DNA of 47,763 nucleotides from a virus. Made by a program: the position numbers and the translations under genes. The notes beneath the pieces are model-generated. The model was not told the origin of the DNA and searched no databases. It saw only the letters and a list, made by a program, of their open reading frames with translations. Positions 1 to 47,763 of the stretch are shown one piece after another (position 1 is the first letter of the stretch; each line of letters opens with the position of its first letter). Location of the stretch: positions 1-47,763 of the IMG/VR virus record IMGVR_UViG_3300046471_000091. The stretch is one strand, 5' to 3'.

Positions 1-46
1 AAGAGGGGTGCCGCCCAAAGCCGAAGCCTTGGACGCGGATGAAACG

Positions 47-436
47 TTAAGCGGTGGCGGGGCCTTTGCCCCAATGCGACCAACCGAGGGCGCGGACGCC
101 CCAAAACATCAAAGCTGCACGCCACGCAGGCACGCCCGAAACCAGAGATGCCTCGCGCAGCACCGCGTCGGCGACATCGCGCGCGACTGCATGCTCAGAG
201 TAGAGCCAGTCGTGAACCGTCGATGCCTCGTGAGCGCTATCAGCCGTCAGCAGAAACGCAACCGGCGTCCGCGGCACCGAGGCGAAGTCCGTCTCGAAAC
301 CGGCGGGCACCCTGAACGTTAGCTTTGCCACCTCAGACTTATAGACGAGCGGCGCAGTCAGGCGCCATGTCCCGCGCCCGCTGTTTGTTGCATCGTTGAC
401 TAGCTCGACTTGCAACTCAGACAGAAACGCACTCAT
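47..436 (-). CDS. DUF1353 family phage protein
   Basis: A 129-residue protein with the DUF1353 hallmarks: the T-D-F-A-S-V-P-R motif at residues 49-56 and H-D-W-L-Y at 75-79. The family is common in tailed phages, often near tail or lysis genes. Its biochemical role is not established, although the conserved Asp/His pattern has led to peptidase-like suggestions. The C-terminal part is aromatic-rich and ends in a short G/W segment. Its start codon overlaps the end of the upstream lipoprotein gene by 4 nt, so the two are probably translationally coupled. It is the last gene of the leftward late block in this window. The 46 bases to its left hold nothing I can recognise. Confidence 0.8.
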   Translation of the reverse strand: MSAFLSELQVELVNDATNSGRGTWRLTAPLVYKSEVAKLTFRVPAGFETDFASVPRTPVAFLLTADSAHEASTVHDWLYSEHAVARDVADAVLREASLVSGVPAWRAALMFWGVRALGWSHWGKGPATA

Positions 437-888
437 TGCAGCGGCGCCCCAGCCAGCGGTGTCGATGCGGCAACCGGAGCGGTAGCCACCGCAACCGGCG
501 CCAGGCTGATTGCGATATTGAACGCCAGAATCCCGGTATCAATTGCAGTGTCTGCCGCCTTGATCCTGTCTGGCGACAACGACGACGAATCAACCAGGGA
601 TTTGACGAGCGGCAGCGTCGCGTTGACGATCGTTTGAAGGTTCGGGTTGGTGACCGATGCGCCGGCCGAACAAACCTTATCGACGGCAGGCTGAATGGTA
701 TTGGTGAGCGTGTCTGCGGCACCGCCGGTGAAGGCGCCGTCACTTTTCAAGATCGCGATTTCGCCATTGGCAGCACCGCAGGCGATGCTGACCTGGTCGG
801 CGAAGCTTATTTGTGGTGCAGTGCCGCCACATGCAGAGAGTACCGACGCAACAAGACCTACCGTCAATGCGGTATAGATAGCTTTCAT
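433..888 (-). CDS. Phage lipoprotein (lipobox LSAC)
   Basis: A 151-residue protein with a classical lipoprotein signal: Lys2, a hydrophobic stretch at residues 4-18 and lipobox L-S-A-C with the acylated cysteine at position 20. The mature part is Ala/Val/Thr-rich with no recognised domain; its C-terminal third is hydrophobic and Ala-rich. Lipidation at the cell envelope follows from the motif. An outer-spanin role, or a moron role in superinfection exclusion, is possible from position beside lysis genes, but nothing in the sequence proves either. A 9-nt gap separates it from the upstream lipoprotein gene, and it overlaps the downstream DUF1353 gene. Confidence 0.7.
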   Translation of the reverse strand: MKAIYTALTVGLVASVLSACGGTAPQISFADQVSIACGAANGEIAILKSDGAFTGGAADTLTNTIQPAVDKVCSAGASVTNPNLQTIVNATLPLVKSLVDSSSLSPDRIKAADTAIDTGILAFNIAISLAPVAVATAPVAASTPLAGAPLQ

Positions 889-897
889 ATTGAATTC

Positions 898-1209
898 CTA
901 GGGCGTGAGTTTGACGATGGCCGCAGCCGCCTGGCCTGCTGCCGTTGCTACGTTGGAAATGACCGCACCTTGAGCTGCAGTGGGAGCAGTTGCACCGACA
1001 CCGCTCTCGTTGAAATGGACCGTCACCACGCCATCAACCGATGTGGTCAGGTCAAATGAGAGGGCGGCGATGTCCTTTGAGTTAAGCGCTACAGCCTCGC
1101 AGCACACCATGCGCTGCAGGTTCGGTTCATAGAACGGCTTGACCGAGTAGGCGGCTTGCCCGGCGCAGCCACTAAGACCTAGCACTAGCGCGATGGCCAG
1201 GGCTTTCAT
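898..1209 (-). CDS. Small phage lipoprotein (lipobox LSGC)
   Basis: A 103-residue protein with a short signal and lipobox L-S-G-C, cysteine at position 15. It has a C-C pair near residues 36-37 and an Ala-rich C-terminus. It is the second of two consecutive lipoproteins downstream of a small membrane protein. That arrangement is typical of lysis or envelope-modifying gene groups, so an outer-spanin-like role is a guess only; no Rz-type coiled-coil partner is evident. The start overlaps the stop of the upstream 68-residue gene (ATGA), indicating translational coupling. Confidence 0.65.
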   Translation of the reverse strand: MKALAIALVLGLSGCAGQAAYSVKPFYEPNLQRMVCCEAVALNSKDIAALSFDLTTSVDGVVTVHFNESGVGATAPTAAQGAVISNVATAAGQAAAAIVKLTP

Positions 1210-1412
1210 GCTGCCGGCGGCGTTGCGTCCTTCTTGGCCGTCGAGTTGGTTACCACGTGATAGAGGCCGAGGCCGCCAAGCCCGATCTTGATGTTTTCGA
1301 CGTAATCAGTCGCCGGGACTTTCCCGGTATAGACAAGATATGACCAGGCCGCGAACAGAACGCCGCCGACGATGAGCTTTTGCGTTACAGGGGAGATGTT
1401 GCTGAGAGTCAT
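1206..1412 (-). CDS. Small membrane protein, holin candidate
   Basis: A 68-residue protein. The start at 1412 is preferred over a longer upstream frame because it forms an ATGA overlap with the stop of the preceding HNH-like gene. One clear membrane segment spans about residues 11-28, and a weaker Gly-rich hydrophobic stretch lies at about 45-57, followed by a short charged tail. Size, topology and position upstream of two lipoproteins fit a holin or other small membrane protein of a lysis cassette. I see no family signature, and a second holin candidate exists at 6186-6524. Confidence 0.6.
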   Translation of the reverse strand: MTLSNISPVTQKLIVGGVLFAAWSYLVYTGKVPATDYVENIKIGLGGLGLYHVVTNSTAKKDATPPAA

Positions 1413-1894
1413 AGATGCTCCGGATCGTGATGGATGACTTCGGTGGGACTGAATTGCGCCCCGTCTTTCAGATACCTTTGCAGAATCCACAGCGGATAGG
1501 CGAGGTTGTGAATTCCGCTGTCTTTGCCCGTGTGATGCTGCTTGCAAAGCAAAAGACCCTGGCCAGTAGGCGACATGTCGTCTACGAAGCTGTACGGGTC
1601 AGCAGGATCGAAGGTCGACCAATCGTGGTGCGGGAAATCTGCCTTCACGCGCTCCCAGTCAATTTCGCCTTCCGCAAAACTTCTCTCGACGCCGTTGTGA
1701 TGCGCTTCGAGCGGCTGACCGAGTTCGGTTTCTGTCTTGCCGCATATCCAGCACTGCGGCGGATGCTGCGATGCCTTGAGTGCCGCTTTGCTCCTGCTGA
1801 ATAGCGCAGTCGTCGTGCGTGGCGCATGACCAGGTGTCAGCACGTCCTCGGTCAGCGTGTCCTTAAGTTCATGAACTTCGGTAACGTCAGTCAT
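1409..1894 (-). CDS. HNH-like zinc protein
   Basis: A 161-residue protein with a metal-binding arrangement like HNH nucleases: C48-x2-C51, a His-His pair at 65-66, and C117-x2-H120-H121 with a further His at 129. The spacing suggests a zinc-stabilised beta-beta-alpha metal fold. Catalytic activity is inferred, not shown. Its start lies about 11 nt downstream of the T-run of the terminator that ends the tail spike transcript, with only a weak ribosome binding site. It may be a free-standing homing-type endonuclease or a phage-specific accessory protein. Confidence 0.55.
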   Translation of the reverse strand: MTDVTEVHELKDTLTEDVLTPGHAPRTTTALFSRSKAALKASQHPPQCWICGKTETELGQPLEAHHNGVERSFAEGEIDWERVKADFPHHDWSTFDPADPYSFVDDMSPTGQGLLLCKQHHTGKDSGIHNLAYPLWILQRYLKDGAQFSPTEVIHHDPEHL

Positions 1895-1904
1895 GGAACA
1901 GCCA

Positions 1905-1930
1905 TAAAAAAAGCCACCCGAAGGTGGCTA
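1905..1930 (-). terminator. Intrinsic terminator after tail spike gene
   Basis: Stem of seven base pairs (1912-1918 with 1923-1929), loop 1919-1922 (TTCG on the transcript), and a run of seven T on the minus strand at 1912-1906. It ends the tail spike gene immediately upstream of the next start codon. Confidence 0.85.
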
Positions 1931-1958
1931 TAGTGATGTGGGGTAACGTGGCGGGGCG

Positions 1959-4466
1959 TTAGGCAATACTGACCAGTAGTGATCCAGTCCCCACTCCGAC
2001 AGCAGACAATTTGAGCTTGATCGTTACATTGGTGGAGGTAATAGAACTCGGGTAGGCATAATTCACTCCAGTCAACGTCGCGCTGGAGTTCGGCCTGACC
2101 TGAAGTACGATGTCGTTTGCCGAGGGCGTTCTCACGATTGAGTGGTTGATCGTAAAAACTTGTTCAGCGGTTGACGTCAAATCAACCGTCGCCGATAGCG
2201 TGGCGCTCGAATAGCTGATCGCCCCGCTGTCCGATCGCTTGTCAATAATCCTGATATCGCGCCACTGGCCATAGCTAAGATTATTCAGTCCCGTATATGC
2301 CGATGCGACGGCTACAGAGCCATACGCAGAAATGCTGATGCTCGAATCGATGTTTGAAATGGTCGAGGCATTCGCGTAATTCTTCCAGACTCCACCGTTG
2401 GCGTTTGACGTGAGGCGAATGTCCGAGCATGTAATGTCATAGTCTGTGGACAGGGCAAAACCCGATATATCCTGAACCATAATGTCAACGGACGTGCCAG
2501 TTCCTCCGACCAGCACCGCATCGCCCGTATATCCACTATTTCCCTGAACGCGGCCAGCGACGCGATTTCCGCGCCCTCGAATAAGGCCGGCGAGCGCGCC
2601 GTTTCCAGGCGACGCATCCCGCCGCTCTTTCCAGTTAGAAATCATGCCGCCCCGGTCTGAGGCAATCATCAACGAAGGGAGCGCGGGAGGGCCGCTATAG
2701 GCCCCGTTGCTATGCGTATCGCACCTACCAATCTGATATTCGGTATGATCCCCGATAAGCACGCCGCCCCACGAACTCTCGCCCATGATGAAGTCTGCGT
2801 TAAACCGCGGAGACGCTCCGCTATCATCATTGCGAACCTCTACCGCAGGGCCTTGTGCATTGTTGTATGAATGAACGAAACCGAATTCAGCACCCTTGTT
2901 GAAAATCAATGCGCCAGCGATCCAGTTGCCAACATAGGCCACTGCGGTTGCTCCCGTTCCATCGCCGGTTACCGTCACCGTACAACGCGTCGCATCAGCG
3001 CTGCCGTTAGTCAAGACTATCCAGTGATCTATGCCGCCACTTACGACGACGGGCTGCAATGTTGGCGGCGTTGTTGCGTCCGTGGAGATTGACCACGCAA
3101 CTCCAGCTTGCGTATATCCCGTGCCAATGGCAGTCGATAGGACTGTGCGCAGCCTTCCTTTTGGGAAAAGCAATGATTTCGTGCCAGCGTACGAATTGAC
3201 CCATAGCGAATTAGCAGGCCACCCTACGCGGATCTCGCGGACGCTGATATCCGATGGCCCCTGGAACACAAGCCCCTCGTATTGCGTGTCTTCGCAACAG
3301 ATATTGTCGAAGAACGAGCCGTCGCGCGACTCGACGCCGATATTGTTGCCGAAGTCTAGTTCGGTTGGCGTGGCAGTGAAAAACGAGTACGCGCCAACTC
3401 CCGGTTGTCGCATCACCCAAACATTCCGGAATTTTGGGCGTGCGCCATATACCCGAAAGCCCATGCCCTTTAGGCCGTTCGTCGTGACGGGAGTGTTTTT
3501 GTTGGACCCGCAATTTCCATCCAGGCAAACATTCTGCAACCCGAAGTCACGAATGACGCCTTGCGCAACGGTGGTCGGCTGGGTAGCGTATTGGGTCTCA
3601 AAATTTGGCGTTTGATATTGGGCATCGATCGCCGTGCCGGCAACGACGCGGATGACTCCCTCGGGTCCCATGCCGGGACCGCGAATCACGATTCCATTTA
3701 CCGCATTGATCGGAGTGGTTTGAAGATAGCTCGGGCTGCTGTAAGTGACATCGGTGCACTGATGATATACGGCGGCGGCTTGGGCGGCATTAAGCACCGC
3801 ACCCGCCTCGCCGCCGACCCAACCAAACCACTCGGCGCAGATGACGGGGCCAATTCCCAGCCTTTGCCACGCATTGCCATTTGCGTCAAAGATAATCGTT
3901 CCGCCGTTATCTGACAGTCCAGAGGCGCTACCAAGGCGCGAAAACTGACCCGCGATGCCAGCCCCAGTGATGACGGCATACGTGCGAATGCCGCTATATG
4001 AACGCAGTGCTGTATAGCTGGTTAATGTGAGTTGCCCAAGGACGAAATCAGCGATCGCGCTTAATGTGGCCTGCAACAAACCCGCGCCACGAGAAAGAGG
4101 GCTGATCTCAGTACCCGTCAGCGTCCCTGCGGGCGTGGCCGTTCCATTCGCAATAGCACTATAAGCATTCGCCGAAGCGGCGGCCGATGTTGCTGCGGCC
4201 TGCGCTTCAGTCGTCGCCACGCCAGCCTCAACTGTGGCAGTCGATGCCGCGGAAGTTGCAACCCCAGCCTCTTGCGTTGCGGTTGCAGCGCTGGCCGTTG
4301 CGCTGGTAACCGCTTGCGTGATCTGCTGATTGACTGCCGCGCTCAACGAACCGAGTTGGACAACCTGCGTTTCGCCGGTAGTCAGATTAACCGTTTGTGT
4401 CGGCCCCGATCCCTGGATAACGACCGTTCCTGTCGGCTTGTTGACGGTGATCGTTGTTGCGCTCAT
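1959..4466 (-). CDS. Tail spike, right-handed beta-helix
   Basis: An 835-residue tail spike. The N-terminal 45 residues contain a short beta-rich attachment segment. Residues 50-100 are an Ala/Thr-rich heptad-like stretch typical of trimeric fibre stalks. Residues from about 200 to 720 have the Gly/Asn/Asp-rich turns of a pectate-lyase-type right-handed beta-helix, and the last 100 residues form a beta-sandwich-like C-terminus. Such spikes bind and often cleave host surface polysaccharide; the specific substrate cannot be read from sequence. There is no signal peptide, unlike the second spike at 6595-8409. The start overlaps the upstream BppU-like gene by 4 nt (ATGA), suggesting that adapter and spike are made together. 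Confidence 0.8.
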   Translation of the reverse strand: MSATTITVNKPTGTVVIQGSGPTQTVNLTTGETQVVQLGSLSAAVNQQITQAVTSATASAATATQEAGVATSAASTATVEAGVATTEAQAAATSAAASANAYSAIANGTATPAGTLTGTEISPLSRGAGLLQATLSAIADFVLGQLTLTSYTALRSYSGIRTYAVITGAGIAGQFSRLGSASGLSDNGGTIIFDANGNAWQRLGIGPVICAEWFGWVGGEAGAVLNAAQAAAVYHQCTDVTYSSPSYLQTTPINAVNGIVIRGPGMGPEGVIRVVAGTAIDAQYQTPNFETQYATQPTTVAQGVIRDFGLQNVCLDGNCGSNKNTPVTTNGLKGMGFRVYGARPKFRNVWVMRQPGVGAYSFFTATPTELDFGNNIGVESRDGSFFDNICCEDTQYEGLVFQGPSDISVREIRVGWPANSLWVNSYAGTKSLLFPKGRLRTVLSTAIGTGYTQAGVAWSISTDATTPPTLQPVVVSGGIDHWIVLTNGSADATRCTVTVTGDGTGATAVAYVGNWIAGALIFNKGAEFGFVHSYNNAQGPAVEVRNDDSGASPRFNADFIMGESSWGGVLIGDHTEYQIGRCDTHSNGAYSGPPALPSLMIASDRGGMISNWKERRDASPGNGALAGLIRGRGNRVAGRVQGNSGYTGDAVLVGGTGTSVDIMVQDISGFALSTDYDITCSDIRLTSNANGGVWKNYANASTISNIDSSISISAYGSVAVASAYTGLNNLSYGQWRDIRIIDKRSDSGAISYSSATLSATVDLTSTAEQVFTINHSIVRTPSANDIVLQVRPNSSATLTGVNYAYPSSITSTNVTIKLKLSAVGVGTGSLLVSIA

Positions 4467-4888
4467 TCGGTCACCGAGGGCTCAATTGAAACATTGCCTT
4501 TGAACAGATATCCCACAAGGCCATTGGCGTCGATGAATTGAAGGTCATAGACGCCGAGCGCGACGGCAGGGAGGCCGCTTTGCAGGAGATTGGGTGTGGG
4601 CGCGCCAGACACCGGGAGCGCTGCCGTATCCGCATGAGCGAAAACAAGTGTGTAAATCCCCGTAGTCGCGCCAAGCACGATCCGGCTTCCCGAGCTCGCC
4701 GAGCTCGACAGGGTCAGCAGCGACACGGTGCTTGCCGCATAAGCCTTGATCATCAACTTCATCGAGCAACCAGTGAGATCCACTGGGGCGCCGTTGTCAT
4801 TCGTCCAGGCGAGCGATGGCGACCAGTCAGCGCTCTGCTTGATCGTGAAGTTCCAGATCGGAACGCCAGAGTCGGTCGTGACTGCCAT
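4463..4888 (-). CDS. BppU-like baseplate/spike adapter protein
   Basis: A 141-residue protein; start 4888 is chosen because AGGA precedes it and the longer frame runs through a terminator hairpin. The pattern matches the N-terminal domain of BppU-type phage baseplate upper proteins: W-x-P-x-L near residues 21-26, the P-V-D-L-T-G motif at about 34-39, and a Y-D-L near the C-terminus. By analogy it would anchor the tail spike encoded immediately downstream, with which it shares a 4-nt overlap. It has its own upstream terminator (4906-4928), so its expression should depend on readthrough. Confidence 0.6.
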   Translation of the reverse strand: MAVTTDSGVPIWNFTIKQSADWSPSLAWTNDNGAPVDLTGCSMKLMIKAYAASTVSLLTLSSSASSGSRIVLGATTGIYTLVFAHADTAALPVSGAPTPNLLQSGLPAVALGVYDLQFIDANGLVGYLFKGNVSIEPSVTE

Positions 4889-4905
4889 GAGAATCCTGTA
4901 GACGT

Positions 4906-4928
4906 AAAAAAGCCGCCTCGGGGGCGGC
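4906..4928 (-). terminator. Intrinsic terminator after lysozyme gene
   Basis: Perfect 6-bp GC stem (4912-4917 with 4923-4928), 5-nt loop, and six T on the minus strand (4911-4906). Confidence 0.85.
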
Positions 4929-4974
4929 ATGCGGTATGCGTAGGACGGATATTTGGCAAATATCTGCGTGGCAA

Positions 4975-5421
4975 CTAAACCGGCATGACGCCAGTTTCCA
5001 TTGCCTGATACAGACGAACGGCGCGCGCGCCCACCTGGCTTGCCCACAATGAGGATTTCATCCCGGCAGCGGCTACGGCATAGGAACCGCGTTGCATGGC
5101 AAAGAGGGTGTTGTGGAAGTCGAGGAGGCCACCGATACCTAGGTTAAAAGCGAGGTTCGCAACGACTCTTTGTCGAACCTCGTCAAGACTTCGCCACCAC
5201 GGCAATTTGGCATCAAGTTGCGCGAATGTAGCTCGTAGGTCCTGCGTCAGGAGTTGATCGACTTGCGCATCAGTGAGTGGGCATACCCAATCGGTGGGGA
5301 GCGGGGAAACCTGACAATTGTGACCAATTCCTACGGTTGGAATTTTGGCTGTGTCTAGGTAGATGGAGTATCTAACCCCCTCGTCGCGTCTAAGTTCAGC
5401 TATCAGAAGGTGCATGTCCAT
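4975..5421 (-). CDS. T4-type endolysin (GH24 muramidase)
   Basis: A 148-residue lysozyme that hydrolyses the MurNAc-GlcNAc bond of peptidoglycan at lysis. The T4 lysozyme catalytic triad is present with exact spacing: Glu14, Asp23 and Thr29 (9 and 6 residues apart, as in T4 E11/D20/T26), followed by the G-I-G-H motif at 31-34. No signal peptide or membrane anchor is seen, so a holin is needed. The start at 5421 has a poor ribosome binding site and lies only about 15 nt after a terminator. The segment encoding A-E-L-R-R-D-E-G-V is also present about 740 bp upstream at 6115-6189, so this appears to be a lysozyme rebuilt after an HNH gene was inserted at its 5' end. Confidence 0.9.
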   Translation of the reverse strand: MDMHLLIAELRRDEGVRYSIYLDTAKIPTVGIGHNCQVSPLPTDWVCPLTDAQVDQLLTQDLRATFAQLDAKLPWWRSLDEVRQRVVANLAFNLGIGGLLDFHNTLFAMQRGSYAVAAAGMKSSLWASQVGARAVRLYQAMETGVMPV

Positions 5422-5435
5422 GATCTCGCGCCCAT

Positions 5436-5459
5436 AAAAAAACCCGCCGAAGCGGGTTT
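5436..5459 (-). terminator. Intrinsic terminator after HNH gene
   Basis: Perfect 8-bp stem (5440-5447 with 5452-5459), TTCG tetraloop on the transcript, and seven T on the minus strand. It separates the HNH gene from the lysozyme start codon. Confidence 0.9.
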
Positions 5460-5466
5460 GGTGTTG

Positions 5467-6084
5467 CTAGGTATCTATGTTTTCAGGCGGAGGGTGCGCT
5501 TTGCCTTCGCGCTTGGCGTCCCACTGCCTCAAGGCCGCCTGCCGCATTTTTTCGATTTCTTCGGCAGACTTGATGCGTCCCGTCGATATCTCAATCTGTC
5601 GCTGCCGAAATTCGGGGTCTGCCCAGAGGGTCTGCATCGTTTTGGATGCGGCGAGTCGTTGAGCTTCCGTGTGCCGCCCTGTTTTCCCGAGCTTTGCCTC
5701 ACGCATCTTTTGTTTTGCTTCCGGAGAGCGAGTTTTCCCTTTCCACGGCGCTCGTCCTTTAACCGCCATGTCAGATGCATTTTCGGCTGGAGAACCGAGA
5801 AACAAATGATTGGGGCGAACGCAGCGGCGGTTATCACAGCTATGGCAAACAAACATATCGTCCGGCACGGGGCCGATCAGCAACGAATAAGCAAGGCGGT
5901 GCGTCGTCGTGACAACCTTATTCACATTGATTGCGCCGTAACCATGGGCACCGACGCTGCCCGACCATTCCCAGCATCCGTCATCAGACTTATTGACGCG
6001 ATGCATCAATTGACAAAGCGTAGAGCAAAATTTCTGGCGGTAGGGTCCAGGAAAATTCACGGAACAGGTTTTGCATATCGGCAT
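5467..6084 (-). CDS. HNH homing endonuclease with NUMOD3 motif
   Basis: A 205-residue protein: N-terminal zinc knuckle (C4-x2-C7 and C20-x3-C24), then a central HNH_3-type domain with R63 and the cluster C80-H81-x-C83 / C88-x3-N92-H93. A NUMOD3-like DNA-binding repeat (S-P-E-A-K-Q-K-M) begins at about 120, and the C-terminus is basic and helical. This architecture is that of free-standing or intron-borne homing endonucleases. It has its own ribosome binding site (AAGGAGG, 7 nt before the start) and its own terminator. It sits between a 24-codon lysozyme 5' fragment and the intact lysozyme gene, which identifies the insertion site. Confidence 0.85.
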   Translation of the reverse strand: MPICKTCSVNFPGPYRQKFCSTLCQLMHRVNKSDDGCWEWSGSVGAHGYGAINVNKVVTTTHRLAYSLLIGPVPDDMFVCHSCDNRRCVRPNHLFLGSPAENASDMAVKGRAPWKGKTRSPEAKQKMREAKLGKTGRHTEAQRLAASKTMQTLWADPEFRQRQIEISTGRIKSAEEIEKMRQAALRQWDAKREGKAHPPPENIDT

Positions 6085-6114
6085 GTCGAGCCTCCTTGCC
6101 GATATTGTAGCATG

Positions 6115-6189
6115 TTATTTAGGATGACTCATCACACCCTCATCGCGCCTAAGTTCGGCTTGGAGTAGGACGAGATTGGCGGGCGTCAT
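6115..6189 (-). pseudogene. 5' remnant of lysozyme gene
   Basis: A 24-codon open frame starting at 6189 in an ATGA overlap with the stop of the upstream membrane-protein gene. Residues 12-19 (E-L-R-R-D-E-G-V) match residues 9-16 of the lysozyme at 4975-5421, and the DNA over this stretch is nearly the same. After the match it runs into unrelated codons and stops 31 bp before the HNH start codon. I read it as the original, translationally coupled start of the lysozyme gene, cut off by the HNH insertion. Confidence 0.75.
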
Positions 6190-6524
6190 AAGAACGCCGA
6201 AATCATCTTGATAATTGCGCTGAACGAATCCGGAAGACTCTCGTGATGGACGATCCGGATGATTGCCCACAGGCCAGTGAGGGGCAATACGACAGGGAGA
6301 AACACCTGACGCAGCAGAAACTTCCACGCCGCGGCGAGTCGACACATCAGCCTCGCGCCCGCAGCGACATCGCCCAGAATCGAGCGGATGAATGCAGTGT
6401 CTTCGGCGACCGTCTTGGTGAGAGCCGTGTTCTCCTGAATCGCATCGCCTTGGGCGTTAAAGCGGGCAACAACCGCGCGCCGGAAATCCTGTTCGGGCAT
6501 GTCGATCATGTCTTTGGTGTCCAT
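6186..6524 (-). CDS. Membrane protein, holin candidate
   Basis: A 112-residue protein; start 6524 is chosen because the longer frame reads through the terminator at 6537-6563. The N-terminal 60 residues are hydrophilic and helical. One strong membrane segment (about residues 72-95) is followed by a short amphipathic tail. The stop overlaps the start of the original lysozyme frame (ATGA), a classic holin-endolysin arrangement and the main reason for suggesting a holin. No named family is recognised, and a single-membrane-segment holin or other lysis regulator would both fit. Confidence 0.6.
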   Translation of the reverse strand: MDTKDMIDMPEQDFRRAVVARFNAQGDAIQENTALTKTVAEDTAFIRSILGDVAAGARLMCRLAAAWKFLLRQVFLPVVLPLTGLWAIIRIVHHESLPDSFSAIIKMISAFL

Positions 6525-6536
6525 CAAGGTCCCGGA

Positions 6537-6563
6537 AAAGAAAAAGCCGCTCGATGGCGGCTT
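6537..6563 (-). terminator. Intrinsic terminator after second tail spike
   Basis: 7-bp stem (6544-6550 with 6557-6563), 6-nt loop, T-rich tail on the minus strand interrupted by one C. It lies 13 nt upstream of the holin-candidate start. Confidence 0.8.
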
Positions 6564-6594
6564 GGTGGTGGCGGTGGTGGTTAATAGAACGTCG

Positions 6595-8409
6595 TCACGG
6601 CAAAAATATTGACGCGTTGGGGGCGGATGAATATGTCGTGACAAAAGAACCCTGACTGGGTATTTCGAATGTGCATGGCGTCGCGCTGCATACCTGTGTG
6701 CCGCCTACCGTAACGGAGGATACCGTTCCTCCATACATGGTTACGATGAGTGCACCCATGAACGTTGAGTGGTATGTATAGGGCGATGCACCAAGCGAGA
6801 TACCTGCGGGTCCTTGCGGGTTATAGCCCATCGCATTTGCGACGTTGATAGTGTCGCTTCCCGCATTCCCGTTGGAAATTGATGCACTGGTTGCGCCCAG
6901 GAGATTCACATTCGACAGATAGGCGGTTCCTGTAAACCCTGCGTCAAACTGCACGTTGTACTTCTGCTGTGACCCGAATCCAGCCGTGACTCCGACAACG
7001 CCGCCAGTGATTGTGATGTTGTTTGCACCTGTGCCAAATTCGAGGCCTGCATATGTGCCAGTCGTGACATTCGAGTTTCCGGCAACCGCTATATTTGACA
7101 GGTTGATGTGATTGGCATACGTCGCATATAGGCCGTCCTGGACATTGTTCACAGACATGACATTTGACAGATGAACGCCGTCAATGGTCGTCGTTGACAG
7201 GCCACCTAAATTGATCCCGTTATTACAGGTCGCCATCCACGAATTCGAAATCATCAGCCCTAGAATACTGCCTGTCCCGGTCGGCACTACATTGACGCCA
7301 TTGCCCGTCGAAGTGCTGTATGTCCAGTCGCAACTATCGAAATAAGAATTATCAATGTAAACCCATTTGACGGACTGTCCTGTCCCGGGGTTGATCAACA
7401 GATTATGGTGGGAATGCAGGATATCCGAATTGGAGATCGTAACGGAGCCGTTACTGTTCGATACCGCGATACCTGCCTGCGGCGCATAACTGCCGCTATC
7501 CATATCCATGATGACGCCGTCTAGATACTGATCGCCGCCGCCATTGATCGTGATGCCCTGCCCGTTGAAGTCGCGGATTTCCAGCACATGTGCGTGGATT
7601 GCACCCGCTGCATTTATCATTAGCGGGTTGTAACCGTTCACCATGTAGACGTTATCGAGTTTTGAAAGACTCGATCCGGCCTGATAGTTGATGAACGCCC
7701 CAGCGGTCATCGGACTTGCAGAATAAAACGCAATGTCTCGGAAATTGACGTAGGGCGCAGAAACATCAATGACATCGGCCGATGTCGAGCCAGCAAGAAT
7801 AACCGGCCCAGCATTTACACCAGGGGCTCCCTGACCAATAAAACTAATGTTTGCCGTCGAGATGGATATGCCGGTCAGGAGGAATTTTCCTTTGGGCACG
7901 GAAACGATGCCGCTTTGCGAGCCCGCTCCAGCCGCAGACGCAATTGCGCTATTGAATGCGCTAACGCTGCTCGCCACGCCCGTTGGATCAGCGCCCCACC
8001 AGACTGGATTTACAAAACCGAGTGCCGTGCAACCCCAACCACCAGTCGCGCGCACCCACAACTGACCAATTGCGGACGAACACAGCGAATCAAACGCGCC
8101 TCCGGGCGCGGATATGCTGGTTGAGCCAGTGCCGCCATTCGCAACAGGGACTGTCGATGAGCCAAGGATCGACGCCAGCGCAGCGCCTTGCGTATTCGCC
8201 CCAGTCCCACCACTCGCCAGCCCAATCGGCGAGCCCGTGACCGATAGCGATGGAACCGTCAATGGTCCGGTGAGGATGCCGCCCGCGATCGGCAGCGTAT
8301 TTGCAAACGCATTGTTGAGTTGCGAGGCGGTCAGGACATGACCGTCTACGAACTGTGCGTTGGCGATGCCAGGGAGAAGCAGGGCGGCTAGGAGGAGGCG
8401 TTTGAGCAT
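6595..8409 (-). CDS. Beta-helix tail spike with Sec signal peptide
   Basis: A 604-residue protein. Residues 1-18 form a clear Sec signal (K-R, Leu-rich core, A-N-A before Gln19). Two G-G-T-G repeats near residues 67-95, as in tail fibre proteins, follow. A pectate-lyase_3-type beta-helix starts at W-W-G-A-D-P-T-G (about 137-144) and runs through N/G-rich coils to about 530, and the C-terminus is beta-rich. It is probably a polysaccharide-binding or depolymerising spike. The signal peptide is unusual for a virion protein assembled in the cytoplasm and may instead indicate secretion to the envelope. It lies between the RHH repressor gene and the lysis genes and is bounded by terminators on both sides. 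Confidence 0.75.
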   Translation of the reverse strand: MLKRLLLAALLLPGIANAQFVDGHVLTASQLNNAFANTLPIAGGILTGPLTVPSLSVTGSPIGLASGGTGANTQGAALASILGSSTVPVANGGTGSTSISAPGGAFDSLCSSAIGQLWVRATGGWGCTALGFVNPVWWGADPTGVASSVSAFNSAIASAAGAGSQSGIVSVPKGKFLLTGISISTANISFIGQGAPGVNAGPVILAGSTSADVIDVSAPYVNFRDIAFYSASPMTAGAFINYQAGSSLSKLDNVYMVNGYNPLMINAAGAIHAHVLEIRDFNGQGITINGGGDQYLDGVIMDMDSGSYAPQAGIAVSNSNGSVTISNSDILHSHHNLLINPGTGQSVKWVYIDNSYFDSCDWTYSTSTGNGVNVVPTGTGSILGLMISNSWMATCNNGINLGGLSTTTIDGVHLSNVMSVNNVQDGLYATYANHINLSNIAVAGNSNVTTGTYAGLEFGTGANNITITGGVVGVTAGFGSQQKYNVQFDAGFTGTAYLSNVNLLGATSASISNGNAGSDTINVANAMGYNPQGPAGISLGASPYTYHSTFMGALIVTMYGGTVSSVTVGGTQVCSATPCTFEIPSQGSFVTTYSSAPNASIFLP

Positions 8410-8428
8410 GGGCGTTTGGTATGGGCGT

Positions 8429-8454
8429 AAAAAAACCGCCTCGGTGGGCGGTTT
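8429..8454 (-). terminator. Intrinsic terminator after RHH repressor gene
   Basis: 8-bp stem (8433-8440 with 8447-8454), 6-nt loop, seven T on the minus strand. It isolates the Mnt-like repressor gene from the tail spike gene. Confidence 0.85.
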
Positions 8455-8468
8455 GGATGTATCTCAAG

Positions 8469-8518
8469 CCCTCAATTCAACTTAGGGCTTACGGCAATAC
8501 CCTCACTTCAAGTTAGGG
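8469..8518. repeat. Two tandem 19-bp dyad repeats
   Basis: Two near-identical 19-bp units at 8469-8487 and 8500-8518 (17 of 19 identical, 31 bp apart), each with a CCCT...AGGG dyad around a TTCAA core. The second overlaps the stop codon of the RHH gene. They could be protein-binding operators three helical turns apart, or weak RNA hairpins ahead of the terminator. Confidence 0.6.
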
Positions 8519-9070
8519 TTTCTTTTTTGCCGCCCGCTTGGGGCGCGCGTCTGTATGGTGCTCAACCAAGACGACTGCCTTTTCCGGCAGTCGCTTTTTG
8601 GCCTCTTCGAGCGCAGCAACTACCTTTGACAGTTCTATGTCGCCATTCAGCGTTAGCACGACGACTGCGGGCGCATCCTTGTGCAGGCCCGCAGTCAAGA
8701 GCTGGTCCACAGCCTCTTTGCTGTCTAACCCGTACTCTTTGCGGTATGCATTCAGGCGAGTGCCGAGCCTGGCCGGAATGAAGTGCTCCTCCCAATCGAA
8801 TGAGTGGCTTAACCGATGGAGGATTTCTTCTGTGAGCGTGCGGCCGAACTCCTCGGCGTGCGCCTCCAATTTGTCTCGCAGATCGACCGGTAGAGGGAGC
8901 GCCGACTCATTCGGCTCGAAACTTTGCTCGATACGCCTCACGAACTCGGTGTTCATGCTTCGGTCAGCCGCCTTCGCGGCCTCTGCGATGCGGTCACGCA
9001 GGCCTTCCGGCAGACGAAGGATGTATTTATCGCCACGCTGAGGGGCGCGCTCGGGCTTGGTATTTTCCAT
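8513..9070 (-). CDS. Mnt/Arc-like repressor with three RHH motifs
   Basis: A 185-residue DNA-binding protein. Residues 14-52 form an Arc/Mnt-type ribbon-helix-helix (beta strand K-Y-I-L-R-L-P, then helices with R-S-M-N-T-E as in Mnt). Residues 57-91 and 97-129 repeat the same pattern (strand, then L-R-D-K-L or L-G-T-R-L, then a second helix), so the chain seems to hold three fused RHH units. The C-terminal 50 residues are a small alpha/beta segment ending in a Lys-rich tail. It is divergent from an Arc-like gene, with four 13-bp palindromes between them. By analogy with P22 mnt it would repress the antirepressor genes. Confidence 0.8.
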   Translation of the reverse strand: MENTKPERAPQRGDKYILRLPEGLRDRIAEAAKAADRSMNTEFVRRIEQSFEPNESALPLPVDLRDKLEAHAEEFGRTLTEEILHRLSHSFDWEEHFIPARLGTRLNAYRKEYGLDSKEAVDQLLTAGLHKDAPAVVVLTLNGDIELSKVVAALEEAKKRLPEKAVVLVEHHTDARPKRAAKKKP

Positions 9071-9083
9071 TCCCGAAGAATAC

Positions 9084-9180
9084 TGGCTATGAGCCCGTTA
9101 CAAAATACTGGCCCTGAGCCATAAAAATAGCTTGCAGACATGGCTGATGGCCACTATATTACGTACATGGCCCTGAGCCA
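9084..9180. promoter_or_regulatory. Operator cluster, four TGGC-N5-GCCA palindromes
   Basis: Four 13-bp sites lie in the 128-bp divergent region: 9084-9096 (one mismatch), 9109-9121, 9141-9153 and 9168-9180, with starts 25, 32 and 27 bp apart. The second and fourth are identical. Their placement between two RHH genes suggests they are operators for one or both of these proteins. Confidence 0.75.
9132..9160 (+). promoter_or_regulatory. Candidate promoter for arc-like/antirepressor operon
   Basis: TTGCAG (9132-9137) and TATATT (9155-9160) are separated by exactly 17 bp, and the operator at 9141-9153 fills the spacer. The -35 is weak (3 of 6) and the -10 good (5 of 6). Repression by an operator-bound RHH protein would occlude RNA polymerase. 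Confidence 0.55.
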
Positions 9181-9198
9181 TGCAACCGGAGATTGCCA

Positions 9199-9390
9199 AT
9201 GGATAGCAAAAACTACCCCAGCCGGCTCGCAGACAAATTCATGCTGCGACTGGATACCGGGATGCGGGACGAACTGAAGATCATTGCCGCAAAGAATCGT
9301 CGAAGTATGAATTCTGAAATTATCGTGAGACTTGCAGAAAGCATGGCTACGGAAAAAGTAAAGGCCTCGACCGGGATGCTGGGGAGCTAA
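9199..9390 (+). CDS. Arc-like RHH repressor
   Basis: A 63-residue protein resembling P22 Arc over its full length: strand F-M-L-R-L at residues 14-18, then D-E-L-K helix A, the N-R-R-S-M-N-S-E-I turn at 33-41, and helix B with R-L-A-E-S-M. Arc-family proteins bind DNA as RHH dimers through the beta strand. The ATG at 9199 is chosen because GGAGA lies 6 nt before it; an in-frame TTG two codons upstream is less likely. It is the first gene of a rightward operon leading to two antirepressor-type proteins, the same position Arc holds before ant in P22. Confidence 0.85.
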   Translation: MDSKNYPSRLADKFMLRLDTGMRDELKIIAAKNRRSMNSEIIVRLAESMATEKVKASTGMLGS

Positions 9391-9434
9391 GCGGTCAAGG
9401 CCTTTGGATACAACAATCTCTTGCGGAGATTTGA

Positions 9435-9725
9435 ATGAATACTAGCATAGCCACGCCTGGCGTCAATGCCAGCGCCAATAATCTTCGTTGCCACGCCGGC
9501 AACCTCGCGATCCTAAGCGGAAAGTTCGGTACGCGCATTGTTCGCATCGTCGGGCGTGCAGCCGATATCTACTACGATTGGAAAGTCGAAATTCTCGGCT
9601 CGCCGATCTGGATCATTGATGCTCGCAGTGACAAGCCGCAACTTAGCAATCTCGGTTTCGCGAACGATTGCAGCCTCTTCCCGCTCGAAGCAGAAGCAGA
9701 AGCAGAGGAGGTGTGCCATGCATAA
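9435..9725 (+). CDS. Hypothetical protein of antirepressor operon
   Basis: A 96-residue protein without a recognised domain. The middle (about residues 25-65) is predicted beta-rich with aromatic residues, and the C-terminus is strongly acidic (E-A-E-A-E-A-E-E). A ribosome binding site (GGAG) lies 9 nt before the start. The end overlaps the downstream antirepressor start by 8 nt, and that gene's Shine-Dalgarno sequence lies within the acidic tail codons, so the two are probably coupled. Confidence 0.6.
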   Translation: MNTSIATPGVNASANNLRCHAGNLAILSGKFGTRIVRIVGRAADIYYDWKVEILGSPIWIIDARSDKPQLSNLGFANDCSLFPLEAEAEAEEVCHA

Positions 9726-10602
9726 CGCCCTTGCTCTGCCGACCACATTCAATTTCGGCGCCCAGCAACTGCGTGTGATTTTGATTGACGGATTACCGTG
9801 GTTCATCGCAGCAGATGTTTGCCGCGCTCTGAATTTGAGCAATCCGACGATGGCCATGCGCGCCCTCGACGAAGACGAGCAAATGACGCAGAAAGTCCCG
9901 AGCCTCAGTCGCGGCAACGATACTGCGAATCTCGTTAGTGAATCCGGCATGTACACGCTGGTTCTGCGCTGCCGCGATGCCGTAAAGGCCGGCACGGTCC
10001 CGCACCGTTTCCGCAAGTGGGTGACCTCGGAAGTGCTACCGGCAATCCGCAAGACCGGCGCGTACGCAGTCGATGCGGCTCCGGAAGTACCGCTGCTGAT
10101 CGGATCGAAGCAGCAAGCCGAACTGGAGCGCGCAGTCCATGACCTCGCGACGCTCGCTGGCCAGAAGGGCAAGAACTATCGCTCGGTCTGCCTTTCGACG
10201 TGGCGCGATCTGCGCAAGGAATTTGACCTGAAGGAATATGTGCAGCTTCCCGCCGCCAGATTTCAGGAGGCGCTGGACTTTGTCGTCGATCGCCGCACCC
10301 AGTGGGAGGTTGTTGATGCAAGCGCCTCCTACACGCTGGAAAACTTCACGGACATGCTGAACGACTTTTACTTCGGCAACAAGGTGCCGGCGCGCGTCGA
10401 AGTCGAACTTGCCCGGCTACTGCTGATGCGGACAAGAGAGGCCATCGGCGAGGCAAAATTTCAGCTTTCATGGCTGAAGATCGCTGACCCTGAAGTTCGC
10501 CTCTGTGTGCGGAACGCAAACAAGATTCTCGCTCGCAAACAACTAACGGTTCCGCTCGAGCCGTGGCACCGCAGTATCAACCTTGTTCGGAGAGTTGCGT
10601 AA
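9718..10602 (+). CDS. Bro-N domain phage antirepressor
   Basis: A 294-residue protein. Residues 11-113 form a Bro-N domain (F-N-F, L-R-V-I, W-F-I-A-A-D-V-C-R-A-L, then E-S-G-M-Y-T-L and F-R-K-W-V-T-x-E-V-L-P-A-I-R-K-T-G). The C-terminal half resembles ORF6C-type antirepressor tails around residues 155-195, followed by a helical region. Bro-N/ORF6C proteins act as phage antirepressors or DNA-binding regulators. The start at 9718 is chosen over a longer frame because a strong GAGGAGGT lies just upstream. The position after an Arc-like gene parallels P22 ant. The stop overlaps the KilA-N gene start (TAATG). Confidence 0.85.
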   Translation: MHNALALPTTFNFGAQQLRVILIDGLPWFIAADVCRALNLSNPTMAMRALDEDEQMTQKVPSLSRGNDTANLVSESGMYTLVLRCRDAVKAGTVPHRFRKWVTSEVLPAIRKTGAYAVDAAPEVPLLIGSKQQAELERAVHDLATLAGQKGKNYRSVCLSTWRDLRKEFDLKEYVQLPAARFQEALDFVVDRRTQWEVVDASASYTLENFTDMLNDFYFGNKVPARVEVELARLLLMRTREAIGEAKFQLSWLKIADPEVRLCVRNANKILARKQLTVPLEPWHRSINLVRRVA

Positions 10603-11354
10603 TGCATGACCTTATCCAGATAGGCAGTGTAGTGATTCATGCCGATGAAAATGGCCGATTCAGCCTTAACGATCTCCATCGCGCAGCGGGAGGGGAGGAT
10701 CGGCACAGCCCAAACCGCTGGACAAGAACGGATGGGTATCAAGCGCTTGTCGCCGAGCTAACGCCAGAAATGGCGTTTGCCCCGGTCGAGTCTACCCGCG
10801 GAGGCGCATCGCCGGGCACATACGCGGCGAAGGAACTGGTGTATGCCTACGCCATGTGGATTTCCGCATCCTTCAATTTGAAGGTCATTCGCACATTCGA
10901 TGCCGTCGCGACGGGGAATGCACCGCCTCAGCTTGGCGAAATGCGCGAGGCTGTTGACCTGTTTCAACCGTTCTTCGAGGTTGCTGTCCTGATCGGGTGT
11001 GACAAGCAGGCAGCGGCGATCAGCGCCAACCAAGCTGTCTTCGCCGTCTCCGGGGCAAACGTCCTGCAACTCATGGGACGCACGCATATGAAGGCCGAAA
11101 ACCAGGAGTCGCTGTTTTATATCCCGCGCGAGCTGGGCGAGCGACTCGGCGGCATCTCCGCGCAGAAAGTCAACAAGATGCTTGTTGCGTCAGGATTTCA
11201 GTTGAAGGTTGGAGAGCAGTGGGAAGTAACTGACTCCGGCAAGCGATTCGCCCGCATCTACGACACTGGCAAGAAGCACAGCAGTGGCGTTCCGATCCAG
11301 CAGATCAAATGGTCTTCCGAGGTCATCCCGGCACTTGGGAGGGATGCGGCATGA
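10602..11354 (+). CDS. KilA-N domain antirepressor
   Basis: A 250-residue protein. The N-terminal 105 residues are a KilA-N domain: F-S-L-N-D-L-H-R-A-A, the N-R-W motif, a variable loop, then Y-A-A-K-E-L-V-Y-A-Y-A-M-W-I-S and F-D-A-V. The C-terminal part, about 165-245, looks like a winged-helix antirepressor domain (I-P-R-E-L-G ... V-N-K-M-L ... W-x-V-T-D-S-G-K). Proteins of this type counter phage repressors or bind DNA. Two different antirepressor types in a row, both following the Arc-like gene, suggest a two-output switch. The start uses a TAATG overlap and the stop overlaps the next gene by 4 nt. Confidence 0.85.
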   Translation: MHDLIQIGSVVIHADENGRFSLNDLHRAAGGEDRHSPNRWTRTDGYQALVAELTPEMAFAPVESTRGGASPGTYAAKELVYAYAMWISASFNLKVIRTFDAVATGNAPPQLGEMREAVDLFQPFFEVAVLIGCDKQAAAISANQAVFAVSGANVLQLMGRTHMKAENQESLFYIPRELGERLGGISAQKVNKMLVASGFQLKVGEQWEVTDSGKRFARIYDTGKKHSSGVPIQQIKWSSEVIPALGRDAA

Positions 11355-11578
11355 CCGAATTTGCCCACTTCAAATTCAACGAGCCCGGACTTGATGAGGA
11401 CGAGTGCCTAGCTGGCTACCGATCTGGCCTTGACGGCGATCCCGAGCCCGGTAGCGACAAGAGCCGGTCGTTTTTGCACGGATGGCGAAACGGTATGGCC
11501 GACAAGGGTCAATTGCCGATTTCACCGGAGCAACGCGAATACGCAGCCTCTTATGTAAGGGCGCATAGAGCGCACTAG
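11351..11578 (+). CDS. Rmf/CrpP-fold small protein
   Basis: A 75-residue protein with the signature of ribosome-modulation-factor/CrpP-like small proteins: G-Y-R-S-G-L near residues 22-27, then a turn with paired Pro/Asp, and the F-L-H-G-W-R-N-G-M helix at about 41-49. RMF dimerises ribosomes during hibernation; CrpP relatives are plasmid- or phage-borne with debated roles. Function here is open: ribosome modulation or a small DNA/RNA-binding adaptor. The ATGA overlap with the KilA-N gene places it in the antirepressor operon. Confidence 0.6.
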   Translation: MTEFAHFKFNEPGLDEDECLAGYRSGLDGDPEPGSDKSRSFLHGWRNGMADKGQLPISPEQREYAASYVRAHRAH

Positions 11579-11586
11579 AAACAGGT

Positions 11587-11618
11587 GCGCCCACATCGGC
11601 AGCAACCGATGCAGGCGC
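11587..11618 (+). other. RNA hairpin between operon and OMP gene
   Basis: An imperfect stem-loop: GCGCC (11587-11591) with GGCGC (11614-11618), a CA/CA internal loop, CATCGG (11594-11599) with CCGATG (11606-11611), and a 6-nt loop. Only three T follow, so it is at best a weak terminator of the antirepressor operon or a 5' structure of the OMP mRNA. Confidence 0.55.
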
Positions 11619-11659
11619 GGTTTGACCCGAAACCTAACAGCGACGAAAGGAAACGAATC

Positions 11660-12352
11660 ATGTTCAAGATTATCACAACTGCGGTTGTGGGGATGGCATT
11701 CGCCCTAAGCGCACATGCGCAAGACTGGTTTCAGTTCGAAGCCGGCATAGGTGCCGCGGCCTATCAGCGCGGTCCCGATGGTTTGTGGGTTCAGGATGGC
11801 TTCGAACACAAACTGCACCTGACTGCCCCAGCCATTGAAGTCGGCCTGACTGGCGATCTGTATCAGGCGACGCACTGGGGTCTTTCATGGCATGCCGACT
11901 GGGCATGGCTTGGGACTATCAAGAGCCAGAGCCTGGCGACTCCCAGCGATGCGAACTACAACGTCACCACGAAGGGCTGCAACGGCCCGTGCTGGCCGCT
12001 CGCCAACTACAACGGCACCGGCCATGATCAGGGCTTCATGCTGACGCTCGAGCCCCACTACGATTACGCCGGCTGGCGCTTCGGCGTTGAGGCGGGACCG
12101 TATATCCACCGATCGAGCTGGGCCGAGGACGTCACAGGCTGGGTCTCATCGCCGACAGCGACGCCGACAAACCTGCACGTCCGGAATCGCGCGCAGTGGC
12201 GTGTTGGTGAGGTATTCGGCGCGTCGGTTGGCTACAGAAACCTCACCATCGCGTACCAGTTCTTCAGGAACAGCACGCCGGTTAGCAGCAGCGATCCCTA
12301 CCCGCCGATCTGGCGCAGCACGCATTTGCTGGTGATGAAATACCGGTATTGA
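11660..12352 (+). CDS. Outer-membrane beta-barrel protein (moron)
   Basis: A 230-residue protein with a Sec signal peptide (residues 1-20, A-H-A before Gln21) and alternating aromatic/polar strands throughout. It ends in a K-Y-R-Y strand whose terminal aromatic fits outer-membrane barrel insertion by the BAM machinery. A CxxxxC pair (N-G-P-C region) could form a loop disulphide. The start is set by AAGGAAA upstream. The gene is transcribed against the surrounding tail genes and is not a virion protein type, so I infer a lysogenic-conversion role such as masking a receptor or excluding superinfecting phage. Nothing identifies a specific partner. Confidence 0.7.
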   Translation: MFKIITTAVVGMAFALSAHAQDWFQFEAGIGAAAYQRGPDGLWVQDGFEHKLHLTAPAIEVGLTGDLYQATHWGLSWHADWAWLGTIKSQSLATPSDANYNVTTKGCNGPCWPLANYNGTGHDQGFMLTLEPHYDYAGWRFGVEAGPYIHRSSWAEDVTGWVSSPTATPTNLHVRNRAQWRVGEVFGASVGYRNLTIAYQFFRNSTPVSSSDPYPPIWRSTHLLVMKYRY

Positions 12353-12373
12353 TCAACGATCGTCTGTTCGGAT

Positions 12374-13540
12374 CTACGCTTGAACGCTCGGGCGACCTAT
12401 TGATGATAAATGGCGCCCAGCAGCCGTAAATGGCCTTTCAACAAAGTTGAAAGAAAGCAATGCAAGCGGAATCGTCAATGCTATCGAAACAACGCACGAG
12501 ACACCCATGATTAGCATGGGAACGCGTGCCAGAATATTTGCAGGGACTGCATGCAATAGCACATTGGCAATGGCGTACAAAACTATAAAATGAAGAAGAT
12601 AGAAGCTATAGGAAATCTTCCCCAGAAATCGAGCCCACCCCGCATCGAGAACAGAAAATTGTCGCGATTTTTTGTCAATACTTAACGACCACACAATACC
12701 CCCACTCCCTGCAATCACCATAATGTCAGCGACGAAGGAATGATCCAGCGGGAAAAAAATATTCGCCGCCATAATCATCCCCATACAGGTCCACCCCCAA
12801 AACCGCGTCGGATAAAAGGTCGGCGCTGCGCCTGATGACGAATGCTTTGCAATCACAGATCCGAGCGCGAATGCGTAAAGAAATCGAGCCACGCCGGCGG
12901 CGTCGCCGCGATCAAACCAAGCGATCAAAAACGTGACTAGCACCACGATGATGCTGCGGACGGCACCCCTTGGCCCCATCAACCAAACGATCACGGGTAT
13001 CAAAAGGGAAGCCAAGACCTCAATTCTCAGTGTCCATGAGATCGGATTTAGAAGTGAGTCAGAGAAGACAGCATTATCCAAAACAGTTCGCAGCGTCACG
13101 GGGTCCGTATACCACCAGCCAAACCAAGCCGATGCGACTGGAAAATTTTCGTACCCAGGATACACAACACCTAGATACACAAGAACGACTGCCAACGAAA
13201 ACCAGTATGCGGGGATGATGCGAAATAGTCGTTTCACCGAAAATCGCATGTAGCTAGCCGCGCCAATCTCAGTATTCGAAAGCGATCGGGCAAGCACGAA
13301 GCCGCTCAGTACGAAGAAAACGTCTACTGCCGCGGCTCCATTAAAAAAAGAAATGACGATCCGCGCTACTGTGGCTTGGACACCCTGCACGTTAACCAAC
13401 GTTTTCGACCAAAGTGATTTTTCTGCGCCAATCGAAAGCCAGAACATCGAGTGACATACGGCCACCCAGAGCGCTGCTATACCGCGCAAAGATTCAAGTC
13501 GGCTAATAAAACTACCAGATGCGCCTTTTTCGATCGACAT
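12374..13540 (-). CDS. Acyltransferase 3 family membrane protein
   Basis: A 388-residue integral membrane protein with about ten hydrophobic segments. It opens with the acyltransferase-3 signature R-L-E-S-L-R-G-I-A-A-L with H30 nearby, followed by the F-F-V-L-S-G-F-V motif near residues 75-82. Family members (OafA/YrhL type) acetylate O-antigen or other surface sugars using acyl-CoA. In phages they alter the receptor and protect lysogens. The DNA looks AT-richer than its neighbours, a sign of recent acquisition. It is convergent with the OMP gene, ending 21 bp from it, with no strong terminator between. Its promoter is not obvious; it may be read from the tail fibre transcript. Confidence 0.85.
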   Translation of the reverse strand: MSIEKGASGSFISRLESLRGIAALWVAVCHSMFWLSIGAEKSLWSKTLVNVQGVQATVARIVISFFNGAAAVDVFFVLSGFVLARSLSNTEIGAASYMRFSVKRLFRIIPAYWFSLAVVLVYLGVVYPGYENFPVASAWFGWWYTDPVTLRTVLDNAVFSDSLLNPISWTLRIEVLASLLIPVIVWLMGPRGAVRSIIVVLVTFLIAWFDRGDAAGVARFLYAFALGSVIAKHSSSGAAPTFYPTRFWGWTCMGMIMAANIFFPLDHSFVADIMVIAGSGGIVWSLSIDKKSRQFSVLDAGWARFLGKISYSFYLLHFIVLYAIANVLLHAVPANILARVPMLIMGVSCVVSIALTIPLALLSFNFVERPFTAAGRHLSSIGRPSVQA

Positions 13541-13594
13541 TATGCACCCCGTCCAAGATGCGCAATACTAGCAGAATATGGCTCCATATCGAGA

Positions 13595-13792
13595 TCAGGC
13601 GTCGGATGGAGCTGGCAGTCCCTGAATGGGGGGAAAGAACTTTTGCTGGGCCGCATAATAGGAGGCCCAGCGGGCGTCAGAGGTATCCACAGTTCCGCAG
13701 TTAGCCCAGAATTTCGAATCGGGTTCACCCGAAAAATATGACACGATCGCTGTTTCGGATGCATCCGAGAATTGCACGTTGATTGTCGCCAT
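13595..13792 (-). CDS. Small tail-fibre-associated protein
   Basis: A 65-residue protein, Ser/Asp-rich with a cluster of aromatic residues (W-A-S-Y-Y) in the middle and a Pro-rich end. It begins 2 nt after the tail fibre stop. Small proteins in this position in Burkholderia phages often accompany the fibre as chaperone or cap. I do not recognise a domain. Confidence 0.6.
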   Translation of the reverse strand: MATINVQFSDASETAIVSYFSGEPDSKFWANCGTVDTSDARWASYYAAQQKFFPPIQGLPAPSDA

Positions 13793-13794
13793 TT

Positions 13795-14874
13795 TCAGAT
13801 CCAGTAGCCAGCTACACTGGCTGTCGAAGTGAGCGTTCCGCTGGCAATAGCCATCTGCGTATAGACGACTTGAGGCGTCAAAATGTCAAGGTCGAAGTTA
13901 CCGGGAATGCCGGTTCCTGACTGGGACAGCCCACCAGTTGTCCGACTGCCGGTCCCCGTTGCATCGGCGGCAAATACCAGAAACATCCCCGTGGTCGTGC
14001 TCGGCGAAACTTGAGTAGAAAGCGATGCACGAATAGCGCTCTTTGGCACCGTTGTGCATGGAGTAGACGTCAATGCTGCATTGACAGTGGTGGTGTTTAG
14101 GAATTGACGCGGCACGAAAAAATGGTAACGGCCATGCTGAGACCCGGCCAAGAATTGGGCGCTGCCGTTTGTAGCCCACACGCCAATCAACCCCGACGCG
14201 ATCATGTTAGCCGGCGCATGCGTTCCACCATATACCGTAGGAGCGCCACCAGCCGGCTCAAGCTGCAGGAAGCCACCCTGCGTCCCGTCGCTTTTCAGAT
14301 ACGCATAGACGGCGTAGTACGAGTTTGCTGCCAGCGCTCCCGTATCCAGCGCACTGATCGAGACGTTAAAGCTCGGGAGGGCGTAGGTCAGGCCGTTGAG
14401 AGCCGAGGCGACGAGAATCTGATCTGCGGAGTAGGGTAGCGCAGTGCCAGTAGCCGTCGTGACGCATTTCAGGTTGACGGCGCTGCCAGCGATCCCGACA
14501 ACCTGGGAGAACTGAGACGCCTGCGTTGGCAGCGTAGCGGGTGCCACCTGGAAGACGTTATTCGGGTTGCCGTTGACGTCGGCCACTGTTCCAGCAGTTG
14601 GCGCGCAAAACGCAAAATCGCCCACGTTCCAGTTTTGCGCGCCGGTCCCCTCCTGAGCGCGCACAACTGTCAATGTAACGCCGCTGATGGCGGTGACATA
14701 GACGATTTCGTAGGTTTGCCCAGTAGCGGCGTCGTTCAACGTCAGCGGCATCACCTGCCCGGCGGACAGCGTCGGCAGGCCGGCATTGCTAGCCAGCGTG
14801 AACGTCGTTGAACTGGAACTGGATGCGGCGGCAAGCGTCGTGCTGACGTTATTGGCGGTGACGTAGATCGTCAT
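13795..14874 (-). CDS. Tail fibre / collar protein
   Basis: A 359-residue beta-rich protein. The first 90 residues (strand-rich with a V-R-A-Q-E-G-T motif) form an N-terminal virion-attachment module of the kind found on many phage fibres. The middle holds Gly/Thr-rich repeats, and the C-terminus (about 260-359) is a compact beta domain rich in Thr and Gly that may carry receptor binding. No intramolecular chaperone or lectin motif is recognised. It follows the baseplate genes and is preceded by a terminator at 14892-14918. Confidence 0.7.
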   Translation of the reverse strand: MTIYVTANNVSTTLAAASSSSSTTFTLASNAGLPTLSAGQVMPLTLNDAATGQTYEIVYVTAISGVTLTVVRAQEGTGAQNWNVGDFAFCAPTAGTVADVNGNPNNVFQVAPATLPTQASQFSQVVGIAGSAVNLKCVTTATGTALPYSADQILVASALNGLTYALPSFNVSISALDTGALAANSYYAVYAYLKSDGTQGGFLQLEPAGGAPTVYGGTHAPANMIASGLIGVWATNGSAQFLAGSQHGRYHFFVPRQFLNTTTVNAALTSTPCTTVPKSAIRASLSTQVSPSTTTGMFLVFAADATGTGSRTTGGLSQSGTGIPGNFDLDILTPQVVYTQMAIASGTLTSTASVAGYWI

Positions 14875-14891
14875 TGTTTGACCCGGAAAAT

Positions 14892-14918
14892 AAAAAAGGC
14901 CGCGGTTAGGCGGCCTTT
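14892..14918 (-). terminator. Intrinsic terminator between baseplate and fibre genes
   Basis: 9-bp stem (14895-14903 with 14910-14918), 6-nt loop and six T on the minus strand. It sits 18 nt upstream of the fibre start codon. Confidence 0.9.
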
Positions 14919-14937
14919 GCGATATCGAAGAGTGGTT

Positions 14938-15717
14938 TCAGGACGACAGCACGACGCGGAAATTGACCTGAAAGGGAAGGGCTAGATAGCCTTCGTTGAG
15001 AAGCGTCTGGAAGTTCTGCGCGACCTGACTAAGCGGGACGGTGATCGTGATGGATCGCGCCGCGAAGCCGTGTCGGCGGGTTCGTGTGTTGTAGGCCTGC
15101 GTGTTGTACGGAGCGGAATTGAAACTGCCGATGTTCCCCAATGCGGTCTGCGAAATGCTGACCTGTGTGAGGTAGTCGACCGGAATATCGGCCCCGTTCG
15201 CGCCAAACAGGAACCTCGCCACGCGACGCCTCAGCCATTGCAGGGACATCTGCCGACCGTCACCCAGATAGAGGTGCCATGTGAGCACGCGCTTGTAGAT
15301 GTCGTCGCTTGCCTCCTGCGCGGTTCCGGAGTTTTTCCGGATGCGCCGGCTGTAGGCTAGAGTGTTGTACGGAACGGTGTTGTATGCCCCGTATGAGTGC
15401 GCCATGATGGTGGATAAAACCGGGCGGGGAATCCCGTAGATGCCCTGACCGATCCAGTCGAGCAACGGGCCATTGATACTCGCCGAGGTATAAACGCTCA
15501 GAGGCGTCTGGTTAAACCAGTCGAGATACCCTTGAGCCAGGCTGTTGAAACTGCCAACGAAGGCCTGAAGGTCGTCATCATCGGAGTACTGCTGGTACAG
15601 ATAAGACTGGATGATGTTCTGCAGGGTGCCGGTTGCAAGCACGCCTCCAAGCTCACTGGTCCCAAGCACGAAATTGCCCAGAACGACCGGCTGGAGCGGG
15701 AAGGACTCAATCTGCAT
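14938..15717 (-). CDS. Baseplate protein, tail protein I/DUF2612-like
   Basis: A 259-residue protein directly after the baseplate J gene. That order matches gpJ-gpI of P2-like phages and Mu-type tails. It contains a helical N-terminal half with D-D-D-D-L near residue 45, and a repeated Y-N-T-x-x-Y-N-T-x-A-Y motif around 113-122 and 204-210. It most likely links wedge and fibre. The DUF2612-like assignment rests on layout and the N-terminal pattern, not on an alignment. Confidence 0.7.
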   Translation of the reverse strand: MQIESFPLQPVVLGNFVLGTSELGGVLATGTLQNIIQSYLYQQYSDDDDLQAFVGSFNSLAQGYLDWFNQTPLSVYTSASINGPLLDWIGQGIYGIPRPVLSTIMAHSYGAYNTVPYNTLAYSRRIRKNSGTAQEASDDIYKRVLTWHLYLGDGRQMSLQWLRRRVARFLFGANGADIPVDYLTQVSISQTALGNIGSFNSAPYNTQAYNTRTRRHGFAARSITITVPLSQVAQNFQTLLNEGYLALPFQVNFRVVLSS

Positions 15718-15721
15718 TGGC

Positions 15722-16945
15722 TTACCCCTGCGTAACGGTCACGCCAGACGCTGACGCAAAGAAGTAGCTTTCCGGGTCACTGAGAATGATGCTTGTGCCG
15801 GCCTCTGGCGTTACAGCGAAGCCGTTGATGGTGACGATGAACGTAAGCGTCGTCAGGTTGTTCGTCGCCAATACCCCGGCCACTGCACTCTGGAAAGCGT
15901 TCTGCATTTCCAGCAGATTCAATGGCTGTCCGACGATGATACTGTTGATGTAATTCTGGATTGCCGGGGCGGCCAACTGGTTGACCTGTGCGCCGGCGGT
16001 AAAATTCGGCAGCGTCGTGTTCCAGATCGCCGAGACAGTCACCGTTTGTTGCGGCGGGTTCACATAGACGATGTTGTACTGGTTTGGCGGATCAGTGATC
16101 GTCACCGTGATATTGCGTGCCGTCGTGGTCGACCCAACTATCGTGGATAGATCGAGCGTGCCAGCGTAGATTGCCGCAGCGACTGCGTACGGATCGCCGC
16201 CACCACAAATGACTTCCCATCCAAACGTCGATTGAAGGATCGACACCAGTCGGGGTGTTACGCCCGGGACTTTTTGAAGCAGGGTCTTGATATAGGCAGG
16301 AGTTCCCTCGCCAGCTACCTGGTTCGCCTGCATGACGCGCGACCGGTAGCTCTGCACAGTCTCCGCGTTGCCCCCCGGCGTACCGGTTGCCGGATTGGTA
16401 ACCGTCATGGTCGTGTTGTATGGCGTCGGCAATGACGTGATGATCTGCGTCACCGTTCCCTCAGGAACCGACCACGTGCCGCTCTGCTGCGCAACAGCAT
16501 AGAGAGGCGCGGACGAGCCGCCCGACAGAATGACGCCGCCGTCCTGGATGACGTACTGGAACGCTCCATCGCTTACGACAAATCCGATCGGGATAAAGTA
16601 GCCCACCGCAGAACTATCCGAGAACACGACATAGACATTCGTGTTGGTTGGCGTACCCTGCGGAATGCCAAGCATGACCCCCTGCTGGGCTAGAATGAAA
16701 GCGTTCGCCCCATAAGGCGTCACCGAATTAACCGCATCCACGCGCGCGAGGTCAATTGCCACGAGTGCACCGGTATCCGTCGAGGCAATATCCTCGATCA
16801 GGCCGCCCGGCAAATTTGCCGTGTAGTCGGGGTTTGTTGCGGCAACGCCAGTTATCAACGCCTGATTCAACGTGGCTGGTGCGGTCGGCACCGGGCCGGC
16901 AGTTGACATGACCAACGGGACGCTTGTTGAGCTGCTAGTTGCCAT
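15722..16945 (-). CDS. Baseplate J-like wedge protein
   Basis: About 407 residues. Start 16945 (ATG) is taken; an in-frame TTG at 16957 would add four residues. The N-terminal region contains the D-x-x-x-T-D-T-G-A segment of baseplate_J, the middle P-x-x-G-T-x-x-N motif, and the C-terminal half a beta-barrel typical of gpJ/gp6 proteins. J-like proteins form the wedges around the hub and control sheath contraction. It follows gp25 and precedes the tail protein I gene, the standard contractile-phage order. The terminator at 16959-16982 lies right upstream of its start. Confidence 0.85.
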   Translation of the reverse strand: MATSSSTSVPLVMSTAGPVPTAPATLNQALITGVAATNPDYTANLPGGLIEDIASTDTGALVAIDLARVDAVNSVTPYGANAFILAQQGVMLGIPQGTPTNTNVYVVFSDSSAVGYFIPIGFVVSDGAFQYVIQDGGVILSGGSSAPLYAVAQQSGTWSVPEGTVTQIITSLPTPYNTTMTVTNPATGTPGGNAETVQSYRSRVMQANQVAGEGTPAYIKTLLQKVPGVTPRLVSILQSTFGWEVICGGGDPYAVAAAIYAGTLDLSTIVGSTTTARNITVTITDPPNQYNIVYVNPPQQTVTVSAIWNTTLPNFTAGAQVNQLAAPAIQNYINSIIVGQPLNLLEMQNAFQSAVAGVLATNNLTTLTFIVTINGFAVTPEAGTSIILSDPESYFFASASGVTVTQG

Positions 16946-16958
16946 TGCGTTAGCCAAT

Positions 16959-16982
16959 AAAAAAGCCCGCGCATGGCGGGCT
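16959..16982 (-). terminator. Intrinsic terminator after gp25 gene
   Basis: 7-bp stem (16964-16970 with 16976-16982), 5-nt loop, six T on the minus strand. Confidence 0.85.
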
Positions 16983-17026
16983 CTGGACTTATTTGTATGA
17001 GACCCGCAATGCAGGTCACAGCGTGA

Positions 17027-17374
17027 TTACGTCGCGATAACCTTGTTCAGGATGGCGCCGCTGTGAGACACAGCCTGCACGTTATAAACGGGAGGATTGG
17101 AACCCTGGACTCTTGTTATGGCGAGCGAAGCGAAGTAGGGGGCAAACTGCGTTTGAGTTTGCGCCACATAGAAATCGGGGTAGACCTGTGTAACAACCGT
17201 TTGATACGCCGGAATGCCGTAATTGGCATAAAAAGGGCTTTCGTTCAGGTTGAGTTTCAGGCACTGGGCCAATGCAGTCAGATAGACATTGTCGTTGTAG
17301 CCATTGGCGTCGGTCGTTACCTTGACCCAAGTATAGCTACCATCCTCGTTGTAGACCTTGCCCCATGTACGCAT
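17027..17374 (-). CDS. Gp25-like baseplate wedge protein
   Basis: A 115-residue protein immediately upstream of baseplate J. N-D-N-V-Y-L-T-A-L and L-N-L-N-E-S-P-F-Y-A-N-Y-G-I-P resemble the L-x-T-x-x-G-E-x-x-x-x-x-x-Y-G-x-P pattern of GPW/gp25 or DUF2634 wedge proteins. It would nucleate sheath assembly on the baseplate. Two plus-strand genes lie directly upstream of its start, so the leftward transcript must cross about 0.8 kb of antisense sequence to reach it. Confidence 0.75.
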   Translation of the reverse strand: MRTWGKVYNEDGSYTWVKVTTDANGYNDNVYLTALAQCLKLNLNESPFYANYGIPAYQTVVTQVYPDFYVAQTQTQFAPYFASLAITRVQGSNPPVYNVQAVSHSGAILNKVIAT

Positions 17375-17386
17375 TAGAGAATCCCG

Positions 17387-18061
17387 ATGACAAACCCAGA
17401 TAACCTGCCGGCGAATCTGTTCGCACCGGGCGGTCTTGATAAATTTTCGAAGGAATATCTACTGATAGCCGCCTTTGTTCGCAGCAGATCAGGGGCATTT
17501 CCTCTGGCTCTTCACTCGGCGCGCTCCGCAGACCTGTTCGTGGAGCGTGATCTGGATCCCCTCACTGTGTATGTGGCCGGGTTCCTGCCAAGTCTGGATG
17601 GCGCGCTCAAGGCAATTGATCTCGTTCACTATATTCGCGGCTGGACTGGCACACATTTCTATGCCAATGGCCGGATGATTATCGGCTCGCTCGAGAATGC
17701 TTATTACCTGGAGTCCGTGCTGGAATGTTTCATTGAGTCGTGTCTGTCAACCGATTACCGGGCGCACTGCCACCGGACCATCGATAGCCCCTATTACCCG
17801 ATCGTTTCGCTGATCAAGATGGATCACATTCATCCAGCGTTTCGACACATAACCGCGCACTCGGACGAGGGGAGATATCTATTCCCCTGCAAACACATGT
17901 TGCAATGGTGGCAGGCGCAGGAATATCATCCGTCGTCAATACGAGACCAGATACAGGCAGAGGGCGTCGAGAAATACTGCGATCTCTGCCCAAGATTTAA
18001 TCCAGATGACTTCGAGGAACGGGAGAAAAGCCATGACACAGACGATTCAGAAGACCGGTAA
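17387..18061 (+). CDS. Unknown antisense-oriented protein in tail operon
   Basis: A 224-residue protein on the strand opposite to all surrounding tail genes. I recognise no family. It has a helical N-terminal half and a likely zinc site near the C-terminus: C-K-H around residues 168-170 and C-D-L-C at about 197-200. The tail after that is strongly acidic (D-D-F-E-E-R-E, D-D-S-E-D). The start is 13 bp from the divergent gp25 start, so its promoter would lie inside gp25. It overlaps the next plus-strand gene. Position and orientation suggest a moron expressed from the prophage. Confidence 0.7.
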   Translation: MTNPDNLPANLFAPGGLDKFSKEYLLIAAFVRSRSGAFPLALHSARSADLFVERDLDPLTVYVAGFLPSLDGALKAIDLVHYIRGWTGTHFYANGRMIIGSLENAYYLESVLECFIESCLSTDYRAHCHRTIDSPYYPIVSLIKMDHIHPAFRHITAHSDEGRYLFPCKHMLQWWQAQEYHPSSIRDQIQAEGVEKYCDLCPRFNPDDFEEREKSHDTDDSEDR

Positions 18062-18218
18062 GCAATACAAGGCGATGTCCGTTGTCGGATGGTTTCTCAT
18101 CCTCAGTTCGCCGATCTTTTTCCTCAATCACCACGGCGCCATCTCGGCGGCAGTCTTGCTGCTTGGTATTGCCGTGAAGCTCATCGCGAGCGTTGGCGCA
18201 TGGTGGAATCATGGCTAA
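18033..18218 (+). CDS. Small two-span membrane protein
   Basis: A 61-residue protein with a basic N-terminus and two membrane segments (about residues 17-31 and 38-56) separated by an N-H-H-G turn. GGGAGA lies 8 nt before the ATG. The start is inside the upstream zinc-type gene (29-nt overlap), so the two form a unit. The stop overlaps the stop of the convergent baseplate spike gene. It could be an exclusion protein or a toxin-like peptide, but no family is recognised. Confidence 0.6.
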   Translation: MTQTIQKTGKQYKAMSVVGWFLILSSPIFFLNHHGAISAAVLLLGIAVKLIASVGAWWNHG

Positions 18219-18898
18219 CCGGTCATCGTGCCGGTATTCCCGGTCCCCGTCTGAACCCCAGGGTGAATATGGCCATTTACCGCGCCATTCGGCAGGATGA
18301 CATCAGGTGCCTCGATCGGAAGCGTTGACACAGCCGTAGAACCACCCCATGTAAAGGTTTGACCGTCGACAGTTAGCGTGATCCCGGCCGCATTCACGAT
18401 TAGCGATGTTGACCCAAAAGTGATCGTTGTCCCTTCCTTATTTGTCACCACTGACGATGTGACGCCCTCGGTAGTTCTGAGAATCGTCCCATTCGGACCC
18501 TGAACCTGCGTGGCGTTGGGGTCGATCGGCGTGACGTCAACATTACCCACCGGACAAAACACCAGCGCCGAGAGATTGCCGCGGCGCAGGAAATTTGCCG
18601 TACCACCGCCCAGACCAGAGACGCCACCCAGATAAACGTCTGCTGGCACGGTGAAGCCAGTATCACCAACCTGGGTGGAGGCGATGATCCACGGGCCCTC
18701 GGCCTTGGGGATCGTGATGGGCTTCAGCGTCCACGGTGACGTATCCATCTCGAATTCGACAGTGACTATCTGGCCAGACACCTTGGTCACCCGGCACGGC
18801 AGTGCGCGCCCCATGCTCTCGATCGCCTGACCAGCGCGATTGATGGCTGTCTGGTTAAGCGTCTTCTGGAGCCACAGTTTGGCGAAGTTGTCTGCCAT
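18215..18898 (-). CDS. Baseplate spike protein (gpV/Mu gp45-like)
   Basis: A 227-residue protein with an OB-fold-like N-terminal part (R-V-T-K-V-S-G-Q-I-V-T-V-E-F), a central region, and a C-terminal triple-stranded beta-helix ending in G-H-I-H-P-G-V-Q-T-G-T-G. The H-x-H near the tip matches the iron-binding apex of P2 gpV and phi92-type spikes, which pierce the outer membrane. Length and order (after the hub, before gp25) fit. The stop overlaps the stop of a plus-strand gene by 3 nt. Confidence 0.8.
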   Translation of the reverse strand: MADNFAKLWLQKTLNQTAINRAGQAIESMGRALPCRVTKVSGQIVTVEFEMDTSPWTLKPITIPKAEGPWIIASTQVGDTGFTVPADVYLGGVSGLGGGTANFLRRGNLSALVFCPVGNVDVTPIDPNATQVQGPNGTILRTTEGVTSSVVTNKEGTTITFGSTSLIVNAAGITLTVDGQTFTWGGSTAVSTLPIEAPDVILPNGAVNGHIHPGVQTGTGNTGTMTG

Positions 18899-18899
18899 C

Positions 18900-19898
18900 T
18901 TAACTTTCCGCCACAGAACAGTTTGCTATCGTTACCCACGACGCCCCATCCGGAGATCGGTAATTGCCGACCTGCCTGAGTTCGTTCACAAGAAAATTCC
19001 CCTGGAACGAGGATTTGTATTTCAGGCTCGATGGCATTGACGAAGCCGATGTGAGGACAATGCCCGGGTTATTCTGCAAGCCCAGCGGCATCTTCAACGT
19101 CGTACCCAATTGAATATCGCCTCGCATCACCAGCTTGATCTGCATGACGTTCGGCGCGATCCAGGTAGGCTGGCCAACGAAATCGGTGAAGGCCAACTGA
19201 ACCGTATTGGGCGTGAATGTACTGTCGAGCACAAACAGTTTCCCACCCTGAATCGTGATACTCACTCCAGGGTAAGACGAGCCCAGAAAGTTGCCTTGCG
19301 TGATCTCGGTCAGAACCTGCGCGAGTTGGTCCAGCGTCGAGCAGAAATGAATCTCGTCGTGATTCTGAACCAGTTGATCGCTAATGTTGATCGACAGCGG
19401 AAGGTCCGGATAAGCGACGGAAAGCGTTTCACGCAGGGCCTGCGACAGCAGCGTATTCGCGGTCCAGTTCAGAACGATATTACCCGGCAGGTCCAGGCTG
19501 TACTGTGCAGGGTTGAGCACGAAATCAAGCGTCATTTCCGTGCCTTCCCAGTTCCCAAAGGACTGGAATATCTGGCCCGCAGTAATGATTCCGGCCTGCG
19601 TGGGGTTTGCAAGCGGTAGGCCAGCCTGCATACCGCCCTTCATCGAGAACATCATGCCCGGCTGCTGGACCCCGTCGACCACCTGCGGGCCAAACTGATA
19701 CGCCTGCAACAGGTCCTGAAGCGGAACCCCTTCAACGGTCACCGACTGGCCGCCCATTGGGGTTCCGTAGCCTACGATCGGAATATCGAACTCGACGTTA
19801 AGCGCGCCCGGGTCGAAAATCCCGTTCGGATGCGACGTCCACCGCCTGAAGGGGGTTGTGCCCCCAACCGGAGTGACGGTGATATCGTAATATCTCAT
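18900..19898 (-). CDS. Baseplate hub protein
   Basis: A 332-residue beta-rich protein between the tail tube-proximal proteins and the spike. In contractile phages this position encodes the hub (gpD or T4 gp27-type). The segment around residues 145-200 (L-S-Q-A-L-R-E-T-L, then a C-S-T-L-D-Q-L-A-Q-V-L helix) resembles hub helices, and the C-terminus has the Y-R-S-P-D-G motif common in hub-like proteins. The assignment rests mainly on order and fold impression. Confidence 0.65.
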   Translation of the reverse strand: MRYYDITVTPVGGTTPFRRWTSHPNGIFDPGALNVEFDIPIVGYGTPMGGQSVTVEGVPLQDLLQAYQFGPQVVDGVQQPGMMFSMKGGMQAGLPLANPTQAGIITAGQIFQSFGNWEGTEMTLDFVLNPAQYSLDLPGNIVLNWTANTLLSQALRETLSVAYPDLPLSINISDQLVQNHDEIHFCSTLDQLAQVLTEITQGNFLGSSYPGVSITIQGGKLFVLDSTFTPNTVQLAFTDFVGQPTWIAPNVMQIKLVMRGDIQLGTTLKMPLGLQNNPGIVLTSASSMPSSLKYKSSFQGNFLVNELRQVGNYRSPDGASWVTIANCSVAES

Positions 19899-20177
19899 TC
19901 AGGGATTGACTTCGAAGTTACCCGAGTCTTCCCGGTAGAGCAGGGTGGACTTCGAGAATATGCCGGGCGCCAGATAGATGTTCGCCGTTAAAGGAGAGCC
20001 GACGAGCGCCCCATGCCACACCACGTTCGAATTCTGGTCAACGAGCGTTAGATACCACCGTTGAGCGGTAATGTTCCATGTCGCCGAGCCTGCGTACGAA
20101 GCACCATCCAGCGTGAAAATGGTCTGAAATGGCGGGGCGCTGTTGTTCGATGGCTGAAACGGGATCAGCGTAGTCAT
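19899..20177 (-). CDS. Small baseplate protein
   Basis: A 92-residue beta-rich protein. The start at 20177 is chosen because it forms an ATGA overlap with the upstream gene; the longer frame is a shadow of that gene. It contains P-F-Q-T-I-F-T-L-D-G, a W-N-I-T-A-Q-R-W-Y-L-T-L strand pair and a Y-L-A-P-G-I segment. Proteins with this profile (DUF6983-like) sit next to hub genes in contractile phages and probably plug or decorate the tube end. Confidence 0.65.
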   Translation of the reverse strand: MTTLIPFQPSNNSAPPFQTIFTLDGASYAGSATWNITAQRWYLTLVDQNSNVVWHGALVGSPLTANIYLAPGIFSKSTLLYREDSGNFEVNP

Positions 20178-20920
20178 AAGGGAGATGCCAGAAACGTATT
20201 CACGACGCCTGCCATGCTGGTAACGTTCTGCACGGCCCCTTGCGCCGCAGACCCAACCGCGGCGGCAGCGCTCGACCAGATGGAACCCGAAGCAGGAGCA
20301 CCGACCTGCGCGCCCCCGGACAGCTTGCTCATCAATGAACTCTGCGCAGCACTTGCTGCCTGTTGCGTGATCAGCGGCTTCACGAAATCCAGTTGCCACA
20401 TGATCTGTTGCTGCTTTCCTTCGCCGCTCGTCACGTCGGTCATACCGGTTAGAACGCAGTCCAGATACGGGAATGCGGGCGTGATGACGTGATAGGTGCC
20501 ACCCGCGTTACTGTGGGCCTCAAGGGAATTCTGGAGCGACGTCAGGACGGCGAGCTTGGTCAGATATCCGCCCGCATCTTTCACCGGCGCGATCATCAAC
20601 AGCGAGATATTTTTCGGCTGCTGGATGATCGCGTTACCCGCCACCTGCTGATTAGCAAACGGGTATGTCCCTACAGCATTGCTGATAATGGTTCCGCCCG
20701 GGATGGGCACAAACTTGGCGAAGAAATCGTCATCGCTTAGCCCGCCGCTCGAGAGTGCCCCTTGCGCAAACGAACCAAGTTGCCCGACGAGCCCAATAAT
20801 GGGCATCATGCCACCCAGCGTGCCTGCCACAATGCCGCCATTCAGAATGATTGGCGAGACCTGAAATGACAGGTCGTATATCGAGCGGAAACCAGACGAT
20901 ATGGTGTTAGAAAGGCTCAT
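20174..20920 (-). CDS. Tail/baseplate protein after tape measure
   Basis: A 248-residue protein directly after the tape measure gene (ATGA overlap). The N-terminus has a hydrophobic Gly-rich stretch (about residues 24-58), and the centre (Y-H-V-I-T-P-A-F-P-Y-L-D-C-V-L-T-G-M) fits a beta-sandwich that sits on the tube. The C-terminal 70 residues are Ala/Ser-rich. Similar genes in P2/Mu-like modules make the tube terminator or distal hub, but I cannot name one. Confidence 0.55.
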   Translation of the reverse strand: MSLSNTISSGFRSIYDLSFQVSPIILNGGIVAGTLGGMMPIIGLVGQLGSFAQGALSSGGLSDDDFFAKFVPIPGGTIISNAVGTYPFANQQVAGNAIIQQPKNISLLMIAPVKDAGGYLTKLAVLTSLQNSLEAHSNAGGTYHVITPAFPYLDCVLTGMTDVTSGEGKQQQIMWQLDFVKPLITQQAASAAQSSLMSKLSGGAQVGAPASGSIWSSAAAAVGSAAQGAVQNVTSMAGVVNTFLASPL

Positions 20921-22854
20921 TGGGCTGCCGCATTTGCTTGCACAGCGACGCGAGCCGCCGTCTTGTTATCGACCGTCACCTTGACGTTGACTGCCTGGCG
21001 CTTGGCGAGAGCCGCCGTAATTTTGGCGATGTAGTCGCGAGACTCTGGCGGCAAACTACTTTGCCAGTTCTTGCCATTTGCGGAAGCTCTATCTATATTG
21101 CCAGGCCCCCAGTTGTAGGCAGCCAATGCTTTTCCAATATCGCCCTTGTATCGATTCTGCAAAGAGGACATATAAGAGCCCGCCGCGTTCGCCTCATCCT
21201 TGAAGTTGAATCGATCTCCGTTTTTACCCCAATCTTTCCAAGTAGCGGATGTGAACTGGAAATCGCCAATAGCTTGGTCGCCATTACGAAGAACTGGGCC
21301 GACCAGGTTCTTTCCCTCGCTGGATTCCTTCGACCAGATTGCCTCCAGAGTGCCAGGAGGGAGGCTATTCTTTGCATCAAGGGCTGCTAATAGATTCTTG
21401 GCCTCATCTGCCGCCCTCGGGTTTGCATTTGGTCCTGTAGGGTGCTGCGGCATCGTTAGGAAGTGACGCGCATAACCAAGCGCCTTGTCGACGCTCGATA
21501 TACCACCATAGCCGGTTACGCGTCCATGCGTCTCTCGCTGCACCTGATCGGGATCGAGTCCGGGATCCAATGCGATGGAAGGCGCGGAATTCGATCCGCG
21601 CGATCCACCTGAGTTTGCGGCAGGCCCGGTATCGATCCCCAAAAATCGCGCTGCGGCGCGCATCTTTTCGGCGATCAGCCCGACCAGCCCCGCGAAATCT
21701 TTAATGTCCTGCTTGAATTGCGACGATCCAAGGTAACTGGAGACGTCGTTAATCCCATCGGCAAGCGCCTTGACGTTGGATGGCGTCAGGATGTTGTCGA
21801 TTAGAATCTTCGCGTCTTTTGACAGCGTGTCCGCGAAATCCTTCAGAGACGGCGCGAGCGTGGCCAATCTGTTCGTCAGATCGGTCTCAATCATGTTGCC
21901 GGCAGACTTCAACTGGCGAAGGAATTCGTACCAGGCGTCTGTGTTCTTGTCGCTGACGTTGAATGACTTCTGATCCTTCTGGTATTCGGCCTGCGCGCGC
22001 TCCAACTCCGAGCGGGGCGTGTTGCCGAGTTGCCGAACATCCTCGAGACCGAGCCCGGATTGAGTAAATCCAGTCGCAGAAAGGTTTTCCGACGTCCGCA
22101 TGGAAGCGGGCGTCTTCTGCCACCAGTCATGCGCCTTAAGCGCCAACTGGACGGCGAGTTGGTCGGGCGAGGACGACGACACCTGGCCCAACCCCATACC
22201 AGCAGCATGACCAAGCCATACCTGCCCCTGAAAGCTGTTCTGCGCGTTTGCGACGCTATTGAGCAACCCGGGGTTCACATACCTCGAAAAGTCCTGGTCA
22301 AAAGCCTTGAACTGCCCGGGTGTGATGCCAAGTGCGCGCGCGCCGCTTTGTGTCTGCACCGCAGACTGGGCGAGGTCCTTCAGACTGATTGCACTGATGA
22401 TTCCGCCGAGACCGGCGATGCCGCCGCCGATCGCGCCAAGTTTCAGCAGGAATTTTCCGATACCGAAAATAGAGTGGGCTACATCCTTACTATCTTTCGC
22501 CATCTTCGAGAACGACTTGGCGCCGCGGCTCGCTTCGTCGGAGAATTCCTTTTGGGCTTTCGCGCCCGATTTAACTCCCGCAAGGAGGGCGGCATTCGCC
22601 ATCGACGCCTGCCGGATTTCTTTGGCGATCACATTGGCCTGATATGCGGCGATCGTCGCCGCGTCGGCATTCTTCCCCGCTAAGTCGAGAAGTGCCTCCA
22701 TCGGCCCCTCCGCGTCATCGATGGCGCCTGACATTTCTTTCCACGCGCCCGCGGACTTCTCGACCTGATCCTCGTATTCCTTGTACATATCGTAGAAGGC
22801 CTTGAAATTGCCTTCTGGATCGATATCAACCTGAATGACTGACTTAGCCGTCAC
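20917..22854 (-). CDS. Tape measure protein with lytic transglycosylase domain
   Basis: A 645-residue protein. The N-terminal half is coiled-coil-rich, and residues about 145-165 form a hydrophobic Gly-rich segment. The C-terminal 145 residues are an SLT-type lytic transglycosylase: W-S-K-E-S-S-E-G with catalytic Glu at about 508, then I-G-D-F-Q-F-T, and A-L-A-A-Y-N-W-G-P-G. It sets tail length and opens peptidoglycan during DNA entry. About 500 non-enzymatic residues predict a tail near 75 nm at 0.15 nm per residue (a rule of thumb). The start lies inside the frameshift product of the upstream chaperone gene. Confidence 0.85.
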   Translation of the reverse strand: MTAKSVIQVDIDPEGNFKAFYDMYKEYEDQVEKSAGAWKEMSGAIDDAEGPMEALLDLAGKNADAATIAAYQANVIAKEIRQASMANAALLAGVKSGAKAQKEFSDEASRGAKSFSKMAKDSKDVAHSIFGIGKFLLKLGAIGGGIAGLGGIISAISLKDLAQSAVQTQSGARALGITPGQFKAFDQDFSRYVNPGLLNSVANAQNSFQGQVWLGHAAGMGLGQVSSSSPDQLAVQLALKAHDWWQKTPASMRTSENLSATGFTQSGLGLEDVRQLGNTPRSELERAQAEYQKDQKSFNVSDKNTDAWYEFLRQLKSAGNMIETDLTNRLATLAPSLKDFADTLSKDAKILIDNILTPSNVKALADGINDVSSYLGSSQFKQDIKDFAGLVGLIAEKMRAAARFLGIDTGPAANSGGSRGSNSAPSIALDPGLDPDQVQRETHGRVTGYGGISSVDKALGYARHFLTMPQHPTGPNANPRAADEAKNLLAALDAKNSLPPGTLEAIWSKESSEGKNLVGPVLRNGDQAIGDFQFTSATWKDWGKNGDRFNFKDEANAAGSYMSSLQNRYKGDIGKALAAYNWGPGNIDRASANGKNWQSSLPPESRDYIAKITAALAKRQAVNVKVTVDNKTAARVAVQANAAAQ

Positions 22855-23601
22855 GGGAACCCCTCAGACATTCGAGAATGTACCGCTCGCGATATTCACG
22901 CGGCGATCGATATTGGAAATCATGTCTCCCGAACGCCTCCTGGAACCCCTCGGCAGCGATATACCTCAGGAGGGAACCGACGACACCACCGCCCTGGAAG
23001 GCGTAACCGGCATCGAGTTCGGCAAGGAAGCGACGAATTCCATAGGCGTGGAGGATGTAGTCGATCCATTCAGGACCGAAGCTGTCGACTGCGACACCCG
23101 CTTGCGATCTGCCTTCTTCGCCAGCGTCTGGTGGCAGGTAAAAAAAACTATGCCTGACAGCGCCTCCGCCCAGTCCTCCGCATCGACTTTCCCGCTCGAG
23201 ATCGCGGTATCGACCGGCAACAGATCCCACCCTGACGGTCCCGGGCAAAGCACATTTGTCAGGCGCTTTATCTCTGCGAGGAATGCGTCAGCCGAACTCA
23301 CCACATTGCCCTGATCGTCGTACTGCCCACGGGATTCGGCGTCTTTATGCGCCTCATCCTTGAGGGTAAGAGCGGCGATACGGGGTCCCGCGTTCATCAG
23401 ATAGTGAACGCCCTTGCTGGCAAGCGCCGATTTGGTCGCTGCGAGAATCCGGTAGTTCGCTTCAAATACTTCACGCGAGATTGGTGTGGAATATCCCCAC
23501 ACCCGGACGATCTCTTTTGAGACATCCTTTCCCTCGATTTTTTCCGTCACGCGCTCCGATACGATCGGAATAGCGAGGTTGAGCGCTTCGTTGATCTGCA
23601 T
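22844..23601 (-). CDS. Tail assembly chaperone, -1 frameshift long form
   Basis: A 252-residue fusion: 154 codons of the short chaperone frame up to the T8 run at 23140, then a -1 slip and 98 codons of the overlapping frame ending at 22844. The joined reading is G-I-V-F-F then Y-L-P-P-D-A-G-E-E-G. The extension contains W-I-D-Y-I-L-H-A-Y-G, matching the C-terminal half seen in many gpG-T-like chaperones. It escorts the tape measure during tail assembly. Its end overlaps the tape measure start, and no independent start with a ribosome binding site is evident for the second frame. Confidence 0.8.
22966..23601 (-). CDS. Tail assembly chaperone, short form
   Basis: A 211-residue product if no frameshift occurs. 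The N-terminal half is helical (about residues 1-80), the middle has K-D-E-A-H-K-D-A-E-S-R-G, and the last 55 residues (Ser/Thr/Pro-rich after the slippery site) look like out-of-frame sequence. AAGGA lies 6 nt before the ATG. Between tube and tape measure genes, contractile and lambda-like phages carry exactly such a pair. The short form should be the majority product. Confidence 0.8.
   Translation of the reverse strand: MQINEALNLAIPIVSERVTEKIEGKDVSKEIVRVWGYSTPISREVFEANYRILAATKSALASKGVHYLMNAGPRIAALTLKDEAHKDAESRGQYDDQGNVVSSADAFLAEIKRLTNVLCPGPSGWDLLPVDTAISSGKVDAEDWAEALSGIVFFTCHQTLAKKADRKRVSQSTASVLNGSTTSSTPMEFVASLPNSMPVTPSRAVVSSVPS
23140..23147 (-). promoter_or_regulatory. Slippery heptamer for -1 frameshift
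   Basis: Eight consecutive T on the minus strand, with zero-frame codons GTT TTT TTT. The last two Phe codons preceded by T form a perfect T-TTT-TTT heptamer, allowing both tRNAs to re-pair after a one-base backward slip. This joins the 211-residue frame to the 22844 frame. Confidence 0.8.
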
Positions 23602-23699
23602 CCTGATTCCTTCAATCAGCCCCTAGAAAGGAGCCGCGGCGAGCCAGTAAGGGGCTGGCGTTCGGGCGTACGATCCTAGCCGCGGCTTGATGATCGATC
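23602..23699 (-). other. Structured 98-bp gap between tube and chaperone genes
   Basis: Contains an 8-bp inverted repeat (23617-23624 with 23650-23657, 25-nt loop) and two copies of AGCCGCGGC (near 23632 and 23681). It may form an mRNA hairpin that separates tube (high) from chaperone (low) synthesis. There is no T-run. Confidence 0.45.
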
Positions 23700-24146
23700 T
23701 TAGGCGTAGGACCAGAGATCGTTGTTGATGTAGAACTCACCGCGCAACGCCAGCCTTACCACCGGATCCGTACCGTCATAAGCACCGGGATCCAGATGGC
23801 GTATGACGGCATTCGAAACGGTGATCGGCGGGAAGGCCGACGTATCACTATGGATCGTGATCGGGCCGATTCCGCTGTTGGTCTGAAACTGTGCCGCCCA
23901 GTTGGCGGCCAGCGCCTGGGTGCGTAGCAAGCCGACCGTCACCGTCGCGAAGACATACGGCTCAGGCGAATTGACCGCACCCGTGCCCGTGCCGATCTGT
24001 TCTACGAAGTTGCCTTCGAATTCGATCTTGGCAAACGACCGGCCCATATAAGGCGCTGTGATGTTCAGGCTCGTGAAGTTTGGAACAACAACTGAGCACC
24101 GGACACGATTGAGGACGCCCTGAGCGACCATTGGATTGGTTGCCAT
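23700..24146 (-). CDS. Tail tube protein (DUF3277-like)
   Basis: A 148-residue protein following the sheath gene. It opens with A-T-N-P-M-V-A-Q-G-V-L-N-R-V. Beta-strand alternation and a central P-E-P-Y-V-F-A-T-V-T-V-G-L-L segment fit the tube fold of DUF3277-type proteins. The strong AAGGAG ribosome binding site suits an abundant structural protein. Order sheath-tube-chaperone-tape measure is canonical. Confidence 0.8.
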   Translation of the reverse strand: MATNPMVAQGVLNRVRCSVVVPNFTSLNITAPYMGRSFAKIEFEGNFVEQIGTGTGAVNSPEPYVFATVTVGLLRTQALAANWAAQFQTNSGIGPITIHSDTSAFPPITVSNAVIRHLDPGAYDGTDPVVRLALRGEFYINNDLWSYA

Positions 24147-24156
24147 CTAAGGCTCC

Positions 24157-25491
24157 TTATGCGAACTCAACCGCGTCGAGCTGGAAGGTGATTGTGAGAA
24201 AACCGTTCTGACCGACCGCAGTCGCAGAAAAGCCACCGTACTGGCCGGCTTTGTAGTCATTCGGGTTTTCGGTGGTGTAGGTTGCAAACGGGATTGCGGT
24301 AACAGTGATGCTCAACGCGCACCCGAACGTAACGGCATTCGCGGCAACCTGTTCTGCGACGGCAAGCAGGGCATTAATGCCCGGCTGGTCGTACAGCAGA
24401 GGAGGTTGCTGGTTCGAGCCATTGATGATCGCAGCCGCCATTGCCTGCTTCACCTGAATCTGGAACCAGTCAATGCCGTACCACCAACTGGCCTGCGACC
24501 CATCCATCAGCGTGCCCTTGAACTCGCACGCGTCGGAGATGCCACCTTCTGAGCCAGTCAGAATGACGTTGCCGTAGTTGGTCAGGACCGTATTGATGGT
24601 CGCGCCATTTCCCGGTTTCGCCCACGGCGTGACGCCGAAAGCAAAGCGGTATGCCATCGGCGCCAATTTGTTGTTGGCTGCAGGCCGGTTGTTGAGCCAC
24701 TGATAGAAAGCCGTCGCCGCCTGGAACTCAGTCGATACTGCAGTCGGACTAGCCACGCGCGCGTACGCGCTTTTGTTCGGCGCATAGTTGACAATGTTCG
24801 TCGACGTCGTCGTCACGAAGAAATACGTCTTCCCGGTCGGGCTCGCGTAGTTCGAAACGAGGACTGCCAGCGCAGAGGCAAGTGTTACGGTGCCTGTAGC
24901 GGTCGTGCCCGACGTTGGCGCGGAGAACGTAATCGTAGGCGTGGCTGTGTAGCCAGTTCCCGGATTGGTGATCGTCACCGAGACAACCGATCCACCCTGG
25001 ATGACTGCTGTTCCGGCCGCGCCCGATCCGCCGCCACCGCCTGCAAATGTCACCGTGGGTGCAGCGGTGTAACCAGATCCGCCGCTTGTGATCTGGATGC
25101 TGCCAACTTGATTGGCTGCGTTGTCCCATGCGGCGGGGACAAGATAGGAATAGAAGACGCCAGGGTTGCTTGTGATCCACGCCTGAAGCGCTGCGATTCC
25201 CGCTGCCGCAGTCCCCTGCGTACCGAGTTCCAGAACATAGGTGCCGACCGTATCGCCTTGCGCAAAGAACGTCGTTCCCATGTTATTGAGTTCGACGTAA
25301 TTGCCGCTGCCACTCGAAAGCAGGATGCCTTGTAACGCTGAAAGCTGACCGCAATACTGATATGTACCCGTGGCCAGGGATGTGCCGCCCACCGAAATCA
25401 TCGCACCGCTCTGCTGGAGCTGTGAAGGCGTAGGCGCGACCGTTACAGTCGTATTGACCGTAACAATCGTTGGGGTGATGGTTGTTGCCAT
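24157..25491 (-). CDS. Tail sheath protein (DUF3383-like) with inserted repeats
   Basis: A 444-residue sheath protein. Residues about 1-135 and 210-444 follow the DUF3383-type sheath pattern (A-W-x-x-S-N-P-G-V-F-Y-S-Y, then K-T-Y-F-F-V, and a C-terminal F-L-T-I-T-F-Q-L-D-A). Between about 138 and 205 two repeats of G-S-G-Y-T-A-A-P-T-V-T-F and G-T-G-Y-T-A-T-P-T-I-T-F are inserted. These are Ig-like surface modules often found on virion proteins. Sheath contraction drives the tube through the envelope, and the presence of this gene makes the phage a myovirus. Confidence 0.85.
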   Translation of the reverse strand: MATTITPTIVTVNTTVTVAPTPSQLQQSGAMISVGGTSLATGTYQYCGQLSALQGILLSSGSGNYVELNNMGTTFFAQGDTVGTYVLELGTQGTAAAGIAALQAWITSNPGVFYSYLVPAAWDNAANQVGSIQITSGGSGYTAAPTVTFAGGGGGSGAAGTAVIQGGSVVSVTITNPGTGYTATPTITFSAPTSGTTATGTVTLASALAVLVSNYASPTGKTYFFVTTTSTNIVNYAPNKSAYARVASPTAVSTEFQAATAFYQWLNNRPAANNKLAPMAYRFAFGVTPWAKPGNGATINTVLTNYGNVILTGSEGGISDACEFKGTLMDGSQASWWYGIDWFQIQVKQAMAAAIINGSNQQPPLLYDQPGINALLAVAEQVAANAVTFGCALSITVTAIPFATYTTENPNDYKAGQYGGFSATAVGQNGFLTITFQLDAVEFA

Positions 25492-25509
25492 ATGGGCGGG
25501 CTCCGCAGA

Positions 25510-25893
25510 TTAATCGAACGACACGGCGACTTGCCCGCCCGTACCCGGGTCGACAACGATGCCGGCGAGACAGGGGAAATCGAGGGGGAGGATGGTTCCT
25601 GCTGCGGGCCAGGAAGCCGTAAGCTTCACGATTGCGTTGGCAGTGGCTGCGGCACCAGTTGTGGCGATGTCATAAACTGCGAAGTTGCCTGCGGTCGCGG
25701 CGGTGATGACAGTTACCTTGCAGACACGACCAGCGCCGACTTTCACGGCGTTGATTGCTGTGATGTTCAGTTTGTTCTGGGAGCCGTTGCCGACCAGAAG
25801 ATTGCCGCTGCCATCAAGTTGAAGTGGTGCAGACGTTTTCGGCGTGGCGGTGCTGTTGATTGCTACGTTTGCTTGCAAAGGGCCTTGGGGCAT
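25510..25893 (-). CDS. Small beta-rich virion protein
   Basis: A 127-residue protein with alternating strands (K-L-N-I-T-A-I-N-A-V-K-V, V-C-K-V-T-V-I-T-A-A) and a D-F-P-C-L-A-G-I-V-V segment. Located between neck genes and sheath. GGAGCC lies 6 nt before the start. It resembles decoration or Ig-like virion proteins, but no named family is recognised. Confidence 0.6.
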   Translation of the reverse strand: MPQGPLQANVAINSTATPKTSAPLQLDGSGNLLVGNGSQNKLNITAINAVKVGAGRVCKVTVITAATAGNFAVYDIATTGAAATANAIVKLTASWPAAGTILPLDFPCLAGIVVDPGTGGQVAVSFD

Positions 25894-25910
25894 GTAGGGC
25901 TCCAGAAATG

Positions 25911-25933
25911 AAAAAGCCCGCTCAAGGCGGGCT
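25911..25933 (-). terminator. Intrinsic terminator before small virion gene
   Basis: 7-bp stem (25915-25921 with 25927-25933), 5-nt loop, five T on the minus strand, 18 nt upstream of the next start. Confidence 0.8.
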
Positions 25934-25957
25934 GGTTTGTCTACGAGCGAATGCCCG

Positions 25958-26905
25958 CTAGGAAGTGGTGATGGAAGAGAATCCGGCCGAGAGAATCAGG
26001 CGTCTTGCGAGTGCATCGGCCGTCCCTTGGTAATACCAGGCGTCAATGTCGATGGTCTTTTTCATGGCGATGACGGCCATCTCAACCTGCGTTCGCTTTT
26101 CGTCGCGGATGGCCGGTGAGTTCCCAAAGCCAAAGTTGTCGGTATTCAGCGAGTAGTCAATCAACGAAACGTAAAACTGGATCGCGGACTGATTATTGAA
26201 TCCGTACAGCGTGAGTCTTACCCGGTCGCGCATGAGTTGCGAACTGGGCAACAGATGTAGAGGCGATGCGCCAGAGTTCGGCTCGGTCGTTCCTGGCCAT
26301 GTCAGGATGGGGAAGGATGGCGTATCCGTGAGTGTTGGCTCTACGTGTGCGGTGATGTAGGGCGGCTGCACATTCGCGGGAACGAGATACGACGCGTAGA
26401 CCGGGGCGAAGCTGTTCTGCGTCAGCCAGATAGGCAGACTGTTCGATACGATCGGTCCGAGCGGCAAGTCCGCCGCACTATCAACCAACTGGGACGCGAG
26501 GGCCGGGTAGACGGCATTGCCGACGTAATGAAACAGGTTCGCCTGCTCATAGAACGACCCGCGGGCACTGAATGCGAATCTGACGCCCTGAAATTCACCA
26601 ATGAATAGATCGTCTGGCGCGCAAAGATTAAACGCGTCAATTTTTCTGAGGCCGGTAAAGATCACACGGTTGACGTCGATTGTCTCGTCTTCGTTCTGCT
26701 GCCGGTCAGTCGCGTAATGCAGCGACCCTTTAACGGTGGTGATGACACCCGTGTTCACGTAGAACACATATCCATCAAGCGGTAGCGTGCTCTTGGTGTA
26801 CTGCATGAAACTTATTGTCTGGTCCAGCGAAAGCGTACTAACTGCCTCCGCGAGACCGCTCGCCAACTGGGACTGCGAGTCGAAGCTTTCTGCGATAGAT
26901 GGCAT
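25958..26905 (-). CDS. Neck/tail completion protein
   Basis: A 315-residue protein between the 196-residue connector and the sheath region. Helical N-terminus, a beta-rich middle (V-F-Y-V-N-T-G-V-I-T-T-V-K-G), and a C-terminal helix. The position matches the tail-terminator or neck slot in DUF2184-type myoviruses. Its start overlaps the preceding stop by 1 nt. Confidence 0.55.
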   Translation of the reverse strand: MPSIAESFDSQSQLASGLAEAVSTLSLDQTISFMQYTKSTLPLDGYVFYVNTGVITTVKGSLHYATDRQQNEDETIDVNRVIFTGLRKIDAFNLCAPDDLFIGEFQGVRFAFSARGSFYEQANLFHYVGNAVYPALASQLVDSAADLPLGPIVSNSLPIWLTQNSFAPVYASYLVPANVQPPYITAHVEPTLTDTPSFPILTWPGTTEPNSGASPLHLLPSSQLMRDRVRLTLYGFNNQSAIQFYVSLIDYSLNTDNFGFGNSPAIRDEKRTQVEMAVIAMKKTIDIDAWYYQGTADALARRLILSAGFSSITTS

Positions 26906-27495
26906 TAGCCCACCCAGGCTTTAAAGTGGGTCTGATATCCGCCCGTATCGATGAACGACTCGCGCCGCGGATTGCTTTTGGCGTACGGATGCGCTAACCG
27001 ATGGTTGACGCCGTTTAGCGCGGCCTGTGTTGGCACGCCGACGAGACCAGAATGCTCTACCTCGCCGCTACCGAGGAAGTTCTTGAACATCGCCTCGATG
27101 GCCGACTCGGCGCTCTTGAATGGGTTGCTCGACGTCCGCCCACCCATTAGAAGGGTTTCAAGTTCGCCGGCAATGGAATCTTCCAGGGACTTTGCGATAT
27201 CAGGCATTCGCCAGAGCACGAATGCTTCCATGATCCCGTACTTGGCTTCGAGAATTTCGGCGACGTCGCCGGTTGTTTTGGTGATGCCGGACGACTTGAC
27301 CTTGAGTGGCTTGTTCGCTTTGCCCTTCTTTGCCTGAGGGATTTTTGTGTTTTTTGCTTCGTTTGCGTAAGGCACATCCACGACGCCGAGATGCAATGTG
27401 ATGCGCGCTGGCGAGGATCTGGTGACGGTTTGCGGAGGAGAATAGCTTCCACCACCTTCATTCTGCGCTGCAGCGAAGTCGCGGGCGGCTGCCAT
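26905..27495 (-). CDS. Head-tail connector/neck protein
   Basis: A 196-residue basic protein with a Lys-rich stretch (K-K-G-K-A-N-K-P-L-K-V-K, about residues 56-67), a central helical pair and a C-terminal F-I-D-T-G-x-Y-x-x-H-F-K-A-W-V. Such proteins (HK97 gp10-like) fill the neck between portal and tail. Inference from order and length. Confidence 0.55.
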   Translation of the reverse strand: MAAARDFAAAQNEGGGSYSPPQTVTRSSPARITLHLGVVDVPYANEAKNTKIPQAKKGKANKPLKVKSSGITKTTGDVAEILEAKYGIMEAFVLWRMPDIAKSLEDSIAGELETLLMGGRTSSNPFKSAESAIEAMFKNFLGSGEVEHSGLVGVPTQAALNGVNHRLAHPYAKSNPRRESFIDTGGYQTHFKAWVG

Positions 27496-27503
27496 ATGTC
27501 ACC

Positions 27504-28007
27504 TTAGGAAATGCCCCATATCGGCCCGTTGTCCTGCATCATTCCAAGCCATTGCCGGCCGAATGGATCTTTTAAGGCCTGAAGTTGACCCAGGGTCAGG
27601 CCGCTCAGGAATTCAGGTGCCAGCAGAGACTCGGACGTACCTTGGTCGGCGGTGGCCTGAACTGTGCCGCCCACAAAGCCAGTGAGATTCCATTGCTTGC
27701 GAAGACATTGAAAATACGTCTGCCCCGATTGGTCTGGGCACCAGTTAATCAGGAAGGATGTCGCCAGCAGATAGACTGCGAAGCAGTAGTAATCCTGGCC
27801 AATCAGATACAGCACCAGCAGCGTTTTCTCTTCTGCGTAACTCAGAGCCCAAGGGATGTAGGGGCTATCTGCCGGAAGGGCGGTGATCGGGATGCCTGCG
27901 ATGGTCTGCAGGAACGTCGCCAGATCGGCCACATTCGGTTTCGTCTGCGTCTGCCAAGGGGCAAGCGCGCCCATGCCGGGAAGCGGGGGAAAGCAGGGCG
28001 TGCTCAT
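27504..28007 (-). CDS. Head completion/adaptor protein
   Basis: A 167-residue protein with a Pro-rich N-terminus and helical body (A-L-S-Y-A-E-E-K-T-L-L-V-L-Y-L-I-G). Y-Y-C-F-A-V-Y-L-L-A-T-S-F-L is a hydrophobic helix likely buried at an interface. It lies between capsid and neck genes, where the adaptor/stopper is normally encoded. No family is recognised. Confidence 0.55.
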   Translation of the reverse strand: MSTPCFPPLPGMGALAPWQTQTKPNVADLATFLQTIAGIPITALPADSPYIPWALSYAEEKTLLVLYLIGQDYYCFAVYLLATSFLINWCPDQSGQTYFQCLRKQWNLTGFVGGTVQATADQGTSESLLAPEFLSGLTLGQLQALKDPFGRQWLGMMQDNGPIWGIS

Positions 28008-28015
28008 AAGGCCTC

Positions 28016-28534
28016 TTAGTTACGACGGGGACGACCGCGGCGACGGGGTTCTTGTGGAGCGTCCGCACTCACGGTAATGACTTCATGCACCTTCTGGTCG
28101 ACACCTTTCTGCTCCACTTCGGTGATTTCGACCTCGAAGTTGCCGACCTTCATTTCAGATTCCTGCGCGGCCCGGCGGACGGTATCGTCCGTGGCAGCGG
28201 CAGCTTCCTTGCGGCGCTCCTGCGCCTCCGCATAGAGGTCTTCCTCGTTGCGCTTCATCGTCGACTGAAGTCGATCCAGCGGGATGGGTGTATCGAACTG
28301 GTAGCACTGGCCGACGAATCCGTCGTGGCGATCCACCTCCGACACCGGAATCATCCCGTACGGTTTGTGCTGATCGACGATGCGCTGATGGTCGACCCGA
28401 TTGCCTTGCGGATAGATGTTTTCCTGGGCACCCGGCCGGATCTTGGTAACGACCGGTTTGTTCGGTGAGCCTTCTACCCAGTAATGAATCTCGAACGTTT
28501 GCTTGCTGCAGTTCGCAATGAACAATTTAGACAT
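28016..28534 (-). CDS. Capsid-region protein with C-terminal AT-hook-like motif
   Basis: A 172-residue protein; the start at 28534 is the first with a sensible context. The N-terminal half is mixed alpha/beta (F-E-I-H-Y-W-V-E-G, Y-P-Q-G-N-R). Residues about 100-125 form a charged helix (E-R-R-K-E-A-A-A-A), and the last residues are P-R-R-R-G-R-P-R-R-N, an AT-hook-like R-G-R-P core. It follows the major capsid gene, so it may bind packaged DNA or the vertex interior. Confidence 0.55.
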   Translation of the reverse strand: MSKLFIANCSKQTFEIHYWVEGSPNKPVVTKIRPGAQENIYPQGNRVDHQRIVDQHKPYGMIPVSEVDRHDGFVGQCYQFDTPIPLDRLQSTMKRNEEDLYAEAQERRKEAAAATDDTVRRAAQESEMKVGNFEVEITEVEQKGVDQKVHEVITVSADAPQEPRRRGRPRRN

Positions 28535-28632
28535 GACTATTCCCTGTTGAAGTTGTCCCTGTGTTGAAGCATGCGGAAACACGACAGGGGGCGTGCTTGT
28601 CAGTTGCGCAACCTATCCGCATGGCTAACCGA

Positions 28633-29652
28633 TTACTGGTACTGCACCGACAGAAGCGTCAGCGCTTCCGGACGGACCGCCCAACCCGACGTGCTGCGCA
28701 ATTCCGACACGACGTCGACAGCGCCGCGGGGGAGGGGAGCCATGATTTCGGTCGGCGCGGCACGGTCCACCAACTGCAGCGAGCAGGCCGAAGAACCCGG
28801 GGTGAGTTCAGCAAACGCGTTCGTGTTGATCTTTCCGCCCTTCGGCTTCTTCACTTCCGGCATGGAGATGATGATCAGATCCGTGCCGCCAGCGCCCTTG
28901 CCGATCAGCGTGTCATCGCACGACCACGTGATTTCGTCTTCGTTGCTGTCCAGCACGCTGTCGACCAGGCCGCGCCCCGAATCCGTACCAGCGCCAGAGC
29001 GTTGGAACTGGGTCAACTGCACGACGTTGTAGCTGATGTTCTCGAGCACGCGCTGAGTCGTGGTGATGGAGAATTTCGCCGGCATGCCCATCTGGTTCGT
29101 GCGGAACTTGATCGCGCCGATCGTTTGCGACAGGAACAGAGCGAACTGACCGTTGTCGTACGTCACGACGGTCGTGTTGCCGTTCGAGTCGGCCGGCAGG
29201 TTGAGTGCCGTGGCACCCGGGGTGTTCAGCAGGCCTTCGCCGTTCGCCGGGTTGGCGCCGTAGAGCAGCAGGTTCCGCTGTTGCTGGAACGTGCCTTGAC
29301 GCATGGCGAGACGGTGCGCTTCGACGGTCGATGCGCCGACGCGGCCGAGAGCAGCCGTGTCGTGGTGATCATATTCGGCGCGCGATTGGATCAGGTACGT
29401 CGGCGTGCTGATTTCGCTGTACACGACCGTGCAGCTCGGCAACTGGTTCGGCGCGAACTGGCTCGTCGCAACTTCGGTGCGGACGTCCATGCGCTTCATG
29501 TAGACAGCAAGGTCGTTTTCACCCAAGCGAACGAGCGGGTCACCGGTTGCGATCAGATCGAACGCGCCCGATGCCTGCTGGTACGGCAGGAGGATTTCCG
29601 GGATCTCGTAGTGAGGATTGACCCGGATTTGTGCGGCTACGATATTGGCCAT
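28633..29652 (-). CDS. Major capsid protein, DUF2184 family
   Basis: A 339-residue HK97-fold capsid protein. Residue patterns typical of DUF2184 include the N-terminal helix start, Y-D-H-H-D-T-A-A-L-G, the R-N-L-L-L-Y-G region, and the C-terminal S-G-W-A-V-R-P-E-A-L-T-L-L-S-V-Q-Y. It assembles the prohead after the protease/scaffold protein encoded two genes upstream. The large plus-strand open frame opposite it is a codon-bias shadow. Confidence 0.85.
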   Translation of the reverse strand: MANIVAAQIRVNPHYEIPEILLPYQQASGAFDLIATGDPLVRLGENDLAVYMKRMDVRTEVATSQFAPNQLPSCTVVYSEISTPTYLIQSRAEYDHHDTAALGRVGASTVEAHRLAMRQGTFQQQRNLLLYGANPANGEGLLNTPGATALNLPADSNGNTTVVTYDNGQFALFLSQTIGAIKFRTNQMGMPAKFSITTTQRVLENISYNVVQLTQFQRSGAGTDSGRGLVDSVLDSNEDEITWSCDDTLIGKGAGGTDLIIISMPEVKKPKGGKINTNAFAELTPGSSACSLQLVDRAAPTEIMAPLPRGAVDVVSELRSTSGWAVRPEALTLLSVQYQ

Positions 29653-29661
29653 GTTCTGTCC

Positions 29662-30549
29662 TTAGATCTGGATAAGGGCCGCATAACCCTGGCGATTCCA
29701 GGTAGCCGCACCAGTGGTGGCGTTGTAGATAACGGTCATGCTGTTGCCAGCATTGATGTCGAGGATCTTCACCGGCAGGGCGCCCGTGCCGTAGTTCAGC
29801 ACCTGGGTGCCAGCGATCGTGCCGATGGCGCCCGAGGGAGCGGTGACCTGATAGCTGAAATGCTGGTTGTCAGTGAAGGCGGTGATGGTCTGATTACCAT
29901 TCACAAGCGCTGCACCACCCGTGCCCGTGTTCGTCGCGCCGCTGATGTTGATGAAGTCACCCACGCCGGCAACCGGGGAGGCCGCGGCCATGACAACTGC
30001 GACAGTCCAGACGCCGCTCGCGAACGTGGCCGTCTGCGACGTGATCGAATACGTCGCGGTCGATGCGTCATACGGCTGGAGAACCTGGTTGTTGAAGTCC
30101 CACGATACTTGCGTGGTAATCAGGCTGCCGTCGAGCGAGACGAGCGACGGATCCATTGCGACCGGGATGCGGATGCCGCAGCCCATGCGGAAGAACGCCA
30201 CCGATGCGCCAGCGTTGCCTGCCAGCGGAACGGGGCTCGACGGCGAACCGACCATCGAGTAAGCGTTGTTGAACACCGAGAAGCCGGTGATGTTCGAGAC
30301 GGCAGTTGCCGGAACGATCGTGCCGCCCAGCGTGCGGTCATAGCCCGATGCCGGCGCAATGCTTTCCGAGATTGCCATGCCGCCCCAGATCGGGCCGGTT
30401 GCGCTGGGCGACAGGGTGCCGGATGCCAGCGAATAGCGAATCGCCGGCTCGTCTTGGTAGACGCCCTGCACGTAACCTGCGCTTTGTACGGAGAACGAGC
30501 CTGCGGCGTTCGTGGTCGCGTACGGGTAGAAAGGCGTATTCAATGCCAT
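29662..30549 (-). CDS. Capsid cement/decoration protein with Ig-like insert
   Basis: A 295-residue protein between the scaffold/protease and the capsid gene. The first 130 residues resemble gp24-type structural cement proteins (P-A-I-R-Y-S-L-A-S-G-T-L). Residues about 155-250 hold a module with Thr/Gly-rich strands (T-D-N-Q-H-F-S-Y-Q-V) that looks Ig-like and surface-exposed. It likely stabilises the head against internal pressure. Confidence 0.65.
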   Translation of the reverse strand: MALNTPFYPYATTNAAGSFSVQSAGYVQGVYQDEPAIRYSLASGTLSPSATGPIWGGMAISESIAPASGYDRTLGGTIVPATAVSNITGFSVFNNAYSMVGSPSSPVPLAGNAGASVAFFRMGCGIRIPVAMDPSLVSLDGSLITTQVSWDFNNQVLQPYDASTATYSITSQTATFASGVWTVAVVMAAASPVAGVGDFINISGATNTGTGGAALVNGNQTITAFTDNQHFSYQVTAPSGAIGTIAGTQVLNYGTGALPVKILDINAGNSMTVIYNATTGAATWNRQGYAALIQI

Positions 30550-30567
30550 GATTTTCCTATCCAGAAA

Positions 30568-30595
30568 TGAGAAAGGCCCGCACAGTGGCGGGCCT
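30568..30595 (-). terminator. Intrinsic terminator before cement gene
   Basis: 8-bp stem (30574-30581 with 30588-30595), 6-nt loop, but the T-run is short and interrupted, so termination is probably partial. Confidence 0.65.
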
Positions 30596-30615
30596 CATGT
30601 TGGCGACTACGAGCC

Positions 30616-32403
30616 TTAGTGGCTCTTTCGAAGTCCGGCTTTCATGCGCGGCGCCCGGAAGTCATCCATCCAGTCGCTCGGCTTGCCGTAGAACGTCGTG
30701 ACGCGGTGGCCGGTGCCGGTGTCCTTGGTCACTGCACGCAGACCGCCTTCGGGCGAGCCGACCGGGCGAACCGCGGCGTCCATGGCATCTGCGTAGATGG
30801 CCGTTTCAGCGATGTCGAACACTGCCGCGTCCAACTTGCTCAGATCGACGTCTTTCCACGCGGCGCTATGCGATTTCATCGGAGCAGCGAGGCGCTTGCG
30901 ATAGGCGAGCACGTCTTCACCGTTGAGCGCACGCGCAGCCTGCTTGCCAAACGCGTTGTACAGACCATCGGCCTTCGCCTGCACATCGGCGAACGCGGCA
31001 TGGTCGGCATCGGTGAGGGGCTTCGGCGTCAGTTGCGCCGTCTGGACCAGCATCTTCTCGAGCTGATTCACGCGATCGAGTAGGGCGCTTTCACGCTTGG
31101 CTGCATCGGCCTTTGCCTCTTCCTTTTCCTTTTCCTCGGCGTCGGCCTTCGCCTTTTCTTCGGCTTCCTTCTCCGAATCAGCCTTCTTGTCTGCAACCGG
31201 CAATTCTTCGGCAGGCATTGAGTCGGCCTTTTTGCCTTCCAAGGCGTCCATGCGTTTGCACATGTCGTCTTTGAGCGAATCGACAGCCGACATCAGTTTG
31301 TCCCACTTCTCCGCATCGGCTTTCGACTTTTCTTCCGCATCAGCCTTAGCCGCCTCCTCAGCGTCGGCCTTGGCTTTCGCTTCGAGTTCTTGCTTCGCCT
31401 CGGCGTCTGCCTTGGCCTTACGCTCTTCTTCAGTCATCTCAGGTTCCTGAACGTTGGTGGTAGATACGCCAGTTGGCGGACCGCCCTTGTCCCACACGCC
31501 AACCTCGCAGATCGCGATGTGGTCGAGCAGTTTTGGGTTTCCCTCAATAAGACCTTTCTCGCCGTTGTCGAGGGTTACAACGGTGTTTTCCAGCTTCGGA
31601 TTTCGAAATACGACGTTGGGCGATGTGGACAATTGCTCTTGCGACATCAGGGTCGCGGTTGCCTCGTCGTAGATGCGAACGATCGCCCACACTTCGTCGC
31701 CCTTGATGTAGGGCAACATGACCGAACCGACAGCACGTTTCTTGAACTCTTCCGAATTCAGATTCGCGTTCTCGGGGTGGTCAACGATGACCGGCAGGCC
31801 GTTGCAGCGCGCCAGGAATTCATCGTTGAGATATTCCTCCGGTGGGCGGAAGACGTATTCCTCGTCCTTCGACCGATACGATGTGCCCGTGCCCGTGATG
31901 CGGATATCGAACATCCACATGTTCACGAAGAACTGCGGCGATGAATAATCGCCCGCGACCATCGCACGCGCGAGCTCCGTCTCGGTCATGTGCGCTTTGC
32001 GGATCGCCTTGAACGCGTCGGACTCGAGCACGAAGCGGCAGCCGGGATGCAGCGGTTCGGGCCATGAGCCAAGCGGCGACCAAACGAATTCCGTACTCTC
32101 GTCGCTCAGCGCAACATCGAATGGCCGACACTCGTGGTAGAACGTGGTGAATTCAACGGCACCGTCGCTGGCTTTGACTATCTGGATCAGCTTGTGGGGC
32201 TCGTAGCCAGCCTCTTCCATGGTCTCGCGGCGCGCAGCATCTTCGGGGGATTCTCCCGCCTCTACACCGCCACCGGGGAACGCCCATTCACCCGGATGAT
32301 CTCCACCTGGCCCGCGGCGAAGAAACAGGACTGAGCCGTCTGCGACAATCAGCGTGCCGGCGGCATGCATCACGTTGCGATCGGTCTCATTGGTTTCGGC
32401 CAT
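30616..32403 (-). CDS. NUDIX + DUF2213 prohead protease + scaffold fusion
   Basis: A 595-residue protein with three parts. Residues 10-140 are a NUDIX hydrolase with box G45-x5-E51-x7-R59-E60-x2-E63-E64-x-G66. Residues 150-310 match DUF2213, the capsid protease type: H209 in V-D-H-P-E and the serines in L-S-T-S-P (259-261) are the likely catalytic residues, by analogy with herpesvirus-like prohead proteases. Residues 325-440 are repeated K-A-D-A-E-E coiled coil, and the rest is a scaffold-like C-terminus ending in a basic tail. The NUDIX part would cleave a nucleoside-diphosphate-X substrate, not identifiable here. No internal start with a good ribosome binding site is obvious. Confidence 0.85.
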
Positions 32404-32405
32404 AT

Positions 32406-33236
32406 TTATCTCGTCATTGCCGCAATCTTTGCGCGCGCCGCAGCAAGCGATTCACGCCCTTTGGCCGTCACCATGCCGTCAGGCAAATCACGGATGTTGT
32501 AGAGGAACTGATATGAGCAGGAGCAAAACACTTCCTCGGCCGGCTTGGTGATCTGGTCGGTATACCCGTCCGGACCGGCTTTCATCAGCCCTTTATCAAT
32601 CGCCCAGTTGCCGCGGATCGCGTAGACCTTCTGGTCGCGCTCTTTGTGATCCTTGCGGTACTGATATCCCGGTCGGCGCCACTGACTATGCCAACGTCCA
32701 GCGATTGCTCCGCCGTCCGTCGCCATGATGTCGTTCAGGCTCGAAACGAATTTCGCCGACTGGTCGATGACGCATCGCCTTTCCTCGAAAGGAAGCGAGG
32801 TGAGCGCTTTCCGGATGTTTTCCTTCACATCCTTAACCTCGACCGCCCGACTTCCGCCAACAGGCACCGACGATGCCCAGCCAGAAAAGCGCTGGGTCGT
32901 CTTCTCGATCATTGCCTCGCGATTGAGTTTGATGAGCGAACGCGAAACCATCATGCGGCGGTCTAACTCTGTGCGGAGCTTTGGCTTGAGACGATCGACC
33001 GTGAATCGAGAAATACCGATGTGCGTCTTGAGGATCTGGCCGTCATCGATCATCCGCCTGTATATTCCGCTCAATGTTTTTTTGAGCGTATCTTCGAGGA
33101 CGTGTTCGGGCGTCAACGATTCGGCCGCAGCGCGACGAATCCTGTCTGTCCAGTAGGTCAGGCGCTCGACGCTATCGAACCCGTTTTCCTCGAAATCCTT
33201 GATGGCTGCAGTGACGGTTTCGAAGAAGGTAGCCAT
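32406..33236 (-). CDS. MuF-like head morphogenesis protein
   Basis: A 276-residue protein right after the portal. It is helical, basic, with [16 protein letters not shown] at about residues 194-209 and a C-x-C pair near 237-239. This fits the phage Mu gpF-type minor head proteins that are injected or mature the head. The start uses a TGATG overlap with the portal stop. Confidence 0.75.
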
Positions 33237-34645
33237 CAGATGTTTTTCGGATGCGACTCGCTAGGCTCAATCTCCGGGGCGGGCGGCACATAGTCCGCCA
33301 GAGCCACGTAATCCAGCACGAGAGGGTTGGGGAACAACTTCTTGGACTCGTTCATGTTGTTCGCGAAAAATTCAACCATGCGCGCCTTGTTCTCCGGATC
33401 GGCAACTGGCAACAGGACTTCAAGGGCGGCCGTCAGCGCTTCGAATTTGATCTTCTCGACCTTGACCTGCTCCGACTCCGGCTCGACCAGAAGGGATGGC
33501 CACTCAGCGGAAAATGCATTGGCCCAATCGTAGAAGGCTTCGTTGTACGACTTGCCCTTGTATTCCGGTACCTCGGCCTTGACTGTTTCGAAGAACTCTT
33601 CGGTCCACGCCAGCCGCATCACGATTCTGTCGAAGAACTCGTACAGCGGATTCATGCCCTCGCGGAATCCCTCGATGTAGCGAACTACGTCCTTGGCGTC
33701 TTCCGTGCCTTCACCAAATCCTTCTGCGTACGATTCGGAATTCAACAACTTGGCCGGCATCGGCGTCGCGACGGCAATGTTTTCCAGGATGTTTTTCCGA
33801 GCCGTCGTCATCGCGGTGTCGGTATTCGTCATGTTCAGCGTTTCGATATCCTCTTCGGGAGTGATATTGATAACGTTGTTGGTCTGCGCTTCCTTGACCA
33901 CATTGCGCTTGACACCCTGAAGCACAGCCATTGCCCGATCAGCGATCGATCCCGCCTGCTTCATCTTTGCGACTAGTACCCCGGCCTTGCGAGTCACCAT
34001 GTCGTCGGTGATCATCGACTGCACGAAGCTTTTCAGCGGATACAGGGCGCGCTGATAGACCGAGCGGCCCGTATAGCCGTATGCCGAGGCCGTGTACTCA
34101 ATGTAGATCGGCTGTTCGTTGAAGAACACGACGGTGCGCGACGGGTGATATTTCTCCCCAGCAGCGGTGATGATCGTGGGCTTCTGGAAGTCCGGAGCGT
34201 TTGGATCCTGGTTGAGGACGAGACTTCCCGCGGTATTCAATGAGTCCAGCGTGTTGAAATACAAATCCAGCTTTGACAGGTTCTCGGGAGGAATAATTTT
34301 TTCATTATCGAAATCCCTCGCCCCCATTACAAGCGCAGACGCACCCTGCATGCGCCCAAGCCGAACCGTGTTTGCAATGTAGTTGTCGGCGCCAATCTCT
34401 TTCCATTTGCGCTCAAACGCTTCCCGCACCTTTTCTTCAGGGCTGTTCGGAATTGATATCTTGCGCTTCTGGCTCATGGCCAGAGTGATTGGCGCATCAA
34501 CGATCTTCCCGCCCAGCGGATGAAACGCATAGACCGTCTTGCAAAGCTGATACGACGGCTCTGACCCCGGAACAATATCGTCTGCCAACAGAATATCCAT
34601 GAGCGCTGAACTCAACTGCGAGCCCATTACTTTGATTTCAGCCAT
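33236..34645 (-). CDS. Portal protein, DUF1073 family
   Basis: A 469-residue protein downstream of the large terminase. It has the DUF1073 features: a Y-x-x-x-P-L-x-x-K-I-V-D-x-P-I motif near residues 40-54, R-M-Q-G-A-S-A-L-V-M-G, and a helical C-terminal wing. The portal ring is the DNA packaging channel and the tail attachment site. Confidence 0.85.
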   Translation of the reverse strand: MAEIKVMGSQLSSALMDILLADDIVPGSEPSYQLCKTVYAFHPLGGKIVDAPITLAMSQKRKISIPNSPEEKVREAFERKWKEIGADNYIANTVRLGRMQGASALVMGARDFDNEKIIPPENLSKLDLYFNTLDSLNTAGSLVLNQDPNAPDFQKPTIITAAGEKYHPSRTVVFFNEQPIYIEYTASAYGYTGRSVYQRALYPLKSFVQSMITDDMVTRKAGVLVAKMKQAGSIADRAMAVLQGVKRNVVKEAQTNNVINITPEEDIETLNMTNTDTAMTTARKNILENIAVATPMPAKLLNSESYAEGFGEGTEDAKDVVRYIEGFREGMNPLYEFFDRIVMRLAWTEEFFETVKAEVPEYKGKSYNEAFYDWANAFSAEWPSLLVEPESEQVKVEKIKFEALTAALEVLLPVADPENKARMVEFFANNMNESKKLFPNPLVLDYVALADYVPPAPEIEPSESHPKNI

Positions 34646-34659
34646 TTGGATACCGTGTG

Positions 34660-35937
34660 TTAGAAACCATCTGGGCCGCCCAGACCAATAATTACGCCAT
34701 ACATAAACCCGTCTGCAAGATCATCTGCGCGCTTGTGGGCGTCTTTGTCGCCAATGCGGTAACCGCAAACCTGCGCCACCAGATGATTCTTGGTCTGGCC
34801 TTTGTATTCCGTAACTTTTTCCAATGCATTGACAGAGAGCTTTACTTCTCCGCGATAGACGGATCCAGACGAAGCGACTGCGCGACCGTCCTTCCCGATG
34901 CTGGTGATATCTCCACTGATTGGCTGTGCAGGCCAGCCGACTCGCGCGGAATGCTGATTTAGCGTGATGCCGCTTGCCTTGTCCTCAATGAACGCGCCGA
35001 GCGATCCTGCGCGGGCCTTGGTTAGCTTCGCGTAGTGCTCGAGTTGCGTGAAGACGTTCGGCAGCCAGGTAACCAGCAGATCGGAATTGATCTGGATGAT
35101 TTCCCAGTCCAGAATGATCAGTGGGTGGCCGGTATGCTTTGAGAGCGCGAAGTAGACAACAGCCGTGCCGTCATTACCGCTACCGTCCTTCATTGCGCTG
35201 TCGATAATGGCGAAGACGCCATCGCAATGCGCGGGGAAGGGGACGCCCTTACCGTCGACCGTCAGCTTTTCGAACTCAAAGAAAGCGACGCCGGACCAGT
35301 CGATGAATTCGGCAAGAAACTCCTGCTTGAAAACTAGCGGGTGGGCCTTGGCACGCTCGAGTTCAAGTTCATCCGCAGGAACGTATGGGTTGCTGCTGGT
35401 CGGAGCATGATGCTGCTTGAAGCCAAGCTTTTCGTCGTGGCAAATCTGATAGAAGAAATTATCTTCAGCTATGCCATTAGGTGTCGAGAACACCCATACA
35501 GAGCCGCGACGAGTCAGAAGCGTCGGCTTGATCGACCGCTCCCAGATCTTCATCATCTGGCCGTTCTTCGTGAAAGCCGCCTCATCAATCATGACGAGGT
35601 CATATTCCCGGCCTCGCCCAGCCAACTCGTTATCGTTCAGCGTCCAAAGGTCTACTTTTCCCTTGGTTGTCGTTCTAACCTTACCTTTCGACCGGTCAAA
35701 CGATTTCTTGATCGGCGTCAGGATGTCCGTTATTTCGTCGTATGGCTCATCAAGTTGCTTGTGCTCGGGGGTAAATAGGCCGACGAGACGACCCTTGGCT
35801 GCCGCGTCGCAAGCCATGGTGACCATCTGCTTGGTCTTGCCCCAGCGGCGCCCGCACCGCACAGCATTCAATCTGGCGCGGTCGTGATAAATATCAACCT
35901 GCCCGGCATGCAGAGTCGGCAACTGAATAACGGGCAT
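34660..35937 (-). CDS. terL: Terminase large subunit
   Basis: A 425-residue packaging motor. Walker A is G-R-R-W-G-K-T at 29-35 and Walker B is D-L-V-M-I-D-E at 113-119. The RNase H-like nuclease half has Asp246 (I-I-D-S), E318-D319 (F-I-E-D-K-A-S-G) and a late D-D-x-A-D near 408. It cuts concatemers and drives ATP-dependent DNA entry through the portal. The complete motifs suggest it is active. Confidence 0.95.
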   Translation of the reverse strand: MPVIQLPTLHAGQVDIYHDRARLNAVRCGRRWGKTKQMVTMACDAAAKGRLVGLFTPEHKQLDEPYDEITDILTPIKKSFDRSKGKVRTTTKGKVDLWTLNDNELAGRGREYDLVMIDEAAFTKNGQMMKIWERSIKPTLLTRRGSVWVFSTPNGIAEDNFFYQICHDEKLGFKQHHAPTSSNPYVPADELELERAKAHPLVFKQEFLAEFIDWSGVAFFEFEKLTVDGKGVPFPAHCDGVFAIIDSAMKDGSGNDGTAVVYFALSKHTGHPLIILDWEIIQINSDLLVTWLPNVFTQLEHYAKLTKARAGSLGAFIEDKASGITLNQHSARVGWPAQPISGDITSIGKDGRAVASSGSVYRGEVKLSVNALEKVTEYKGQTKNHLVAQVCGYRIGDKDAHKRADDLADGFMYGVIIGLGGPDGF

Positions 35938-35984
35938 GAGTAGATTTCACTTTGCCGCGTACCAGCAGCTTTCATTTCATTCTT

Positions 35985-36497
35985 CTAATCAGGCAATCCG
36001 CCTTGGATGACCACCTTGCCATCATCGATATTCGAGTCTTTATTTGCGCGCAACAGGTTAAGTCCGATCTCGCTTGCTTCATTGGCCATGCGGGTCAGCA
36101 CGGCGATGCCCTTGAGCGAAGTAAGACTCGCCTCATCCAGAGGCTTCGCATCGTCAATCTCTGAAACCTTGTTATGAGCAATCCCGGCGAGACGGTGCGA
36201 TGTCGCGGCACCGAAACGGGCAGCCCCTGCGAGATGTTCGCTGATTGCCTTGAGATCGTCCGCAAGTGAACGGGCTGCGATTTGTTCAGAAACGTTTAGG
36301 AATGAAAGGGCACGCTCAGTCTCAACTATCTGTTTCGCAACGCTTTTTACCGTTTCGTTTCGTTTCGAAAACCGTACAGATATTGCCGCCTTGCTCACCC
36401 CGAACTCACGGGATAGTTTGGCGGCTGGCTCACCGGAAAGCAGTCGTTTCCCGATTACTTCCCACTGTGCGTCGGTGAGTTTCGATGGTCTTGCCAT
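35985..36497 (-). CDS. terS: Terminase small subunit
   Basis: A 170-residue protein directly upstream of terL. The N-terminal 45 residues are a helix-turn-helix (L-S-G-E-P-A-A-K-L-S-R-E-F-G-V-S-K-A-A-I) that should recognise the packaging site, and the rest is helical and probably forms the oligomeric ring. The Shine-Dalgarno sequence is weak. Confidence 0.85.
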   Translation of the reverse strand: MARPSKLTDAQWEVIGKRLLSGEPAAKLSREFGVSKAAISVRFSKRNETVKSVAKQIVETERALSFLNVSEQIAARSLADDLKAISEHLAGAARFGAATSHRLAGIAHNKVSEIDDAKPLDEASLTSLKGIAVLTRMANEASEIGLNLLRANKDSNIDDGKVVIQGGLPD

Positions 36498-36527
36498 ACC
36501 CAGCTTTGGGCATGGAGCCCTTCCTTA

Positions 36528-36887
36528 TTAATTCACTCGCCAAACTGGAATAGCCGCACCGGCCTTGTTCTGCCCATTCGGATATGCCGCAGCATGCGCC
36601 GGCAAAGTCGTTGCATCCCAAACCGGGATTGCGCCGCCGTTCACGCCTTGGTCATCCGGGAATGGTCCGCCGCCTGTTGGCGCGCTCACGACACGAACGG
36701 GAAGGGCGCCAGCGGCTTTGGATTGATCGTTGGGCCATGGGCCAACGCCAGGCTGCGCAACAAAGACGACGGGGATAGCGCCGTTTGCTTTGCTCTGCGA
36801 GTTAGGCCATGGGCCGGTGGTTGGCTGCGCGACGATGTAGACGGGGATTGCGCCAGCGCTAGTATTCTGGGTGTTTGGATAGGCCAT
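36528..36887 (-). CDS. Five-repeat G-A-I-P-V protein
   Basis: A 119-residue protein made of five repeats of about 23-26 residues, each of the form P-N-x-Q-x-K-A-x-G-A-I-P-V-x-x-V. The start is a TGATG overlap with the phosphoesterase gene. A regular repeat of this kind suggests a beta-structured solenoid or elongated fold. The position between phosphoesterase and terminase is conserved for head-decoration or packaging accessory proteins in some phages, but I do not recognise the family. Confidence 0.7.
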   Translation of the reverse strand: MAYPNTQNTSAGAIPVYIVAQPTTGPWPNSQSKANGAIPVVFVAQPGVGPWPNDQSKAAGALPVRVVSAPTGGGPFPDDQGVNGGAIPVWDATTLPAHAAAYPNGQNKAGAAIPVWRVN

Positions 36888-38107
36888 CACGAACCAATCA
36901 TTTCTGAGTCGACGCGTTCATAGAACCGCCCACCAATCATGGCGTGGTCCCGTAATTCAACGTATTCGAACTGCGTGTGTTTCTTCTGCGTGTCGACGTG
37001 ACAGAGCATGAAGCCCAGCGCCCACTTCTCGCCGGCACAGTATGTAGCCGCGCGGGCATGTCCGCATCCAAGCTGGTGCCATTCGCTCGAGCCGAACTGC
37101 GGCGAGTAGAAAGGCCACACGATGTGCTTGTGATGGTGCCCATTGAAGCCCGGCACACCCATATTCCTGCCCTCGGGAAAATGGTGGGCCATCAAGCAGT
37201 CGTACATCACCACATAATTCTTCGCCAACTCCTGCTTCATGTCCCGCTCACTGAACGCGGCTAGATCCATCCGGGCGATGTAGTTCACCTGGTAGGCGTC
37301 TAGGCCCAGCAACTTCGGGACAGTGAAGCCGTGCAAGTCAGAGAGGACAACCTTAAGCGCTGGCGTGGCCTCGCCGAGGTGGCGGATCAGGCGCGCTTCG
37401 TGATTGCCCTCAATGTAGATGATTTCCGCCTCCGGGCAAGCCGTGCGGATATCCTCAAGGAAGGCATGCAACCACTTGATGCGGCCGATCACATCCCATT
37501 CGCGCGGGTCGACGCCGTACTTTCCGAACTCAGGCAGGTCTAGGGCGTCGCCGTTGATGACGACCTTCTCTGGCTGCACTCGCTTCGCTGTATCGATGAA
37601 GCAGCGGCGCCAGAACGGATCGCATTCGATGTCGTGAATGTCCGACGCGACCAGAACAGTCTGGAAGCGCTTTGAGCTGGGGCGCAGATAGGCGTCTTCC
37701 CAACCCGACTTTTCGACGTTCATGCGGCGCTGCACGTCCTTGCTGGCGTGTTTCGCGATCGCTCGCTCGAGGCCGTGAGCATGACGCGAGAGCGTGATGT
37801 TCGCCTGACGCTTGAACTCGAGAAACGTACCGAAATGTCTATTCCATGTGGACTCTGAAATGTCAGAGTGCACGCGGAAGTAGTTCCGGGTAATGACTTT
37901 GGTATCGTCTATCTTGGCGATACGCTGCAATTCGTTGATGCAGTCTTCTGCCGTCCAGTCTGCCTGGAACTTGCGCTGATTCTCGGACAATGGCACCGCG
38001 CCGCGGATTCGACCGCGCAGCGTACTCTCAGGCATGCCGATCGCCTTGGCTGCGGCATTGACGCTACCGTGGATCTTCACGGCTTTCAGCAAGTCGCTTG
38101 TGTCCAC
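36887..38107 (-). CDS. Calcineurin-like phosphoesterase with N-terminal HTH
   Basis: A 406-residue protein. Residues 1-45 form a helix-turn-helix (N-A-A-A-K-A-I-G-M-P-E-S-T-L-R-G-R-I-R-G). Residues 148-360 are a metallophosphoesterase with S-D-I-H (155-158), G-D-A-L-D (186-190), G-N-H-E-A-R (234-239), a later M-A-H-H and G-H-H-H, the metal-binding set. The start is GTG at 38107, with GGGGAAA upstream. DNA binding plus phosphodiester hydrolysis suggests a DNA-directed nuclease or phosphatase acting with packaging. Substrate unknown. Confidence 0.8.
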   Translation of the reverse strand: MDTSDLLKAVKIHGSVNAAAKAIGMPESTLRGRIRGAVPLSENQRKFQADWTAEDCINELQRIAKIDDTKVITRNYFRVHSDISESTWNRHFGTFLEFKRQANITLSRHAHGLERAIAKHASKDVQRRMNVEKSGWEDAYLRPSSKRFQTVLVASDIHDIECDPFWRRCFIDTAKRVQPEKVVINGDALDLPEFGKYGVDPREWDVIGRIKWLHAFLEDIRTACPEAEIIYIEGNHEARLIRHLGEATPALKVVLSDLHGFTVPKLLGLDAYQVNYIARMDLAAFSERDMKQELAKNYVVMYDCLMAHHFPEGRNMGVPGFNGHHHKHIVWPFYSPQFGSSEWHQLGCGHARAATYCAGEKWALGFMLCHVDTQKKHTQFEYVELRDHAMIGGRFYERVDSEMIGS

Positions 38108-38172
38108 GCATTTCCCCGAATCGCGCCACTTAGCGCGCCAGAATTTTCAATGTTGGCTAATTGCGCCACTTT

Positions 38173-38385
38173 TTACGAACTGAGCTTTGGTGCAAACTCG
38201 CCGCACCACACGTCCGCAGCGGTAATTGGGAACGTGCTAATGACGTCTCCCTCGCTTGCATCAAATACGGGAACAGGTGGGTAGCGGCGACAGGTGATTA
38301 CCTCGTCGCCGAAGCAAGCGAAACGACACTCACGGCATATCTCGGTGCGCTCGGCAATCTCGATAACCTTGGGTTTGCTAGCCAT
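38173..38385 (-). CDS. Small Cys-rich zinc-type protein
   Basis: A 70-residue protein with C-R-E-C, a following C, C-R-R-Y-P and W-C-G-E-F: five cysteines in a C-x2-C-x3-C-x7-C pattern with a final C. It probably binds zinc. The start at 38385 lies just after the terminator at 38398-38419. Similar small Cys proteins accompany head genes in many phages without known function. Confidence 0.65.
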   Translation of the reverse strand: MASKPKVIEIAERTEICRECRFACFGDEVITCRRYPPVPVFDASEGDVISTFPITAADVWCGEFAPKLSS

Positions 38386-38396
38386 CGGCGTACCAG

Positions 38397-38419
38397 AATA
38401 AAAAGGCCGCCGAAGCGGC
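38397..38419 (-). terminator. Weak intrinsic terminator
   Basis: 5-bp stem (38406-38410 with 38415-38419), CGAA loop on the plus strand (TTCG in RNA), five T on the minus strand. Short, so termination is likely partial. Confidence 0.6.
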
Positions 38420-38448
38420 AATCTCATCAGAAGACGAGAAGGGGATCG

Positions 38449-38766
38449 TTAGCAGGTGATCATGCCCGGAGGCCAGTCGCTGGGCGGCGTCCACGTAGGT
38501 TGCCACCATGTTTGCATCGGCCTTACGTCTTTGGTCTGCCGCGCCAGTTCTTCGTATGCCTTTTTCAGGTCATCGACGGACTTTTGCGCATCCTTGGTGT
38601 CAACATCGACTTTGACGCTGACCGTTTCGGCGACCTTTGGGGTGACTTTCTTGAACACTTCGCCCAGATGCTCTTGAATGGACTTCCATTGCGCGGGATT
38701 CGGAGTTTGACCTTGGGTAAGCTCGACAAAGCCTTGCAGCCAATAGCAAAAGTCACGTTCAGTCAT
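38449..38766 (-). CDS. Small helical phage protein
   Basis: A 105-residue protein with an N-terminal M-T-E-R-D-F-C-Y-W-L-Q-G-F-V-E-L pattern, a W-K-S-I-Q-E-H-L helix and a Trp/Pro-rich C-terminus (W-W-Q-P-T-W-T-P-P). The N-terminal pattern recurs in many Gram-negative phages in the region before terminase, always without a known role. Confidence 0.65.
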   Translation of the reverse strand: MTERDFCYWLQGFVELTQGQTPNPAQWKSIQEHLGEVFKKVTPKVAETVSVKVDVDTKDAQKSVDDLKKAYEELARQTKDVRPMQTWWQPTWTPPSDWPPGMITC

Positions 38767-39225
38767 GGCATGTCCAAATAGGTTGAAGGTCTAACGCTCG
38801 ACCCGAATGGCGCTATGGCCCGCTATCGCGGCTCGCGGTCGACTCTGTTTCGCCTTCATGGATGACACCTAGCCGCGATACCCGCCCCGTCCGACTTTCG
38901 TCAACTGCGGGCCGGCGATAACCAGGCGTCATTCACGAAGGCCCAATCCACAACGCACAGGGATACCACCCATGCATGCGTCAGGATTAGGTTTGGTAAT
39001 TGACGCTCCAGGGCATCAACATCGCCCGAAAAAGTGCCGCTCGTAGCCGCAAGGCGTCAATCCGAACACTTCCGCTTCTGGCGTATCCGATCAGGAACGA
39101 AGCGCGAAAACGACAAATTCCCACATTCGTGTGCAATCTTTAGCGGGATTGCGACATTTGCGAGCGGTGAGGTCCGCGCCCGTATTAAGCTGCCGAGCCA
39201 ATCGGCTGGCGCGGGAAGCCTGAAA
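38767..39225. other. 459-bp non-coding gap with perfect 10-bp inverted repeat
   Basis: No open frame here has a convincing start and coding pattern. The stretch holds a perfect 10-bp inverted repeat (38824-38833 with 38871-38880, 37-nt loop). That loop contains CTGTTTCGC (38845-38853), a motif repeated in two other intergenic regions. A smaller GCAATC/GATTGC stem lies at 39133-39152. It may be a regulatory or packaging (pac/cos-like) region given its place upstream of the terminase genes. Confidence 0.5.
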
Positions 39226-39327
39226 TCAGGGCTTTGGTAACTTATCAGACGCGTGAATGTCGCCAATCCCGTCCCAGCCCTCGAGAAGATCCCATCCTTC
39301 TCTCGGTCGCGGTCGGATATCCATCAT
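39226..39327 (-). CDS. Micro-ORF, 33 residues
   Basis: A short frame starting at 39327 in an ATGA overlap with the preceding gene and ending at 39226. The encoded peptide is rich in Arg, Asp and Trp (W-D-L-L-E-G-W-D-G-I-G-D). The overlap type is the same used throughout this phage, which is the main support. Confidence 0.45.
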   Translation of the reverse strand: MMDIRPRPREGWDLLEGWDGIGDIHASDKLPKP

Positions 39328-39497
39328 TTCGTCAACTCCCTCAGCCGATCGAGATCCGCGATCATTGCCGTCTTTAGCGCAGGATCAAGGTCTCGCATGC
39401 GCTCTAAGGCAAGCTCTAACCTGTCGATGATTTGTTGCTCTTCCATTGCTTTCTCAGAATTCTTCCCGGCATACTCCCGGGTCGAGACACATTGCAT
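39324..39497 (-). CDS. Small helical protein
   Basis: A 57-residue frame starting one base after the preceding stop; an alternative start at 39446 gives 40 residues with a slightly better ribosome binding site. The core is an amphipathic helix pair (I-I-D-R-L-E-L-A-L-E-R-M, D-L-D-R-L-R-E-L). Function unknown. Confidence 0.5.
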   Translation of the reverse strand: MQCVSTREYAGKNSEKAMEEQQIIDRLELALERMRDLDPALKTAMIADLDRLRELTK

Positions 39498-39498
39498 G

Positions 39499-39726
39499 TC
39501 AAGCACCGTTAGACCTGCTTCGGCGCGGCGGGAGATCGAATAACTGTTCTGCTGCCTGGCGCTTTGGGCTCCAGTCATTAACTGGGCGCTTGAGCGTCAG
39601 AATAGGGCGCTGTGGTGCAGGCTGCGCGGCTTTCTCTGCGGCCTTTCGTGCTTCACGTGCCTGCTTGGCTGCATAGATCGCTTCCGGATTGCCGTAGTGA
39701 TCCGAAGGGAGGGCAGATGAGCGCAT
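39499..39726 (-). CDS. Small basic Ala-rich protein
   Basis: A 75-residue protein, first gene after the leader terminator. The middle is an Ala/Lys-rich helix (Y-A-A-K-Q-A-R-E-A-R-K-A-A-E-K-A-A), followed by a Pro-rich basic C-terminus. The start at 39726 is chosen because a longer frame would read through the terminator. Confidence 0.55.
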   Translation of the reverse strand: MRSSALPSDHYGNPEAIYAAKQAREARKAAEKAAQPAPQRPILTLKRPVNDWSPKRQAAEQLFDLPPRRSRSNGA

Positions 39727-39739
39727 GGCGGCAGAATGC

Positions 39740-39770
39740 AAAAAGCCCGCGAGGCTTAACCTGGCGGGCT
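39740..39770 (-). terminator. Leader terminator (tR'-like)
   Basis: 7-bp stem (39744-39750 with 39764-39770) with an inner AGG/CCT pairing, and five T on the minus strand. It lies about 105-135 nt after the late promoter and before the first late gene, as lambda tR' does relative to pR'. Confidence 0.8.
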
Positions 39771-39874
39771 GCAATGAATTTCAGGAACGAGTTTACCCAT
39801 CAAGGGTAAAAACGGAGCTTTCGCTCTATCGTCCTGCGTCGGCTCTGTTTCGCTTTCGCTACTACAACGACTCA
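39771..39874 (-). ncRNA. Structured late leader RNA
   Basis: The stretch between the late promoter and leader terminator has no gene. It contains a GAGC-GAAA-GCTC tetraloop hairpin (39815-39826) followed by five T, and a perfect 7-bp hairpin (39792-39798 with 39804-39810). With the terminator it would make a three-hairpin transcript of about 135 nt. Similar in layout to the lambda 6S leader or, alternatively, an HK022 put-like antitermination RNA. Confidence 0.5.
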
Positions 39875-39880
39875 GTTGGC

Positions 39881-39908
39881 AGAATACACTATTGGTTGTG
39901 CTTGTCAA
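39881..39908 (-). promoter_or_regulatory. Candidate late promoter (pR'-like)
   Basis: On the minus strand, TTGACA (39908-39903, perfect -35) and TATTCT (39886-39881, 4 of 6) are 16 bp apart. It overlaps the last codons of the HNH gene and reads toward terminase and all late genes. Confidence 0.65.
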
Positions 39909-40696
39909 GCGGCGACCCGCAATATTTTGCGTGACGCTCTATCTTCTTCTGGCATGTCGGGCCAACTCCGGTTGCCCTTAACGACATTCTCCCTAGCCGG
40001 GATCACGCGGAGATTTCCCTCCCAATGCAACCCGAACACGATCCGCACACCCCTGAATGGGCCGTATGTGGCGACTGGTCCTTGGAGCGGAACAATGTGA
40101 TCGACGTGATGAGGGATGCCCGTCTCTGCCGTTATCCTGGCCGCCTCTGCGTAGATCTCTGCGATCTTCTTTGGGTCCGCCCATGGTGGTGTTGCCCGAA
40201 TCTGAGCGGCCTCGCGCTGGCGACCCTCTTCTGTCAGCCTCTCGACCATGCCATCAAGTGAATACTCGTGCGCCCATTGCGCTACCTTGTCGGCATTTCT
40301 CTCCCACCATGCAGCTCCCGCAGCCAGCATCTGCTCACCCTCAAACCGACGCTTCTCCTCCCGCCTCATCATCCAGCGCGCATCATCCGCCTTCCCGGAG
40401 CAGAAGTCGCAAGTGTTATAGGCATTGCACTCCGGGTAAAAGCTGCTTCGTCGTCCGCCAAAATACTTGCGTGGCAACTTAACCCTGCAAGAGTGACAAT
40501 TTTTGATTTTAGGCAGGGCGCCGGCCGGAATTGGGTGAAATTTGCACTTCTTGCAAATATCGTCCGGGTCTCTCATCCAAGATCCATAACCATCGAATTG
40601 ATGGACAGCCTTTAATTCTTTGCAGCGAACACAGGCCTTAAACTTCCCACCGAGCTTGCTATTTTCTCTGAGCCACTCCCGGTCGGCTTCGCTCAT
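39905..40696 (-). CDS. HNH endonuclease with zinc knuckles
   Basis: A 263-residue protein; start 40696 forms an ATGA overlap with the Q-like gene. The N-terminal third has several C-x2-C pairs (C-V-R-C, C-K-K-C, C-H-S-C, C-D-F-C), and the C-terminal third has the nuclease core H-H-V-D-H-I-V-P-L-Q, G-L-H-W-E-G-N-L and N-V-V-K-G-N. It is probably a free-standing homing-type endonuclease. It separates the Q-like gene from the late promoter, so it may be a mobile insertion in the late control region. Confidence 0.8.
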   Translation of the reverse strand: MSEADREWLRENSKLGGKFKACVRCKELKAVHQFDGYGSWMRDPDDICKKCKFHPIPAGALPKIKNCHSCRVKLPRKYFGGRRSSFYPECNAYNTCDFCSGKADDARWMMRREEKRRFEGEQMLAAGAAWWERNADKVAQWAHEYSLDGMVERLTEEGRQREAAQIRATPPWADPKKIAEIYAEAARITAETGIPHHVDHIVPLQGPVATYGPFRGVRIVFGLHWEGNLRVIPARENVVKGNRSWPDMPEEDRASRKILRVAA

Positions 40697-41205
40697 GCCG
40701 CGTCCCTCAGCAGGCCATGCGCACGTCCAGTCGTATCCGCGACCGATCCCATCATGCAAGTCATCGCGCCGTCAAATTTCTTCTGGTGCTTGCTCCACGA
40801 CTCCACCGGCAGCCCAGCAGCCAATGCGCGCTCTGAATCTGAGTAGCGCTTGGCTCCTGTTCCGCCGCACTTGTTGCACTTGCTGGAATGTCCCGATTCA
40901 ATCGTGTATCCGGTTCCGTGGCATGTCTCGCACGTGTCGATCAGATATTCCTTGATGCAGGCAGTCGCTAACTTCTGCGCGTAACTTAGCTCGACCTTGA
41001 GGCGTTGCGCGGCTTTATGGGTGAGCAGGTGAAGCGCGCGCTTTCCGGCTGACCGATCATTGGCGAACTTGAACCGCAAAAGCGCGGAGCCCAGGGCATC
41101 CGACATACCCAGCGCAGTAATGCGGTCAATCGCCTTTTCCTCGCGCTCATTCCAGGCGAGATTTGACGAATGAACATCACTGGCGATCTTCTCTCGAATC
41201 ATCAT
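40693..41205 (-). CDS. Q: Lambda Q-like late antitermination protein
   Basis: A 170-residue protein resembling lambda Q. It has a helical N-terminus, then a zinc ribbon of two DnaJ-like repeats: C92-E-T-C-H-G-T-G and C110-N-K-C-G-G-T-G, followed by S-D-S-E-R-A and a W-S-K helix. Lambda Q has C-x2-C-H-G-T-G and C-x2-C-x-G-x-G-Y with the same order. Q binds at the late promoter and turns RNA polymerase into a terminator-resistant form. The start at 41205 is chosen with GGGG upstream. Placement at the end of the nin-like block, before the late promoter, matches lambda. Confidence 0.8.
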   Translation of the reverse strand: MMIREKIASDVHSSNLAWNEREEKAIDRITALGMSDALGSALLRFKFANDRSAGKRALHLLTHKAAQRLKVELSYAQKLATACIKEYLIDTCETCHGTGYTIESGHSSKCNKCGGTGAKRYSDSERALAAGLPVESWSKHQKKFDGAMTCMMGSVADTTGRAHGLLRDAA

Positions 41206-41230
41206 AAACCCCGCTTGATTTACCTGCGAT

Positions 41231-41236
41231 ATTATA
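41231..41236 (-). promoter_or_regulatory. Consensus -10 box upstream of Q-like gene
   Basis: A perfect TATAAT on the minus strand, 25 nt upstream of the Q-like start. No good -35 lies at the right distance: TTGTAG is 18 bp upstream, and a perfect TTGACA (41277-41272) is 35 bp upstream. It may be an activator-dependent promoter or fortuitous. Confidence 0.4.
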
Positions 41237-41291
41237 CTACGTAACTGTTTCGCACTACAAATGAAAAGCGTTGTCAATCAGCAAGTTGCGA

Positions 41292-41513
41292 CTAAATCAA
41301 TCCCCACATCGCCCAGTCGTTCCACGCGCCTTGGGGCGTGATGCCATATCCAGTAATGCCTTCTCCCTCACACTTCCAGGATGTCGGAACGATCGTATCC
41401 CCTTGCCTGACTAATTTGCCGCCCTTGCGCCAATTGACGATGTGAGGTTTGTCTATTTCTGACCTCACGGGAATCAGGCCAAACAGCCTCTTGGTGACGA
41501 TCATCTTCTTCAT
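41292..41513 (-). CDS. Hypothetical small protein
   Basis: A 73-residue protein with a basic N-terminus and an aromatic C-terminus (W-N-D-W-A-M-W-G). ATGA overlap with the upstream gene. No family recognised. Confidence 0.6.
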   Translation of the reverse strand: MKKMIVTKRLFGLIPVRSEIDKPHIVNWRKGGKLVRQGDTIVPTSWKCEGEGITGYGITPQGAWNDWAMWGLI

Positions 41514-41746
41514 CTCTCTTCTCCCGTAACGCCATACATATAAATCGGCTCGACGGGCAGATCATCCCGCGCCACCTTACACACCGGCATCGTCGGCACG
41601 TGGCGCACTTCGGGAAGTCGATCCCGCCCCCTGTGCATAGTGGTTGGTGTGTAGAGTGGGCGGTGGGCGAGCATCAAGACAAGCAGAATCGCACAGGCGA
41701 AGATGCCTAGGAGAAAGCCGACTAGGAGTAGGGAGAGGTGGATCAT
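41510..41746 (-). CDS. Small membrane protein
   Basis: A 78-residue protein with one N-terminal membrane segment (residues 3-27, Leu/Ile/Phe-rich) and a soluble basic/Pro-rich tail containing one cysteine. Overlaps both neighbours by 4 nt. Function unknown. Confidence 0.65.
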   Translation of the reverse strand: MIHLSLLLVGFLLGIFACAILLVLMLAHRPLYTPTTMHRGRDRLPEVRHVPTMPVCKVARDDLPVEPIYMYGVTGEER

Positions 41747-41946
41747 TTTGTTGGCTCCACGACTACATCTGCAATTACGCCGATTAGAAACCGATTGATT
41801 CCCGGCAGCTCACGCACTAATTGCCAACGTTCCGCATCCGCCCGCAACCTCTCACACTCAGCCACCACCCTCTCATATTCACTGAATAGAACGTAGATGC
41901 CGTTCGAGCATTCTGCAGAACTTGTGCCGTAGCGTTTGATGGTCAT
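41743..41946 (-). CDS. Small coiled-coil protein
   Basis: A 67-residue protein with a charged helix (Y-E-R-V-V-A-E-C-E-R-L-R-A-D-A-E-R) and a hydrophobic C-terminal segment. ATGA overlaps on both sides. The helix pattern (E-x-L-R-A-D-A-E-R-W) is typical of small phage accessory proteins of unknown role. Confidence 0.6.
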   Translation of the reverse strand: MTIKRYGTSSAECSNGIYVLFSEYERVVAECERLRADAERWQLVRELPGINRFLIGVIADVVVEPTK

Positions 41947-42596
41947 GCAGCCTCATGGTTGAGCTGCCGGCCGTTAGCGATCTGCACGGCGCGTGAGAAA
42001 CCCATCGGTGTCGCGCTGCGAATGTCCCCGCGATCTTCGCTGGGTGGCGCCGCGTGAATGCGGTTGTCGGGCTTGATACCGGCGAGTTCGGGCGCTAGGT
42101 TCGGCTTTGGCATGATGAAACCGTTGCCGGCCCAAATATTTGTTGTCTTGCTATAGTGGTCGTTCAACTCGAACCCGGTGTAATCACTCGGATGGAACGT
42201 ATAGTCGGGCTTTCGCCAGTATGTCGAGATGGTCGACACTGGGTTCTCGATCCCGTATGGCGCCTCATTGGCCGCGGGCGATTCGCAAAACTCTGCCGCG
42301 GTCGCAAACATCTCAATCGACTGCGACAAAGCCCGCAAACCTTTACCCTTGAACCAACGCGCGCCACTCACGGCTAGGTGAGTGCAGGGCGGAAAGCAGA
42401 ACACAAACCGCACGTCGCAGCCGGCCGGGATGATGGGCATCCCAAGCAGTGCATCCCAATGCACAAGCATGATTCCGTCACGCACGGACTTGCCAACATG
42501 CTGGACGTCAAAGCATATGCACCGATAGCCGGCATCACGCCAAGGTTGGGCCATGTTGCCGGTCTTGTCGAACAGAAAGATTGCTGTCGGTGTCAC
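41943..42596 (-). CDS. C5 cytosine methyltransferase-like protein
   Basis: A 217-residue protein with motif IV-like F-P-P-C-T-H-L-A-V-S-G (68-78, the P-C pair carries the catalytic Cys in this family), motif VI-like G-I-E-N-P (115-119), and a C-terminal S-A-T-P-x-G-F-S-R-A-V. It is shorter than bacterial Dcm proteins and lacks an obvious target-recognition domain. It probably methylates or otherwise modifies phage cytosines, protecting DNA from host restriction. Overlaps both neighbours. Confidence 0.7.
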   Translation of the reverse strand: MTPTAIFLFDKTGNMAQPWRDAGYRCICFDVQHVGKSVRDGIMLVHWDALLGMPIIPAGCDVRFVFCFPPCTHLAVSGARWFKGKGLRALSQSIEMFATAAEFCESPAANEAPYGIENPVSTISTYWRKPDYTFHPSDYTGFELNDHYSKTTNIWAGNGFIMPKPNLAPELAGIKPDNRIHAAPPSEDRGDIRSATPMGFSRAVQIANGRQLNHEAA

Positions 42597-43474
42597 GCCG
42601 CCTCCAATTCAATAGTCATTGCCTTCTTCATTTCCCGGACCTTCGCGCTCTCAATTCGACCAAGTGCATCGCGGCTCACTATCCCAAGGTCGCTACCCGG
42701 CTTAGCGGGCGCGAAGACGGCGCGATCATGGTCCCAGCCAAGCCTGAATCGCATTCGAATTGCTCCATCGGTGACGGTGCAACCTGGCTCGCGCGACCAT
42801 TCCATAGCCGTTTTCGTCACGCCGTTTATCGTCAGCGCGATCGCATTTGAACGATGGTACTTAGGCTTAGGCGGCGGCGGTGGCTTCCGGAATCCGGTAT
42901 GAGTCAACTTTGGGCCGAATAGGGCGTCGTGATCCGACATCCCGCGCCTCTTGCGAACCATAATCGTGTGTCCAGCTATCTGGACCCGTGGATCTCTCGC
43001 CCACTCGGCTGCCGTCTTAGTCTCTCCGTCAAATGTAATCGCGTGGCGCCCTTTAGCCTCGTGATGCACCTTCGCTGTTCGGCCAACATTACAAACACGA
43101 CAAAGCGGCCTCAAATTCTTTGGGTCGTTATTCGCCGGGTTTTCGTCTTCGTGATCGATATGTGCCGTCTTCCATGAAATCGGCTTGCCGCATATCTCGC
43201 AGGGAGGAAGGGCGTCGCCGTAGCGCTCATGGACGATCTTGCGGTGCTCCCATACGTGTCCGGTCTTATCCGCAAGCGGATGCTCAGGCATGTACAGTTG
43301 CCAGTAGCCCCGCGGGTCTTGCCGGCGTGTCCCTCGCTTCAGTGCTCGATCCTCATAACTCCCAGTCCTCATAAACCGGAAGTAATGCTTCTGGCAGACT
43401 TGCTGATCGCGATACATCGCCTTCCGGCCACACCCGTCGATCTTGCAATCTATGGAGTCTCTTGTTTCTCTCAC
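42593..43474 (-). CDS. HNH endonuclease with two C-terminal DNA-binding repeats
   Basis: A 293-residue protein; GTG start at 43474 overlaps the NinG stop (GTGA). N-terminal zinc knuckles are followed by an HNH core (C-E-I-C-G, A-H-I-D-H-E-D, C-R-V-C-N). The C-terminus holds two copies of a repeat of about 45 residues beginning K-T-A-x-E-W and ending D-x-A-x-F-x-P, which probably bind DNA. Likely a homing endonuclease living next to ninG. Confidence 0.8.
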   Translation of the reverse strand: MRETRDSIDCKIDGCGRKAMYRDQQVCQKHYFRFMRTGSYEDRALKRGTRRQDPRGYWQLYMPEHPLADKTGHVWEHRKIVHERYGDALPPCEICGKPISWKTAHIDHEDENPANNDPKNLRPLCRVCNVGRTAKVHHEAKGRHAITFDGETKTAAEWARDPRVQIAGHTIMVRKRRGMSDHDALFGPKLTHTGFRKPPPPPKPKYHRSNAIALTINGVTKTAMEWSREPGCTVTDGAIRMRFRLGWDHDRAVFAPAKPGSDLGIVSRDALGRIESAKVREMKKAMTIELEAA

Positions 43475-44037
43475 GCGGCCTCCTTCTTCATTCTGCACAC
43501 TTCGGCGCGATAGAACGCCTTCATCTCTTGAATCTCCTGCAAGGTGAGCTTTTTCGGGGCATGCGGGCCTTCGAGCCATTCGACGCGCGCTAGGCCGATT
43601 TTCTTGATCATGCCGATACGCATTTGGATCAAATTGCCCGACAGGTGTACGTTGCAGGGCTGGCAGGTCAGGTGTACGTTGTCAGGCTCGAAGCGGAGTT
43701 CTGGGCAGGATCCAACGCTGCGGTAGTGCCCCGCGTGGTTCTGCCCTTGGTGATAGCGGACACATGCAATACAGGGCTGGCCGGCATCCCGCAAACGAAT
43801 CCACTGGTTGAACGCCGCCTGCAATTCCTTCAGATGAGCCCCGCGGGTCTTTGCCTTCTCTAGCGCCTCGCGGAGTGACTTGCGTTCGACCTTATTAGCG
43901 CGCGCAGCCTTCTGGGCTTTCTGTTTTGCGGCGAAATCGGCCGCGCACTTCGGGCTGCACACTTTCTGGAGCGAGCGTGCCGGCTCGAAAACCGTTTTAC
44001 AGGCCACGCATTTCTTTTTTCTGGGGATGCGGTTCAT
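43471..44037 (-). CDS. ninG: NinG recombination protein
   Basis: A 188-residue protein matching lambda NinG (Rap): Cys-rich N-terminus (C10, C13, C27, C31), K/R/E-rich helix, then the C-I-A-C ... N-H-A-G-H-Y motif and the L-T-C-Q-P-C-N-V-H-L-S-G-N core. Rap/NinG is a Holliday-junction or D-loop nuclease in phage recombination. Start 44037 forms an ATGA overlap. Confidence 0.9.
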   Translation of the reverse strand: MNRIPRKKKCVACKTVFEPARSLQKVCSPKCAADFAAKQKAQKAARANKVERKSLREALEKAKTRGAHLKELQAAFNQWIRLRDAGQPCIACVRYHQGQNHAGHYRSVGSCPELRFEPDNVHLTCQPCNVHLSGNLIQMRIGMIKKIGLARVEWLEGPHAPKKLTLQEIQEMKAFYRAEVCRMKKEAA

Positions 44038-44327
44038 TCCCATCCAATCACCCGATAATGTTTGCCGACGATATGTTCCAGGACTGGCTGCTTTTCCTCT
44101 TCCCAAACGCATTCGCCTTTTTCATCTAACCGATGGCCGCCTTGTGCCCAGCGCGTTACTGCATGCCAGAAGGGCGATTTCTCGCCGGGCTGCGTCGGCA
44201 CTGGATCAAGCGATTTGTTCAACACGATCGGGCCACAGTAGTGGTGCATTTCAAACGTCCAACGCTTGCCCTTGGCGTCGGTGATGTGGCGCGTAGGGCC
44301 CGCGCGTGAGATGTGGATGATGGTCAT
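44034..44327 (-). CDS. Hypothetical protein between ninB and ninG
   Basis: A 97-residue protein rich in His and Trp (M-H-H-Y-C-G-P, F-W-H-A-V-T-R-W-A-Q-G-G). Overlaps both neighbours. Proteins of this type occur in nin regions of beta-proteobacterial phages; the role is unknown. Confidence 0.65.
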   Translation of the reverse strand: MTIIHISRAGPTRHITDAKGKRWTFEMHHYCGPIVLNKSLDPVPTQPGEKSPFWHAVTRWAQGGHRLDEKGECVWEEEKQPVLEHIVGKHYRVIGWE

Positions 44328-44737
44328 TGAAACTCCACGGCAAGCGTTTCGCCCGCATAGGCCTGCACCTGATTCAGGAACTCGCTGAACTCACCCACGC
44401 TCATCTGCGTAGTCGACTTCCGGCGTGTGATGATCTCGCCATCCGGCAGCGTCAGTTCGTCCAGAACGCCGAACCGGCGAGCGAAAAATTCATGCCAAGT
44501 GTCTTTGTCATACTGGCGGCCATCGACCCAGGCCGATTCAGCGATCTGCTTCAGCACGGCTCCCCAGTAGAAGCGATTTTGCTGGGCGTTACGCTGTCGC
44601 TCCTCGGCGGTCACAATCAGGCGCAACGGCTCGCCCCGGCTGGCGAAGATCGGCGCATTCGCCTTGATGAAGGCGACAACGGAATTCCAGACGCCACCGT
44701 CTCTAAGGGAGAACTCGCGGTAGAGGGCGGCAGTCAT
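44324..44737 (-). CDS. ninB: NinB recombination protein
   Basis: A 137-residue protein matching lambda NinB (Orf): R-N-A-Q-Q-N-R-F-Y-W-G-A-V-L at about residues 49-62 and the following W-H-E-F-F-A-R-R-F helix. NinB/Orf binds single-stranded DNA and helps load recombinase in place of RecFOR. Overlaps both neighbours. Confidence 0.9.
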   Translation of the reverse strand: MTAALYREFSLRDGGVWNSVVAFIKANAPIFASRGEPLRLIVTAEERQRNAQQNRFYWGAVLKQIAESAWVDGRQYDKDTWHEFFARRFGVLDELTLPDGEIITRRKSTTQMSVGEFSEFLNQVQAYAGETLAVEFQ

Positions 44738-45018
44738 TTATCCTCCGGGAAACGATGTATGCCACGCATCCACTCTTCGTCGGCTTTCTTTTGAGCGCGC
44801 TCGGAAAGCGTGTTTGAATAGAGACTCAGGCCCGCGATCACGAATACCGATACCGGATAGGTGGCCATGCACAGCGTCCAGAACAGAAACATCGTTAGCA
44901 GCCGCCCGAGTTCCAGGAGGGCATCACTCAAATCATCCAAGTAGCCGTTTCGAAACGGGCCGAGCGGCATTTCCTTGGCAACGGATTTAAGTTCTTGGAG
45001 ATATTTGGTCACGTTCAC
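44734..45018 (-). CDS. Small membrane protein
   Basis: A 94-residue protein with a hydrophilic N-terminus and a hydrophobic hairpin (about residues 38-67) flanked by charges. 4-nt overlaps both sides. No family recognised. Confidence 0.6.
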   Translation of the reverse strand: MNVTKYLQELKSVAKEMPLGPFRNGYLDDLSDALLELGRLLTMFLFWTLCMATYPVSVFVIAGLSLYSNTLSERAQKKADEEWMRGIHRFPEDK

Positions 45019-45197
45019 GATTGCCCCGCATGCGCCAGATACTCCGCAGTAGCCGTAGCCATCAGCGCATCCATGGCAGCCTCCAGTGCATAGAGAACGT
45101 CCATCGCGGACTTCGTGCGGAACCCTTGGGCCGACGCTTCCTCTACCTTCCTCGCGAGGTTTCCGACCTTCACAACAAATTCAGAGCTGTTCGTCAT
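45015..45197 (-). CDS. Small helical protein
   Basis: A 60-residue helical protein; the start at 45197 has GGAGAAG upstream. Predicted single long helix plus a turn. Function unknown. Confidence 0.6.
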   Translation of the reverse strand: MTNSSEFVVKVGNLARKVEEASAQGFRTKSAMDVLYALEAAMDALMATATAEYLAHAGQS

Positions 45198-45390
45198 CTT
45201 GCTTCTCCAGTCCACGCCACGTTAGGTTTTGACCCGCCAGAGTCAGGCCGCCTTCCTTGTCGAGCCAAACCTGGCGATCCGTGGCCCACCAGACCTTCCA
45301 TTCATAGGCCCAGCCACAGTCGAAAAACGTCGACTCGTAGTAACCGGCACGAACTGGCTTGAGCGGCGGGAGAAACCAATCAGTTGGCAT
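45181..45390 (-). CDS. Small paralogue A (W-F-x-P-x-x-K-P-x-x-x-G-x-Y-E)
   Basis: A 69-residue protein sharing with the gene at 45550-45777 an N-terminal W-F-x-P-x-x-K-P pattern, G-x-Y-E and a terminal W-R-G-L. The family appears in many Gram-negative phages and is uncharacterised. Start at 45390. Confidence 0.65.
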   Translation of the reverse strand: MPTDWFLPPLKPVRAGYYESTFFDCGWAYEWKVWWATDRQVWLDKEGGLTLAGQNLTWRGLEKQDDEQL

Positions 45391-45553
45391 TTTGGTTATC
45401 CCTCTCTTCCTTCGCAGCAACAGTAGCTAGAGCTGCTTGCTGCAATAAAATTGCGAACCGTGTCAGTTGATCCATGCTGCCGGCGTGAAGCCCATGGGCA
45501 TTTGCCAGTTCGTATAGATCGGCGGGGCGGTTAAAGCCGAGTAGGGTGGTCAT
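45380..45553 (-). CDS. Small helical protein
   Basis: A 57-residue protein, start at 45553 in an ATGA overlap. Two amphipathic helices (L-Y-E-L-A-N-A-H-G-L, then an Ala-rich helix). Overlaps the downstream paralogue A gene by 11 nt. Confidence 0.6.
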   Translation of the reverse strand: MTTLLGFNRPADLYELANAHGLHAGSMDQLTRFAILLQQAALATVAAKEERDNQNAN

Positions 45554-45777
45554 GCGGCCTTCTCCATAAGGCCGCGCCAAACGCGGTCCTGAATCGCAAA
45601 CATGTGCGGCCGGTCCTCCATCACTGCGTCTTCAATGTGCTCCGCCGCGCCGGTCCATTGCTTACCGGTCCAGTAATTGAAAAGAGGCGGGTGTTCTGGC
45701 CCGAACATGTTCTGAACCTCATACACGCCAATGTGAGCGGGCTTCACATCAGATGGAAACCAACGCGTCTTCTTCAT
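45550..45777 (-). CDS. Small paralogue B (W-F-P-x-x-x-K-P-x-x-x-G-x-Y-E)
   Basis: A 75-residue paralogue of the 45181 gene, with T-R-W-F-P-S-D-V-K-P-A-H-I-G-V-Y-E and W-R-G-L near the end. Separated from it by one gene, so tandem duplication is likely. Start at 45777 overlaps the phosphatase stop (ATGA). Confidence 0.65.
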   Translation of the reverse strand: MKKTRWFPSDVKPAHIGVYEVQNMFGPEHPPLFNYWTGKQWTGAAEHIEDAVMEDRPHMFAIQDRVWRGLMEKAA

Positions 45778-46484
45778 GCGGACTCCGTGCCGTATAACCG
45801 CAATGTATTCAGATCGATAAAGGTAAATCGGCCGGAAGGAAAGCATGCACCCGTGTCGATGTGGTAGACATTGCCGAGAGCTGCAGCGCGTTTGAGAGGC
45901 GTGTGCCCCACGATGACAGCCCGCATATCAGGTACGCCCGAAACGTCCTCGGCCTGAATTCGATCCCTGCACCACAAGCAATGATTCGTGACCGCCTTGA
46001 GCTTGTTGTTACTCGTGACGGCGGCGAATTTCTCGACCATTTCGGCCCATGTCTTTCCAACTACGTCTGCGTGAACGATGCCAACTAAACCTTCACCGGT
46101 TTCAACCTCAATCGCATAGGGCAGAGCGGCCAACTCGATCGCATACTCCTGCTGTTCGGGCATCGTTTTGCCGATCAGCCACGCACCGCCGTTTGCGGCG
46201 TAGTGGTGCTGGTCGCGGTTGCCGGGCGTGACGTAGCGGATAGCCATGTCCTCGTGATTGCCCTGTACTGCATGAAACCAGGGCTTGGCGATCCACTCGA
46301 GACAAAGCTCTGAATCTGGCCCGCGATCGACAAGATCTCCCACGCTGAAAAGTCGATCTACCGATGGGTCGAACCCGATACCATCGAGAGCCGTCTGCAG
46401 CAAGCGGAACATGCCGTGAATGTCACCAACGGCAAAATCGCGGCCGGCCGTGTTTTGCGTGTAGTTGTGTACATAGGGATTCAT
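45774..46484 (-). CDS. NinI-like Ser/Thr protein phosphatase
   Basis: A 236-residue metallophosphatase of the lambda PP (NinI) type: G-D-I-H-G (20-24), G-D-L-V-D-R-G (49-55), G-N-H-E-D (75-79), later V-H-A-D and G-H-T. These bind two metals and carry the reaction. Start 46484 overlaps the preceding HTH gene by 4 nt. In lambda NinI lies in the nin region, as here. Confidence 0.9.
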   Translation of the reverse strand: MNPYVHNYTQNTAGRDFAVGDIHGMFRLLQTALDGIGFDPSVDRLFSVGDLVDRGPDSELCLEWIAKPWFHAVQGNHEDMAIRYVTPGNRDQHHYAANGGAWLIGKTMPEQQEYAIELAALPYAIEVETGEGLVGIVHADVVGKTWAEMVEKFAAVTSNNKLKAVTNHCLWCRDRIQAEDVSGVPDMRAVIVGHTPLKRAAALGNVYHIDTGACFPSGRFTFIDLNTLRLYGTESA

Positions 46485-46819
46485 GCAACTCTCCGCAAAG
46501 TCATGCAAAGCGAGACATGCCGGCGCATCTCGTCTTCATAGCCGTTCAGAACGCGGGTAAGCAGATCGCCCATTGATCGGCGTTCGGCGACGGTTGGTGT
46601 TTGCCCCGACGTCAGATGAAATCGATATTCCTTACCCGACTCGTCGTATCGTTTGCTCAGGCGCCCATCACGAACCAGGCCGTCAAGCACTTCGCGAACC
46701 TTGACGTTGCCGACCCCAAGCGATTGGGCGATCAGTCCAGTGCGGTATTCGCGGCTCGGCTCCATAACGGCCAAAATGCCTTCTGCGGAAAATTCAGTGA
46801 ACAAGCGGGTGCGTGGCAT
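46481..46819 (-). CDS. Winged-helix protein
   Basis: A 112-residue DNA-binding-type protein: residues 10-65 have a winged-helix pattern (R-T-G-L-I-A-Q-S-L-G-V-G-N-V-K-V-R-E-V-L, then a beta wing with Y-D-E-S-G-K-E-Y-R). A ribosome binding site AAGGA lies 7 nt upstream. Likely regulator or replication accessory. Confidence 0.65.
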   Translation of the reverse strand: MPRTRLFTEFSAEGILAVMEPSREYRTGLIAQSLGVGNVKVREVLDGLVRDGRLSKRYDESGKEYRFHLTSGQTPTVAERRSMGDLLTRVLNGYEDEMRRHVSLCMTLRRVA

Positions 46820-46829
46820 GGTCGATTCC

Positions 46830-47198
46830 TTATCTTGTGATCTGTGAAATCAAAGAGGTGAAAGGCGTTATTTCTTTTTTCCCACGCCTCAGCTTGATTC
46901 GCGCCTTGTGATTCTCGTAATACCTATGTGATGTAGCGGCACGATCCGTTTCGGGCGGCTTCGCGTCTTTCCTGTTGCCTTCTGCGTAGATCCCTGCTGG
47001 CAATCCACTGCGTCCGACTTGCGGCTCATAGTCGACGATGTAGAAGTGCTTTTCCTTGGTGTCGCGTGAAGTGCTAATACACGAGCTAACCGTCTTCGCT
47101 TTCTTACCTAGTTCCGCGGCAATTTCGGCAACCGACATGGGGCCGAATTCCCGCAGCAGACGTTTTATGGCGTTACGGGTGGTGGACGGTTGAGGCAT
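46830..47198 (-). CDS. HTH protein
   Basis: A 122-residue protein with an N-terminal HTH (M-S-V-A-E-I-A-A-E-L-G-K-K-A-K-T-V-S-S-C-I) and a basic C-terminus. TAATG overlap with the upstream gene. Similar in layout to the next HTH gene, so they may be paralogues. Confidence 0.65.
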   Translation of the reverse strand: MPQPSTTRNAIKRLLREFGPMSVAEIAAELGKKAKTVSSCISTSRDTKEKHFYIVDYEPQVGRSGLPAGIYAEGNRKDAKPPETDRAATSHRYYENHKARIKLRRGKKEITPFTSLISQITR

Positions 47199-47557
47199 TA
47201 TTCAAACCCCCGCCGTTGCTTTTGCGCGGCCTGTCGGGCCTCCGGCACATAGCCCGGCGCCATGTCTGCAAACTTCTGGTGTTCGCCAATGAAGGTCGGC
47301 AGCACCGGCAGATCAATCGACGTGCGCGAGTAGCGATGCTGCGCTCGGCCACAGCCCGTCTGGATCTTGACGAGGGAAACGAGCAGATATCCGTCAGTCA
47401 CTGACTTCTTGGCTTGAATCCGGATAGTTGAAATATCCAGGTCCAACTCATCGGCCAACTCGATCACGGTCATCGGACCTAAGTTGTCGATGCATTCGCA
47501 GATACGACGGCGGGTTGAAGTCGGATCGGTATATTGGGTTGGTACGGCAGTCGGCAT
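47198..47557 (-). CDS. HTH protein
   Basis: A 119-residue protein with an N-terminal HTH (M-T-V-I-E-L-A-D-E-L-D-L-D-I-S-T-I-R-I-Q) resembling the 46830 gene. ATG at 47557, with GGAGG 7 nt upstream. The upstream micro-ORF ends in a TGATG overlap with this start. Confidence 0.65.
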   Translation of the reverse strand: MPTAVPTQYTDPTSTRRRICECIDNLGPMTVIELADELDLDISTIRIQAKKSVTDGYLLVSLVKIQTGCGRAQHRYSRTSIDLPVLPTFIGEHQKFADMAPGYVPEARQAAQKQRRGFE

Positions 47558-47613
47558 CACACGGCCTCCGTCAATTTTGCTTGATAGTCACAGTTGGGCA
47601 AATAGCGGCTCAT
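47557..47613 (-). CDS. 18-residue micro-ORF linking two genes
   Basis: A short frame starting at 47613 (ATGA overlap with the partial gene) and ending in a TGATG overlap with the HTH start. Its only clear role would be to carry ribosomes from one gene to the next. Whether the peptide is functional is unknown. Confidence 0.45.
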   Translation of the reverse strand: MSRYLPNCDYQAKLTEAV

Positions 47614-47763
47614 TTCTTCTTCGCCTCCCAGGCCTTGACCAGACGTTCTTTAAGTTGTTTCGCTTCGTCGGCATTCACGACCTCGAGGTTGGCCAGATAG
47701 GCCCGGCGATCCTCGAGCGGCCAGTCGGCGATTTCTTCGATCACGCTTTGGAGTTGGGCGGGG
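47610..47763 (-). CDS. Partial CDS (C-terminal 50 codons)
   Basis: An open frame entering from the right edge and ending at 47610. The visible part is helical and charged (E-D-R-R-A-Y-L-A-N-L, K-E-R-L-V-K-A-W-E-A-K). The product cannot be named from this piece; replication genes are expected here by analogy with lambda. Confidence 0.6.
   Translation of the reverse strand, partial: PAQLQSVIEEIADWPLEDRRAYLANLEVVNADEAKQLKERLVKAWEAKKK

Follow-up and report, generated by a model that had tools for sequence, protein, structure and literature searches.

The virus record IMGVR_UViG_3300046471_000091, analysed as a single window of 47,763 nt (47.8 kb), carries an immI-like cassette in which two divergent RHH genes share a control region and are accompanied by two antirepressor-type genes, which supports the identification made in the original prediction. 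With a probability of about 0.7, this cassette would act as an immI-like repressor/antirepressor switch, in which the leftward RHH protein controls an array of four operators, a 63-aa RHH protein provides feedback and the antirepressors trigger lysis. The immI region of phage P22 (mnt, arc, ant) is a textbook switch usually seen as a peculiarity of P22-like phages, and the product of P22 ant is an established antirepressor. The occurrence of immI in a myovirus, implied to be new by the original prediction, is already known: such a region (ant, mnt, arc) was stated in print in 2019 for the Edwardsiella myovirus Edno5 (PMC6372524), and the same four-gene order as here is found in the Paraburkholderia terrae myovirus 437 (2017; PMC5567305). 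What is new here is the matching of left and right DNA-contact residues in 31 cassettes and the presence of an operator in the promoter spacer of 14 of 16 arrays.

Table 1. Features of the cassette and of its surroundings in the window
Feature	Position	Strand	Evidence or remark
Neighbouring 'spike' gene	6595..8409	-	Named from appearance alone; mnt side, transcribed away from cassette
Intrinsic terminator of leftward RHH gene	8429..8454	-	8-bp stem, 6-nt loop, U-run
185-aa Arc-family protein, Mnt position	8513..9070	-	Pfam Arc 7e-19, two stretches
Operator site 1 (predicted), TGGCTATGAGCCC	9084..9096	.	GGC-N5-GCC
Operator site 2 (predicted), TGGCCCTGAGCCA	9109..9121	.	GGC-N5-GCC
Rightward promoter candidate, TTGCAG-17-TATATT	9132..9160	+	Looser promoter scan
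Operator site 3 (predicted), TGGCTGATGGCCA	9141..9153	.	In -35/-10 spacer of predicted rightward promoter
Operator site 4 (predicted), TGGCCCTGAGCCA	9168..9180	.	Directly past -10
63-aa Arc-like RHH protein	9199..9390	+	Pfam Arc 4.6e-14
96-aa ORF, overlapping Bro-N start	9435..9725	+	ORF list; function unassigned
Antirepressor 1: Bro-N + C-terminal domain C1	9718..10602	+	Pfam Bro-N 4.5e-17; PHROG anti-repressor Ant 1e-44
Antirepressor 2: KilA-N + C-terminal domain C2	10602..11354	+	Pfam KilA-N 3.6e-19; PHROG_129 1e-42
75-aa phage protein, function unassigned	11351..11578	+	PHROG_4460 3.8e-14
Outer-membrane beta-barrel protein, putative	11660..12352	+	50% identity to protein beside L181 cassette

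The leftward RHH gene, the divergent 63-aa RHH gene and the Bro-N and KilA-N genes are all present where they had been predicted, with matches in Pfam and PHROG (Table 1), but the original prediction had overlooked the 96-aa ORF lying between the arc-type and Bro-N genes. Searches of Pfam, PHROGs and the phage collection gave no match for this ORF; its homologue in L078 (121 aa, E 5.5e-36) is divergent from another RHH gene. Both antirepressor-type domains score above their Pfam cut-offs (62.9 bits for Bro-N, 69 bits for KilA-N). The gene of the 75-aa protein, whose start overlaps the KilA-N stop, is probably cotranscribed with the cassette, and the outer-membrane protein, whose relative in prophage L181 has an OMP_b-brl match below the cut-off, is a possible passenger. 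An O-acetyltransferase gene also adjoins the cassette.

As in P22, the mnt-type gene is divergent from an arc-type gene that is followed by an antirepressor gene, and the whole is located among tail genes. The likeness claimed by the original prediction holds for order and polarity within the cassette but not for its neighbour: in P22 the spike gene comes after ant and is transcribed in the same direction, whereas here it is found beside the mnt-type gene and is transcribed away from the cassette. This neighbouring gene does exist, but nothing besides its appearance supports the name of tail spike, its product having no match in Pfam, PHROG or PDB. The terminator at 8429..8454 (-12.1 kcal/mol, z -3.2, no equally stable structure in 200 shuffles) sets the leftward RHH gene apart from it. 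P22 further differs by its two operator classes against one, its 83-aa Mnt with a single RHH against a 185-aa tandem-RHH protein, and its single ant against two antirepressor-type genes. P22 also has a sar antisense RNA between arc and ant; here this interval contains the extra 96-aa ORF, and a scan against the models present in Rfam gave no sar match.

The phage encodes a contractile-tail sheath, in agreement with its description as a myovirus unrelated to P22. The cassette sits in the late tail region and runs opposite to the late genes, with its own predicted promoter and terminator. Together with the adjoining outer-membrane protein and O-acetyltransferase genes, and with the lack of any integrase detected in the record, this layout would also suit a self-contained moron, whose RHH pair would repress accessory genes (96-aa ORF, Bro-N, KilA-N, outer-membrane protein) whose products modify the host or keep other phages out and have no role in the lysogeny of this phage. 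This explanation is improbable, however, as the same order with ant-type genes is found in P22, where the antirepressor function is established, and in Edno5, GF-2 and phage 437, and as a position in the late region is normal for immI.

The control region, taken as the 128-bp gap between the divergent RHH genes (9071-9198), contains the operator cluster that had been predicted between them. A 13-bp palindrome class, TGGC-N5-GCCA, is present four times with at most 3 mismatches (0 of 200 shuffles), and its core GGC-N5-GCC is there four times where 0.09 would be expected, a count reached in none of 5000 shuffles. Indeed, with 41 copies of this core across the 47.8 kb, the gap is the densest spot of the record, and it contains no GGC-GCC pair with another spacer among the lengths scanned (2 to 9). 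The picture of two different operators borrowed from P22 is not supported, since all four sites belong to one class and no second multi-copy palindrome class was found in the control region. Their geometry nevertheless recalls P22, where the rightward promoter likewise has one operator between its -35 and -10 and a second directly past the -10: site 3 occupies the position of Oarc and site 4 that of Omnt. The ant-type promoter whose spacer holds site 3 is only predicted; it is the top plus-strand candidate (8/12 matches, with a weak -35, TTGCAG) of the looser scan, the sigma-70 scan at its own strict threshold reporting none. Site 1 falls between the -35 and -10 of a leftward promoter candidate (9104-9077), which is weak.

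The solved structure (PDB) nearest to both RHH proteins is that of AmrZ from Pseudomonas aeruginosa (E 8e-11 for the 63-aa protein and 6e-10 for the leftward one), which contacts GGC half-sites separated by a 5-bp linker via Lys18, Val20 and Arg22 (PMC3325190). The corresponding residues are K-I-R in the leftward protein and K-M-R in the 63-aa protein, compared with K-V-R in AmrZ, and the amrZ1 site TACTGGCAAAACGCC agrees with sites 1 and 2 (TACTGGC-N5-GCC). An AmrZ-type recognition is thus suggested by the K-V-R-like residues and the four GGC-N5-GCC sites. The likeness covers the RHH domain, the contacts, the half-sites with their linker and, as predicted here, autorepression, but AmrZ differs in being a chromosomal global regulator found outside any antirepressor cassette.

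Both members of the pair belong to the Arc family (PF03869; 67.8 and 52.4 bits against a cut-off of 20.4), but the term 'Mnt-like' does not suit the leftward one, as both RHH domains are nearest to AmrZ. P22 Mnt, of about 83 aa, combines a single RHH with a segment for tetramerisation at its C-terminus, whereas the 185-aa protein contains RHH1 (residues ~14-52), RHH2 (~57-91), which alone matches Pfam Arc (1.2e-5, 25.5 bits against 20.4), a weak RHH-like unit (~96-130; hhalign 74%) and another, conserved C-terminal segment (~133-171). Judging from its sequence, it would not be a simple Mnt but a protein with two RHH units, perhaps a third, and this conserved segment. Its C-terminal half is conserved in L181 and L074, and searches of viral contigs, with the protein singly or as an alignment with one relative, gave no match. 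AlphaFold2 models were of low confidence (mean pLDDT 45 alone and 43 with one homologue), and only their order of helices and strands was used. Antitoxins and partition proteins often have RHH domains, and the PHROG that includes relatives of the leftward protein is labelled 'partition protein ATPase', so that antitoxin-like or partition genes lying by chance beside antirepressors might be considered. This is highly improbable and already disfavoured: P22 Mnt carries the same label, which is therefore a misnomer, the genes adjoining the cassette included no recognised ParA or toxin, and the association of an RHH pair with an antirepressor recurs across many phages.

In 31 divergent RHH-pair cassettes, which are related and not statistically independent, left and right DNA-contact residues are identical in 11 cases against 1.8 expected, a number reached by none of 100,000 shuffled pairings. 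The excess of matching is centred on Arc positions 9-11 (z 4.9, 3.6 and 6.8 in these related cassettes), and the Arg of the contact strand is conserved in 31 of 31 pairs. The homologous cassettes have palindrome arrays of their own, with 3-4 copies each, and in 14 of the 16 arrays one copy lies between the predicted -35 and -10, like Oarc in P22. Therefore, one operator array is likely to be common to both repressors, instead of the two operators of P22. Alternatively, the specificities of the two RHH proteins might differ as in P22, the four sites belonging to the leftward protein only and the 63-aa protein acting elsewhere or weakly here. The cassettes with left residues Q-K-R (L064, L206, L210 and L181) have ACCACSGTGGT-type operators in common despite differences in the right protein, which fits an array belonging to the left protein, as the shared-array reading also holds. 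The alternative can likewise draw on L064, L206 and L210, as well as on the two operator classes of P22 and on the middle contact residue, which is not the same in the two proteins here (I and M). This alternative is nonetheless rather unlikely, given the unusually frequent matching across cassettes, the near-identity of K-I-R and K-M-R, and an array that is the sole multi-copy palindrome class found in the control region. An observation against the shared-array reading is that L133 and L144 show no simple correspondence between operator class and left protein.

Very probably, the two RHH proteins shut off the two antirepressor genes through the four matching sites. In the shared-array scheme, where binding, repression, feedback and any influence on lysogeny are inferred, the leftward protein would occupy the four operators between the divergent genes, probably in the form of dimers of dimers as AmrZ does. 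Occupation of site 3 would close the rightward promoter of the arc-type and antirepressor genes; autoregulation of the leftward gene would probably depend on the sites upstream. The 63-aa protein, whose K-M-R almost matches K-I-R, would most likely bind the same sites and act back negatively on the operon after it has fired. The Bro-N-C1 and KilA-N-C2 antirepressors would then inactivate phage repressors and lead to the lytic cycle. Against this stand the lack of a detected integrase in this virus contig and the result that none of the proteins scanned was recognised as a CI-type target.

Two antirepressors in series, initially viewed as a special elaboration, are also found in L003, L081, L181, L194 and L206, and their novelty was rejected after comparison with these and with phage 437. 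In phage 437, which can be induced in P. terrae BS437, orf63(-) encodes a 157-aa protein with an Arc domain, orf64(+) a 60-aa Arc, orf65(+) an Ant like that of GF-2 and orf66(+) Roi; the published table has no counterpart of the 96-aa ORF, and its authors took orf64 as an AmrZ-type moron, the name immI not being found there for this region (PMC5567305). The Edwardsiella myovirus GF-2 has a similar RHH(-), RHH(+), Bro-N(+) series in its tail region; GF-2 and Edno5 differ from the present cassette by a single antirepressor, a short leftward RHH protein (~90 aa) and other operators. The IMG/VR prophage L181 (UViG_2852799629) shares a leftward tandem RHH protein with the same C-terminal segment (37% identity), a rightward Arc, two antirepressors and the outer-membrane protein, but its antirepressors are AntA-C1 then BroN-C2, against BroN-C1 then KilA-C2 here. 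C1 is thus also present in an AntA protein, and C2 is joined to Bro-N or AntA in relatives; the Bro-N protein has a full-length relative in L081 (61%). Five records or genomes with related cassettes yielded no match to the portal protein of the phage, in a search lacking a positive control, which is consistent with the cassette, and not the phage, being common.

It is an evenly balanced question whether these cassettes form a widespread class of immunity switches, in which two RHH proteins of matched specificity, one a larger repressor for maintenance and the other minimal and Arc-like, would share one array of 3-4 operators, with dosage and timing deciding the outcome and co-evolution of pair and array generating many non-cross-reacting versions. 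Globally, the comparison presents P22 immI as one form of a common and mobile late-region module, whose promoter/operator geometry is fixed while its DNA specificity changes freely, and whose antirepressors, one or two in number, have N-terminal domains that can be exchanged. It connects phage immunity cassettes with AmrZ, a regulator from bacteria whose complex with DNA has been solved, makes the prediction of operators from three RHH residues directly testable, and should help to annotate the repressors that databases label 'partition protein ATPase'.

The 128-bp gap between the divergent ribbon-helix-helix (RHH) genes of the cassette carries four GGC-N5-GCC sites (at 9085, 9110, 9142 and 9169; spacings 25, 32 and 27). 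Shuffled gaps carry 0.09 copies on average and never four (0 of 5000 shuffles), among spacers of 2 to 9 only this one separates GGC from GCC within the gap, and the entire window record holds 41 copies. Site 3 lies exactly inside the 17-bp spacer of a predicted rightward promoter (TTGCAG/TATATT, 9132-9160), a loose match from the looser of two scans that is absent from the output of the stricter one, and site 4 directly follows its -10; these are the respective positions of Oarc and Omnt in P22. Site 1 lies inside the spacer of a weak leftward promoter candidate.

For both RHH proteins, the nearest solved structure is AmrZ from Pseudomonas aeruginosa (E 6e-10 and 8e-11); Arc and Mnt rank below it. 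AmrZ binds DNA as a dimer of dimers, with Lys18, Val20 and Arg22 reading two GGC half-sites separated by five base pairs, and its amrZ1 site is GTACTGGCAAAACGCCGGCACG (PMC3325190). The corresponding residues are K-I-R in the first RHH unit (RHH1) of the leftward protein and K-M-R in the rightward one, and sites 1 and 2 read TACTGGC-N5-GCC. These resemblances to AmrZ half-sites and contacts give indirect but specific support to the four sites being RHH operators that both proteins could read.

Contact residues were compared across 31 distinct pairs of divergent RHH genes drawn from phage records, genomes and viral contigs, most of them followed by Bro-N, KilA-N or related genes. Left and right contact residues are identical in 11 pairs, versus an expected 1.8 when the pairings are shuffled (0 of 100,000 shuffles). 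Resolved by alignment column, the excess is strongest at Arc positions 9, 10 and 11 (z 4.9, 3.6 and 6.8), with lesser excesses elsewhere (e.g. position 27, z 3.5) and little in most remaining columns. As matched pairs recur with six different residue sets, this is not the effect of one lineage, relatedness being only partly controlled. Many of the gaps contain a locus-specific palindrome array, and 14 of the 16 arrays tested have one site within the predicted rightward -35/-10 spacer. Furthermore, Q-K-R cassettes share ACCACSGTGGT-type sites even when their right proteins differ (L064, L206 and L210), as though the array belonged to the left protein; in L133 and L144, no simple rule links operators and proteins. 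In Paraburkholderia panacisoli, a KilA-family antirepressor gene is preceded, in the arc position, by a gene for an apparent 145-aa fusion of a GIY-YIG-type nuclease-like domain to an Arc-like RHH domain (L034:5405-5842(+), likewise L052:7405-7842(+)).

The leftward protein, originally predicted to be Mnt-like, is more than a simple Mnt. Its second RHH unit alone exceeds the Pfam Arc cut-off (25.5 bits), a third is weaker (hhalign 74%), and the C-terminal half, comprising this third unit and a further segment modelled as beta-alpha-beta (all models being of low confidence), is kept in L074 and in L181 (IMG/VR prophage UViG_2852799629). The contact arginine is missing from both RHH2 and the third unit, so the role of these two units may be in pairing or oligomerisation. 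The label 'partition protein ATPase' of PHROG families 795 and 2685, whose members are Arc/Mnt-type RHH repressors, and of P22 mnt in NC_002371, is a database misnomer.

Features of the cassette and its surroundings in the window
Feature	Position	Strand	Remarks
835-aa tail-region protein	1959-4466	-	no PHROG match; possibly a second spike
Spike-like gene	6595-8409	-	flanking
Intrinsic terminator	8429-8454	-	3' of 185-aa gene; -12.1 kcal/mol, z -3.2
185-aa Arc-family gene	8513-9070	-	mnt position
63-aa Arc-family gene	9199-9390	+	
96-aa ORF	9435-9725	+	
Bro-N gene	9718-10602	+	
KilA-N gene	10602-11354	+	
75-aa ORF	11351-11578	+	
ctRNA_pGA1 match (Rfam)	11574-11634	-	sub-threshold: 31 bits, gathering 45, E 0.002
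Probable outer-membrane beta-barrel protein	11660-12352	+	signal-peptide-like start
O-acetyltransferase	12374-13540	-	Acyl_transf_3; PHROG O-acetyltransferase 1e-44
Tail sheath	24157-25491		PHROG tail sheath 6e-17
Head-module protein	30616-32403		NUDIX-like domain at start; counterpart in Escherichia phage Rac-SA53 annotated 'nudix'

Two antirepressors in series, first regarded as an elaboration on P22's single ant, are a recurrent design and not unique to this phage, as they also occur in L081 (Bro-N, KilA-N), L194 (KilA-N, Bro-N), L206 (Bro-N, ORF6N), Bordetella phage IFTN1 (Bro-N, AntA) and L181. The latter, the closest sampled cassette in gene content, has AntA-C1 then BroN-C2, whereas the window has BroN-C1 then KilA-C2 (C1 and C2 being the C-terminal domains of the first and second antirepressors); the C-terminal order is kept and the N-terminal domains are exchanged. 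The 96-aa ORF has a homologue in a Burkholderiaceae genome (L078:8107-8472(+), E 5.5e-36) that diverges directly from a 77-aa RHH gene, with no Arc gene in between, which suggests that its product belongs to the cassette.

Both flanks are transcribed leftward, the right one comprising the acyltransferase and tail genes. The tail sheath match supports a contractile tail, and no integrase was detected in the 47,763-base record. The tailspike parallel with P22 is looser than proposed: in P22, ant adjoins gene 9 and is co-directional with it, whereas here the spike adjoins the mnt-position gene and the antirepressors point the opposite way. Related cassettes adjoin tape-measure, tail-fibre, tail-spike or other structural genes (L064, L092, L117, L133, L144, L146, L195, L194 and L081); such neighbours are found in unrelated phages, so the late region is where this type of cassette repeatedly resides. 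The adjoining O-acetyltransferase is likely a surface-modifying conversion gene. The outer-membrane protein, a 50% identical counterpart of which adjoins the cassette in L181, is a possible lysogenic-conversion or exclusion gene. The ctRNA_pGA1 match, antisense between this gene and the 75-aa ORF, may merely be a terminator hairpin.

The gene order, presented in the original prediction as notable, was already in print: a putative ImmI with ant, mnt and arc was named in the myovirus Edno5 (2019; PMC6372524), whose order GF-2 shares, and the inducible myovirus 437 carries Arc(-), Arc(+), Ant and Roi in this order (2017; PMC5567305). No description of a shared operator array or of left/right co-variation was found in the openly accessible literature. 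The cassette is a real immI-like switch and probably a functional one. The new point with the best support is of general scope: a proposed RHH pair of matched specificity acting on a single operator array, an idea open to test by simple binding assays.
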